64,000 nt of DNA from the NCBI GenBank assembly GCA_000697355.1, contig JNEN01001243.1, positions 62,001 to 126,000 on the forward strand, given 5' to 3'. The notes under the pieces were generated by a model. That model ran no database searches. It had not been told where the DNA came from and worked only from the letters and a program-made list of their open reading frames with translations. Within the stretch, counting starts at the first letter, position 1, and each line of letters opens with the position of its first letter. The translations under genes were made by a program, and so were the position numbers. The stretch is from Syncephalastrum monosporum B8922 (taxonomy: Eukaryota > Mucoromycota > Mucoromycetes > Mucorales > Syncephalastraceae). This document shows positions 1 to 64,000 of this stretch, in pieces.

Positions 1-1033
1 GTTCCATGGGCATATGCTTTACGGATCCCATTTTAAGCTGTTAAGCCAAGTAATTAATGCTGCCACCTTCTGCTGTTAATTTTGGAGTCATTAAGCTTGC
101 TGGTCTAATGTGACAGATATGAGCCGGATGATGACTGTTAGCAACGCGCTCAGAAGGTATATGAGGAAGGGGGAAGCATATTTCTACTATGCGAGGCGAA
201 ATCAGAAATAACATACAGACAAAGCAGCTAGCACGTTAACTCATAATATTACTACAGCTATTACAGACACCAGCCCATATTATTAATGTAGACATAGGGG
301 CCGAAAAGGTAGTACATTCCTTGATCCTGTGATCGGCCAGCGAGCGAAGGACGACACTATATGCAAGATTATATTCACCAGGCTTAGCGAGGTAGATATT
401 AGAATCTGTTACATAGCATGGAATATGAGATGTTTTTGGGTGGCCGTATTCTGAACAGAGAATATAGATATGTAGATGTATATAATGCTAGACCTGCTGG
501 CCGAGTCGAATGTATGTCTCCTGTGTCCAGGGCAGTAATAATAAATGGTTAAATTTGGATAGTGCCAAAATACTACTGTTTGGATATCCTCACTTGCCAT
601 ATTTGAGCTACAGAGAAGGTATGATATGACGTGCGTACGGGAAGTGTCATACAACACATACAGTGCCGTACCGTAAATTAATTAGCGATAAATTTGAAAT
701 TTCTTTTCTCGTTGTGGAGATGATCGATTCATCTCGTGCTCGTTGGTAATACGTACAAAATGGAGAGAAGGTCTAAACCCACATATGGTTCAATCCAAAA
801 TAATCTACTGAAAGTGTAAGATCATGATAAACTTGATATTGTATACGCTTAGCAATAACACTAAAACTCCACATCCATAACACACGCAAAATGCGGTTTT
901 CAAATAAATCGCTTATACAGCGGCGAAAAAAAAAAAAGTAGAAGTAAAAGAAGTGCACATTAAACAGCATACTATGCGTAGTACAGAATATTTATGTAAA
1001 TTGTTTGCACATTAAGAAGAAGCACACATCTAG
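1..1033. other. AT-rich intergenic, no gene seen
   Basis: No coding exon, RNA gene or mobile-element terminus could be recognised on either strand. The open frames here are short and show no family resemblance. The stretch lies downstream of the first MFS transporter, which ends at 1034 on the minus strand, so its right edge should contain that gene's 3' UTR. Confidence 0.5.
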
Positions 1034-2911
1034 CTATGCACGTTTGAATAGCTGCGGATGAAGCTTGAAGCGTAGGACAAGCATCACCAGGCCAGCAGCT
1101 ACCGTAGGTGCACCCGCAAATTGAATAGCCGCAGTCCAGCCATAAGAACTCTGTAGCAGACCGATGATGGGGGTACCGACCAAATTACCAAACATTGTGG
1201 TAAAGTAACAGAGGCCCATACCACGCTGGATATTCTTGACTCCAACGACGCTGGCTGCGACCACAGGAAAGAGTGAGACCCAGCCACCACCAGTGAGGCC
1301 ATACAATACGCAAAAAGCAACATAAACTCCATAAGAGTCTGCAACTTGCCAAATCACCATTATGAAGACGCCTAAGGTACGGTCAGAAAATAGAATAATC
1401 ATCGCAAAAACTATATGTCTTTTTTTTTTTTTTTTTTACCGGCTAAAAATGTACACGCAAACATGGTATTGAGTCTACCTGTTTTGTCCGCCAAGAAGCC
1501 AAGTGAGATACGACAGATGGCGTTCATACCTATTGAGATTATTGAAAAAAAATGAGCACACACATCAATCGAGCTTCAACCAAGAAGCGACTTAATTACG
1601 CACCACACATAATGGATACCATGTTTGATCCCGTCTGTTGACCCTGACCCAAGTAAGTCGCATAGGTGGGCGCCAGAAAGAAAGGACCGACATAGCCGAA
1701 AGGAACAAGCAAGGAAAACAGCATCAGAAATCCAAAGGCAGACGTAGCCATACTTGGATCCCAGAAAGCGCCGATTCCTTTGGTTGGAGATGGAGGCGGG
1801 CGCCAACGCGAACGGGCCAATCCAACGGCAATGCAAAGGATACCAAAATACATACCGCCGAGCACGCGCAAAGCCTGGCGATATCCCAGCTGCTGTATAA
1901 GATACGTTGACAAAGGAGCCAAGGCAACACCGCCAATGCCACTTCCAGACACAGCAATGCCGGTCGCCAGGCCGCGGTTCTTGTAAAACCACTGCGTTGG
2001 TAAAGTCACAGAGCAGGAGAAGACGAAAGCTCCTCCGAGGCCAAACTATGAAAAGATGTCAGTGGTAAAGTATAATGCATGTCTGATAGTAAACATACTA
2101 GGACGCCCTGTGTGAGATATAACTGCCACATACTGGTGACATAGCTAGCAAGAACCATACCAAGCGGCACGAGAATGACTCCAACGCTCATCGTGGCACG
2201 AAACCCGAACCGGCGTATTAAAGGGGTTAGAAATACACCAAGCGACACAAGAAATGAGTTAGAGATGGTACCAACCCAGGAAATATTGAATTGGTTTGCT
2301 TGGCCTTTGTACACTTCGTTAAGATATCTGAAAATAGGACCATGTCAGAGGCTTTTTACGCGTGCGGAAAAAATTGGAAGTAAGAGCCTGCGTATGTCTA
2401 CTTACAATTCTTGAAAAATACCCCATGAAAAGCTGTTGCCAAAGACGACAAAGTTCACGAGAAATGTACCGATGACAGCGAGCCACCCAGGGTTACGCCA
2501 GCCTTCGGTTGGTAGTGGCTGGGCCCAGATGGCCACCGGCGGTTTGTTGTCCTCCGTGTCCTCTTGCTTCTTGACCGAACCTTCCTGCTTCTCCTCGTCG
2601 TCGAGAGCTGCGGATCGAGCGCTTTGTTGTGTGTTGGCGGACAACGTGCGTGCAATTGGGTCCAACGACCCCATCGCGGGAAAGGGCGCGGTTTCTAGGA
2701 TATACGATGCTCGCCGCAGATCATCCGAGTTGTTGTAGCCGCTACAATTTTGCAGAATTCTGCTCTGCCGTCGGTCGCTGCTGGTCTGCCGCTGTGACAA
2801 AGACTGCTTGCTTTTGGATTCCAAACCTTTCTGCTCGCTGGATTTGTGTTTATCTTCATACTCTTTACTTGATGCTACTGTTGTTTCTGACTTGTTGCTA
2901 TGAAGCGACAT
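1034..2911 (-). CDS. MFS monocarboxylate-type transporter, copy 1
   Basis: Probable proton-coupled carrier of the major facilitator superfamily, fungal monocarboxylate transporter-like (SLC16/MCH) branch, at the plasma or vacuolar membrane. Its substrate cannot be read from sequence. Five exons: 2911-2406, 2327-2099, 2045-1604, 1529-1440 and 1371-1034, giving 534 residues. The first ~130 residues are hydrophilic and charged; about 12 membrane segments follow. Seen motifs are NFVVFGNSFSWGIFQEL in the first helix, the MFS loop LADKTGRLNTM in the middle, and YGLTGGGWVSLFPVVAA in a late helix. The start at 2911 (MSLHSNKSET) is chosen over an in-frame ATG at 3037 because the neighbouring paralogue begins the same way and a promoter block conserved between the two lies inside the longer frame. 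All five exons, apart from a 6-bp difference in exon 1, match the lengths in copy 2. The last intron carries a long poly-T run. Confidence 0.9.
2481..2778. repeat. Near-identical tract shared with the tandem paralogue (copy 1)
   Basis: These 298 bp inside exon 1 of the first transporter match 5702-5999 with two mismatches seen by direct reading. The adjoining ~75 bp of the same exon differ at roughly ten positions, and the introns are freely diverged. Abrupt loss of identity at both edges inside one exon is the pattern of recent gene conversion or local recombination. Confidence 0.9.
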
Positions 2912-2982
2912 GATGGTTGCTCGAAACACAGCAAAAGCTTGTGAAAGACGAGAAAAATACCTGCTTTTAAACCCGTAGACAA

Positions 2983-3007
2983 GCGGGGAAAGTTTGACGC
3001 GATCGAC
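2983..3007 (-). promoter_or_regulatory. Upstream block conserved between the two transporters
   Basis: A segment reading GCGGGGAAAGTTTGACGCG on the plus strand resembles the one upstream of copy 2 (CCGGGGAAAATTTAACGCG at 6244). It lies about 75 bp before the start codon. A TTTAAAAG TATA-like sequence (minus strand, near 2964-2972) lies between it and the ATG. It is probably a retained cis element. The factor that binds is unknown. Confidence 0.45.
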
Positions 3008-4268
3008 TATGATTTTGTCGGGGAAACTTAAGTACATTCAGAACCATGGGAGCCGCTGAAGCAAACTATGTGTCCTGATGAAAACCCCGTCATTCACAGG
3101 CGCAAAGCATGTGACCGAAAGAGAAAGCCTGTGCCACGTTCCTTGGGTTGAACTGAACGGCAGAGTTAGGTGAAGGACACAATAAAACATCCAAAAAAGA
3201 CATCAAGCAGATGTCTCTCGTCTTTTGCATTGCTGTTTACTGGGGCTGTAAATGCTGATTCATTTTGATCCGAAGGAACGGGAAAGGTGGGGAATTGGCG
3301 CTGATCTCCTGCCTCAGGGCAGTTTGCTTCCGGAAGAATATTCACCCTCAATGAAAGTCTAGCAAATCAGATTGCTCGTTTTCACTAAATGGGCGATTTC
3401 CCGGTACAACATTCTTCCAATTCGCATATTCGTTCACACCTAACGAATCTTGAAACCATACGTAGACAATCGATACAAAAAGTTATTTAGGCGCATAACT
3501 AACTCACAATGTACTACACCCACTCATATCATATTATTTCTGGCTTCTGCGTGGTGATTACCATGATCATGACCTAGTAAATTGGAAACGCATTATTACC
3601 AAGACTTTCAGGGAGGGGCAGTTGTCATTTCCGTACTTTTGCGCAGACGTCAAAAATTCAGATATTTGATACAGAATGTCTAGCCAGATATAGAGTGTAC
3701 AGACTTCCACATATTATGCATCAGAATAAGTAAAATAAGCAATTTAACTTTTGAGAGCTAGTTTAGAAAGTCGAATACTATGAGAGGCCGTTATGAAGCA
3801 GCAGCGAGGCATTACATATATACATGTCAGTACAATTAAACAAGTTTCTTTATCTTCTCATAAGCATGACAATCCTCTCTATACTGTATGTACATATTAC
3901 TATGTACATCTGAAAGTTTTTGTCTAGCTTCCTCTGATAATGCGTCACAGTGGTCTACCATTGACAGGGAACAGAGCCACATGCTATTATAATCAGTGAA
4001 TGAATCCTCGCTTTGAGCGACCTAGAAGCATATATCCTGGCATCTGTTATTAAGAGGTCAAACAGTCGCATTTTAAGGCGCCACAGAAGTATCGACTCCA
4101 TATAAGACCTCTACATGTCACAGGGACGTAGTCTACGAGAGAAATAACTATATTTTTTGTACTACTATATTATGATGGTCGCAAAGTTTTCACTATGCAT
4201 ATGCTGAACATGCAGAGATGTGACTATTTACAAGCGAAAGATGCATCTGCATCTGCATCTGAATAAGG
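3008..4268. other. Intergenic between tandem transporters
   Basis: This contains the distal promoter of copy 1 and the 3' flank of copy 2. Three direct GCATCT units sit at 4243-4260, just beyond the stop codon of copy 2. No further gene was recognised. Confidence 0.5.
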
Positions 4269-6126
4269 TTATACACGCTTTAATAGCTGGGGGTGGAGCT
4301 TGAAGCGTAGCGCAAGCATCACCAACCCGGCAGCTACCGAAGGTGCACCCGCAAACTGGATAGCGGCGGTCCATCCGAAGGAACTCTGCAGTTGTCCAAT
4401 AATAGGCGTACCGACCAAGTTACCAAAGATTGTGATAAAGTAACAAAGACTGATACCACGCTGAATATTCTTGATGCCGACAACTTCAGCTGCCACCACA
4501 GGAAAGAGTGAGACCCAGCCACCACCAGTGAGGCCATACAACACGCAAAAAGCAACAAACGTGCCATAAGAGTCTGCAAATTGCCAGACAACCATTGCGA
4601 ATATGCCTGGGTTCATAGGTAGGGAAATGAGTACCGTAAGGTAGCTGATTGTGCATGTTCTCCTTACCGGCCAAAATAGTACACACAAACATGGTATTGA
4701 GTCGACCGGTTTTGTCCGCTAAGAACCCAAGAGAAATACGGCAGACGGCGTTCATACCTACACATAATATGAGAAAATAAGTACACATTCAGACGGTAAT
4801 AACAGAAGATACCTACCGCACATGATGGAAATTAAAGTCGAACCAGTCTGCTGGTCCTCACCAAGGTAAGATGCATACGTGGGCGCCAGAAAGAAAGGGC
4901 CAATATAGCCGAAAGGCACCAGAATGGAAAATAACATCAGAAGCGCAAAGGCGGACGTGGCCATGCTCGGATCCCAAAAAGCACCGATGCCTTTGGTCGG
5001 AGACGGAGGCGGTCGCCAACGCGAACGGGCCAAGCAGACGGCGACACAGAGAATTCCAAAATACATACCGCCCAGTGCACGCAATGCCTGGCGGTAGCCG
5101 AGCTCTCTGATGAGGTATGTTGAGAAGGGAGAGAGGGCAACACCTCCAATGCCACTTCCGGACACGGCGATACCGGTAGCCAGACCACGGTTTTTATAAA
5201 ACCATTGTGTTGGCAGGGTCACCGAGCAAGAAAAGACGAAGGCTCCGCCGAGGCCAAACTAATGAAAATATGAGTTTTGAAATCCAAGACGTTGCCTTAT
5301 GCCATATACATACAAGGACGCCTTGTGTGAGATACACTTGCCACATGCTGGTGACATAGCTAGCAAGAACCATACCAAGTGGCACAAGAATGACACCAAC
5401 GCTCATAGTGGCACGGAATCCGATCCGGCGAATTAGAGGGGTCAGAAAAACACCAAGCGAAACAAGGAATGAATTAGAGATTGTGCCGACCCAAGAAATA
5501 TTAAACTGGGTTGCTTGTCCTTTGTAGACATCGTTGAGATACCTAGTTAGTGGAGATGAATTCATTGTTAGTAAAAGAGTGCGTGAGAAAAAATTTAGAT
5601 ATCCTATTTTACACTTTCACACTTACAGCTCTTGGAAAATACCCCATGAAAAGCTATTGCCAAAGACGACAAAGTTAACAAGAAAAGTACTGATGACGAC
5701 GAGCCACCCAGGGTTACGCCAGCCTTCGGTTGGTAGTGGCTGGTCCCAGATGGCCACCGGCGGTTTGTTGTCCTCCGTGTCCTCTTGCTTCTTGACCGAA
5801 CCTTCCTGCTTCTCCTCGTCGTCGAGAGCTGCGGATCGAGCGCTTTGTTGTGTGTTGGCGGACAACGTGCGTGCAATTGGGTCCAACGACCCCATCGCGG
5901 GAAAGGGCGCGGTTTCTAGGATATACGATGCTCGCCGCAGATCATCCGAGTTGTTGTAGCCGCTACAATTTTGCAGAATTCTGCTCTGTCGTCGGTCGCC
6001 GTTACTGATTTGCTGATTATTTCTGCATTCAGCTGGAGTCTGCTCAATATCATCTGGTTTATGCTCTGCTGTCCGCTCTTCATTAGCCATGGTAGTCTCT
6101 GACTTGTTACTGTGCAGAGAAGTCAT
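4269..6126 (-). CDS. MFS monocarboxylate-type transporter, copy 2
   Basis: Tandem paralogue of the gene at 1034-2911, same strand, same MFS monocarboxylate-like family and the same uncertainty on substrate. Exons 6126-5627, 5542-5314, 5258-4817, 4757-4668 and 4606-4269 give 532 residues. Exons 2 to 5 are 229, 442, 90 and 338 bp, identical in length to copy 1, with all splice phases conserved, so the duplication included introns. The start is MTSLHSNKSET. The N-terminal hydrophilic region diverges from copy 1 over residues ~12-40 and then becomes almost identical across the 298-bp shared tract. Membrane segments carry conservative changes such as FACTFLAG versus FVCTILAG. About 12 transmembrane segments are expected. 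No frameshift or stop is seen, so both copies look functional. Confidence 0.9.
5702..5999. repeat. Near-identical tract shared with the tandem paralogue (copy 2)
   Basis: Partner of 2481-2778, at an offset of 3221 bp. It encodes the same charged cytosolic N-terminal region of the transporter. Even synonymous positions are identical, which purifying selection on protein alone would not produce. Confidence 0.9.
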
Positions 6127-6243
6127 GACGATAAAAGCTCACGATATGCCAATGGTCGAAGAGGTGGAGGGGAAAAAAAGACAATACGAATAGATCTGAT
6201 CCGCCCGGCCTTATTTTTGTGAGGCTATTTAAGCCTGACTTCC

Positions 6244-6269
6244 CCGGGGAAAATTTAACGCGGTCATCC
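6244..6269 (-). promoter_or_regulatory. Upstream block conserved between the two transporters (copy 2)
   Basis: Counterpart of 2983-3007, lying about 117 bp before the start of copy 2. A TTAAATAG TATA-like sequence (minus strand, 6228-6235) lies between it and the ATG. The duplication therefore probably carried its promoter. Confidence 0.45.
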
Positions 6270-8315
6270 ACGGGAGCCAGTGATGGAGGCGCTTGTAAAC
6301 AATACCGAGGAAACATTTGTCATCCACAGAGGCAACATTGTAACCAAAACAGATTTTGTGCAACACATCTAGTGTTGAACAAAACTCATGGAGCTGAGCC
6401 GCAACAGCGCAAGGGACACCTCAGTAGCTTTGAAAGTGCATCACATCGGTTGGGATAAAGTGCATTTAACTTGTGCGTTCAAAAATGTGAGATATGATTA
6501 TCTTCAGCTACGATTCGACAGCCGAGCCGGTAAGGAACAAAATGTGCTCACATGCCGAGAAAATACTTCAAGTCGTATGTATGCAGTGAGGCGATATAGT
6601 TGGGTCCTCGAGCTACTCCCAGGGCGTGCGCTATCTCCTGCCAAGCGAGGGGACTGCATTTGGAAATAAACAGTTCAAAATATCGAGTCTGTCAAACGGG
6701 ATTGTTACCTTCTAGATTCTGTACTATTTCTGATCCAGTATGTGCTCGGCAGCATGCCGATTTGTAAGCCTTGTGTGCATGATGAGAGCTATACCGACCC
6801 TTCTATTTGTAAGCATACCTAATACGGCTAGTTATTCATCTTCACTCCTTTTGTATGTCATTTGAGAGTCTGTTTAGCATACATTACTTTGGGGAAAGAT
6901 TGGGCTTACCCAACTTCTTTTTTTTATATGCATTGTACACCATTGTATGCAGTTTATCCAGGAGCAGCGCGTTACCATAACATGCACAATGTGCATCTTT
7001 ATCGTATCATGCTACTTCACTTGTTTCAAAGCTTATTGAGGCTCCATAGCGATGACAGATCAGCATAGAGGCTGGGTTCATGTCTGCGATGATCTGCCCC
7101 GCCATTGTCTCGTTACTGGTGCGCGCGGCGATATAAACAGTGTAACGTCACGGCGGATCATCGGTTGTAGTTTTCCCGTTTCCGCACTTGTGTCGCGTCA
7201 GGCCAAGAAGCACCAACAACCAATATAAAGTGCCCTTTTTAAATTTAAGAGAAGTGATACGGCCAGAAACAGATGTATTTTCTATTATTCTTTTATCGCA
7301 TTTCGTTTCATGTCATCTTTCCTTGTAATATAAAGCCTCTTGAAGAGTACCAGATGGCGGTATTTAAATTTTCGTTATGCAGTTCTCTGGACGGTTACGG
7401 CACACTTCCATTCTTCGAAATAAAAAGTATTTCTATGTGATGTAAAGGAAGCGCTTTGAGCGAGGTTATACAGCTGCTGTACAATACTGTCATCAAAAAT
7501 TACCCTGCTTCGCTGGACGTAAGATGATAACGGTGCATATTTTACCATTGCCATCATCCCAACCTATTATTCTTCTCACTTACTGCCAATATTCAGTACT
7601 GTCAGCATGATGTTTTATAGTAAGCTTTTGAATTGTTTTATTCTATCCAATATCTATGTTTCTCCTGTATTTCGTGTACATCGTCTTTTTCTTTATCGAT
7701 GCGTCTGTAAATTGATCGAAGCAAATTATCTTCTTAATCCATGGCTCTTCCTTCCGCTAAAGCCAAAGCTCAGTCAGAGGTCTAAGCATGATGACATTAT
7801 GCCATTCTACAAGAAGCAAGTTGTCATCTTTCCATCACTCAATCGGCTCCTAAGACAATAATATATAACTTTATGGGATATTGTGCCTTATTATGAAGTA
7901 CCGCCGAGATCTAATCCGGTGTGTTTGATATGCAATGTAGGTGAATATTTCCATTTGATAAGTATTGATACTGGAGCCACTAACTCAGAGCTTTGTACCA
8001 CGTGGAGTATGTCAAATTACCTGGTACTGAATAGAGATGTGGAAGCCGAAATAGATTCTTCCAGTAGATTCTCGAATGCAGCAGAGCAGCAGAATATGCG
8101 AAGTACAGCAGCACAGGTAAACTGATGCTATTGTACTTCCGACAACGTACGGGCCTTGCTCTATCAGTCTTTTTGTCATATGTTTGTCTACCACACTTAC
8201 TGTATAAAGTAAATTAGAACCACGCCTGGCATTCGTAGGCTAGTTATAGCATACTCCATCAGTGATATTCATATGACCGCTTTATTACTATTAAACTACA
8301 AGTATTAAAAATGTA
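6270..8315. other. Intergenic, AT-rich, no gene seen
   Basis: Two kilobases separate the transporter pair from the 3' end of the XPG-Fanzor pseudogene. The frames present are short, mostly lack a favourable ATG context and resemble nothing known. If the pseudogene belonged to a mobile element, one boundary should lie near 8300, but no terminal inverted repeat was found. Confidence 0.4.
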
Positions 8316-8352
8316 AGGGCCTTTCGGCCCTAACCACCCTTTCTCGGGGGTT
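8316..8352 (-). ncRNA. Paired hairpins at the Fanzor 3' end, candidate guide-RNA scaffold remnant
   Basis: Two adjacent hairpins can be read on the minus strand immediately after, and overlapping, the stop codon at 8353-8351. The first (8352-8332) pairs AACC with GGTT and CCC with GGG around a GAGAAA loop, with one bulged base. The second (8331-8316) is a perfect six-base-pair stem, AGGGCC/GGCCCU, closed by a GAAA tetraloop. In TnpB and Fanzor loci the guide RNA usually spans the 3' end of the nuclease gene and the element end, so the position fits. The structures alone could also be a terminator-like or chance feature. Confidence 0.35.
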
Positions 8353-11300
8353 AACTGCGGGTACGCTTTTCTTTCGAGGAAGAACTTTGCGCGGCTGGTC
8401 GCTTCTTCTTTTGCGTGGCTTTGAGGGCCCTTGCTGGGGAAATGAAGGGGGTGGGGCGCTGCTTGTATGTAATCATGCTTTTCAGGATATGCGCAATATT
8501 GTGAGCAGCCATACCGTCACGGTGGAAACATGATTAGCACGACGTGCAGCGCTTAAGACGTAATATTTTTTTTGGGCGTCTCCGGCCCTTGCCAGGTATT
8601 CGGTCTGCGCAAATGCACCCTTTTGTACGCAGTCAGGGCATGCTTGGCTTGTAAAATACTCGTCGACACGGACGAGAAGATGGCCCGCTTCTTTGATTTC
8701 CTTGCCAAGACATCCAGAAATCTAGCATCCATGGATGGCTGTCGGCCTTTTGCCCTGTGGTTGGTACATCCGTCCATGCCAAGACCCACCAGTAGCTTTG
8801 GGTCTGTTTTGCTGCTGTCTGGGTGCGCAGAACTGAGGACAAGATTTGCCAGGCGGTCAAGAGCTGATCGGATGGAGCGAGACACACCCCATGACTTCCT
8901 TTTCACGACGTTGCTGTTGTAGAAAGATCGTAGGGACGTCTGCACGCCTCCGGTCTGCAGCGCTCGTATGTACGGGAGGCATTCGCCGGCACGTCCGCTC
9001 TGCTTGATGCCCTCCTCTGTGAGGTTGCGCTCCATTTCGTATATGCCCCTGCGGTCTTTGCGCTGTTCAAGCCAGCTTGCAATTTTGCGGTTCTCGCCAT
9101 ACGCTTCTCTGCGGCGAAACCAGAATTGTTGACCTTGACTCCACAACTTGGTATGGGCGGGCATTGCAAACGTGGCAGCAGGGCACACTTCTCCGAGGTC
9201 AACACCGATCACGTCCGTGATACTCTGCACGCTTTCAGCAGTGCTATTCCGTATAAACGACCCTATCTCCGGGAGATGCTTCTGCCATTGTTCTTCTGCT
9301 GCAGGTTTGAGCCAGTTGACGAAAGAAATCATCAATCTAACGCCATCCGTCCTGAAAGACGAGCCGATAGTGAACACAGGGTGCTCTGTGTCTGCGATCG
9401 TTTTGCGCAGCTTCCTGTGGTAGGCCCGCTTTTGCAGGGTGATCAAGCCTCGTCGTTCACTGGCCATGGTCGTAATATCCAAGGCAAACTGAATAGGGCT
9501 CTATAATTCACATAGTGAGCGAATAGTATATAGTTAACGACAGTATGGGACCTGCAACTACCTTGTTTTCCGTTCCTTGGCGATACGCTTGATAATCGTG
9601 CAAAACACTATTAGCAGAATCATTGTCGCCGCAGAATGTGCCGATATGCCGTAACATAACATCAAAGCACGTATCCGAAAAAAGGATAGAGACATCCTTG
9701 GGCTTCGTAGCGGGTGACACCGGAAAAGAGAGCGAGGAAGAACTCGGGGCAGTATTGACCATGAATAAAGTCAGCGCCAGCAAATGATGCGCGTCGATCG
9801 GCTTGGTCCGCTTGGTCTGTGCCTGGGAGGCAGCTGATTTGCCATTCGCAGCGGGCCGCTTGATGCCCAGCGCATCGTAGATATCCATCTCGTCTGCAAC
9901 TGCCTTTGTCTTTCCTTTCTGATTGCGAGCAACAATACGTACACCGCATGAGGTCTCTAAGGCTGTTCTTTGGTGTTGCACAAAGTCGAGAATCTCCCGT
10001 CGCGCGCGGCTTCTTGTTCCCAGCGTTTTCACCTTTTCGTCAACCCGTAATAATGATTCTACGTTGGCGGTCAACTCGCTGGAACCATCTATAGGTATCC
10101 GATATATGCAGGCGGTCATGTATTCTCCCATTGCACTATCCTGTGGCCATCCGGTGGGCGCGATCGCTTTCCTCGTGAGAGCTTTTTTGATATCATCGAT
10201 AGAGCTGGCATGTCGTAGGCGACGAGCAAAGGCGGTAATGGACTTGATAATCTGCGCATCAAGTTGAGGGTATCTGCGCTTGACATCAGCAAGAACAGCA
10301 GAATTGTCAAATGGGGTCCTGCGAATCAGGTCGTGCAACAGGACAGGAAAAGAATCATCCTTTGGCCATCCATCGGGAGTTCCGGCCATGTCCGCCAATA
10401 CAGCAGAATAGTACTCACTCGAGCGTGGTACAAAATTATGCATGATGCTGCTGCGGAATGCGCTATCAAGTTCTCGCGAAAGTGTTTCAATAAGAGTCCT
10501 GCGGCTGGTCGAGGACGGGATTTTAGGGGCTTCTTCCCAATGGCCATGATACCCTTGCCACCAAGTTTGTCGCGCCGCCAGTAAGATATTGCGGAGGGGC
10601 GGGTTAGGTGACATCATGCCTGCAAGTGATCGGATGGCTGTGTCTCGCGGATAGGCCATTAAAACATTTGGATTGACAATCATAGCTGCTGCATCTAAAG
10701 CAGGGGTAACTGTCGAGTATACGCTCTCGGGTAAATCATTCAGATTTGCTGTGCGGGTGTCTTCATGGTTTGTCGCCATAAAAAGAATCCACGTCCACGT
10801 CTTTTGGCCACAAGAAACTGACGAATCCGACTGCCCAGCTATTGTAAATCCTTCCCACACTTGCACTGAAAGTCTGTTGGATGCCCTTGCACAGCGTGTC
10901 GACTGGAAAAAGTTCTTGTAAATATGTCGCTTTGCCTCGAGAGTATAGTCGCTACTCGTGGTCACCGAATGCAGCGCGATACGAGCCATTTGCAGTGCAG
11001 TGCTTCGAAGGACGTTGGCTACATCCACCTCTCCTTGTATGGCAGACGTGATGGCTCTTGCCTGGGAAATTGCAAGGTCTGCATCCTCAGGATGACGTTT
11101 GTACGCGGCAGAAAGAACCGACGAAGCGAGACCGGCTGTCCAGGTACTCGTGGCACGCGACATGGGATGGACCGTCTCGAGCTCTCCGTCAGGCCCAAGG
11201 GGAAGGGTTTTCGATTTGCTCTTGTAATTGCGCGGTTTGGCGACGTTTGGGTCATCCGGCGTATTGAGACTTCGGCTGGAACTGCCGCGCTCACGTTTGC

Positions 11301-12920
11301 TTTGGGTGGGTTTTTTCTTGACAGGCTCGGTCTCTTCTTCTTGCGTGAAGGCTTTCGGTATCAAACAAGTCGCAACTGGCGTGTATCGTGACCCTTGTTT
11401 CTGAGGACCGGGAGGGACTATTGAAATTTGGTGTCAGTTTACGCTGCATACAGTAATAAACCAAATATATTGTTTACCATTTTTACGTATGACAGGTGCA
11501 TACATTCGGTCAGATTCGGTCAGAAAGACTGCAGTCGACTTTAACAGATATTGTTGCCACAAATGAAGGTTCTTGCAAAGCGTGTCGAAGAACTCGCAGT
11601 CGACAGAACTGTAGTAGTGCTGTGACATAGCGGATTTTCTCAAACTCGTACACACGAGAGATCATCTCCAAAAGCTGCAAGAAAAGCATATGGATTCGTC
11701 AACGCACTGCTTTTTCCAGTAACATATGTACTGACCTTTTCCATAAGAAGATCCGCCGTCGTATCTTGACGAGAAATGTCCACTTGCTTTACCATAGTGC
11801 AAAGACTTTTGAAGCCAACACCTCTTGGGTTATTTGCATAGTCGTTCCCGGCCAAGGCTGCTACGACGGCCAACCTCATTTCGGCCTGGAAGTAAAGTCG
11901 TTATACGTGACGAATATGGTACCGTCATATCATAAACGTACATTTTTAAAACCTGTTCCTTCTTCGTCTGTCAAGCCAAGTTTCGTCAGCAGGCGCCTTT
12001 TAGTCGTTGTCCTCGACGGCAGATTGGGCTCTTCCCACTTGATGTTCAGAATCCGCTAAAGTGATTATAAAGTGTCAGACGTTTTTATATGGTCCCGTGC
12101 AGAATATGTACCATGCAATCCAGTGCTCCTCCGTAACAGAAAAGATCGCCATCGCGTGATAGGATTGCTGCGTTGCCGGCCCAGATATCTGCCATGTATA
12201 CTACTTGTGCATCGGCCTCTCGGTCCGCCACTAGAAAAGACGACGGCTCCAGGTTATTCACATCGTGTACGTGAAACTCGTGCTGTGGCAACATCTAGAG
12301 AGGGAAAAAGGATGGAATAAAGATGCTGAGCTAACGAACAAAGTCTAATATATATGTGTCGTACCTGGAATATCAGTTCTTTGATGGTCCTCGTGAACCG
12401 AGCGTATGCAGGTGCATGGGATAGAACGCGGTGGAGAGCGCGACGCTTGCGATGTGAATCCTTTGCTGCATTGAGTGCTTGGTTGGCTCTTGCTGCTCGT
12501 TGAGCGCTTGTGACCCTCTTTGGTCCAAAGTCATTCTGGCTATCGAACACAAGACATGCCTTGCGAGTGGGAGACAGTAGCCGATGGCAGTGCTGTTTCA
12601 GCTCGACAACAAACTTCGCCACCGCTTGCGCCAAATTTGCTTCCAGTTCGGCCAGAGGCGCGCCTACCACATCAACACCTGTTGAAATTATTTAGCAGGA
12701 TTGTACGGTGTATGAGATTCATCCACAAACCTTTCTTAGCTTTGAGGTCATATATGAGCAAGCTTGGACCGATGATGGCTTGTAGGAGGGTAAAGAACAT
12801 GCAGCATGCGTCTATAAAGATCATGTCCACCTTTGCGGTGTCCATGTGTTGGATGAGAGGAACACTTTCGTCGTAGGCTTCAGCTGCTTTTGCGTGATGG
12901 TGGAGACCTTTGATGCCCAT
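8351..12920 (-). pseudogene. Decayed composite nuclease: XPG/FEN1-like N-terminus fused to Fanzor/TnpB-like RuvC domain
   Basis: Eight exons read as one gene: 12920-12731, 12678-12365, 12294-12112, 12055-11942, 11885-11736, 11674-11478, 11417-9562 and 9500-8351. Exons 1-5 encode an XPG/FEN1-type nuclease: MGIKGLHHHAKAA start, VDMIFIDAC, the XPG-I motif ADREADAQVVYMA with RDGDLF, and ALAGNDYANNPRGVG for the helix-hairpin region. Exon 7 encodes about 620 residues of no recognised family. Exon 8 reads as a Fanzor/TnpB nuclease: IGVDLGEVCPA (RuvC-I aspartate), VDEYFTSQACPDC (acidic residue and first zinc pair) and HRDGMAAHNIA (second zinc pair and RuvC-III aspartate). Junctions between exons 6-7 and 7-8 keep frame. 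Lesions seen: a frame change in exon 6 (about 11570-11640), one near 8690, a lost base in the A-run at 8566-8573, and a TAA at 8536-8534 inside the zinc ribbon. It may instead be two adjacent genes; an unrecognised intron could explain the exon 6 shift. Confidence 0.65.
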
Positions 12921-14486
12921 AAGGTATGTTATGTGCGGAAGAGGAGCGTGCGCCGTTTGCAAGAATGAAACCACCTTATCGCGCTTCCGAGGTAAAAGTC
13001 GAATTCGACAAAATAAGGCGCCTAGTTGCCATGGACACCCGTCGCGCTCCGAGCATCATCGCTATATGCACATGCGGTATCTTTATTATTCGAGTGACAT
13101 CTGGAAGCAGATCAGTGATAGCTTGTCGCTGCATATCCGAAACAGATGCTTTACAGTCTTTGTGCCTAAGCTTAGCTTGGATGGATCAAAGTTTTGTATG
13201 ATATGCCACCTAAAGCAACAGTATTTTTCTCGAGTTATGGACTGATGGATTAGAAACACGAATCAGTTGCATACTAGCAGTCATTTACAGACTTTATTTC
13301 ATTGTAATTTTCTGATAGCAGGAATCGTACATAATAGCATTCAAGTCTTGATTTAGCGGAAATATTGACATTCACGGACACCTAATGCTCTCATATTTGA
13401 ATATGAGAAAACGCAATGTGTCTTATTATTCAAAGGGTCGCGCGATTATTCGGATTCTTTGCTTTACCTGGCAAAATTTGTCTCACTTACTATGTGGGAA
13501 ATGACTCACATTGATCTCGTAATCATTCAATGGACATATACGACATATCATCGACCAAGTAAACTTGAAATATAAATAGGGAAGTGTATTATGTCAATTA
13601 TGATGTAAATGGCTTGCTGGCTGCGAAGCGACAATGGACAACCTGGTTAAATAATATGGGATACGTCAAATCCAAAATCAGCATTGAAAATTCCAACCTC
13701 ACCATTATTTCACAGGTGATTAGCGAAACGGGGAGATACATTTTATGATGTGGAATGTGCGTTAGCTGTAGCGAACTGTTCGATCGATGACTGAGCTGGA
13801 AATTACAGCGGACGTCAGTGCACTTAGTTTAGCTTTCTACACTTTAGCTTCAGATGCTCCGAATGCGCTATGTCCCTTAGCTTTCTGGAAGTCTCTACAG
13901 TGAATACATCACTCAAAATAATGCGTGCTTATTTTTTTAACAGCTAGTACGGCTTCATACATCATACCATAATGGTTATTCGGCACGACTTTGCGCGTTG
14001 CTACCTCAAGATGAGTTGTTTATGTTTATTTCACACTGACATCCTGCAAAATTATCGGAGCATCGCCAGACATTGCCATCATTGTTTGTGCTTTGCTTCG
14101 TTGGACACAGGCAGTTTTGACAAGAAAGCACACACTCATCAGTTAAACAGCCGTGAGCTAACATGTTGTGTTTATCCTAAAAAGGTCGTTAACCTGTCGT
14201 GTAGAATTACTTTTAAAATAGGCAGAGACGATGCCGGCGTAAAGTATGTTTTCGGTACAAAACACTCGTTACTTGCCAGCTGATAATCTCCATCTGAGAA
14301 GGTTATCCAGCCGTCAATGGAAGCAATATCTAGACAGGAGTGATTAGGAGGAATAGATTGACACACATAATTGTACGGTGGGGTGCCCACAAAGCTTGCG
14401 GATGGAGCACAGACCATCAATAGCCAACCCCGCCGCCTGGCACCACAAAAAATTTATTTCGACTGTTTTCAGATCTCAAGTTTGAC
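12921..14486. other. Divergent intergenic region, no gene seen
   Basis: Lies between the start of the composite nuclease (minus) and TRM4 (plus), so it should hold both promoters. No coding exon, terminal repeat or RNA gene was recognised. It is AT-rich in its central part (13260-14450). Confidence 0.45.
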
Positions 14487-17400
14487 ATGGCTAATTGGAG
14501 CAAACGTAGAAAGCGAGACGCGGTAAATCGCCGACATTCCATAATATTCTCGACGATCTGACTCTTTGCTGGTAATTAGCGTAATAAAGGAGCAGATGCT
14601 GCCAAAAAACCGCGTGTCGAGAAACCCGAGAGATCAGATTCGCGATCGCGGCAGGTCGTCAGAGACAATCAACGATTTAAAGATTACTACAAGGTAGTCT
14701 TTCCCGTAGAGAAAAATGTCGATATCTGATTATAATTCTGTGAACAGAACCAGCAACTTCTGTCCGATGAAGAATTTGACGAATTTTATGCAAAGTTGCA
14801 GCAACCACTACCAAGCACGTTTCGTATCACTGGCACGAGAAGGTGGGATGATTAAAATATTCATCCGCTCAATTAAATCGCTGAACAATTTTGTCGTATG
14901 CAGTCATGCGATGCAGATCCGCAGAATCGTTGAGGACGTCTATGTCCCAGAAATGCAAAACGTTGTCATTGACGGCGTCAAAATTGAGCCTCCACAGCCT
15001 CTTCCTTGGTAATGCTCTGCGCTTACAGCCATCTACCAAGGGCAAAACTGATAGATCCAACTAGGTATCCGGATCATCTCGGATGGCAAGTGAACACCTC
15101 GCGTCATGTCATCAAAAAGTCGCCCGAGTTTTCTAAATTCCACAAGTTTATCGTCACCGAGAACGAAACAGTACGTATTATTTGATGTAGGTTTCATCTA
15201 TTGAATCCGATACTCAGCGTAATCTTGATAGGGCAATATCAGTCGCCAAGAAGCTGTGAGCATGGTCCCGGTTTTGTTGATGAATATCAAACCGCACCAA
15301 TGGGTAATCTCATATATGATTTGTTCTGTTTCAACTGGGCTTATTTGGTCACCCTTCAGGTTCTCGATATGTGTGCCGCACCAGGTTCCAAGACAGCGCA
15401 AATCATTGAAGCTGTTCATGCAAACGACAAACTGGAGGAAATGCCTGGTAAAACAACATCATAAAGAAATTGAACATTACGCACTGACCATATATCACTT
15501 AATAGCCGGACTCGTTGTAGCCAATGATAACGACGAAAAAAGAAGCTATATGCTTATCCATCAACTGAAACGTATGCAATCGCCTTGCTTCATTGCCACG
15601 AACCACGACGGTCAGCACTTCCCGTCGGGTATGCGGGTCGCGCGCGATGGAGATGAGCTCTCACCATTGCGCTTTGACCGTGTTTTGTGCGACGTACCCT
15701 GCAGGTATGACAGATACAGAACAATAGCTCCTGTTTGGTATATTTGCAAGCTCACACCATTCTCATAGCGGTGATGGTACAATGCGCAAAAATGAAAATA
15801 TTTGGAACACATGGTCCCATGGTCAGGCATTAGCGCTGCACAAGTAAGATCGCTTTAAATCTGTGCAACCAAGGAATGGACTTAACCGTCGTCATTGGTT
15901 TAGGACCCAAATACAGATTTTCCTTCGAGGTGTGCAGCTGACCAAGGTTGGGGGTCGGATTGTCTATTCGACCTGTTCGTTCAACCCAGTCGAAAATGAG
16001 GCTGTGGTCGCAGAGGTGTTACGCCAGACAAACGGTAAGAGTGTAATAGATGGCGACAGAACAAAACAAAAAACAAAGAAACTCGGAGAACAGTACTGTT
16101 TATTCTTCTATCCCTTGTCTGACATGTAGGCGCGTTGGAGCTAAAAGACGTTTCTAGCGAGCTCCCTGGTCTGGAACGCAAGCCTGGCCTGATCACATGG
16201 AAGGTGAAGTTAGCCGGATCGCCTTTTGGAGCAAATGGACACTGCTAACCAATGGTTCGCTGTATACTGTCGCTCCTGTAATCTTATCAGGTCATGCGAA
16301 AGGATGGCACGTACATTGACTCGGCTGATGAGCTGAAGGAAGAAGATGCACGCCTAAAATCCGTTTTTCCCCCAGCCAACGCAAAAGAGCTGCATCTCGA
16401 GCGATGGTTTGTACATCTGCGCGTCATTATGCCGACTACATGCTCATATGCACTCCATAGTCTCCGCATTTATCCCCACATGCAGGATACCGGAGGATTC
16501 TTTGTGGCCGTATTCGAAAAGGTCAAACCGTTCACTCGGGAAGACAAACTTATCGACGATCAAGCCAAAGAAGGCAAAGAAGAACAACCTGTAGTTGCAG
16601 ATATTGAAACCAAGGAAGAGGCAGTATCCCCTCCTGTTGCTACTGAACAAGCGCAGCCCAAAAAGCAAGATAAGGGTGACAACAAGTCTGCCTGCTTTGA
16701 GTTGATGGATCCTGAAAATCCGGAAAGCAAGGAGATCAGGTTCGTACCGAAGAGTGGTCTCAGTTCAGCAGGCATGAAGACGGCTGACCCAATTTTTCTT
16801 ATGGTGGTATGCAGAGATTTCTACGGTCTGGAATCGACATTCCCTAGAGATCAGTTCCTGGTGCGTTCCGAAGGCAAAGAAAAAAGCAAGACCATCTATT
16901 TCATCTCGCGCGCGGTCAGGGATCTTCTTACGTCCCCAGATGTGCACAAACTCAAGGTCGTAATGACAGGCGTGCGATTATTTGTGCGTCAAAACTCGGC
17001 CACGATCGAGGAGCACAGCCGTACGCCTTACCGATTGACGGGTGAGGGTGTGCCACTGCTCAAGCGTGTCATGTCGCAGCGTCGGCGGGTTACCATAACC
17101 CGGTATGCGGAGCTGAAGACATTGCTTACGGAAGCCTATCCGCGCTTTGATTCGTTTGGCGAGAAAACAGCGCATCAGCTGGATACAATTGGTAGAACGC
17201 GAACAACCTCGAAGGGAAAAAAAAAAAGAAGGGATGGCTAATACTATTTGAGTTTAGAGCTTGGCTGTTGTGTATTTGACTTCAACGCAACGGAGATCGG
17301 CGCAGATGTTGGTGACCAGCAAGATGCATCTCAACAAGAGGAGCATGAAAACTTGTAAGCCAACTTATTTTGATCGTGGTCTGTGATTTATAATGCTTTT

Positions 17401-17685
17401 GCTTGCAGTAACCCTGGTCTCGTGCTGCCGCTGTCGATACCAGTTTGGCGTGGTCGAGTTTCAGTGGGCGCTCTGTTGAATAAGCAGGAAAAAAAGTAAG
17501 CGGTGTTGTGTGAGGCCATGGTTCTGACCTGCCTAATGCGATTTATGCAACCTCTCTTTTTTTAAAAACCAATTTTATATAGAGCTTTGTGCCAGAGGAT
17601 CTTCGGGGTTGTTCCGGAAGAGACACCAGCCCACTTGAAAGAACGCTCAGTGGCAAATCAAACCTCCAAGCCAGCAAGTCAGTGA
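14487..17685 (+). CDS. TRM4: tRNA (cytosine-5-)-methyltransferase, Trm4/NSUN2 type
   Basis: SAM-dependent RNA methyltransferase that in this family makes m5C in tRNA. Sixteen exons sum to 742 residues: 14487-14522, 14580-14693, 14748-14842, 14904-15008, 15065-15170, 15232-15303, 15360-15447, 15506-15704, 15769-15843, 15904-16034, 16130-16203, 16291-16406, 16461-17191, 17258-17354, 17409-17495, 17583-17685. Seen motifs: basic N-terminus ([12 protein letters not shown]), FRITGTRRS, the SAM-binding [29 protein letters not shown] with the motif IV cysteine used for enzyme release, and [17 protein letters not shown] with the motif VI catalytic cysteine. [15 protein letters not shown] follows, as in Trm4 proteins. 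All splice sites are GT-AG and the frame closes exactly. The start at 14487 gives the basic leader typical of the family. Length is close to yeast Trm4 (684) and human NSUN2 (767). Nucleolar or nuclear location is expected from the family. Confidence 0.93.
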
Positions 17686-17975
17686 AGCTCTCGGCAGATT
17701 GATACCAAACATTCAGGCACAAAATAAAAATACAGCAGTGCAGATGTCATGGCTACAATTCTATTGGTGATATAAAATTCTCCATTTGGAAAGAAAGTTT
17801 CAGTTTGTTCCGAAGGGTGGCTCGTCGCCAATCGCGCTTTGCCCGGACAGGTTTAGCTCGTTTTCCGCTCTTCCTTGAGACTAAAACGTGGGTCAGCAAA
17901 ACTCCGGACGCTTCTGGCCCTTAAAACTTTTCTTTTATACAGGCCGCTGCTATCTACAATACCGCTACATAAGAG

Positions 17976-17983
17976 TATAAATA
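17976..17983 (+). promoter_or_regulatory. TATA box of the polyol dehydrogenase gene
   Basis: TATAAATA about 90 bp before the start codon at 18069, followed by a CT-rich leader. The arrangement agrees with strong transcription suggested by the downstream codon bias. Confidence 0.55.
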
Positions 17984-18068
17984 CTCGCCGCATAACGCTG
18001 TTCTCCCGACTTTACATTCAATTGTCTCTTGTATTCAAGACCCTCTACACACACACACATAATTCAAA

Positions 18069-19227
18069 ATGGTCACCTCCTCTATTACCGGAATCCAAAT
18101 CCCTGACAAGAACACCAAGAACTACGGTGTCCTCCTTAGCAAGAAGGACGATCTCCAGGTTGTTGAGATCCCTATGCCCACGCCTGGCCCCGGTGAAGTC
18201 CAAGTCCAGGTCAAGGCCACTGGTATCTGCGGTTCCGATATTCATCTGTGGAAGTTTGGTGAGATTGGCATCTTCCCTGTGACCCAGCCGCAGTTACTCG
18301 GCCACGAGTCTGCAGGCGTCGTTACCGCTGTCGGTGAAGGTGTGAATTCACTCCAGACTGGCGATCGCGTTGCTATTGAAGCGTAAGTGTACATGGGTTG
18401 TAAGACATAAGCAATGTGTTTCTCACATTACATTCGTTTATTCCAGTGGTATTCCTTGCAGCAAGTGCTCGCAGTGTATGGCGGGTCGCTACCACCTTTG
18501 CCCCACTGTTCACTTCAAGTCAACCCCTCCCTATGACGGTATGCTCGCCAAATACATCGTCCACTCCGAGCAATGGCTCCACAAGATCCCTGACAACGTC
18601 TCGTACGAGCAGGGTGCCCTTCTTGAGCCCCTTTCCGTCGCTATTTCCGCCATTGAGCGTTGCGGTGTCAGCTTCGGCCGCTCTCTTCTTATCACCGGTG
18701 CGGGTCCCATTGGTCTTATCGTCCTCGCTGTTGCCAAGGCCACCGGTATCAGCCCTGTCATCATCACTGATGTTCAAGAATCCCGACTTGAATATGCAAA
18801 GAAGATGGGCGCTGACGTCTGCTACCGTGTCGACCCCAAAAAGAAGGATTACGAAGTCGCCGAAGACCTCAAGAAACTCACACCTAGCGGCGAAGGCGCC
18901 GAGTATACCCTTGAGTGCACTGGTATCGAATCCTCCTTCCGCTCTGCCATCATGGCCACTCGCGACGCTGGCGTCTGCTGCCTTGTCGGTGTCGGCAAGA
19001 ACGACCAGACCCTGCCTGTCAACAACTTTGCTATGCGTGAGGTCGACATCAAGGGCCTTTTCCGATACCACCACACTTACCCGCGTGCCGTCGCCCTCAT
19101 GGCCAGTGGCAAGCTTGATATCGACCATTTGATCACTCACAAATTTGATATCATGGACGCTGTCAAGGCTTTCGAGACCGCCGCTGATTACTCGACCGGC
19201 GCCATCAAGGTCCAAATTACAAACTAA
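18069..19227 (+). CDS. Zinc-dependent polyol dehydrogenase (sorbitol/xylitol/L-arabinitol type)
   Basis: Medium-chain dehydrogenase/reductase that oxidises a polyol to a ketose, probably with NAD+, in the cytosol. Two exons, 18069-18382 and 18447-19227, give 364 residues, the usual length. Catalytic zinc ligands are visible in [13 protein letters not shown] (Cys) and GHESAG (His, Glu). The structural zinc site is [16 protein letters not shown]. The Rossmann motif GAGPIGL is followed by [10 protein letters not shown], where the aspartate after the second strand favours NAD+ over NADP+. Sorbitol, xylitol and L-arabinitol dehydrogenases cannot be separated by eye. Third positions are strongly C-biased (GGC, AAG, GTC), unlike the neighbouring genes, suggesting high expression. 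A TATA box and pyrimidine-rich leader precede it. Confidence 0.9.
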
Positions 19228-19810
19228 ATTGAGCTTGGATATTCATACACCGCATCACAAGTAGTAGTTTAATTAGACACCTGCATTTTCTTTATTCCTT
19301 CTTTTGCATCATCTTTCCCCTTTGTACACAACGCATTCATCTCTGCCTTTGTTTTCCTTTCTATATTCATGCTTTGAATACACCTTTGTTTCTCTCTTAC
19401 ATGTGCTTTGATTAACTACAATGGTCTTAGTTCGAAGTCTTCCCATTCTTGAGATTTTTAAGATCTTTACGTTACTTTATTGCGGGGTACACGGGGCATT
19501 TTTTCTTTCTTTCCGAGGTTGTGTCACCTTTACTGTACAAAAACGTAATTAAAGTGAGCAGGGTCAACATGGGCCGGCGGCCTGTCATTTCGTGCCTAAA
19601 AACGGGAAATGACGTAAATAACAAAGCGATTCGGGTCCGCCCTTTGTAACTCACGTCTGGGATGTTTCGCATCCGGGAATCATTTTTGGAGATATGGTAG
19701 GGTGAGTGCGGAACGAGTAGATTGGCACTAGAACAAAAAGAATAAAGCTCAGCATCACCATGCGTGCGTTGTGCACCCCATATGGGAAACTGTACGCTAA
19801 TAAACTAGTC
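19228..19810. other. Convergent intergenic region
   Basis: 3' flanks of the polyol dehydrogenase (plus) and the pyrophosphatase (minus). T-rich sequence at 19270-19400 fits a 3' UTR. No gene was recognised. Confidence 0.5.
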
Positions 19811-20955
19811 TTACAGCTTAAATTCTTTGGTATCATCTTCGTCTTCGACCTTCCGTGTACCATTCACCAGCGCTTCCCAAAACCCACGGGTCAGCTTTAC
19901 GACATCCTTCATGTAGTCCTAGATTAATGAAATACAAAGAAATAACTATAAGAATTTGTTGAACAAGCTCTGCGTAATATAACAAACCTTGTTTTGGTAT
20001 TTTCCTTCAAAACCAAAGCGGTTACGGTCGTCACCGTCGGGCACCTTGTACACTTCATACCAATGTCGGATAGTGTCAAGATACCCGGGCATCAGTCGCT
20101 CCACATCCTGGATGTCTATATGCCCCCATTTTCTTTAGCAATGAACTCTTTCTTTTACGTTTCTCTCACATACCGTTCATTTCCGAGGCTCTTGGGTCAT
20201 GAATATCGATCACTATCACTTTCCAATCGGTCTCACCCTCATCAATCAAAGCTAATCCGCCCAATATCTTGACCTGCCGGATTTCACCTGGGAAGCCGAG
20301 GCTGGTGCCAATATCCAGTACGTCAATAGGATCGTTGTCGCCCTTGGTGTTTAAATCGGACGTGATATGGTCGGGATCTTCCCAAGTCTATTTTTCCACG
20401 ATTTCAGCTTTTTTCTTTCTATCTTTCTTCTAGATTACCTGCATGAAAGCACCATAGTTGGCAGGATATCCTTTGGTTGGATATATATTCGGAAGAAACC
20501 GTATGGTCCCGTTGTCCAATATGTCTTGCTTGATGGGATTTAGGTCCGCCTCTTTGTTAGTCTATATCATATCTGTGTAAGTGGGGTCGGTTTCTAACAT
20601 CAAAGAATTGGTTCCTGCATGTATACCTCAAACTTGGCGATTTCCCATCGGGGGATCTCGATCAGCATATTATAGATATCAGGCTGACCCTCAGGATCTG
20701 GCTGGATAGGTATGTCATGCCATGTCGAGATAGGTGTACCGTGCGCGTCCTCTGGTCAAGTAATATTGATGTTTGAGTATTTTGTCTTTCAGGCTCTCAG
20801 ATCTCTGTCTTACCATGGTAAAGAGCAAAATCTTTAGTATACATGGTCCCAGTTGAACGAATTTTATAATGACAATCAATGTCTGCACATTTGGGCGACG
20901 CTGACACCATGTTGACCGCAATGGTCGCCAGCGATAGAAGCGAAAACTGAACCAT
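19811..20955 (-). CDS. Inorganic pyrophosphatase (family I) with predicted signal peptide
   Basis: Hydrolyses pyrophosphate to two phosphates with Mg2+. Six exons, 20955-20814, 20751-20627, 20561-20439, 20387-20174, 20115-19988 and 19918-19811, give 279 residues. Family I motifs seen: IEIPRWEIAKFE near residue 80 (substrate-binding region), PANYGAF, and the signature GDNDPIDVLDIG with three metal-binding aspartates. The C-terminus (LTRGFWEALVNGTRK) also fits. Unlike the standard cytosolic enzyme, the protein begins MVQFSLLSLATIAVNMVSASP, a short hydrophobic stretch ending in a small-residue cleavage motif, followed by two nearby cysteines (KCADIDC). This predicts secretion or an endomembrane location. 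The start is the only ATG that fits and the leader is in frame with the conserved core through a GT-AG intron. It may therefore be a secreted paralogue, with a cytosolic enzyme encoded elsewhere. Confidence 0.88.
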
Positions 20956-22705
20956 GTCTATCTGGAGACGTTGAGAAAAGGAACAAGAAGATAATTGAAG
21001 TGATCAGATGATCTCGTCATCAAGACCTTTTTATACCAGACGGCGCCTGCGGAAAAAATAGATTCGTACCTCAATACTCTCAGCGTCGCAGGCGTTTATC
21101 GCCTAGAATCGTCGGCGAAGGACATCGATCTTCTATCTGCAGAATACCCTACATTTCGGTCGTCCTTTCGTTACGTATTATCAGGGATGTTTCTACACTA
21201 GTACTCTACTGACTAAACGTATACTCAAGGATAATCTTCCACTTCCATGGTATTTCCATGGAATGTAAATCGATATAATGTTGTCATGGTGTCGCATGAC
21301 TATGGCTGGCTGCCAATGACAGCAACTATAGATCTACGTCAGATCAGATTCAGGAGCCATGTGACACAGGAAACTGTGCCATCAACGCCACACTTTTGCC
21401 TTGGCGTCTGTGTATCAGATCTGCAGCAACTACGAGGATGCTCGCACTCAAATAGGCGTTACTCCGTACACTTTAGTTTTTATTTCTACCCGCGTGGATA
21501 GAACAACAAATCATTATCTTATGCCATTATTACATTGTACATTATAAGCATAAACTTGTTTGAAGATAAAAGAAGTTGCAGTAAATCACATTTGTTTAAT
21601 TTCTTTACGACTATGTATCTTGCGTCGTATAATGTGTGTGTGTACGGCGGAGTTGGTCGAATCGTCATTGGTGTTGTGTTGTCTGTTTGTCATTTCTGTT
21701 TCAAATGCAAAATGCTGTGTATTGTGCTGTCATATATAGTTGAAAGCAAATAGTATTCAAGAATGCATGTATACCACTCTCGCGAGTTGCATGAGAAATA
21801 CTTTTAAAGGAGCGCAAACAGAAAATGCTTTATTCAAGCGAGGGTATTACCATTACTTTTCTATTCTACGCGCTTAATATTCAACAGCTTCAACGAATGA
21901 TATCCCTCCTCTGATGGTGTGTATATTTCTTTTGTCGTAGTGCTTTTTATAGCATACAACAAACGAATCAAAGAGAAGCAAGCGATCATGGGAGAAAGCT
22001 CATTTCACAACAGAGCAACACAGTATGTGTGTTTATTATGTTAACAACGTGTGTAGAGATACAAACTATGTAACTTTTGCAGGTTTTTTTTCAGCCATGT
22101 ATTAAGGCAAGTCAGAAAATTGACGTGAATGTGAACGTGGGGGTCGGACAGACGTTTAGCCGCTAATGGGTTTCCCCCGCATTATTTTTGAGTTTCTGGA
22201 TATCCGAGGCCGCCGGCCAAGCCCGACCTGCTTTCGTGCTCTAAATGCTTTACTGCTGAAAATCAAGGATGACATGGGTCCACGCAAGCTTTCTCACGCC
22301 AGTCCGGACATTGCTTCCTTTCTCCCGTTACGGGAAATGACTTCTGAAAATTCTAGGCAAGGAAAAATGTTGAGGCTGCTTACGTCGGGTCTTGTGTGGA
22401 GTTATTGCTCTATTTGGTGGTCCAATCGCCTCTACTCATTGGTTCTCCCTGCATTAGCTGACCCTTATCATGCAACAAAGTGAGATCAGCCATTCGTTAA
22501 TATGAGTGATGTTAAAGAATGCACATGCTAATTTTTTTTCCTACGCGTGAGCCGGTTGACTCGGTGGAATAGTCCTGCGTAGCGGTGTCATATGGGTTGG
22601 CTGTTATCACTTGAAGGTTCCGCGTTTCTCCAGATCTCACCATACAAGCGCCTGCAGGCGGGAAGAATGGTTGAATTGCGAAACATTTTGCGTATGAGCT
22701 CGTAA
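20956..22705. other. Divergent intergenic region, no gene seen
   Basis: Holds the promoters of the pyrophosphatase (minus) and malate synthase (plus). A 105-codon frame at 22166-22483 has an ATG but no recognisable relatives and overlaps the expected distal promoter. Otherwise AT-rich and featureless. Confidence 0.45.
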
Positions 22706-22715
22706 TATATAAAAA
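22706..22715 (+). promoter_or_regulatory. TATA box of the malate synthase gene
   Basis: TATATAAAAA about 70 bp before the start codon, with a CCAAT sequence just downstream near 22735. Confidence 0.5.
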
Positions 22716-22780
22716 GGCCCCGTTGTTCAAGCGCCAATGAGACACACCTTTTTCGTCTCTTTTTCACACTCTATCCAAGA

Positions 22781-24616
22781 ATGACAACTACAGCAACTAT
22801 CACTTCATCGACACACCTTCCTGCGGGCGTCAAGGTTGTCAAACCGTCGCCTACGTATGAACACATCCTCTCGCCGGAAGCACTCGAGTTTCTGGCTACA
22901 CTTCATCGCAAGTTCAATGCGACGCGCAAAGCACTGATGCTTAAACGTCAAGAGCGCCAACAGGAGCTTGATCAAGGCCACCTGCCTGACTTTTTGCCAG
23001 AGACGGCTTCCATTCGGGATGATCCCACCTGGTGTGGTGCACCTCCTGCACCTGGTCTTTTGGACCGTCGTGTAGAAATCACTGGCCCAGTCGACCGCAA
23101 GATGGTGATTAATGCTCTCAACTCGGGTGCTTCCACCTACATGGCAGACTTTGAAGGTACTGAACTGATACTTGAATAATACTGATCGGATTATTTATTG
23201 CATTTGTTCGTAGACTCTAGCTCACCTACGTGGGAAAACATGATTAATGGCCAAGTCAACCTTTACGATGCTGTGCGGGGCACGATCTCTTTCGAGGGTA
23301 GTGGCAAACACTATGCTTTGCGCAAAGATCAGCCTGTGGCCACACTCCTCGTCAGGTATTTTTCGTATAGTAAACAGCTGACACTTTAGCTAAGATGATA
23401 CACTTATAGACCGCGAGGTTGGCATATGGAAGAGAAGCACATCCTGGTCGACGGCGAACCTCTGTCCGCTTCTCTGTTTGATTTTGGTGTCTATTTCTTC
23501 CATAACGCACAGGAGCTAATGCTCCGTGGTTCTGGTCCGTATTTTTATCTCCCCAAGATGGAATCGCATTTGGAAGCCAGGTAAGCAAAAGCAATTCGTT
23601 TCTGCATTTATGCTAAGATGGCTTTAGACTATGGAATGATGTCTTTGTGACAGCACAAGAGCTGGTGGGCATCTCGCGCGGCACTATCCGTGGCACAGTA
23701 CTGATCGAGACCATTCTGGCCGCCTTCGAGATGGAAGAAATTATCTACGAGCTGCGTGAACATTCGGCTGGCCTGAACTGTGGACGGTGGGACTACATTT
23801 TTAGCTTCATCAAGCGTTTCCGTGAGCGGCCCGACTTTGTGCTGCCCGATCGTGAGCAGGTGACTATGACAGTGCCCTTCATGGATGCCTATGTGCGCCT
23901 CTTGATCAAGACATGTCATAAACGTGGTGTACATGCCATGGGCGGCATGGCAGCTCAGATTCCGATCAAGGATGACCCAGAGGCGAACCAGGCCGCGATG
24001 GACAAGGTGTATGATGACAAGCTTCGTGAAGTCAAGGCAGGCCATGATGGTATGGATGCAGAAGGCTTCAAATATAGACATTGGATTTGCTGACATTTGA
24101 TGAATAGGTACCTGGGTCTGCCATCCTGCATTGATAAGGATTGCCATGGATATCTTTAACGAGCACATGACGGGGCCCAACCAGTTGGATGTGATGCGTG
24201 ATGATGTCCATGTTACAGCCAAGGACTTACTCGCCATCCCTCATGGGCAGATCACCGAGCATGGTATCCGTGACAACGTTCGCGTTGGTTTGCAGTACAT
24301 GGAGTCCTGGCTACGCGGCGTCGGCTGTGTACCAATTAAGCATCTCATGGAGGACGCCGCAACGGCTGAGATATCACGTTCGCAGCTCTGGCAATGGGCG
24401 CGTCACCGCGCCACGACTGACAAGGGTGTCACGGTTACGCCTCAGTTGACTCTGGCCATCTTGAACGAGGAGACGGCCAAGATGCAGCAGGAGCTGGGGG
24501 CTGAAAAGTACGCTAGATCAAAATATGACAAGGCAAAGCAGGCATTTGCTACCAACGTCACGGGTGAAAAGTACGACGAGTTCTTGACAACGCTCCTCTA
24601 TGATGATATCATTTAA
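22781..24616 (+). CDS. Malate synthase A (glyoxylate cycle)
   Basis: Condenses glyoxylate and acetyl-CoA to malate, the second glyoxylate-cycle step, needed for growth on C2 compounds and fatty acids. Exons 22781-23156, 23214-23355, 23410-23580, 23628-24049 and 24108-24616 give 539 residues, typical of the eukaryotic A form. Seen: [34 protein letters not shown], and the family signature [17 protein letters not shown]. The next block, [14 protein letters not shown], and the C-terminal [19 protein letters not shown] also fit. The C-terminus reads LLYDDII and lacks the SKL-type peroxisomal signal usual for fungal and plant malate synthases; no clear PTS2 is seen at the N-terminus. A cytosolic enzyme, or import by another route, is the simplest reading. 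Confidence 0.95.
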
Positions 24617-24900
24617 ACTGCCTTGCTCCGTTTCTTTCTGCTTTGTTATATTTTCTTTCAATTTCCCGCCTCCAATATCCCTGCCTCTGTAATATAACTC
24701 GACGGTATTGCTAAATTTTTCATACATACATAAAATACAGTTATCAAACATCAACAATGCACGACGGATTCGTGAAAACAAATGTGAAAGAAAGATCGTT
24801 TCAAGGTGTATTAACTAGGATAGTCTTCTAATAGATATCAAGGTGGTGGTATAAATAATACAGAAACAAAAAAATATAATGACGCATTGAATCGATAGAA
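24617..24900. other. Convergent 3' flanks of malate synthase and the Rax1-like gene
   Basis: AT-rich stretch between two converging stop codons. No feature beyond likely 3' UTRs. Confidence 0.5.
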
Positions 24901-25977
24901 TTAAAGTCGCCTTCCCGGAAGAGCGCAAAAGAAAATAACAATGATCGCCGTGAAAATACTAGACACAGCAAGCGTGACGAGAGAACGCTCAGTCAGTATT
25001 TCTTTTACTGCTGGTTGCTGAATAGCGTTGAAGCGAAATGTCGTCGTTTCACTGATTTGGTATATGAGCTAATGCTTCTCATGCGGAAGGGGTTATCATG
25101 CGTACCTGACATTGAAGACCAACACCCATAATGGATCAAGACCCACGAGCCCGGTTGTCAAGCAAAAGACGCCAAACCAAATCGGCAAAAGGCCCTGAAC
25201 AAAAAAAAAAAATATGAGCCAAAAAGAAAAACTTCACATGCAAATAGCTTGCCATACCCATAACCGATATTGCCATGGCTTGATGTCAAGAAAAATAAGT
25301 GAAAATTCGAGCGAGAATCCAATGAGCAGCCCGAGCAGCCCACAAGCGATGCGTCCAACTTGTTGGTGCCACGTCAAGTTCATCCAAACCTTGCAACGCA
25401 AGAATGTTGGGTAATGACGGTGTAGGATTTGAGCAACATAGCAGGCGATGGGATCAAATAGGGAAGGGTCTAAAGTCGGTGTTTTCGTGTGCATCGAGTC
25501 CGTGACCGTGTCTCGAAGCGGCTTGGGCACCTGCGTGAGTTCCTTCTCAGAATTGCACACCAGATAGCGAAGATAGATGCGCTCGATGCACTGAGAAAGA
25601 GTAATGGCATTGACGGTAGTCATGTTGGTGCCCTGGGTCGTATTGGAAGTGATGGATGGCCGGTGCTGCTGGCATCTATTCATCAATGCGCAAGTAAGAG
25701 CAAAGGGGGACGATGCGTCACTGGCAGTGGTGATGGTATCAGTGGCCATGCATTCGTCTTTTTTGTGCTGTTTGCGTTGCTGTTTTTGATAGCGGCGGTG
25801 CATGACATGGGCTTGCTGAACATCCAACCAAAAGTCCAAGAGATGGTCGAGCTCGAGTCGGTCGCGAAGAACAATGTAGTAGTTGTACAGGCAGACAGGC
25901 GGTCGTGTTTGACGCCGTAGCACTTGGTTGAGCGTCGGTAAAGATTCGCCCTTTGATGTGTGTCGTCGCTCCCACAT
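24901..25977 (-). CDS. Rax1-like RGS-domain membrane protein
   Basis: Three exons, 25977-25258, 25194-25106 and 25051-24901, give 319 residues. The N-terminal half looks like a regulator of G-protein signalling fold: NQVLRRQTRPPVCLYNYYIVLRD, then LLDFWLDVQQAH, a low-complexity insert, CIERIYLRYLV, and ACYVAQILHRHYPTFL. Three hydrophobic segments follow: IACGLLGLLIGFSLEF, the FGVFCLTTGLVGL region, and a C-terminal one with AVSSIFTAIIVIFF. This order, RGS followed by C-terminal membrane helices and the short block LVFNV, fits fungal Rax1, a cortical protein that marks bud or polar sites. The start at 25977 (MWERRHTSK) avoids an upstream hydrophobic in-frame extension to 26094. Assignment rests on overall architecture, so function is inferred. 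Confidence 0.72.
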
Positions 25978-26667
25978 GAGGATCACCGAGCGCAAAGATG
26001 GAAACGACAAATGGACAGAAAAGAAGGAAAAACGAACGATGATAGGAATAGTCAATTTCGTGTGCGCTCGTTCATTATTTTCAGGAGCATACATAAAAGA
26101 AAGAATAGGAGCAAGGGGTGTCTCATGATATTATGAACACGGGCTGTCGCTGTTGTATACGTGCATAGGATCAAAAGAAGAAAAAGGCGAAGGAACAACG
26201 AGGAGCTGTAGGAGAAGAGAAACTCACAGCTACCTGCACGACCAGCCAACATGTAAGATCAGTACAGATACATAGAAACTCTTCCTTTTGGTAAGCGTCA
26301 GCTTTAATGTACTCTCTCTTAAGCTTATCTAAAGTATACAGTATGTCATATTCGATATAGGGTTTGTAATAGGAAGCAAGGTAATCATAATATTTCACCA
26401 GTGCGAATGGGCAAAATGCACGCATGTAAACAGACAGCACGTCGCGCAGTCAGAAAACCATCGAGTTTAGCAGGAGGTGATATTGGCGATCAGGGTCGAG
26501 AGCCGTCGCAGTGGCGTAACGCCCGCCTCTGGCATGTTTGTGTTTGTTACCTCTGCATCACGGTTCACATATCTACGAAAGTGCATGGCATAGACATATG
26601 TTCTCCGTTTAAAATACATGCGCGTATATTTTCATATAAAAAAGCCAAAGGGGGATGGTATACAGAT
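25978..26667. other. Intergenic between Rax1-like and enoyl-CoA hydratase genes
   Basis: Contains the Rax1-like promoter and the 3' flank of the hydratase, both genes lying on the minus strand. No gene was recognised. Confidence 0.45.
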
Positions 26668-27471
26668 CTAAAGTTTCGCCTTATCCTTCAAAAATTGGTT
26701 CCAGTCCGGCTTCTTCTTGCTGAGGAAGGACATGATACCGTACGCAGCCTCGTCGGACTGCATCATTTTCAGGTACGCCGACCGCACAGCGTCCTGGGTG
26801 CGTTGCGCGTGTGCAGCGTCGGCACCGGTGGCAATCGAGTCGACGAGCTGCTTAATGTCAGCCATAGCACCGGGGGCAGATTCCACCAGCATGTCGATAT
26901 ATGCCTGGACCTTGGCATTCAGCTGATCGGCTGGGACGACTTGGCTGAGGAAAGGAGCTGCCTCGGGTGCAGGCACGCGGCGACCGGTCAGCATGTACTC
27001 CCGCGCACGCTGACTGCCAATCTCGGGGACAATGTACTGGGAGATGATGGCGGGAATGATGCCACGCTTGACCTCGGTCAGTGCAAAATAAGCATCCTGC
27101 ACAGCCACACGGATGTCGGTCGTGAAGACGAGGCCGACACCACCACCGAGAGCGGGTCCGTTCACGCGGGCAATCGTAGGCTTGGGGAAGCGGTAGAAGG
27201 CATCAAACACCTTCAGGCCCTTGTCAAAGCCCTGCTGGGCCTGCTCAGCACCGCCGCCGCTGGCACTCGAGAGATCCATGCCCGTGCAGAAGAACTTGCC
27301 AGAGCCGGTCAGGACAAGCACGCGCACCTCCGGGTTGGCTGCCAGCTCGGGCAGGAGACGCAGCAGCTCGTCGTTCATCGTCGCCGTCAGTGAGTTGCCC
27401 TTGCGCGGTCGGTTCAGCGTCAAGGTCGCCACGTGGTTCTCGATCGTCAAGAGTACTTCGGGTTCACCCAT
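26668..27471 (-). CDS. Enoyl-CoA hydratase/isomerase family protein with peroxisomal AKL tail
   Basis: Crotonase-fold enzyme acting on enoyl-CoA thioesters, in peroxisomal beta-oxidation if the tail is functional. A single uninterrupted frame of 267 residues. Seen: ENHVATLTLNRPRKGNSLTA at the N-terminus, GSGKFFCTGMDLSS (oxyanion-hole region), and PTIARVNGPALGGGVGLVF with the second oxyanion glycine. ALTEVKRGIIPAIIS follows. The C-terminal tripeptide is AKL, an accepted PTS1 variant. Whether it is a hydratase or a delta3,delta2-isomerase cannot be told; the glutamate in LTEVKRGI fits either. It is one of very few genes here with no intron, and its codons are GC-rich. That could reflect high expression, retroposition or an old transfer from bacteria. 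Confidence 0.88.
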   Translation of the reverse strand: MGEPEVLLTIENHVATLTLNRPRKGNSLTATMNDELLRLLPELAANPEVRVLVLTGSGKFFCTGMDLSSASGGGAEQAQQGFDKGLKVFDAFYRFPKPTIARVNGPALGGGVGLVFTTDIRVAVQDAYFALTEVKRGIIPAIISQYIVPEIGSQRAREYMLTGRRVPAPEAAPFLSQVVPADQLNAKVQAYIDMLVESAPGAMADIKQLVDSIATGADAAHAQRTQDAVRSAYLKMMQSDEAAYGIMSFLSKKKPDWNQFLKDKAKL

Positions 27472-27760
27472 CGTTTGAGAGAAAAAGTGGGAAGAAAGGG
27501 GAAGTTGGATAATAATGCACGACGCGCGCGTGCGAATGCGCTGACATGAATATCGACATTTTTGGGGTCATCTTTTTGCGGGGAAAGTCTCACATGTGAA
27601 ATGAAAAAAAAAGTCTGTTCACATGCATGAATGCAATCAAAAGCAATTTTTCGTGATTCCATAACAGAACACCATTTTTCTCTGTCCAAACACTTGCTGA
27701 CACATGCAGGAAAGAGTGTGTTGGGAGTTGGAGTGGGGATGGTATAAGCGAATAAATGAT

Positions 27761-28948
27761 CTAAGTGGCTTTCGCCATATATCGTTTGTCGCTGATTTTT
27801 CCTTTTTCTGCTGGCTTTAGTACCTATGTAATAGATTAAGTCTATGGCACACCATCTCCAAACCACGTACCTGAAACGAACACATGAGAGAATCATCGAC
27901 TGTCATCATGGCGGCCGCGTTATCGAATTCACCACAGTAGTTGGGCGCAGAAAACAGTGTCACGAGCTGCCGATTTGCAAAGAACTCGTACCCATCTTCC
28001 ACGACTTGGTGTGCGCGACAGACTAAGTCGATCTGGTGTTTTGATAGGAAGGTCTTCACCACATTGGCACCGAATGTATAAGACACGCCTCGATCGTTCT
28101 CACTCCACCCGCTCACCGTAGTTTCTGGGTCAGACCAGAGCAAATCACACAGAAGACCTTTCAGCAATAAAAAGAAAATAAAAAGCATGTAAATTAAATC
28201 ATATCAGAATCACTTGCTATTGAATTTACCATTGTCAGGTACGTCTGTGGGGCGAACAATCTGTCGAATCTGATCCAGACTTTGCAACTCGGGCGACAAG
28301 CCGCCGTGCATGCAGAAAATCTTGTGGTCGATCAGAGCCGCAATGGGAAGACAGTTGAAACAATCTGTGAAAGTCTTCCAGAGCTTGATGGTATAGCGCC
28401 GTTTGCCTACGTACATATTAGGGATAGGAGACCTTATAACATAAGCTGAGCGTATTTACATTCATCGTAAAAGCCATAGATACGATTGATGCTGGCGCAC
28501 TCGTGGTTGCCACGTAAAATAAAAAAGTTCTCTGGATATTTGATCTTGTAGGCCAGCAAGAGACAGATGGTTTCGAGCGAATGCTTTCCGCGATCCACAT
28601 AGTCACCGAGAAAGAGGTAATTGGACTGCGGCGGGTAATGACCGTAGTCAAACAGGCGGATCAGGTCATGATACTGGCCGTGGATATCACCACAGATCTT
28701 GAGAGGCGCTTCGAGTTCAAGTAGGATAGGCTGCTGCATAAATATATCACGTGATTTGACACAGAGATGCGTGATCTCTTCCTCGAGCAGCTGCACTTGC
28801 GTCGCCGGCGGTCGGCCTCGGCGTCCTTTTATTGTTGTTGGGTAAATTAAGAGAAGTTGTGTCTTATGTGTGCCTGTTGCTTACCAGCAGAAGTCAATCT
28901 CTCGATAATGGAGTCGATATCAACGTCGATGGTCATCGGGTCGCCCAT
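27761..28948 (-). CDS. Serine/threonine protein phosphatase PP1 catalytic subunit
   Basis: Metal-dependent protein phosphatase controlling mitosis, glycogen metabolism and polarity through regulatory subunits. Exons 28948-28885, 28825-28460, 28406-28230, 28157-27871 and 27823-27761 give 318 residues, close to yeast Glc7 (312). Metal-site motifs [14 protein letters not shown] and [19 protein letters not shown] are intact, as are [21 protein letters not shown] and the loop [13 protein letters not shown] that binds inhibitors. The tail [13 protein letters not shown] matches the PP1 docking-groove end. The N-terminus [18 protein letters not shown] also fits. A few substitutions are unusual for PP1, such as [12 protein letters not shown] and YGHYPPQS, so it may be one of two PP1 paralogues. 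The short 27472-27760 gap behind it holds only 3' flank and the hydratase promoter. Confidence 0.93.
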
Positions 28949-30640
28949 CTATTCAGAGAAATCAATAAAGTGATCTCATAGAGAGAAGAGAGAAAGAAGA
29001 AGAAGAATGGATAACGCGTATAATAAAGGGATATCGCGCGCGTATTGTGCAGTGTAGATGTGGGCTGCGCACGCACAGAATATATAAACTCAATATAGAC
29101 TAGCTAAGGACTTTAGTTTCAGCCAGATCTCAGAAGCAAGATTCACATTGTCAAACAAGCATTGTCGTGAACCGTATGCTCGCTATCGTCCAAGCTCATT
29201 CCTCCCTTCTCGACTCAACAAGATAATATATGCGTTTTAAAGCAGCAACGAAGCATGGTGTTGGTATAGGACCACAATCTCACTGCAGCTTCACATTTGT
29301 TTTTCTCTCTTCTTTCTCTTTCTCACTGTAAGGATTCAATCTTACCGTTCGTAATGAGATTCGGGAGGAGGAGCGTGAAAAAGTATACGGCTGAGTCGTC
29401 TTCCCGTCAGTTTGAGTGGCATAAATTTTACTGCAACTCCGCGGGCATTTCTCTTTGTCTGGCTTGATTCTCGCTGTGCTTCGTTCGTTTCAGATGTAAA
29501 ACCAAAATGTAGCTCCTTTAACTCCTTCTACAAACTAGGAGCCAAGTACGGCTACATAGTAGCTAAAGACAGATTGTTATGGTTTTTTGAGGTAGAGGGA
29601 GATGCGCTATCGCCGCCGTCGAATACAGTCTTTGCCTTTTACAAAATCTCAAGCGTGACCAACGAAGAGATAAAACAGCCTTGTAACGTACTTGTTTTCA
29701 GATTAGGACGTACCTCGTATCAAGAGAACGTGACAACAAACATTGGAGATAGCTGAAGGGGAGCTAAGTACTTTGTATTTCCAAGACGAAAGAAGGGGAG
29801 GAAAGGAATGCGATGTCATCCATAAGATGTCGACTGCACCTACACGGGTAGCTTGATATCAACGTGCAAGAGCTTTTGGAGCATGCACAGTATTATTGGC
29901 TAATGTATGAGTATGGTATGTACGTGTATGCGCATGCGCATGCACCTATCAAAACGCAGGCGAGATAATCGTTTAGTTTTATTTTTCCTCCTCTCTGGCT
30001 ATCTTCTCCACATGACTGGGATTTTACCTTTTCTAAAATAACACCTCCAGTACTGGACAGACTTTTCGGGCAGTGTTTTTATTGTAGTGGTCCCAGTCCA
30101 AACAGCGTTTATGCGAAAGAAAAATAAAAACAGATACACACTACGGCTATCTCCACAATCTACACCCATTCGTTCTGCTATTCTATTAACCCATGGTAAT
30201 CACACTCGTAAAAAAAATCATGAAGCATAGGAGAGATTCCCATTCAACGGGGTGGATCTATAGATAGATAGACGATGGTTTGATAGATCAAGGAAGCAGG
30301 GGAGGATCTAGTGTGTGGTTTGCCTTGATAAGGGTCTGGCTGTGTGACCTCAAGGGAACTCCGTCAAAAAAAAAAAAAGAGAGAATTCGACCTGTTTGTG
30401 CTTTACAAGACAGACATGTAACATTCAAAGGGGTAAAGCATCTGTGCAACAAGCTGCTCTTGTCTTCGCTTTGATACAGTACTACATATCTCTACTTTAT
30501 ATTCTGATCCCCACCTCCATTTCCTTCTCTTTATCTCTCGCTTCTTCTCTTTCCTCTCTCCATCCTCTTTTTCTTTCTCTCTCTAGTCTGTGCTTTGCCA
30601 GGCAACCCTCATTTTCCGAGTCCTATCCCGAGTTCATAAG
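28949..30640. other. Divergent intergenic region upstream of PP1 and the amino-acid transporter
   Basis: Contains both promoters. A CT-rich leader occupies 30520-30600 just before the transporter. An alternating GCATGC stretch lies near 29930. The 114-codon frame at 29412-29756 starts with TTG and has no recognisable relatives. Confidence 0.45.
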
Positions 30641-32840
30641 ATGGATATACCCACTCCTGCTACCGCTGGACGCACGCGGACAGACCCGTCTACGGGAGAA
30701 GCGATTCCAAGGATCCGGAATCTCCATCCGTCGCACATGTCGCCCGAGCACTTCCACACGCCTTCGGAAGGCTACGGCACGATGCCTCATGGCGGCATGC
30801 CTGAGCGCCTCTCCGGAAGCTCGCTTTCTGAGCGCATTGGGTCGTTTGTGGGGTCCTACTCGCGGACGTCGCTCATGTTCATGGCTGAGAATTTGGCTGT
30901 GCCAGGTACCCATCCGTCGGTAAGTCAAGTGGAGACAAATTTTTTCTCCCAAAAAAAAAAAAAAAGATATAATTTAATGTTATGCATTACATGCGATGCC
31001 TGAATTTATTAGAGGCCATCTCCAAAGAAATGTTGTTAAGCAGTATTGATGTTCTTAGATCGATGACGAAGAAGACAAGCTGTCGACGTCCTCGATGGGG
31101 GGCTCTATATCGAGGTATGTATTCAGAACATCATCGAAATTTCGTATAACCCGAATGGGCTGTTCAGGCACAACTCGATGGATCCATCCCATCATGGCAA
31201 CAACAACAACTATGCACACGGGCGGCGCTCAATTGTGTCAAGTCTCTCGGGGGACCACCAAGAGCGCGCGTCGCTGTTCATGACCAGCCTCGACAAGATC
31301 ATGACCTCGCAGAGCATGGCGACGGTTGCAGACGACTACCGCCTCGCGAATGCGCTGAGTGGCGACCCCTATTCCCACCATAATACGATCCTTGAACCGG
31401 AGCACAAGTCCTCCTTTGCGCAATCCATATTCAATTCGATCAACATCCTCCTGGGTGTGGGCATCCTCGCCCTACCCCTGGGTTTCAAGGTATGTTGCTT
31501 TCGTCCAACCTTGTCTTTTATTAACTTTTTTTTCTTGTAGTATGCAGGATGGGCCCTCGGGATCAGTGTGTTTGCCTTCTGCTGTCTCTTGACCAACTAC
31601 ACCGCCAAGATCTTGGGTCGCTGCCTGGAGGCTGACGCCGAGTCGCGTACGTTCGGCGACTTGGCTGGCGCAGCCTACGGCATCCAGGGCCGCGTTTTTG
31701 TCACAGCCTTGTTTGTCACGGAACTTATCACGAATAGGTACACAGTCGGAAATGAGAATTTTTTTCAATTTTTCTTTGTGTCATTCCGCTCACGCACGCA
31801 CCCATCCGTAGTGTCGCCATGGTCATCTTGTTAAGCGACGGCCTCGAGTCCCTCTTCCCGGGGTACTCGATTCTCACCCTGCGCGTCTTTTCGTTTCTGA
31901 TCCTGACCCCGATGCTTTTCTTCCCGGTGCGGTACTTGTCCTACTCGAGTCTGCTCGGCATCATCAGCGCGTTCAGCATCATTGGCGTCATGCTGTATGA
32001 CGGTTTTACCAAGGCGACCGCGCCCGGTAGTCTAATTGAGCCTGCGGTAAGTCGACATGAAACACTGGGAAGCGGGTTAGACCGACTTAAGGTTTAAATT
32101 AGGATACCACCCTTTGGCCCGCCGACTGGATGACGCTGCCTGTCAGCTTTGGTCTCATCATGGCCGGCTTTGCGAGCCATGCCGTGTTCCCGACCATCTA
32201 CCGCGATATGGAGAACCCCAAATCCTTCAATTCTATGGTCAATTGCACATACGTCGCCACGACTGCTATCTACTTTGGCGTTGCCGCGTGCGGCTATTTA
32301 ATGTTTGGTTCACAGACCATGCAGGAGGTCAGTGTCATGCGAAAAAGGAAGTATTACGTCCATTGACTGACAACGCTATGTGTGTATGTGCAGATCACGC
32401 AAAACATTGTCCTTGTGCCGGAGTATAACCGTGCGCTGAACCGTCTGGCAGTCTGGCTGATTGCATTACAGCCCATTGCCAAATATGGGCTCAACATGAA
32501 CCCTGTCAACCTGAGCTGGCAGATCATGGTGTTCCGCCACCCGGCCATAGAGCAGTGGTGCGCCCACGGTTCCTGGCGCGAGCCTATCCTGGCGGGACTG
32601 GGCAAGGTGGCGATGAGCGTGCTTGTCGTGATGCTCTCGATTCTGATCCCGGGCTTTGACCATATCATGTCGCTCCTTGGCGCGTTCTTTTCCTTTATGA
32701 TTTCGGGCATTTTCCCCCTGCTGTGCCACCTCCGGCTCTTTGGTGATACCATGTCATGGTCCGAAAAAGGCATCCACTATGTTCTGATTTTCATCGCTTC
32801 GTGCATGGCCTGTTCAGGCACGCTCTGGAGCTTCCTGTAG
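30641..32840 (+). CDS. Vacuolar amino-acid transporter, AAAP family (AVT1-like)
   Basis: Proton-coupled carrier that moves neutral amino acids across the vacuolar membrane in the AVT branch. Seven exons, 30641-30919, 31059-31114, 31168-31489, 31541-31737, 31812-32046, 32103-32327 and 32394-32840, give 586 residues. The first ~195 residues are soluble and rich in Ser, His and Asn, as in AVT1 proteins. The transporter domain begins at SFAQSIFNSINILLGVGILALP, the hallmark of the amino-acid/auxin permease family, followed by about 11 membrane segments, including LITNSVAMVILLSDGL, MAGFASHAVFPTIYRDM and GLNMNPVNLSW. The stop at 32838 falls right after a hydrophobic last helix (GTLWSFL). Specificity within the AVT group cannot be assigned. 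Confidence 0.9.
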
Positions 32841-32852
32841 ATAGATATTCCC

Positions 32853-32887
<35 letters not shown>

Positions 32888-32908
32888 TCACACACATACT
32901 CACACACC
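32853..32908. repeat. (CA)n microsatellite
   Basis: About 28 interrupted CA units just behind the AVT-like stop codon, likely in the 3' UTR. Expected to vary in length between isolates. Confidence 0.9.
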
Positions 32909-32998
32909 ACGCACATTAAAAGGAAGAAAAAGGAGGAAACTGACAGAGCAAGATAGCATCATTCAAACTAAAATAAAGCATTTTTATATTCATCGATC

Positions 32999-33793
32999 TT
33001 AGCGGAGCCATTGCTTTAATAACTCTTCCTCAGTTGTTAACTGATGATCTGGGTGAGTAGTCGTCGTCGTCGTCGTCGTCGTGGGTGGGTCCAAGAGCTG
33101 CTCGGTGGGATCATGGATGGGCAGAGAGGATGGATCTTGGGACGAGATGGATGCGGAAGGGAAAGTATGCTGAGGTTCATGGGAGGTGGCAGTGGCTGAA
33201 TCGGCGGGAGGAAGCGTCTGTTCTGCGGGATTGATTGCAGTGTCTGTGGGGTTGGTCAGAGGCGTGGTTAAATTTAAATTGGCAGACGGTTCCTGCGGCT
33301 GCTGTTGCTGCTGTTGCTGCTGTTGTTCTTGTTGCTGCTGCTGCTCATTCTGCACGCCTTGTAATTTGCTGAACAAGGTATCCTGGAAACGCTGGCAGAA
33401 CAAGGGAGACAAGGTGATGAGCAGACTTTCCATGCTTTCAAAGTTCTTTGCAATGTGCGCCTGCACGTTCTGAGCGGTGGCGATCGCGAGGGACGACGAA
33501 GTGAGTGGAGCACACGACATGACCTGCCTCACACAAAACAAGAATTTATGCAACACGTATGCCAGCGAGTTTAATAACAGACACTCTCTATTTCTTTCAT
33601 TTGTATATTATACCGCGAAGCCTTGATCTGTCACGTCGATAATGATGAGCACGCTTTCGAGGAGGGTCATTTCCAAGCGACCGAGATTGTTTTCCTCATC
33701 TTGTACAAACACGGTAGCCGAGCCGGGTACGATGCCATAGTCGTACTCATGCCTAATGGCCTCCAGTTCTGCACTCAGGGATGATTGCCGCAT
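32999..33793 (-). CDS. GSKIP-domain (DUF727) protein with poly-Q and poly-T tracts
   Basis: Two exons, 33793-33614 and 33523-32999, give 234 residues. The pattern follows human GSKIP, a small adaptor that binds GSK3-beta and protein kinase A regulatory subunits: SLSAELEAIRHEYDYG at the start, an acidic strand region ending VTDQGFAVMSC, and the helix NFESMESLLITLSPLFCQRF followed by QDTLFSKLQ, matching the [23 protein letters not shown] type of segment. After the domain comes a long low-complexity tail with two glutamine blocks (residues ~120-135), many Pro and Thr, and a run of ten threonines near the end. The tail is absent from short GSKIP proteins and may be fast evolving. It converges on the AVT-like gene with only ~160 bp between stops. 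Domain assignment is by eye. Confidence 0.68.
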
Positions 33794-34233
33794 CCAAACG
33801 TCGGGTGAGCCAGCTTTGCTTCTTGCAAGAGAAGAGAAAATGGAAGATAAGAGAAGAAAGAAAAAGAAGGTGAGTCAGACCTACAAAAGGAAAAGGTGAG
33901 AAAAAAAATTAGTGAATGCGAGCCCTCGAAATGACCACTGCTGTATGTGGAGAATCAAGGACTCGCAACTTCACGATGAGGTAAGCTGATTTCTTGCCTG
34001 TAACCTAAATACCAATGCTACGGATACGGTATGTATGTCTTGACGGCCCGTCCTTTTACCGTGTTCGGGACATGGCGGACCTCTGATTCATATTCTCTAC
34101 CCACTGATCTCTGATCCAATGCACATACAGTATATATATCTGTGTGTGTGCTTTGTGCTTTGTGCTTTGTGCATGTCTGCGAGTATATAGAGATATATGG
34201 AAAAAAGAAAAAGAACTGTACAATCTGTCGACT
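33794..34233. other. Short intergenic between GSKIP-domain gene and CIA1
   Basis: GSKIP promoter and CIA1 3' flank. Contains four direct GTGCTTT-type units near 34148-34172. No gene seen. Confidence 0.5.
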
Positions 34234-35516
34234 CTAATCCTCCTGTACAAGACGCCAGATACGGACAATGCCGTCGTCGCCAGCCGAGGCCAGCCAATCG
34301 CCATGTGTTTTCGTCGGGAACCAGCTGACGCTGTTGATATCGTGGACACCATGCGCATCCTTGATGGTCGCAATGGGTTCCCAGGTTGCCTCTATTCCAG
34401 ATCCGCCCGTCTATAGTTTCTTTTAGTTAACCCCAGGACCTCTTGTCATTTTCTTCCCATTACCTGTTCAAACACACGGATGGAATTATCGCCGCTGGCA
34501 CTTGCGATCCGGTTATTGACCTTGGACCACGAGACAGAGTAGATGCATCGATCGTGGTAGCCCGACAGGGTACACACGGTCTTGTAGACAGGCTCATTTC
34601 GCGGGGTTGCGACGCCTTCCGCATTGTTCGGGGCAAACATTTTCCAGATCCTGAGTGTCTGATCATCCGAAGCCGACACTATAACGAGACAAGTGTCAAT
34701 AAAACGGGAAAGTAAAACTCACCAGAGAGTTCCTGCTTACCAATATGATCTCCAGAAGCATTAAAATCGAGGGCCCAAACCGTCGATGTGTGACCCTGGA
34801 GGGTGTCTGCACAGAACCAGTCATCTTCTTCGTCCCGCCAGATCTTCACTGTATCGTCGTAACTCGCAGACGCGAGGATTTCTTCGTGCGGGTGCCATGC
34901 CACCATCTTTACATCCTGGCCGTGTTCTTGAAGCACACTCAAGCATTCAAAGTCATTGTCGGCCTCCACTATATGACCGTGATGATCGATATCGGATGAG
35001 TATACATAGACACGTACCCAAGCTTCCCAGCTGTACTGTGTACCTTCCCAAATCCAGACGCTCTTGTCACGACTGCACGTCGCAACCAGTTGACCCGACG
35101 AAGACCAAGTAACAGACTTGATTTCGTTTTCGTGACCCTCCAGCGTTGCGACACACTCCCACTCATTGTCGCGGGCATCGTATTCCCAAATGCCCGTGGT
35201 TGCATCGAAGCTGGCGGTGGCAAGTTCGTTTCCGGAAGGGGACCAGGCTACGCTGCGGATCGTGCGTTTGTGAGCACCGTCGAGGGTATGAATGCAGACC
35301 CATTGTGAGAAATCCGAGGGGGATTGTGGGCCCCAGAGACGAACGGTGCGGTCGCCTGAGCAGGTAGCGAGGATCGACTTGCTCGGGTGCCAGGCTGCCT
35401 GCCACACCCGATCGTGGTGGCCTTCACGGAGAGAAGAAGAGGGTTAATAGACCGGAAAATGATACATGGGAGATATGTATACCTTCGAGGGTGGCAACAA
35501 GCTCCAGGCGAGGCAT
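34234..35516 (-). CDS. CIA1: Cytosolic iron-sulfur assembly protein Cia1 (CIAO1)
   Basis: WD40 propeller that forms the CIA targeting complex and delivers Fe-S clusters to cytosolic and nuclear proteins. Exons 35516-35483, 35421-35044, 34968-34741, 34678-34464 and 34410-34234 give 343 residues, the normal size for the family. Seven repeats are visible, among them HHDRVWQAAWHPS...DRTVRLWG, TIRSVAWSPSGNELATASFD, NEIKSVTWSSSGQLVATCSRD, KMVAWHPHEEILASASYDDTV, STVWALDFNASGDHI and CIYSVSWSKVNNRIASASGD. Cia1-specific features include CSRDKSVWIWE and the long repeat-6 insert. It is divergent to the SCOC-like gene at 35717 with only ~200 bp shared promoter. Confidence 0.93.
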
Positions 35517-35716
35517 AAGGTATGGTTGATATTAAGTGATAAAGTGAAGATGGTAGATATAGCCCAAGAGATCTTAATCATTTATCCCTCCTATATCGTC
35601 GGACGTCGCAAAGCCACCCGTGTGCCCATGCCCTTCTCCACGTATCGCCTTCTTATCCCTATCTCTCTCTCTCTCTCATCTGCCTGCACTCATCTCTTCT
35701 CCTTTTTATTATAACC

Positions 35717-36104
35717 ATGGCCGACGAACCGCAAAATACCGAAGAGCGCGAAGCCCTTGTCAAGTAATGACTGGTCTCGTTATTGCATCGGACGCGGGAT
35801 GCTCATCTCTCTTTCCTTATTATGCAGCCACGTCCTTCAACTTCAGTCGCAACTCAGTGGTAAAATGACAGACATCCTAAGCATTGTTCGAAACCTGAGC
35901 TCATCTTTTGGTTTATGTCAAGCCTTGATTGCACGTGTGGATAGTGCCAAAAAGGAACATACGTCGCTGACAACCGAGAACCAAATGCTGCAAAAATACA
36001 TCAACAACTCGCTCACTTCGACGGCCGTGTTTGGTGCTACGGGCGGTGCAATCGGACAAGCCGCGGCTGGCAAGCTGTCGCCCGACAACACAAACGCGCA
36101 TTGA
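35717..36104 (+). CDS. Short coiled-coil protein (SCOC-like)
   Basis: Three exons, 35717-35763, 35828-35859 and 35923-36104, give 86 residues. After MADEPQNTEEREALVK comes NHVLQLQSQLSALIARVDSA and then KKEHTSLTTENQMLQKYINN, a heptad coiled coil that follows human SCOC, which acts with Golgi Arl proteins and in autophagy. The family ending NLMSASSVF is echoed here by NSLTSTAVF. The protein is small and exons 1 and 2 are tiny (47 and 32 bp), so automatic prediction could easily miss or misframe it. Splices are GT-AG and the frame closes. The function is transferred from the animal family. Confidence 0.75.
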
Positions 36105-38419
36105 AATGCATTCTATCTCTTATTTTAGTTTTGGATTTTTTGCGTGCGTCATGGAAAAAGGGCGAAGAGGCAGGCGCAAAGACGCGCGAGCTGCACAGGC
36201 CAGCATGACTTGCTGCATAATAATAGGAGGCACTCCTTCATGTGGGAGCAGTGAGGGGGTGGTGTTGGGTTGGCTCCCCATCATCCATATCATCATCACC
36301 CATCACCCGTTACCATTACCATAATCATCACCATAATCACAGAACTACCACAACCCATGACAACATTACTGGCACAACCAAAGACTCCCCACCACCTGCA
36401 CAGCTCTGCCCATGCTTTCCCTCGATCACCCGTCCAACTTGCATTTTCACTCACGCGCCTCATACCACACACATTGTTTACCTGCTTTACGCTCTTATCT
36501 GCTACCTGTCTATTTACTGCACTTGCCCTTTTTAACTCTTTTACTTTCCATCTCCATTCTCCCGCTCTTGCTTGGATTATTAGCTTTTTCTCTCTTTCGG
36601 GTCTACTTTTTTTGTCGATCCGGTCGCCTGTTTGCTTATTCTCCCCTCTGATTGTGACATGTAAACAATAAAGCCTGATCGGCAAAAAAGTAACAACAAA
36701 TACAAACACACACACACACACACACACATACTTGCATACTCAGAGAGAGAGGCAAAGAACGAGAAAAAGTGAGAGATGCAGACTCTTATTTTTCACACAA
36801 TAAAAAAACTTTTCCGTTTTTTGTCGTGAATGTAATGTATTGTTGACGAGTCTTATTGTTCTCATTATACCAAAAAACGCAAAAAGCGATGGAGAACTTG
36901 ACAAGATTCCCCTTTCTTTATTCTTTGTGCGATCTACCTTCTGTGGCCCCTTATTTTTCTTTTTATTTTTCTTTTTACTTGCTGCTGCCTGACATTTTTT
37001 CCCGCGCAATTGCGCGGGGCGTTAAAGGATGATCTGCAGCATGTGTGTACACAGGTGTGTGCTGCTATTCTCGAATGTCCGCGCGAGTCATGACTTCCGC
37101 ACACAGATACAGTACGAGGAAGGCAAGGAGGCATTGAGTTGTGTGTCCGGTGTGTATCACAAGCGTAGCATTGGCCTGGTTTCAAATGATGGCTGTCATT
37201 CATCTTGTTTTTTTTTTTTTTTTTTCCTCTTTTTTCACATACATACATGGCATCCTTCCGGTCAATCAAATCAATGAATTCGACTCCCCTCGAACTCATT
37301 CTCTCGTTTTTGATCCTCCTCGCACTCCTTCCTCTCCCCCACCAACACCCCCCTTTTTTTTTCTTGGTGTCCTGTCACGCGCTTACCTGCATATTTTCGC
37401 CCGCGCAGTCCAAACAAACCAAGGTGTGCAACCGTGTGTGCATCGCCTCCTTTTGTCACCATCGTCACCTCCTTCGTCCGCATACGTCGGTCGTCGTCTT
37501 TTTCCGTCTTCTTCGGGTCATTGTCTCGCGCCCCTAAATCGGGGGACCCTCTTTTTTTTTTTTTTTTGTGGTCATTCTTCTCCGTCCCGTTGCTGGCTTC
37601 ATATAATTCTCCCTACCAAGCGTACGTGCGTGCCATTCTCCTTCGTTTGCTCACGGGATCGGTCTTTTTTGTCCTAGTTGCCCTGCATAACGCTTTTACC
37701 GCCTTACATTGTCGCTTCCTCGTTCGCTCTCTTTTTTCTCTCTCTCTGTCATCGTTCTGCCTCTTTTTTTCTTTTTTTGTTTTGACTCGTTCTGAAGCGG
37801 TTTTCGCTGTCTCTAACTTGCTCTCTCTCTTTCTTTATCATTTCGTCGCTTTTCCCCTTTCTCTTTTTTCTCTCTTTTCATTTTTCACTAATTAATATTA
37901 CCTCGCAATTATCAATTATCCATACTCTGACCACACTCACAACACACATCTGACGTCTCCTTAACGCATCCACACACGCACAGTCAGCACACACTCATTC
38001 TCGCTTTATAACATATCGTTTATACGCATTCACTTTCTAAGGCAACCTTTTTTTTTTTCTTTTTTTTGCGCGCGCGCGTTTTTATTTCTTTTTTCTTCAC
38101 GTCTCAAACCCCCCTCCCTGTCCCTCCCCCCATTCCCCTTTATTCAGCACTCTTTTTCTTTGCTTGCGAGGAGTATCACAACTGCAGCCCAGTGTAGACC
38201 CATTTACGCTTTTACGCTTTCTTTCTTTCTTCTCTCTCTCGCTGAACCCGCGCTTTTTCTTATATTTCATTTCATTTTTCTTTCCTTTTCCTCTTCTCTC
38301 TTCCTCTCTTCCTCTTCTCTCTGTACTTACTGTATATCTTGGTGGATTCAGTCGAGGTGTTTGGCAACGATCTTGAATGAACCAACGACATTCGCCAGCC
38401 TTGTACAAACTACAACACT
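36105..38419. other. Long low-complexity leader region upstream of the FAR1-type gene
   Basis: No coding sequence was recognised. The segment holds CAT/CAC-rich DNA at 36285-36350, a (CA)n run at 36705-36729, poly-T tracts (37206-37226, 37551-37567, 38049-38066), a GCGCGCGCG block at 38069-38078, and a nearly continuous CT-rich stretch from about 37700 to 38340. It probably contains the promoter and a long pyrimidine-rich 5' UTR for the transcription factor that starts at 38420. Confidence 0.5.
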
Positions 38420-40746
38420 ATGACCAACTCAGATCAAGCTGCAGCGGAAGAACAAAAGGGCTTTGCCCGTGTCTCTGTAAGTGCATATACACGTTACACA
38501 GGGGCAACTCGCGCTTGACACTTTACGTGGTGTGATATGCTATGATATGCTACGCTATGATATGCTGTGCTATGATCCTTGATATGCAATGAATCTCACC
38601 CTCTTGTATCTCATATTTTATTACAATCATTAGATGGAACCGCTCTTTGAACGACTCCTCAAACGCTCCTTCACAGACAGTGTATCTGCTATAGAATATT
38701 GCAGGTCCTTGTGTGCCGAGTACGGTTTCACCGTTAAGCAAGAAGCCAGTGCCAACAGAGTAAGCTGTCAAATAAAAAAAAACACAATTCTCTGTCTCTT
38801 TTGCGTTCCTTTTTGTTTGATTTACGTAATTATTATTTTGATTGCATTAGAACATCTATGTTTACTGCTCTCGTGAAGGCCTACCCGATTCGCAGCGCAA
38901 TCCCAAACCGTCACCACAACGCAAACGACCATCGAAACGCTGCGACTGTCGATGGCGCGTCGTCTTATCCGAGAACGAACACGAACAATGGGAGTTCCGC
39001 AAAAGCATGAACCCAAACGCCTCGGAACACAACCACGAGATGATGTCGCCTGACGAGATGGTCAAGGCCTGGCCGAGCGACGTGAACGACTTTATCATCC
39101 AGCTGGCTCGCCAACGCCTGCAGACCCACGAGATCCGCGAGCGCGTCAAGCATCGTTTCCCGGACATCACCTGGAACGAACGCCGCTTTTACAATCGCCT
39201 GACCGAGGAGCGCAAACGGATAAAGCAGCGCGGCATCCTCGACCGGTCGCAGCGCCTTTTGCTGAGCTCGGCGCGCCTGTGTGCGGTCGTGGCGAGCAAC
39301 GAGGACTGGGCCGCCGCGACCGAGATGGAGCTCGGCCGCCTGCTCGATAACTACTGCCAGCTGTCACGTCTGCCAATGGAGGCCCTCAGCACGTTGGTCG
39401 ACCTGCAGCCCGAACTGATCCAAACCGACACCGCTCGCAGTAGCACCGGCAGTAGTAGTAGCGGGAACACCAATAGCAGTAGCAGCATGAACCTGAGCAT
39501 GAGCTGCGGCAGTAATGCCCTGAACGACGCCGCCTCATCCTCATCCGACCGCCCCTCGCCGAGCTCCACCGACATGGCCATGGACGACCTGCTTCCGTCC
39601 AAGAAGCGCAAGTCCATGTCCGGGCCGATGCGCGTCGACGTTCCCAAGGGGACCCACGTCGTGCAGGTGCCGAGCTACACCCTCTACGTGCGCAACCAGC
39701 CCATGCGCTCCTCGTCCGAGCCGTCCTCACAGTCGCATCCGACCGCGGCGGCAGCAGCGGCGGCGGCAGCAGCAGCGGCCGCGATGGGCTCGACCGGTGG
39801 TGCGGGACGACGGCCGTTTATGGGATCGCCGACGGACACGCTGCCCCTGAATGCAAGCGCAGCCAATCCAGCGAATTTTACGTCCAATCTATTCCCGCTC
39901 GCGTCACCCACCTCGTCCTCAGCCTCGTCGACGTCCTCGATACCCTTTTCTCAGCCGCAACAGCAGCGTCACTACCATCCCCAGCACCGTCACCGTTTCG
40001 ACCAACGTGTGTCGTCTCCGCTCCAGCAGCCCTCGGCCGCTGCAGCTGCGGCCGCCCTCGTGAACTCGCCCCATGACCCGTCGCCGTCCTTTATGACATA
40101 CCACCAGCATCATCATTCAGGCCCGCCACAGCAGCAGCAGCATCACCAGCATCACCAGCAGCCGCACCCATCCTCTCAGCAGCAGCCCCAGACCCCTCAA
40201 CAACAGCCGCAGGCCCAGCCTCAACAGAGCGGTGGTAACTACGCGGCTGTGCCTGCTGCGGCGCTGTCCAACTACCAGATGCCGCCCTTCTCGCCTTACA
40301 GCATGTCCGGGCCCGCTGATATGCAATTTGGGTTTGATCACAACAGCATGGGCGCCACTGCCTTCACGTCGTCCCAACCACGTCGTACTCCGCAGCCTAA
40401 CCCATTGGGGACGCCTATGCCTGGCCTACAACAGCAACAGCAACAACAGCAGCAGCAGCCGCGTGCAGACCCGTCTACGCATCCGCATGAGCATCACCAT
40501 CAGCAACAGCAGCAACAGCAGCAACAGCCTGGGTCTCAGTCCATGTATGGTTTCTACAAACAGCAAGAGGTGTACAAGCAGGAGGACCAGGACAGCATGG
40601 TGCTGCAAGACCGCGACCATCGTGTGCAGCGCAGCATGTCACAGCAAGGTTTCATGCCTTCGCAGTCTACCTCAACTGCTGGCACCAATGATAATCTCGT
40701 CGCTGCTGCCGCTGTCGCTGCTCACCAGCCACCCTCGTGGACCTAG
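38420..40746 (+). CDS. FAR1-type DNA-binding domain transcription factor, Gln/Ala/His rich
   Basis: Exons 38420-38476, 38634-38759 and 38851-40746 give 692 residues. Near residues 25-120 lies a FAR1/AFT-like zinc domain of the WRKY-GCM1 superfamily: AIEYCRSLCAEYGFTVKQEA, YVYCSREG, the basic QRKRPSKRCDCRWRVVLSEN, then ASEHNHEM supplying the HNH histidines. A helical region after it (LARQRLQTHEIRERVKHRFP) resembles the segment that follows FAR1 domains. The long C-terminal half is disordered, with a run of about 12 alanines, repeated Gln blocks, His-Gln mixtures and Ser/Pro, which is typical of an activation region. A conserved block MRVDVPKGTHVVQVPSYTLYV and a basic SKKRKS (possible NLS) precede it. 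Targets are unknown. Intron 1 contains tandem TATGATATGC-like units. Confidence 0.8.
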
Positions 40747-42118
40747 CGTGTGCCCCTTTGTTTTCGACTCTCTCACGATCACACCATTCTCTCTCTCTCT
40801 TTTTTTTTTGTTTCTAATTTTCTCTCTGCACAAACACATCACACACACACACACACATACACATACACAACGCCAGACATCCTTCTGCTCACAGACACCT
40901 CACATCCGATGACACGACGATCCAATTCTTGACTATTTTCTTCTTCGCTTGCCGCCGCCCCTCCGAATGACCCAGCACACCTATCCATCTTATGCAAACG
41001 GACACCGCACCCACCTACATACCTCACCTTCACCATCCACCATCACTTTACGACCCGCAGCTACCTTCAATCCATGTTAGTCTTCCTTCTCCTCTACCGG
41101 AGGGACTTATGCCTCTCTCTATGATAAGCAAACCGGTACGCGAGACACCTTTTTTTTTCACCTTCATCTTTACTTTTCTCTTTTCTTTCTTTTCAGTTGT
41201 TTTCTTTTCACTGTGGAATCGTAGCCTTTCTTCACTTTTTTGTGTTTACGTCTTTTTCTTTTTCTTTTCTTTTTACTTTCTTTATATCCTTGCGTGTACA
41301 TTATACTATACTTAGTATGCTACGCTTTTCCTTTTACTTTCAGTCTTTCGCTGGTGAATACCTTACTCTCTCCCCCCCCCCAACATCCCGTATATATATA
41401 TATATCCCCCCGTATATAATATTCTATACAATAGCTCGTATATATTATAAAACTTATCTGCTACTATATCTTTCTTTAAAAAAACCTATGGTATGATGTA
41501 TTAGTACGAAGCGCTATATAAAACCAGTTTCCCTCTTTTCCATTTTAAACTATTTTGCTTTGATTGATTTGGTTTTGTTTTGTCTGTGCCAATGCTTAAT
41601 TCCGGCCGCTTCCTCGTAACATGAGATTCTCTGCGGCCGGACTCAAAGCTTGCCTAATTTGGTCGCAAAGGCGGCTTTCCATGGAAAACTACACGGCGAG
41701 ACACCCATCCTCCAAAAGCTGTTCGGAGCCTCAAGCACGGTCACCTTTTTATATGAGAAAAAAAATCGCTTTGCGTCTCCGAAAGCGTCCGTTTATTTCG
41801 ACGAGTAGTCCATGCGCCAACTTGTGGGTCAGCTCTGCTAGGCAGTGACGAGGCAAGCAGATATATCTTGTTTTCGAAACACATGTACGAGTAGAATATA
41901 AAAAGATCTGACCACTGATTGCTGCTGTACGAAAATTGAATAGATGAAATAGATTCCCCCCATTTCAGTGTCAGAGGTCATTTGACCTAGCAAAAAAATG
42001 AGAGGACAGAGAGAGGAGGGCATTTCCCGCATTTGAGGGCTGTGACGGGGTTTTGAGGAAGAAGGTGCGAACTTGGACTTTTGCCAGGCTGTCTTTCTTT
42101 CTGTCTTCACCTGATTCA
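40747..42118. other. 3' flank of FAR1-type gene and SF3A1 promoter
   Basis: Includes a long T/C-rich 3' region, a (TA)n/poly-C stretch at 41372-41412, and AT-rich DNA up to 41570. No gene was recognised. A GC-containing segment from 41600 to 41850 has no identifiable product. Confidence 0.45.
40839..40868. repeat. (CA)n microsatellite
   Basis: Interrupted CA repeat about 95 bp downstream of the transcription-factor stop codon. Confidence 0.85.
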
Positions 42119-44229
42119 ATGGCATCTGTTGCTGTCCAACCACCCAATGGCAGCAGTTCTCCTGCCGAGAACAAGCCCGTCGGTATCATTTACCCGCCTC
42201 CCAACATTCGAGGTACTTTGAGAGAAATGACCTGATCCAGAATTCAATCTAAATCTTGAATCGCGTTTGTAGAGACCGTCGACAAAGCTGCGGAATTTCT
42301 GGCCAACAAGGGCCCTGAACTCGAAGATCGCATTCGTGAGAACGAAAAGCATAATCCAAAGTTCTGCTTTCTGAATCCTACCGATCCTTACCATGCTTAT
42401 TACCAGTATCGTCTCAATGAAGTCCGTGAGGGCAAAGGTAAAGACAGGCAAAGGGCCACCGTCAGCCTGCACAGCCATTGACTCATGCTCTTTGCTTTTC
42501 TATAGCGAGTAGCAAAAAGGCAGCCAAAAGAGAGACGACCGAAGAGCCGATGGAGGTAGAAACAGCACCCAAAGAACCTGAGCCATTCGAGTTTTTGGCC
42601 GATATGCCCGCCGTCTCAGCGCAAGATCTCGACATTATGAAACTGACGGCTCAGTTTGCCGCACGCAACGGTCGCCAGTTCATCAACCAGCTCGCCCAGC
42701 GCGAGTCGCGCAACTACCAGTTTGACTTTCTGCGGCCCTCGCACAGCTATTTCCCCTACTTTACCGAGCTTGTTAAGCAGTACGGCAAGGTGCTGGTGCC
42801 TGCCGACGGTACGACGCAGCAGTTGCGGAAAACGGTCGAGAACCGGTATTGGCTTCTTGACCGCGTGAACGAGCGCGCCAAGTGGGTGAGCTGGCAAAAG
42901 GCGGAGGAAAAGAAGCGCCGCGACGAGGAAGAGAAAGAGCGCGTGGCGTATGCGTCGATCGACTGGCATGACTTTGTGGTGGTTGAGACGGTCGAGTTCA
43001 CCGCCGCTGACGAGCAGCAGGATCTGCCGCCGCCGATGAGTCTGTCTGAGCTCGAGAATATGAGCTTGGCCCAGAAACGCGCCAACGTCATCGCGGAGGA
43101 GCCGGAGGAGAAACCGGGTGACGCCGAGATGGACATTGAGGACGTCGACATGGAAGAGGAGAGCGACCAAGAAGAAGAAGAGGGACATGCGCCTGCACAG
43201 CCCGCACAACAGCCGCCCCAGGCACCCACTCCCTTCAAGGTGCGCACCGATTACAAGCCCAAGGTCCTGGGCACCGCACAAAACAAGAACGAGCCTACCC
43301 AGATCTGTCCTCGCTGTGGCGAGGCGATCCCGGTCTCGGAGATGGACGAGCATATGCGCATTGAGCTGCTTGATCCAAAGTGGAAGGAGCAGAAGCTGGC
43401 TGCCGAAGCCAAGCACAAGGACAGCAATTTGCTCCAGGAGGGCACCGACGTTGCCAAGATCCTCAAAAACTTCTCGGGCTACCGCTCGGATATCTTTGGT
43501 CAGGAAGAGACCGAAATCGGCAAGAAGATCCACGAGGCCGAGGAGGAGGCCAAGAAGCGCGAGCGCGTCACCTGGGACGGCCATACTGCGAGCATCAACC
43601 TCGCCACCCAGCGTGCCCAGCAGCAGCAGCAGAACATGTCCATCGAAGAGCAGATTGCACAGATCCAGCGCGAGAAGGGCTTCGTCCCCGACGCACTCGG
43701 TCCACGCTTACCCAACGACACATCCTCTCCTTTCTCTTACCAACCCAGCCCGCCCCAACCACCCCCGGCCGCCGCTGCCCCCGCCGCCGCCGCCTATTCC
43801 TCCCCCGCACAACCGTCCATGTACACGCCTCCACAACCGGTGCCTATGCCCATGCCCCCCATCCATTACGAAGCACGCCGTCCAGACGACATGACCGACC
43901 CAGACGCCAAGCGGCCGCGCGTCGAGGACGCAGAAGAGCCGCAAGAGTGGGTTGCCACCGTGACGCTCACGATCCAGACCCCCAGCCTGCCCGACAAGCC
44001 CGAGTGGCAGCTCAATGGCCAGACCCTCACCCTCAGCGGCTTGCCCCTGTCCACCCTGATCTCGACCGTCAAGGATCGGATCACGTCGCAGCTCGGCATG
44101 CCGGCCGGCAAGCAGAAACTGACCACGGTGACCAACATGGTCCTCAACAACAGCAAGAGTCTCGAGTTTTACAACATCACGGACGGCACGCATCTCGTCC
44201 TCGGTTTGAAGGACAAGGGCAAAAAGTAA
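42119..44229 (+). CDS. SF3A1: Splicing factor 3A subunit 1 (SF3A1/Prp21)
   Basis: U2 snRNP component of the SF3a complex, needed for prespliceosome assembly. Exons 42119-42212, 42273-42437 and 42506-44229 give 660 residues. Two SURP modules are present: ETVDKAAEFLANKGPELEDR with NPKFCFLNPTDPYHAYYQYR (residues ~32-85), and DIMKLTAQFAARNGRQFINQ with FDFLRPSHSYFPYFTELV. Between residues ~200 and 300 lies the Prp21 region and an acidic patch. A small Cys pair (CPRCGEAIPVSEMDEHMR) follows, then the conserved RVTWDGHTAS block. The C-terminus is a ubiquitin-like domain (QLGMPAGKQKLTTVTNM, then ITDGTHLVLGLKDKGKK). A Pro/Ala-rich linker lies before it. Domain order and length match the animal form rather than the short yeast Prp21. 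Confidence 0.95.
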
Positions 44230-44904
44230 TCAACATATCCCATTGGCATACTTGTAATAAACGCGTTTTTCTTCCCTTCCTTGACGATTCGATTTTATGC
44301 CACGTGCCGTCACATCCCGCGTCGCTTTGCTTCCAGCGATCCAGGCTAGGTGGGGGCGCGTAAAGTTCCTAGAAAAACGATAAAAAAGCATGTACAGACA
44401 TTCTTTCGAAGACGATGAACGATGGGAGCAGGAGGATGGCATGGGAGTCTACGTCATTGTTCCTTGGCGCGTAAACATACGAGGTATACATATGCGCGAG
44501 TCGAAGCCGTAATTCAGCTTTATTGCTGTAGGACCACCCCTCATTTTTCGGTGGTAAAGTGTCCACTAGGAAATCATGTGCTGCTACCACTACCCTGTGG
44601 GTTCGGCGGCTCCCCAATTCATTCTATCATGGACAGACTGGATTCTTTTCTGTGCTGGCCAAGTGGATCTCTGGGACAATGGCTTGCAAGCCAGTAGGAC
44701 ATGATTTAAAGTTTAGTATTTGGTTACGTGGTATTGCTGAATTCGGGGATTCTCACACGTCAAAGCACTTCACATGCTGGACGACCCCATACCCCACACA
44801 CCCAGAATTATTTTGCCTGCTTTTGTTTTCACGCGCAGCGCATTGCGCAACCGCACGACGCGTGCACAATGACCGAGCGCGCTGCATAAAGAAAGCACTC
44901 TGTC
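44230..44904. other. Intergenic between SF3A1 and the SCP2 gene
   Basis: 3' UTR of SF3A1 and promoter of the SCP2-like gene. No gene seen. Confidence 0.5.
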
Positions 44905-44912
44905 TATATAAA
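44905..44912 (+). promoter_or_regulatory. TATA box of the SCP2-like gene
   Basis: TATATAAA about 80 bp before the start codon at 44991, with a CT-rich leader between. Confidence 0.55.
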
Positions 44913-44990
44913 TGCCCCCGCCTTTTCTCAATGAAATCCCTTTTTTAAGCTTTTTCCCTTTTTCATCTTTTCTTTTTCTCACCCATCAGT

Positions 44991-45678
44991 ATGACCGAAT
45001 TGAAGAAACTCGCCACTGACCTTCTGCTGCCCGAGCTCGAGCGCCAGCTCAAGGAAGACCCCAGCCTCTGGCCCAACGTCAAGGGCCTCTTCATTGTCAC
45101 CGTCAACAAGAAGAGAAAGCCCATGGCGACATGGTGCGTTTATTTATTGAGAGCAAGCGCCATAACAATAGCACTGACATTGCCCTAGGTACCTTGTGAT
45201 GCAGGGCAATAAGGTCATGCCACTCATCACCGATGATGAGAACGTAGCCAAAGAGGCTGCCAAGTCCAAGCTTCGCAAGGTCCAAATCAGCGTCGAGGAT
45301 TCTGACCTCGTCAGCTTTATCACGGGCGGGTAAGCAAAAGAAGATCCCTCGCATAAAAAAAGAAAAGAAGAACAAAGACAGACAAGAAGGGGGTATTCAT
45401 ATCTGTCTTTCTAGCATGACCGGCGTCCGTGCCTACATGACAGGCAAGATCAAGGTCCGCGGTGACTTGATCCTCGCCCAACGTCTCGAGGAAGTCTTCG
45501 AGAAGGCTGGCGGTCGTCAGGTAAGTCGCATCTTTGTAGGGTATCTGGCTGACAGGGCAGTAACTCACTTTCGGATCGTTTGATTTTTTTTTCTTTTTCT
45601 TTTTTTCTTTAGCGTGCATTGGACTTTATTTCCAAGAATGACCAGCTGCGGTCATTGGCCTCCAAGTCCAAGTTGTAA
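44991..45678 (+). CDS. SCP2 sterol/lipid-carrier domain protein with SKL peroxisomal signal
   Basis: Small intracellular lipid carrier. Four exons, 44991-45133, 45189-45329, 45415-45520 and 45613-45678, give 151 residues. The single SCP2 domain runs through most of the protein: PNVKGLFIVTVNKKRKPMAT, WYLVMQGN, VQISVEDSDLVSFITGGMTG and AYMTGKIKVRGDLILAQRL, the last being the family's typical closing segment. The C-terminus ends ASKSKL, a canonical PTS1, so it should be peroxisomal and may present fatty acyl-CoA or sterols to beta-oxidation enzymes. Its domain-only form resembles fungal SCP2 proteins rather than the thiolase fusion of animals. Converges on kexin with about 300 bp between stops, where a GT-rich stretch lies (45780-45830). 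Confidence 0.93.
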
Positions 45679-45972
45679 TACCTTTTATATGTAGTCACTA
45701 TGAATAAAGAAGGTGGTATATGTTTTATACAATACAGAGCGAGAAAGTAATTAAGAGGGATGCAAATATGCCATGGTTACGAGGGTGTGTGTGTTTGCGT
45801 GTATATATGTGTCCGTGAGTGTGTAAAGGTAAATGGTCGTATATGGGATGAGCGTGGGGTGAGGATGGGCCCAGGCCGTGAAGGCAAGGGGAGTATGGGA
45901 TGCGTTTGGGATATAGCAAAAAATAAAATAAAGAAATTGCGGTGAATGCGTGGTGTTTTCTGGGGTGAAATA

Positions 45973-48828
45973 TTATTCTGGTCGGCCCCGCTGCGGCCGT
46001 TTATGCTGTTGAGGCGAATCATGCTGGATCACGTCAAACTCGTACTGATTTTCATCCTGGTTCGGTACGCCCGTGTATCCCCTGCTGCGCCGCTGAGTAT
46101 ACCGTTTAATGAGATAGACGCACCCGACTGCACCGACGAGGACCAGCAGGACTGCGACCACGCGCGCAAAGAAGCTGCGATGGTCATCCTGATGCTCTTC
46201 GATGGGCCAAGCAAAGCTTGGCGTTTTGCTCTCCGTCTCTGCGCTCGACTTTTCGTCTTGAGGCTTGCTATCTGACGCAGGGGAGGAAGGTGTTACTGTC
46301 TGCCCATCCAGCGAACCTGTCAGCTCAGCCAGAGGCGTCTCTTGAGCCAAATCAGACGGTGGAGGGAGCGGCTCTTCCGTTTCGTCGAGCATCGCCTCTT
46401 CGGGTGTCTGCTCCTCCTGCGGGGCAGATACGGGTATATGGATCGGCGTGCCCTCGAATCCGTCCGCCATTTCGCCCCAGAGCGTCAGCGTCCAATTGAT
46501 GAAATAGCCTGAGAATTGCGGATTCTTGGCGTCCACGACGCGGAGAGTCCAGTTCCCGACAGGATTCTCGCCCCTAGTGGACAGCAGGATCAGCGATTGA
46601 AGGCTACCCCATTTTCCTTTTCCTTTTTCTTTTGAGCTTACCAGTGCTTCACGCTCATGAACGTCCAATCCTTGAAGCCCTCCGTGCTAGTGTCAAATTT
46701 GCGCGGAGCTCCGAGCTGGCTCACGACCGCGCTGGGGCTCTCGAGGAGGGTCTCGAGATCGCCCCGCCGCCCATGCTCAATGTTCACCGTGGCTGTCACG
46801 TGCTCAAGGCGCCCCAGGCCCGCCGCGTCCAGCATGGCCTGCGTGACCATGATCGTATGGGTCAAGGCCTTGCTCTTGTCAAGCACAGTCTCTGTCGTCA
46901 GGTCCGGAATCGCCTGTTTTTCCTCGCCGTGGGAGCCAGCCAGTTGCAGGTAGGTCTGAGGCCGGACGCTTTGGAAGGTCTTGGCAGCTTCGACGATGGC
47001 GTACGCGTCGAGCTTGCCAAAGCCAAATTTGTGGTTATACATGCGCCCAGACGGTAGCGTGGCCCAATCGGTGTCCTCGATCGAGATGGGCAGGGCAGTT
47101 TCTACGCACAAGTACTGCATGTCGCGCCACGTCAGGTCGGGCCGGACAGAGAGCACGAGGGCAAAAACACCAGCGGCGAGCGGCGCAGCGGCCGACGTGC
47201 CGCCGTGTCGCTCAGAACAGGTACGCTCGCCCACGTCGGTCGTGTACTAGACACTTTGCGTCAGGCAACCCACCCATTTCTCCTCTTTCCCTCACTTTTC
47301 CTTGTCTTCCAGATGCACTTACGATATGTCCACCGCTTCCACTCGAGTAGGTGACGACGAGCTGGGCCGAACACCGCTCGGCATAGTAAGGGTGGTTGCC
47401 CATCCTGTCAATCGCACCTACCGTGATGGTGTACATGCTGTTGGTATAGCCATCAAAGTTGCAATTGTCGTCGTTGGCGCCGCCGTTGCCCGATGCAAAG
47501 ACAAAGATAGTGCCAGTGCCGTTACGTCCGTTCTGAATGCCATTCTTGATCGCATCCAGGACAATTCCCTGCGGTGCTTCGGCGACTTCGCCCAAGTCGG
47601 GCGGGCCCCACGAGCACGAGTAGATGTGATTTTGCTGATAGGCGTAGTTGAGTGCTTCTGCCTCGTCGGCGTCTGTGATGTCTTCGGAGAGGATCCGAAT
47701 GCCTGAACGGTACGTCAGGTGAGACAGGGATTTTGCATGACATGGTACTTCTTCTCCTTTACCTGCGACCTTGGCCTCATAGGCGACACCAACACCACAC
47801 ACGTCATTGCGTGCTGCAGCAATTTCACCGGCGCAGCGCGTGCCGTGGTTGTCATCCTCAAGCTTGGGTTTGGGTAGTGCAGTCCGTGCATTGAAATCGT
47901 ACGAGCCTTCGGCAAACTATAAATATAAATAATCATCTTTTTGTGTTATCCCACGCGCCAAAACAATTTCAATTGACATGTGCGATACTTGCAAAGTTGT
48001 CAGCGAGGTCTTGGCTGTCCATGTCCAGCCCATCGTCCAGAATGGCGACGACGACGTTGCGGCCGGTGATGCCTTGGGCCCAGACATCGGTCACGTTGAT
48101 ATCGTTCCCGCGTTGCTTTGGATTGACCTGGACAACACATGAGTCTTCGAAGCGCATTGGGCGGGGTTCCCACGTTTCCATACCAGATGCCATTGGTACT
48201 CGAACCCGGGGTCCTGAATGCCAAGCACATCGCGCAAGGCTTGAAAGCCGCCAGGGCTGTCCATCAGCGCGGCTGCACCGATGAACTCCTGGTTCAACTG
48301 GGCCTCTTGCTGGATGTTCTCAAACAGAGGCGGCTCCAAGCTGGCTTCTTGTCGGCGCTCGACTGCAGGATTCGTGTGGGGCGTCGCGCGTTTATACAGC
48401 CTCCGCCTCGGTCCCTGCCGATCCAGCCGCTCTACCTTGGACAGCAAGCTCCGTTTTGCCTGGGACGACTGCCGGAGTGCATCGAAGCGCGCTTGGAGCT
48501 GCCTGACAGCCTCATCGTGGGTGTTCCCCTCGTCATCGTCGTCATCGTCGCTGCCATTGTCGTTGGAGCGACGTTGGAGCGATCGTGGAATGCTGATCCA
48601 GTAGTACTGAGACAGTTGGCCCACCGGACCCTCTAGCCGAGCGCCTAGTTCGGAAGCGACGGCCGCCACCGCGTCTCGGTCCCCGTCGGGCGTGTAGAGT
48701 GTGAAATAATGGCGTCGGGCATGATCGCGTGTCCAGCGCGGTGCGGCATCGGATGGCTGTACTGCTGGAAGGTGTGCAAGTGCAAGAGAAGCAAAGAGCA
48801 GGAGCAGCAGTGTCAGTAGAAACCGCAT
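45973..48828 (-). CDS. KEX2: Kexin, subtilisin-like proprotein convertase
   Basis: Golgi serine protease that cuts secretory proproteins after paired basic residues. Exons 48828-48184, 48127-47993, 47916-47763, 47702-47323, 47246-46642 and 46573-45973 give 839 residues. Order: signal peptide (MRFLLTLLLLLFASLALA), prodomain with an autocleavage candidate RRRLYKR near residue 155, and the S8 domain. Its catalytic triad is visible as VVAILDDGLD (Asp), DDNHGTRCAGEIAA (His) and HGGTSAAAPLAAGV (Ser); FVFASGNGG supplies the oxyanion asparagine. A P-domain follows (HVTATVNIEHGRRGDL, then GNWTLRVVD). An acidic Pro/Thr linker, one membrane helix (VVAVLLVLVGAVGCVYLI) and a basic cytosolic tail ending RPQRGRPE complete it. 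Intron 2 (47992-47917) begins with GC rather than GT; using it restores DNFFAEGSYDF against the yeast DNFCAEGSWDF. Confidence 0.95.
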
Positions 48829-49893
48829 ATATGAGTGTATGAGTGTATGAGTGTACGTGTATATCTGTGTGTAGGTCACAAAGGGAGTAAACACAAGAAG
48901 AAGAGAGAAGAGATGTCCTCTTTCGCTTCATTCACGCACTCTCTTTCTGTGAGTCTATCACGGCTCTCCCACCAAGGCAACCCCGACTTGACCTTGGTGA
49001 TTACCATATAGGGTAACCCTGCATTGGGACAACATATTTTCTGTCATCCATCAGCATTCGCTCTTGGGCAGACACGTTCTTTGAGATATAAGAACATGGG
49101 GTTCCGTAACTACGTAATTACATAAGCAGGACACTGGAAACCCGAATCAGTCCCCCGTCAGGGCGTCTATACAGTACAGTATATCGGACTCCTCTTGGTT
49201 CCAGGGACAGGCCCAGTTATATGAAGGAATCAAAAGAAAAGTGGATGGGAATAGGCAGCAGCAAACAGAATCCAGATGCAATAATCTCCTTGAGTGACCC
49301 GGTTTTGTTAATGATTGAACACTGTAGCTCTTCTACTATGAATGGAAAAAGAGCCGAACGCACCTATCAGGACATATTGCTAATATCCCTAAATATCTCA
49401 CGCTGAAGGTGGAAAAGCTCAAAGCAAGGGTGTTAATATCATGCCATCTTCCCGCACACGCGAAGCGTAACGAGGCTTAGGGACCTGGCCCATCAAGCGG
49501 TGTGGAACGGACCAGAGTAAGCGAATGTTGAGTGGAACCCATAGTCGAAGGCGAGGGGGATTATTCAGAGCCGTACAGTAATCAGGGTGTCACTCTTAGA
49601 CGAAGCGAAGCGAATTCACCGCCATGTATATAATAATATGTTCTGTAGGCTGTCCCCACCGGCGAATCCTACGCAGCCAGGCAAAATTTTCGCCGTCGGG
49701 CTATCAGGTCGTATATCTCAGTTTCACTCCTTTCTCGCTCTTTCTTTGCTATTCTTCCTGTCCGCTTCCTCTCTCTTCCTCTCTCTTCCTCTTTCTCCAT
49801 TTGTGTTTTCCTAGCATAGGTGGTCGGTGGCCGGGACAAGCCGACAACACCCTTCATAGGCATGCGTAACGCGCCAAATCTGGCCAACGCGCC

Positions 49894-49995
49894 ATGAGCG
49901 CGTATCGACGACCCCGGCTTCGGCCGCTTAGGTATGTAGAGAAATCGAAGTGTAGCCCACGAGAACTGATTTCGTTCCGAAATTGCGTAGGCTAG
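49894..49995 (+). repeat. Hairpin repeat, copy 1 (Helitron-3'-end-like)
   Basis: The last ~45 bp read CCACGAGAACTGATTTCG, then TTC, CGAAATT and finally CGTAGGCTAGTTAG. ATTTCG and CGAAAT form a perfect six-base-pair hairpin with a three-base loop. Eight bases later comes CTAG followed by T, the arrangement of a Helitron 3' terminus. The whole interval is also an open frame of 33 codons that ends in the tail SPRELISFRNCVG, shared with copy 2. Whether the conservation is at the DNA or protein level is unresolved. Confidence 0.5.
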
Positions 49996-50118
49996 TTAGG
50001 TGAATATGAATATACGAATGTATATATATATATATCTATATAATATATATCTATATAATAAAAAAAAAGAGTGCGTCTAACTCCGCTAACTCGACTTATA
50101 ACTAATTACGTAAGCAGG

Positions 50119-50137
50119 CCCGGGTTCAATTCCCGGG
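50119..50137 (+). other. tRNA-like T-arm (B-box-like) in a repeated segment
   Basis: CCCGGG TTCAATT CCCGGG forms a perfect stem with a seven-base loop that matches a tRNA T-arm and Pol III B-box. No matching acceptor stem lies upstream, so it is not an intact tRNA. The preceding TAATTACGTAAGCAGG (50103-50118) recurs with one change at 49115-49130, and CAGGGYGTCT follows in both. It may be a fragment of a tRNA-derived SINE. Confidence 0.3.
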
Positions 50138-50182
50138 CAGGGTGTCTGCCAAAGTGGATCACTTTGAGCTGTGAACGGTACC

Positions 50183-50409
50183 TGACGTCAATCTTCATCA
50201 AGGTATCTTACCCGTGTTCTTCGGTAAATGTGAACCGCGTGATGGTAAAGTAATCCAATGAATCCTCTGAAACGCGAAAGATACCTGACGTCAATACCTG
50301 TCAGGGACCATATCTTTGAGCTCTTTTTCCCCATTGGTAAAACGTGGATTGCGTGATAGCTTGGTTAGCCAATGGAACCTATGAAACTTGGAAAAAAAGC
50401 TCGACGTCA
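50183..50409 (+). promoter_or_regulatory. Three degenerate repeats with CRE-like (TGACGTCA) and CCAAT motifs
   Basis: TGACGTCAAT at 50183 and 50286 and CGACGTCAAT at 50402 start degenerate direct repeats of about 103 and 116 bp. Shared inner words are GCGTGAT, CCAATG and TGAAAC; units 2 and 3 also share CCTGTCAGG, TATCTTT and CCATTGG. TGACGTCA is the consensus of ATF/CREB-type bZIP factors and CCAAT is the NF-Y/Hap site. A TATA-like CATAAAAGG near 50503 lies downstream, so the array may drive a plus-strand transcript. Confidence 0.5.
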
Positions 50410-51036
50410 ATCCCTGTCAGGTCCTTATCTTTTACTTCTCCTTTCCCATTGGCGCAGCCGGCCCGTGTTCTTGCATGAATATCGATTGACACGCGCTCTT
50501 TCTCATAAAAGGTCTTTTGTTTTCTCTCACGTCTACTTTTCTTCTTCTTCTTCTTTACCCTGGTCAAGTCATCCTGCTGGCAAGTACATACGAAAGGATT
50601 CTGATTACAAGTATAAACTAATAAGAAGTGCTACATAGACCACTGCATTCCCATAAGACCCTCTGCCACCGGTTGCCCGCCCCCTACTGCACCGGTGTGC
50701 ATGATAGTAAGTTCTCGCGTCAATAGCACATGGTCTTGAACACCATTAACCTCCTTCTGAATGTATACTTAGCTTGCCGTCTTCTTGCTCGCCTCTCCTC
50801 CTGTCTTCTCTTCCGCTCGCACCTCTTCCACCTCCTTTCCGCTTGCTGTCCTCCCATCAGAGGTTTTTTTTCCGCTTTTTCCTCTGCCCGTAAGTGAAAC
50901 AGATTCAGGTCTATGCAATGAATATGAGACATTAACGCACGTTTCAGTTCCGCTCCTTTCTCGCGTCCCCTTTGCGTCTCTTCCTCTCCGCCTCCTCTGC
51001 CTTTCTTCTTTCCCGCTTGCGACCCACTAGCCGGCG

Positions 51037-51278
51037 ATGGTGGCCACCGTTGAAAACAACTCCATAGACATCGCCTCTGCGCCAAATGTCTGCTCCCCGC
51101 CCACCGGTAAGTGTTTTGCAACTGGGTAATGCGCCACTGTGACTCAAACGTGTATTCAGCTCAGGTGAGGCGGCGGCCGCGCGCCGTGAGCGCGCATCAA
51201 CGACCCCACGCCGGTATGTATATTAAAATGAAGGATAGTCCACGAGAACTGATTTCGGAACGAAATTTCGTAGGCTAG
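51037..51278 (+). CDS. Possible 62-residue two-exon ORF ending in the hairpin repeat
   Basis: ATG at 51037, exon 51037-51106, a clean GTAAGT...TTCAG intron, and exon 51160-51278 give 62 residues in one frame. The product starts MVATVENNSIDIASAPNVC and ends SPRELISERNFVG. The last part parallels the ORF at 49894-49995. It lies downstream of a CT-rich leader and the CRE-like repeats. There are no known domains, and the conserved tail coincides with the hairpin repeat, so this could be accidental coding across a mobile-element end. Confidence 0.3.
51180..51278 (+). repeat. Hairpin repeat, copy 2 (Helitron-3'-end-like)
   Basis: Matches copy 1 in GAGCGCG...ACGACCCC and, near-identically, in CCACGAGAACTGATTTCG ... 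CGAAATT.CGTAGGCTAGTTAG. The hairpin loop is GAA here and TTC in copy 1. ATTTCG-GAA-CGAAAT is the exact reverse complement of ATTTCG-TTC-CGAAAT, so the hairpin is inverted between otherwise co-oriented copies. Identity stops just after CTAGTTAG. Confidence 0.55.
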
Positions 51279-51525
51279 TTAGCTAGAAGAATTTTTACTG
51301 GCTGTTGATCTGTAGAATACATTACATATACGGAAAAGCAAAAGAAGAGGAGGAGACAGGAAACGGAAAAAAGAGAAACTGAACAGTTGGACGGCAAGCA
51401 TGTCTACGCAGTGACGCAAAGAGACAAGAGAAGAAGAGAGAGAAGAAGAAGGGAGAACGAGACAGAGAACGCGAGAGAAAGTAAATATCAGTGGTGGCAG
51501 AAGGGTATAAATAAAGCGGTTAAGT

Positions 51526-53397
51526 TCATGAGGACGGCTGCGCGTCAGGATGGGTGTTTGCGGTCGTGGTAGAGTGGCTAAAATGATGAGGATAACGGAT
51601 GGTCGCGTGCGCCAGGGAGGCTGACTGCGCATGTTGCAGGCGCTGTCGCATGCGAGTTTTGATCTGCTGGCGCTGCTTCGCGAGCCGTTGGAGGCGGTGG
51701 AAAAGTGTCTGGCGGTCTTGCTCAAACTCGAGTGCACGCACTTTTTGCCAGCCTGCGTGCTTGGGGCAGCGCGTGAGCTGGCATACAAAGGAGACGGGCG
51801 GGTCAACGCAATCCAGCTCGCCATTGTGCACTCCCCGCACCCTGGCCCAGGTCGCATCCGACCAGATCAGTCGAGAGTCGAAGCCGCAGACCTCCGGGTG
51901 GGTTTCGGTCGCGTGCTTGAGGAAGGCGAGCTTCCTATCCATGACCTCGATCTGGCTCACCAGGAGCCGTTTCTCTTGCCGCAGCTGCACGAGCCTGTCA
52001 TGGTCTTCGCGGTGAGATGCGGTGTTGATCTGGCTCCGCTGCTGGCGTTGGGCAGTGAGTTCGGGTACAACAGGTGGCAGAGGGTCAGTGGCGGATGAAG
52101 CAGAAGACAACGAGGAGATGCTGGCGCGGTGCTTCATTTCTGAAAGCTCTAGCCTGGCTCGAGCCACCTGCAGACCGCATGCATCGTCGCAGTACTTTGA
52201 GATAAATCCCTGGTGCGTACTTGACCGTGCTGCTCTCTGACAGGCAGGATTCGCGCATTTCGGTTTCCATGACGTTCCCTTTCCTGTCACTGCCCCCAAA
52301 TGAGTCAGGACACACCCATGGAACGGATAGAAGCGAGTAAAAAAAAAATAGAGACAGCGCTTACCTTTGGCACAGTCGCGGCAGAAATAAAGATCGATGA
52401 ATTCGCCTTCTTTTTCACTGATACCGATGCATTCGCCGTGGAACCAGTTATCGCAGCGGTCGCAGGCGATCATGAAGCGCGGAGCGTCGTAAGGTTTCTG
52501 ACAAATGCAGTATAATTCGTCCCTAAACGCCGCACTCCGTCTTGCATTGCCTCGCCGACCGCGCGCTGAAGAAGCTCCGCGGGAGCCTGTTCCTGCGGGC
52601 CTGCCGCGCTTCGTCTTTTTAGCCGGAGGCTGTCCATGGTATATTGTAAGTGCTAGGTCGACATTAAAACACCGGAATACTAGACAGGCTTACCCGGTCA
52701 TCTTCAGCCCACGACGGGCGGCGTGTCATCCCAATCGACGCTTCGGACTCGTCTGTTTCGTCATAATGCGTGGACGGCTTGGTCGGCTTTTTTAGCAGAG
52801 AGGGAGGCAGTGATGCTGCTGATGCTGTTGTTGTTGTTGCTGCTGTCGTTGTTGTTGTTGTGGTGGTGGTGGTGGTAGCGGGTGGTGGGGGTATGGAAGC
52901 AGCCAATTTGCCTTTTGCCATCCAGTGATGGAACTTCTTCAGGGATGGCGGAAGTTTAGGATCGGGCTTCTGTCTGAGGAGCGGGTTCATCTCAAGGTGC
53001 AGGCGCTGGGCGGACTGAGCGGACGAGTCGTCGTCTGTCTCGGTGGTGGCGCCACTCTCTGGGCTGCTCCTGGGCGAGTGTTCAGACGGGAGCGGGCGGG
53101 CAGGGAGAGATGACGGCGGAGGAGGGTGGTCATAGTCGGCGATCGGTTGCTTTGCATCGTGCGAGCTGGTAGGCGTGGGCGGGTAGGAGAGGCGTCTCCC
53201 TTTCTCTTGCGACGCAGCCGGCAGAGAAGGCAGAGGAGGCAGAGAAGGCTGGGCCTGGGATGGCGGCGGGCGTTGGACGGACGAAGGCGAATGGAACTTG
53301 GAGGAGACCGCCTGCTTTTTGGGCGGAACACTGATGCGTTTCCGCAAAGGCAGATGCTTCGTGTGTGAAGCAACCGGATGGGCCGTGGCAGGTGCTT

Positions 53398-53436
<39 letters not shown>

Positions 53437-53611
53437 AAGGTGCTGTGGATTTCACTATCGGATGGAGTGTGGCCGTGGCCAAAGGACCTGCCGTTTATAA
53501 TTGAATGAGTCCATCATTCTCTCCCGCTTTTTTATTCTCTGTTCTCTCTCTACCTTGTGCGGGCTTTTTCTCTTCAGCTGCGGACGATTCTCCAGAGTCG
53601 GGATGACGCAT
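51526..53611 (-). CDS. PHD-finger protein of Spp1/CFP1 type (Set1-COMPASS subunit)
   Basis: Probable chromatin reader that binds H3K4 methyl marks and anchors the Set1 methyltransferase. Exons 53611-53554, 53487-52694, 52629-52365 and 52283-51526 give 624 residues. The N-terminal ~285 residues are disordered, with alanine, proline and threonine runs. An AT-hook-like KKTKRGRPAG precedes the PHD finger: ELYCICQKPYD, MIACDRCDNWFHGECIG, YFCRDCAKG. Next comes the CFP1/Spp1 cysteine block CANPACQRAARSS with SKYCDDACG, then a coiled coil and the C-terminal VCGFDSRLIWSDATWARVRG, FVCQLTRCPKHAGWQKVRALEF domain found in CFP1. No animal-style CXXC domain is seen. The start at 53611 (MRHPDSGESSA) is supported by a short first intron; the long second exon has no in-frame ATG at its beginning. 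Confidence 0.85.
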
Positions 53612-54769
53612 GTAAAGTGGACAACGTTATGCTTCCCCTTTGACCAATGCAAACAGGGATGAACAAGGTAACCGGAGGATATCCTTTCGATGTATATTGG
53701 AAGAACTAAGAGGACCAAAGGCGAAATGATAATAATAAAAAAAAGCCTAAAGTGTGCGACACCTCCAGGCTGGACTCATCACTTTCGCTCTTCCACAATT
53801 TTAGACCAATCACGCCTTTCCTCGGCCTTCTGCATATTTGGCATTTTTTGTTTCCTCGCTTTCGTTTCCTCTCTCGCTCACTCTCTCTTCATGGCGTCAT
53901 TTTATACAAGCAGAAGAATCCCCGTCTGTCTCGTCACACAGACTTACCCTACCAAGCCTGCTATAAAAGACCTATGATATGATATGGGCGAGCTGTCGTT
54001 TTCTTTCATCATTCGCTACGGTCGTGTCTGGTTAGAGAGCAAATAAGAATGCGTGCATCCAGATGCAAGGAGTAATATAATAAGTGCATGATTCAGAATC
54101 GAGGGCGTAAACAGAGCTATTACCTTACTGTTGTTTTAGTTTCCAGGAAGAAAGGCATTGCGTCGTGCAATGGCACCGACCATCTCTATTTGCCATCTCC
54201 CACGAGAGCGACCTGGTCACGACATAATACAAGCGCGCACTTAGCACACACGCGGTGACGCTACAAAAGAGAGAAAAAAAAACATAAATAATAACTATAC
54301 AGGGAGAACAGGGCTGTGTCGTTGAGCTAGAAAGGGTGATTCCATGAATGGACCCAAAAGAATAAGAAGCTTGAGACACAAATTATGGGTCGTTGCACGC
54401 ATCGGCGCCGCCGTTCTCATTCGTCAATTATTTTGCATACGGTATACAGAGGCAGAAAGCATTTCCCGTAGGACAAGACCTTTTGCGTTGCACGCGAAAG
54501 GCCGATCGCACGCCATCCTATTATATTGCCATTCCTCCCGCCCCTAATCTTTCTCTGTCGCTCTCTCTGTCTGTCTGGTTTTGTCTCTTCTTTATCATAA
54601 ACAAGGAATTCTTTTGTACCCCCAAGAATTTCGCCTCTTTATTTAAAACCTCTCCCCCCAGTTCTCCTTTTTTTTTTTTTTCTTGGTTCGATGCTTGCGG
54701 GGGCACAGGTCATGCAGCCATGCGAGAAATAAAAAAATCATCCTACTGCGGTCGTCCCATCGTGCCGAG
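53612..54769. other. Divergent intergenic region
   Basis: Upstream of the Spp1-like gene (minus) and the CCHC protein (plus). CT-rich tracts at 53860-53900 and 54550-54690. No gene was recognised. Confidence 0.5.
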
Positions 54770-54777
54770 TATATAAA
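54770..54777 (+). promoter_or_regulatory. TATA box of the CCHC microprotein gene
   Basis: TATATAAA 93 bp before the start codon, with a pyrimidine-rich leader between. It supports real transcription of the very small gene that follows. Confidence 0.55.
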
Positions 54778-54869
54778 TGATGCGGTTGGATTCGCCCTTC
54801 TGTTCAATTTCTTATCAGACAGCACTCGCACTTCTTTTTCTTCTCCTTCCCATCGCTTCCATTAACACC

Positions 54870-55092
54870 ATGTCAGACGGTCGATGCATTCACTGTGGCG
54901 AAAAGGGTCACTACTCCATGTAAGCTAAAGTGCATCGGCTGACGCATCTTTATATTTATCATTGTACTGCACAGGATGTGCCCAAGGAAACCCAGCCCAT
55001 GCTGGATGCCAGAGTCCTTATCACAGCAGCAAACACAGCAACAGCCGAAAGCGCACACCTCAAAAGGTCAACCGAAAAAGACTCGTCGCTAG
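54870..55092 (+). CDS. 55-residue CCHC zinc-knuckle protein
   Basis: Two exons, 54870-54919 and 54975-55092, give 55 residues. The N-terminus holds one zinc knuckle, CIHCGEKGHYSMMC, with perfect C-X2-C-X4-H-X4-C spacing that is completed only after splicing (the last cysteine comes from exon 2). The tail is Gln-rich and basic (SQQQTQQQ, GQPKKTRR). It has a TATA box, a good start context (ACCATG) and a GT-AG intron in frame. Zinc knuckles bind single-stranded RNA or DNA, so a nucleic-acid role is likely. No retrotransposon gag or pol sequence lies near it. It is small enough to be missed by automatic annotation. Confidence 0.65.
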
Positions 55093-55620
55093 TCCACATC
55101 AGTATGACAAACCTTCGCATTGGTCTCGTTCACACGCTTTACCCCACTCTTTCCTCGCGCCTGCTCTTGCCTTTGGTCTGGTGAATGATTTTGTGGGGGC
55201 TCCTATATATCCACCATTCCTCCTCATGCTACCCCCATTATATCACATTCCTCTCTGCCCTCGTACGCATCTATGTCTGTAGTATATACACTGTTCTCAT
55301 TACCCTTCTCACAGCGCGCTGGTATCCTTTTGGTTGGGCATCTTTGTAATTTACGTGTATCCCTCTGCACACAACAGACGTTGTCCTTCTCTTGTATGTA
55401 ATTTGCAATACATATCGTTATTTCCATTCCCACAGATATGATGTCAGTATTAATTACACTTCAATTGGTTGGACCCCGTGGCTTCCTCAGAGATAACACG
55501 TTAGTTCGGCCTGGGCCTATCCCGGTCGTCGCGTGGCCACTCCGCTGACGGAGGGGTTTATCATACTCCTCGGATAAATTACTATGAATAGCTCACCACG
55601 GGCAATGATACGAGAGTTTA

Positions 55621-55842
55621 CTAATCACATCCATTCAGAAGTACTACAGACGACCACTTTGCTAGTTCTCTATTTTTATATTCCACCTTATCTTTCAAGA
55701 TACAGGAGGTCGATGACGGCAGGGCCGCGCCGTCTGACATCGCCCCTGCTGACGTTGCCTCTTCATCTGGTGGGCTAACGTCAAGGATTACTCTGTTGTC
55801 GTATTTTATGATACAGAAAATTTGGGCGTCGTTATGAGCCAT
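55621..55842 (-). CDS. Weak hypothetical ORF, 73 codons
   Basis: The ATG sits in a strong context (CACCATGGC) and the frame begins MAHNDAQIFCIIKYDN, with a protein-like mix of hydrophobic and charged residues and a GC content above its surroundings. No family is recognised and no promoter or splice donor is obvious. It may be a real small gene, a truncated first exon, or chance. Confidence 0.2.
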   Translation of the reverse strand: MAHNDAQIFCIIKYDNRVILDVSPPDEEATSAGAMSDGAALPSSTSCILKDKVEYKNRELAKWSSVVLLNGCD

Positions 55843-57978
55843 GGTGTATCAGACAAGGGTTATCAATTTACCGAAAAGCCGCGTTGTCAGATCGTGATTA
55901 AAGCTGGCTCTTTTTCAAAGAAGTGCCACAGGCGCTGCACATAATGACACTGTCTGCTCAGCACGTTAACCTAAATTATCACTGTTGGTACTTAAAACCA
56001 TCGCGCAAAGTGGGTCACGTAGCAGATGACTCAGCATCCCATTCAACTGAAGTTTAAGTCTTATTGTTATGTGGCATATATTCATCTTGTAAGGCGCACG
56101 AGCGGACAGAAATTTTATTTCTAGCATACATCAGAGTAGATCATTACAGCGGAAACGTGGCGCCGAAGGTACGCAGATTGATAGGATGCAATAAATATAC
56201 TGTATAACACCACTATAAAATAGGATCATAAGTGGCCTATGCATATACACAATAACTAACGCTATAAAAAGCCATATATTTCGACTTTATACAGTGCGTG
56301 TACTGGCTTTTCTTACTCGATGTGACTATGCTATGGCGCAATACGAACATTAGAAATACATCGTTATCGTATTTTTCTTCCTCTAGTATATTAACATTAA
56401 ATGGGAGCGTCTGTCATGATCCGACATTATGTGTGGTCTCTGCCGTCAATGCTAATGTCGTAATCCCCCCAATATTGTCTTTCATACAGGGACTCGTGTC
56501 CTTCTTGTTTGGTATCATAATGTCGTGAGCATGATGGCGCATACTAGCGTTATGCACTTGTAGTAATAGCTCCTGTCACATTCGCTTAGTCAGAAGCGCG
56601 TGCCTTTTACTCCCATTGAAACTGTACATTATAATGTATCGGGAGCATAATGTATACCAGCGGTCGGAGGACAGCAGCCATATCATTGCCACTACATCGT
56701 ATACCATCCTTCTATGTATATCCATATAGCAACTAGCGTCAAGAAATAATCATATGGAGAAGCAAGATCCCAAAATAGAATATGCGGATGATAAGCGATT
56801 ATATGAATTGGAGAAGACCAGTATAGACATCAAGTAATGTACATGGCACAACATGAGGAAAAGGCACAGCCACCGATGTATGACGAGAAGGGGAATGAAT
56901 CAGCCCATCGTGATTGGCAGTATTCACGTCAACAAAAGGACGTAATGAGACCAGGTTAACCGTCTTGTATCAATCACTTAGCCAAGCACTTGCTATAAGG
57001 TGAATACTGCGCTCAGCACTTTGAGCCGCATCTTTGTTTATGATACAGTGCAAGGATGTCGCATACCACAGAAAATCTGGTTCAATCTGTCGCATTTTAC
57101 CTTCACGCTATAAGTCTCCGACCAGACTTCACAATCTATCATTTTAGTCAAGCTTAACTTTTAGTACGGTCTCAGGGTAAACCACAGTTTCCTATTCTGC
57201 AGGGTTGGCCGTGGTGTCATACGGCTCAATATCCCGTGAGATGCCTTGGAATGGCTAATGAGAAGCAATAGAGAGGAAGAAAAGGAAGGGCGCGGCACAA
57301 AATCGATCGTGTGCCACGTTTGACAGGAGTTAAAATAGCAAGTGTTAACGACAAATGCCTTAAAAATCGATCAGATGAAATAAAAAATAAAGAAACGGAT
57401 ATCTCTCGGGTGAAATTGGGACGAATCGTGCTTTATTTTGTCTCCCTCTAGACATATTTGCATATACTGAAGAACAACAAACCAAGGCATCTGCTTTTCT
57501 ACATCTGAACACTACCTCAGTGCAGTGGTCCACAACATATGAGCATTGCTCATCTAGCTTAAGCGAGTTACGCGGAATTTTTGTTTAAGCGACCCGTGAC
57601 GGCCACTCATATGATTGACTCATATCCCACTTCGACAGAGCCTAGACAACATGGTCTGCTGTCTGCTTTGCAGCATTTCCGGACACATGATCATGTGGCC
57701 CTTGCCAACGAATTTTTTGTGCTTATCAGCATTAGTGCTTTTTTGGCAGTCGTTACCGTAGTATGGGTTTCTCAAGATGCTCCCATATCCGTGAATCTGT
57801 GTTTAAAGTTTAAACAAAGTACTACTGAGAAGCCATCTTCGTACTATATGCGAGAGTATTTGTAATTTACACTAATGTAAGTATATGTCGGAGAGGATCA
57901 TCGATTGATGCAGGTATATGCGCGGCACAACAAAACGAAACAAGATTCCGTCATCGCGCTTTATTAGCGGTTTGTGTG

Positions 57979-58034
57979 ATGTACCTTTTTTGAGACGTTA
58001 AGTTCCATGTATCTTTTTTGAGACGTTTAGTTCC
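57979..58034. repeat. 28-bp tandem duplication
   Basis: Two adjacent 28-bp units beginning ATGTAYCTTTTTTGAGACG and differing at two positions. Simple local duplication in gene-poor DNA. Confidence 0.85.
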
Positions 58035-60494
58035 AATTCCATACGTGGATGACGTAGGCACCGCTTTATTAGGATATGCAACTGATGAATACATGGTTAA
58101 TCGATTGTATCTATGTGATATAGCGAATGTTGTATGTCTGTCATATCGTAGTCACACGCGAGGACATGTATGCTATTTGTACTTAGACCGAACAAAAAGA
58201 CCTAATCTAGGACAAGAAGATGAAATTTAGAGAGTATCAGTTTGTGGCTAATCATATACAGTTTCTGTTTTAATCATATTATATGCTGTAAGATATTCTC
58301 AACGTGCTGACAAGGACGAAAGTGTCGATCGATTTGCGATGATCGGTTCTCGTGATGTACCGAGCTGTCGGTTCAATCAGTCGCGGAACCTGTTCCTCAT
58401 TTAACCTCTCGCGTCCTTTACACATCCTTACAGTCTGTGTTGTGAGCGTTTGTCTAGTATACATTTATAGACGTAGAGATGTAAAGTTGGCCATCCCCCG
58501 GTACATTAGCCTTAGTATTTCTGTGACGTCTGGCAAACAAAATTGTGGCATGCATGACGGTGCCAAGTGTATGTCATAATGTGCGCGTGTTTTTTAATTT
58601 TTTTATCACGGCAAGAGCCCGGATTTCCAGGGCGTACCTGTACGTTCGTAGTACGGTACTTCAAATGGTTCAGGGTACCTACATCAAAGTACAATTATAT
58701 ACACACGGACTCAAAATGGTATGTCCGCAGTCAGAAATGCGTTTTTCTAATTTTAAAAAATACAACTTGCCGTGCTTGTTACAGGATGACTGAATATCAG
58801 TAACGGGGACAACCACCAGCATAAGAGAAAATCAAGGGCGATTTTCAACTCTGAAAGTAGAGTAGAATGACACCGTGAAGAGAGAGACAAAAGGTTCTGC
58901 AGCTGATTATGTGGATAGCTTGTAACTACTAAAACGAGAAGAATAACAAACGGGACTTGATTAGCTGTCCTTCGATCTGTTCTGCTTCATTCTTCTTTCC
59001 ATTTTCAGAGAACTTCTAGCGTAACAAAGTTTCGTCTATTTACATGCGAGTATTGAAGTTTCAGGAGTTTCTCTATCGGAAGGTTTGCTAGAACAACAAA
59101 CGGTATTTGTAGCTGTCGGAACAACGAAACCGCACATTGTTGTCGGTGGCACACTTGCTTGAAAATTGTGGTTTATCCTGATGGTTGGTACAAACACGTG
59201 TAGCTCACGAACGCTGGTGAGAATCTTATTCCATATAAGTTGGCCGGGTGTGACAGAGGCGTAAGCACCCGCTGTCCACACTGGACTCTCTCTACTTTCG
59301 ATGTTGAACAGATCGAATGGGAGCAGCGATCAATAGGAGGGGAAGTAAAACTGATGTTGAAATTGGCGCACACACCAATATTAGGTCCCACGGGAAAAGG
59401 GGGTAAAGGTGTGTGTGCGTGCGTGCGCGTGTAAAAACGCATGTGCGCGGTCCCATTCGTCGTTCCGCAACTGTGTATCAACCTATGCATATCAGCGTCG
59501 TATCTTGATACCTAGCACGAAAGTTTAGTGTTTTAGTTGCGCGTCTACTGCGCCAAAATAGAAATGCACACACACACACGCACCGTGCATGTGTATATGT
59601 TTTCTTTTGCTATGACCCCTTTTTGAGACTGCCTCGAATAGAAATTGCGAATGAGAATTTGAAACACTGATCGTGTGGCACGTCTGACAGAAAGCAATAC
59701 AGGTCAAAGTAGGTTATGCTCGTGTATATGTATGTGTATGGTGTATGTATATGCATAGAGCGCATTCGGGTTCCGCGATCAGGGCCTCCTTTGTATCCCT
59801 TTCCCTTTTTCAAAGACGTCATTGCTCTTCCAAGAAGAGATGTACCCATGTTACGCCATAGTTTGCCTTTCCTGTTCTGCCCAGGGCCACGTTAGCTCGC
59901 ACAAACCTAGTAACGTGTCCTTACACTGGCCCATGACGAATGTACAGCTGATGGAGTGTCATGGTACTTGGTTTTGAGACAACAGCCTACATTATCCATA
60001 GTACTAACTTTATGACTACAACCAAAGTAGATCGTATACATCTACTGGGTAGCTCCTAACTTGTATTGTAGACCTATGCAAATGAAATAAGTTCTCAAAG
60101 TTTGTGAGAGCATGTGCTGAACTAACAAGGTTATGGCATCATTCCTTTCCGATCATTTTTATTTCGTTTCCTACTGTAAAAGGACCAAACATCGTGTATA
60201 CGCCATGTGCTTACCGGTCTGTCGGATCTCTGGTGTGTATAATTTTTGCTGGCCATCCCATGTCGTGTGTACATCTGTATATGAAGCACTAAAATATGTC
60301 AAAACTTATAATACTGTCTCCATTCGAAACCAGTTGGATAAGACAGAAATACAAAGCATGGGCCCTAACCTTAATTTTATAATGACAGCAAAAAAAAACA
60401 AAAGAGTGCAATGGGAAAAGAATTCGTACATACATACATACATGTGTATTTAGACTACCTTGTGTACAATAGAATGTGTGTGTCATATAGAGTC

Positions 60495-61763
<1,269 letters not shown>

Positions 61764-64000
61764 GATGCGATACTATTAGAGTGACGGTAGAGGAGAGGTA
61801 CGAAAGCGTGCTCGGCAATGACAGAGTAAAAAAGGAGAAGTCAAGCTCAGGTGGCGAATGTGGTCAAAGCACTAAAGGAAGAGAGAAAGAGAGAAAAGAA
61901 AGTGAAGTATGCATGATCAAAGCACCGAACAGAGTATATAGCTGAGCGGAGCCCTGTGTTTGTGTGAATACAATCGTTTACAGCGATCCACCTTTTTTTT
62001 TTTTTTGAAGCTTGTGTATAAATTCTTTGGTGCCTCTCCAAGTAAGTCAACCAAATCCGGAGTTGCACTCAACCTGCCCAACTGCACCTCCGTCATTCAT
62101 GCGTGTGCTTGCATGCATCCCATGTTTATTTTCTAATCATTGGTGAAAGACTTCTACTTACACATAGCAATGAGAGCCTATCGAAGCAAGTCCCCTTCCC
62201 TTCTCTTACCCCTTTGCTTTCGATTCTCCTAGGGTATATTGCCCCTCGCCTGACGGCCCTTCGTAAGCTTTTTATATATGACAAAGACCGTTAGACAAGG
62301 AGTGAGCACGCTAGGGATTTGAGATTTACGGTTTTCAAATGGAGCCTGACGTATTTGGAATTTCCGTCCCCACTCTCTCTCAGACGCTCTCCACATGACG
62401 TTGCTAAATATTAGGTATGTCTGATCCATGTAAAATAAAATAGAATAAAATAAAATCCAAGTGCAGTAGTAAAAGAAAAGGTGAGGGTCTGTACCGAGCC
62501 GAGTGTAACCCACACTAGCTTGAGTTGGGTGTCGCACAAATGTATTTTCCAAAAATTGCCCTGTAGCTGCGTGCCGTGTGGCAAAAGATTTGATCGGGTA
62601 AAAGGGGGGGGGGAGAAGGGACAAGGATGAAAAGTAGATATAGATGTATGTATGCTAAAGAAAATGAATGGTAATCTGTATGCAAGGAGCTACAGCAGTT
62701 TAAAACACCAAAAAGGTATTTGTTGTACTGCTGATGCTGCTGTCGTGGTTGCTTGTTGGTGCAGAAGAGAGAGCGGGCAAATTTCTCATCGTGGCCCTTG
62801 CCAATTTAGGCATTCTTTGTGTGGGGTTTCTTCGTTTGTCGTGAGGAAACAGATGGCGCATGCGCAAGGCAAGTAGAAAAATAAGAGGAACGGCTTGTGT
62901 CTGCTGCTTTTGTGTTGTGTATACGTGTGTGCGCGCGGGCTTTGCACTTGAAACAAAATAGCCCTCACCTGCTCATATCACGAAGAATAGGACATCCACC
63001 CTTCCTTCCATCTGTCGCTCGCTGTAATCGCCTCCTTCCACTTTCCGCGGCTATCCTGTCCCCGCACCCAGTCCAACTCTGGCGGCCCAAAAAAAAAGCA
63101 ATAAGAAAAAAGAAAAAAAAAAGATAAAGAGAAGAAAAGAAGGTTGTATAAAGTTTATCTTGCACGCATGGTTGCCATTTCGCTGATTCATCGCCGACGG
63201 GGCGGACAGAAATAATTGATTCCGAGAACGTCAAAAAAATGCGTTGTATAATATGAAGAACGACAGACGGATATAATACACGTATATGTTTCAAATTCAA
63301 ATGCTTTGGACGCAGTAGAAGGTTTATCTTTAGTTGTAAATACGCATGTGTGTGTGCATATCTGTATGTGAGAGTGTCATGCGCATGACTGTCTTCCGTT
63401 ACCCGCTCTCAATGTACGAAAGGGCACGCACATCTGCCCTTGCGTTCTGCTATGCATTGGGTACATTGGTATTTAGGGGGTTAGCTATACAGCATGTGCG
63501 TGTGGATCGCTTTGCCCCAGACCTGGACACACGCGCGCGCAGTTTTCTTGTCTATCTGTCGCTCGATCTCCTTCTGTCTTCTACAACGACATGTTGCGTG
63601 CCGATACCAGCTGCATATATCGAAGAGCAGTCGGTGTTTCCCGCCCGGCGTTCACGAAATGTTATCTTTCAAGTTGCACATATCGTTACGATAAGCGATT
63701 CCGATTCACTTGTTCTACGCGGCGGATCGTTTTCCGGGACGACCTGTTCACAGACCACTTCACGTGCCCGCTACCCCAGGTGTGGCATAGAACACCTAGG
63801 ATCATCCATGGAATGTTTTGTACCAGTAATAAATAGGAAACGATATCTCAATATTTGTAACGCCTCAGATGTCAAATTTAAGAAGGCTTTGATCTTGATA
63901 GGAGGCGGAAAAGGAATCAGAAGACACGGCGCGTGCAGGCTGTGTCAAAAGAAAAAGAAAAGGGAAGGTTATCGTAGTACCAAAGACGCGCCATTGAGCA
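61764..64000. other. Right-end region, no gene seen
   Basis: Promoter of the C2H2 gene followed by about 2 kb without a recognised coding exon. It holds a TAAAA-type repeat at 62430-62458, a poly-A/G stretch at 63088-63140 and an ACACACGCGCGCGC stretch near 63528-63541. A gene may begin beyond the window edge. Confidence 0.45.

Follow-up and report, generated by a model that had tools for sequence, protein, structure and literature searches.

A decayed mobile element in Syncephalastrum monosporum carries a gene predicted to join an XPG/FEN1-type nuclease to a TnpB/Fanzor-like RuvC nuclease

Fanzors are eukaryotic homologues of TnpB and are known as compact RNA-guided enzymes with a single nuclease; PpFz1, SpuFz1 and GtFz1 are Fanzor1 proteins. 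TnpB of the IS200/IS605 and IS607 elements is the RuvC-TNB effector of a mobile element, and its RNA is encoded at the 3' side. The Fanzor/TnpB motif is given in the published description as D-X(125,275)-[TS][TS]XX-[C4]-X(5,50)-RD (PMC3627910). A second report names as the Fanzor fingerprint a DPG motif in RuvC-I and a RuvC-II glutamate that lies upstream of the zinc finger by six residues (PMC10711439). According to a third, most Fanzor1 proteins have 600-700 residues (PMC11423790).

The window, the whole stretch of 64,000 nucleotides of S. monosporum analysed here, contains a 5.3 kb element on the minus strand (8297..13588), the ends of which are shared with other copies and were placed to within a few bases. 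The right end is common to C3, C179 (32527), C116 and C16, with differing flanks beyond it, and the left end to C196 and C131. The element is mobile, because its shared ends have different flanks. Neither an inverted repeat nor a target duplication was clear by eye at the ends, and no separate empty site was seen for the window copy, as the flanking portions of the queries matched only themselves. The element has a single recognised gene, with eight exons; a transposase gene was not recognised. Its 5' part upstream of this gene (12921..13588) has 98% identical DNA in C196 and 89% in C131. No tRNAs were found in the window. We consider it fairly probable that the one recognised gene of this decayed fungal element encoded a guided protein of about 1400 residues, composed of an XPG part and a TnpB/Fanzor-like RuvC part.

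In a sequence check, all XPG and Fanzor-like motifs named in the preliminary description were located on the minus strand at the positions claimed. Exon 1 (12731..12920) starts with MGIKGL at 12920 and contains the XPG N-region with the first acidic ligand, and exon 2 (12365..12678) a VFD ligand and a basic stretch. The I-region, with ADREADAQ and RDGDLF, lies in exon 3 (12112..12294) and continues in exon 4 (11942..12055); the ALAGNDY ligand is found within ALAGNDYANN in exon 5 (11736..11885). Exon 6 (11478..11674) links the XPG part to the central region. It is followed by intron 6 at the joint of the two (11418..11477, 60 nt) and by exon 7 (9562..11417), which comprises 618 whole codons of the central region. 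The frame here is open for 641 codons (9511-11433), in agreement with the long open exon described earlier. Exon 8 (8351..9500), behind intron 7 (9501..9561, 61 nt), encodes RuvC-I (VDLGE within IGVDLGEVCPA), the RuvC-II glutamate with the TNB zinc finger (VDEYFTSQACPDC) and RuvC-III (HRDGMAAHNIA). Both introns had been proposed before; they have GT and AG ends, and the frames are joined across them.

The chain of the window copy is interrupted by a frame shift within exon 6 at about 11.51 kb and by two in exon 8 at about 8.70 and 8.53 kb; the Fanzor/TnpB RuvC motif is distributed over three frames. Judged from these breaks, the copy is a pseudogene; it belongs to a repeat family and has decayed. 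By itself, such a broken copy would be compatible with a chance neighbourhood, in which a Fanzor-like element landed beside or in an XPG-like gene at this place. This is extremely improbable, as it is contradicted by paralogues with the same order: XPG, central and RuvC parts follow one another at four loci (C166, C164, C179 and C162), and at the last three introns are shared where this could be checked. In addition, copies with internal deletions (L012 and L019) keep XPG pieces together with the same right end, and carry pieces of both parts.

One paralogue in the same genome, L009 (C164), is the sole copy found to be open end to end. In its gene model, eight exons in the same order as in the window, exon 6 included, are open throughout and are joined by seven GT-AG introns to a protein of 1426 residues, consisting of an XPG/FEN1-type domain, a central region of 600 residues and a TnpB/Fanzor-like RuvC part with a TNB zinc finger. 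An ancestral protein of about 1450 residues had been postulated from the window copy; the gene model agrees with it and brings all three parts together in a single intact protein, which supports the interpretation as a fusion of two nucleases, with splicing being modelled. The usual stop codon of the family is lost in L009, and reading continues for 29 codons, beyond the right end of the element. In a protein-database search with full-length L009, none of the 8000 candidates that were scored reached E<=0.001.

The preliminary description would have been contradicted by relatives that are always two separate genes, which is not what the paralogues show. Among 25 central-exon matches examined, the ones at five loci (the window, L009, L010, L011 and L018) extend up to the 5' edge of exon 7, and all five loci have XPG-side exons directly upstream, L018 only exons 5 and 6. 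GT-AG is kept at the same places for introns 1-7 of L010 and introns 1-5 of L011. An alternative with two adjacent genes in the element, the first XPG-like (exons 1-6) and the second Fanzor-like with its start in exon 7, their joint being accidental, would fit the automatic gene models of Syncephalastrum racemosum: P0003-P0006, which share the intron 7 joint, begin at a Met inside exon 7 (MSRATST) and leave out the XPG part. However, L009 has Leu and P0007 has Lys in place of this Met, and the 84 residues ahead of it stay in frame and are conserved in four sequences. In L009, the first Met of exon 7 comes only 136 residues from the exon start, behind a conserved block, and translation must therefore begin farther upstream. 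Moreover, intron 6 has GT-AG at the same place in L009, L010 and the window, and P0007, a protein of 39% identity to L009 that comes from another lineage, continues through the exon 6/7 joint with no stop codon. In exon 7, identity is 79-82% for the S. racemosum relatives and 42% for P0007. We regard two separate genes as improbable and prefer the fused protein.

When L009 is compared with the window copy, all three parts have diverged in step, with pN values of 0.376 for XPG, 0.391 for exon 7 and 0.438 for exon 8, and synonymous sites are saturated (pS 0.74-0.81). This joint divergence at synonymous saturation indicates that the fusion is old and has been maintained under constraint. No dN/dS is given for this pair because dS is saturated. 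Eight comparisons with the recent copies L010, L014, L016 and L017 gave dN/dS values of 0.31-1.06, that is, weak constraint.

The N-terminal 325-400 residues would form a structure-specific nuclease of the XPG/FEN1/EXO1 type. Features in common with these nucleases are the MG[IV]K start, the seven acidic ligands, GNDY and an EADAQ like that of EXO1; unlike them, the part has longer stretches between N- and I-region, and its partner in the chain is a RuvC nuclease encoded by a transposon. In L009 and the window all seven ligands are present and can be aligned with the host FEN1 and EXO1 proteins, and those of the I-region also with the host XPG. Pfam XPG_I matches stayed under the curated cut-off of 24.9 bits: 22.3 bits (E=1.7e-4) for the spliced exons 1-5 of the window, E=4.9e-4 for the exon 3 frame alone (12085-12294), and 16.5 bits (E=0.012) for L009. 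No match to the N-region model was reported by Pfam. A genome search with PF00867 returned five other genes and not the fused copies; among these five are the FEN1, EXO1 and XPG type genes, named from their sequences, which stand apart from the fusion in the same genome. Against PDB, the best four of nine rows of the XPG profile were Exonuclease 1 (E 0.048-0.11), and a single-sequence search gave nothing at E<=1.

Is the XPG part catalytic? One fused protein might also contain an XPG part that does not cut target DNA and has a structural role, or takes part in guide-RNA processing or in a further step, for example when the element is excised. In favour of this is the FRI domain, a different extra domain in a mucoralean Fanzor1 that binds cyclophilin according to one report (PMC11423790). 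Against this, the XPG parts of two subfamilies are only 46% identical, yet all seven acidic ligands are kept, which points to catalysis. A non-cutting XPG part is thus rather unlikely, and a cutting one is preferred.

For the C-terminal part, the earlier assignment as a Fanzor/TnpB-like RuvC nuclease holds for the motif and the relocated glutamate, and fails for DPG. The motif is found in L009 with D1098, a spacing of 183, CPHC...CRVC and 5 residues to RD, and the RuvC-II glutamate E1279 is separated by six residues from the first Cys, C1286. DPG in RuvC-I is replaced by DCG in L009, DLG in the window and DFG in L013 and L011, whereas the motif is present in a canonical Fanzor1 that this genome also encodes. 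Because of the missing motif, the name Fanzor needs care. Pfam Cas12f1-like_TNB was found above its cut-off in L009 (E=8e-8) and under it in the window (8482-8721, E=5e-5, 23.8 bits versus 26.3); NCBIfam TnpB matched the RuvC part under its cut-off (E=4.3e-6). In PDB, the better of two rows of the RuvC profile was the Parasitella parasitica Fanzor1 (E=0.02), P0001 alone gave four weak rows at E 0.045-2.8, of which PpFz1 was the third, and the RuvC exon as a single sequence gave nothing at E<=1. None of 28 pattern matches to the RuvC alignment A1 in viral contigs, and none of 29 to P0001 in one scan of prokaryote genomes, was confirmed.

The locus thus resembles Fanzor1 in the motif, the relocated glutamate before the zinc finger, the weak profile match to PpFz1, the location of the gene in a mobile element and hairpins at the 3' end. 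It differs from Fanzor1 in its size of 1426 residues, in DCG, DLG or DFG for DPG, and in the N-terminal XPG nuclease. From the canonical Fanzor1 of the same genome it differs in that the core gives no significant profile match (scores below zero, with two of five profile rows reaching the TNB, which the profile may not model). With TnpB of IS200/IS605 and IS607 it shares the RuvC-TNB effector of a mobile element; unlike these, it is eukaryotic, contains introns, is far larger and is fused to XPG. By its sequence, we classify the RuvC part, which is CRISPR-Cas12-like, as Fanzor-like and do not assign it to Fanzor1.

The 600-residue region ahead of the RuvC part has no recognised domain and would probably play the REC/WED role. 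Pfam gave only a sub-threshold porin row for exon 7 (E=0.044), NCBIfam nothing, and the central alignment A3 one unrelated row in PDB and 234 pattern matches in viral contigs, none confirmed. Fold predictions for the central region (P0003, 724 residues) and the RuvC part (P0001, 336 residues) were of low confidence (pLDDT 37 and 41).

Two conserved hairpins occupy the space from the stop codon to the right end (8297..8350, minus strand), with a z of -3.5 for a 60-nt family version. Pairing was counted over 11 copies, several of them decayed or shortened; changes on both sides occur in 3 of 13 pairs, a value reached by 128 of 500 shuffles. For the first hairpin, the counted structure and both centroid structures have seven pairs and both minimum-energy structures eight, so that its match to the known Fanzor1 guide RNAs, with seven pairs, is loose. 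Rfam gave no match over 7.5-14.5 kb. The right end is predicted to fold as a Fanzor guide RNA would, and the hairpins are a candidate scaffold of such an RNA, whose guide part would come from beyond the element, below 8297.

The most likely course is that transcription of the 3' end of the element yields a guide RNA, with its two hairpins bound to the RuvC/TNB part and its guide taken from flanking DNA. At a matching empty site the complex would open an R-loop, where RuvC would cut; the tethered XPG part would then cut where the R-loop passes from single to double strand, or trim flaps, and repair would copy the element into the break, resulting in homing. Only tentatively, and giving it somewhat less than even weight, we propose a one-chain RNA-guided enzyme with two active sites, in which a Fanzor-like RuvC without DPG cuts the guided site and the XPG/FEN1 part, by its action on junction or flaps, produces a defined break or overhang favouring copying of the transposon into the empty site. 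A Fanzor joined to an XPG or PIN domain was not found in the literature searched, outside of which lies a main survey of Fanzor diversity.

If the XPG/FEN1 catalytic set has long been kept in one chain with the RuvC part, eukaryotic transposons have combined guided targeting with structure-specific processing. The fusion would allow one to test how a guided cut becomes spread of an element, and would add a new natural architecture for editing enzymes. With DPG absent, the known range of eukaryotic Fanzor-like proteins would widen.

The XPG and Fanzor-like motifs named in the preliminary description were all found when the minus strand from 12920 to 8351 was read and translated. The window copy consists of eight minus-strand exons: exons 1 (12920-12731), 2 (12678-12365), 3 (12294-12112), 4 (12055-11942) and 5 (11885-11736) for the XPG part, exon 6 (11674-11478) linking this to the next part, exon 7 (11417-9562) for the central part and exon 8 (9500-8351) for the RuvC part. 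All seven introns are 52-70 nt long with GT..AG ends. The frame is unbroken over exons 1-5 (317 aa) and over exon 7 (618 whole codons), but translation revealed one frame shift inside exon 6 and two inside exon 8. These breaks make the window copy a pseudogene, so that the case for a fusion has to be decided from its relatives.

The assembly (27.5 Mb, 198 contigs) was searched for such relatives. With the window included, at least 37 matches were obtained for the RuvC exon, at least 25 for the central exon, at least 10 for XPG exon 2 and at least 8 for XPG exon 3. The three parts occur in one order and orientation at four loci, on contigs C166 (the window), C164, C179 and C162; C16 carries a version with an internal deletion. 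For the proposed ancestral protein of about 1450 residues, an intact relative covering all three parts exists in the C164 paralogue (L009), whose gene model is stop-free across eight exons, has seven GT-AG introns of 46-74 nt and encodes 1426 aa. Its flaw is the missing usual stop codon of the family, which is present in the C179 copy (L010), C173, C176 and the related protein P0001; the L009 frame runs 29 codons on, beyond the right end of the element. L010 has GT-AG in all seven introns and a frame change within exon 7, while the C162 copy (L011) keeps GT-AG in introns 1-5 and is broken at several places. C173 and C176 are cut off by contig ends, only the 3' half being visible. Among the listed central-exon matches, the 5' start of exon 7 is reached at five loci (window, L009, L010, L011 and a further copy, L018), and XPG-side exons lie directly upstream in all five, in L018 exons 5 and 6 only. 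Among the copies retrieved, L013, L029 and L030 have no XPG exons, and in them the 5' end of exon 7 is missing too. The closest named proteins among the matches come from Syncephalastrum racemosum (Mucorales): they share 79-82% identity with exon 7, and one of them, P0002, is 78% identical to L009 in the zinc-finger region. By this likeness the source is probably a Syncephalastrum or a near relative, which agrees with the Mucoromycota named in the preliminary description. At the DNA level, L011 and L009 are 86% identical in the upstream DNA and XPG exons and 68% in the next stretch, the remainder being unalignable; judging by this alignment, the C-terminal module of L011 was apparently swapped between elements.

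Two genes, with a Fanzor-like gene starting inside exon 7 and separate from an XPG gene, would agree with the S. racemosum gene models (P0003-P0006), which start at the Met of MSRATST. These starts, however, omit the 84 residues preceding MSRATST, which are in-frame and conserved in L009, the window, L011 and P0007, a protein from another lineage. Moreover, L009 has Leu and P0007 has Lys in place of this Met, and the first Met of L009 exon 7 lies 136 residues in. P0007 also aligns with L009 residues 346-976 at 39%, spanning the passage from exon 6 to exon 7. We thus consider separate genes improbable and favour a single gene. Between L009 and the window, nonsynonymous divergence differs little from part to part (XPG 0.376, exon 7 0.391, exon 8 0.438) and synonymous sites are saturated (0.74-0.81), which indicates that constraint acted on all three for one and the same long period. 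Counting against this, the recent copies are weakly constrained (dN/dS 0.31-1.06 in eight comparisons of L009 with the copies L010, L014, L016 and L017), in contrast to L011, whose XPG part gives 0.26, and L018, where a portion of exon 7 gives 0.37.

Pfam XPG_I (family cut-off 24.9 bits) matched the spliced window exons (E=1.7e-4), the exon 3 frame alone (E=4.9e-4) and L009 (E=0.012), each below the cut-off. A genome search with XPG_I gave five matches, none at fused copies, whose XPG domains are thus too divergent for this search. Alignment to the FEN1 and EXO1 proteins encoded by this genome, with an XPG row restricted to the I-region, shows the full set of seven acidic ligands in L009 as well as in the window; the roles of these residues are those known from FEN1. 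EADAQ is common to EXO1 and the fused XPG part. Upon comparison of a two-sequence XPG-part profile with PDB, the best four of nine rows were Exonuclease 1 (E 0.048-0.11), with unrelated rows from E 0.6 on.

For the RuvC part, Pfam Cas12f1-like_TNB matched L009 (8e-8) and P0001 (1.1e-9), both over cut-off, while NCBIfam guided_TnpB reached 4.3e-6 with 26 bits versus a cut-off of 100. In the assembly, 34 TNB matches were found at E<=1, the family's own copies included. Parasitella parasitica Fanzor1 was the better of two PDB rows for the RuvC-part profile (E=0.02), matching most strongly across the glutamate and zinc-finger stretch. L009 agrees with the Fanzor/TnpB motif as defined by Bao and Jurka (PMC3627910), with spacings of 183 and 5. 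PMC10711439 gives as Fanzor fingerprints a RuvC-I DPG and a glutamate that lies six residues ahead of the zinc finger. The glutamate position is Fanzor-like in the fused protein, whereas DPG was not found in the copies compared, which have DCG, DLG or DFG. The genome also encodes a canonical Fanzor1, at C154:562400-565000 (L046, L047), which has DPG and VDEYFTSQVC; the corresponding stretch in the window is VDEYFTSQAC. Because the glutamate is as in Fanzors and DPG is missing, we classify the fused protein, by its sequence, as Fanzor-like and do not file it as Fanzor1.

The gene lies within a mobile element. In subfamily A, a right end is common to four copies with four differing flanks. The window family ends on the right at ~8297, copies on C3, C116 and C16 and at C179:32527 ending within a few bases, and its left end at ~13588 is common to C196 and C131, which gives the window element a length of 5.3 kb. 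It contains no recognised second gene, and inspection of element ends by eye revealed neither clear inverted repeats nor target duplications. Two internal-deletion derivatives (L012, L019) retain pieces of XPG and share this right end, which places the XPG and RuvC parts in a single mobile unit. The C179 and C164 copies have ~2.6 kb in common upstream of the gene. In C179 this stretch contains a 174-codon open frame, ~350 bp of which are missing in C164 and which may be DNA captured from the host. In another copy, an open frame following the end of exon 7 (L015:5916-6404) presumably resembles the end of a DDE transposase. Elsewhere in the window, repeated DNA at 49444-51282, 68-84% identical to stretches of C13 (L016) and C177 (L020), is probably another mobile element. 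Minus-strand open frames at 45976-48927, containing NHGTRCAGEIAAARN, resemble a subtilisin-type protease. Relative to the remainder of the window, C strongly exceeds G at 36001-42000 (skew -0.17 to -0.27).

Two hairpins lie between the stop codon and the right end of the element. A 60-nt family version folds at -23.3 kcal/mol (z -3.5, 0 of 200 shuffles as good) and a 61-nt version at -24.1 kcal/mol (z -2.5, 3 of 200). Across 11 copies, several decayed or cut short, 79.8% of hairpin cells are paired; this was equalled by 2 of 500 shuffles and the covariation score by 3 of 500, in a count favoured by derivation of the structure from two of the counted families. Slid controls were all lower on both measures. 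Only 3 of 13 pairs are changed on both sides, a figure that 128 of 500 shuffles also reach, and 358 of 500 match the count of pair types. In the counted structure and in the two centroids the first stem consists of seven pairs, in the two minimum-energy structures of eight. For three Fanzor1 guide RNAs, stem-loop 1 is reported to contain seven pairs (PMC11423790), and two stems make up the SpuFz1 scaffold (PMC10432273). The likeness of the candidate hairpins to Fanzor guide RNAs is suggestive only.

No description of a Fanzor fused to an XPG or PIN domain was found in the literature covered, which took in few subscription papers and left aside a main survey of Fanzor diversity. Within it, Fanzor with FEN1 led to work on large-cargo gene integration and TnpB with XPG to work on Cas12a. 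Titles and the opening lines of abstracts from a wider set of papers pointed to no such fusion, and term look-ups in four Fanzor papers returned no mention of an XPG fusion. Judged by gene models and conservation, the fusion is real, old and within one gene, and we infer that the fused protein would combine RNA guidance with double cutting.
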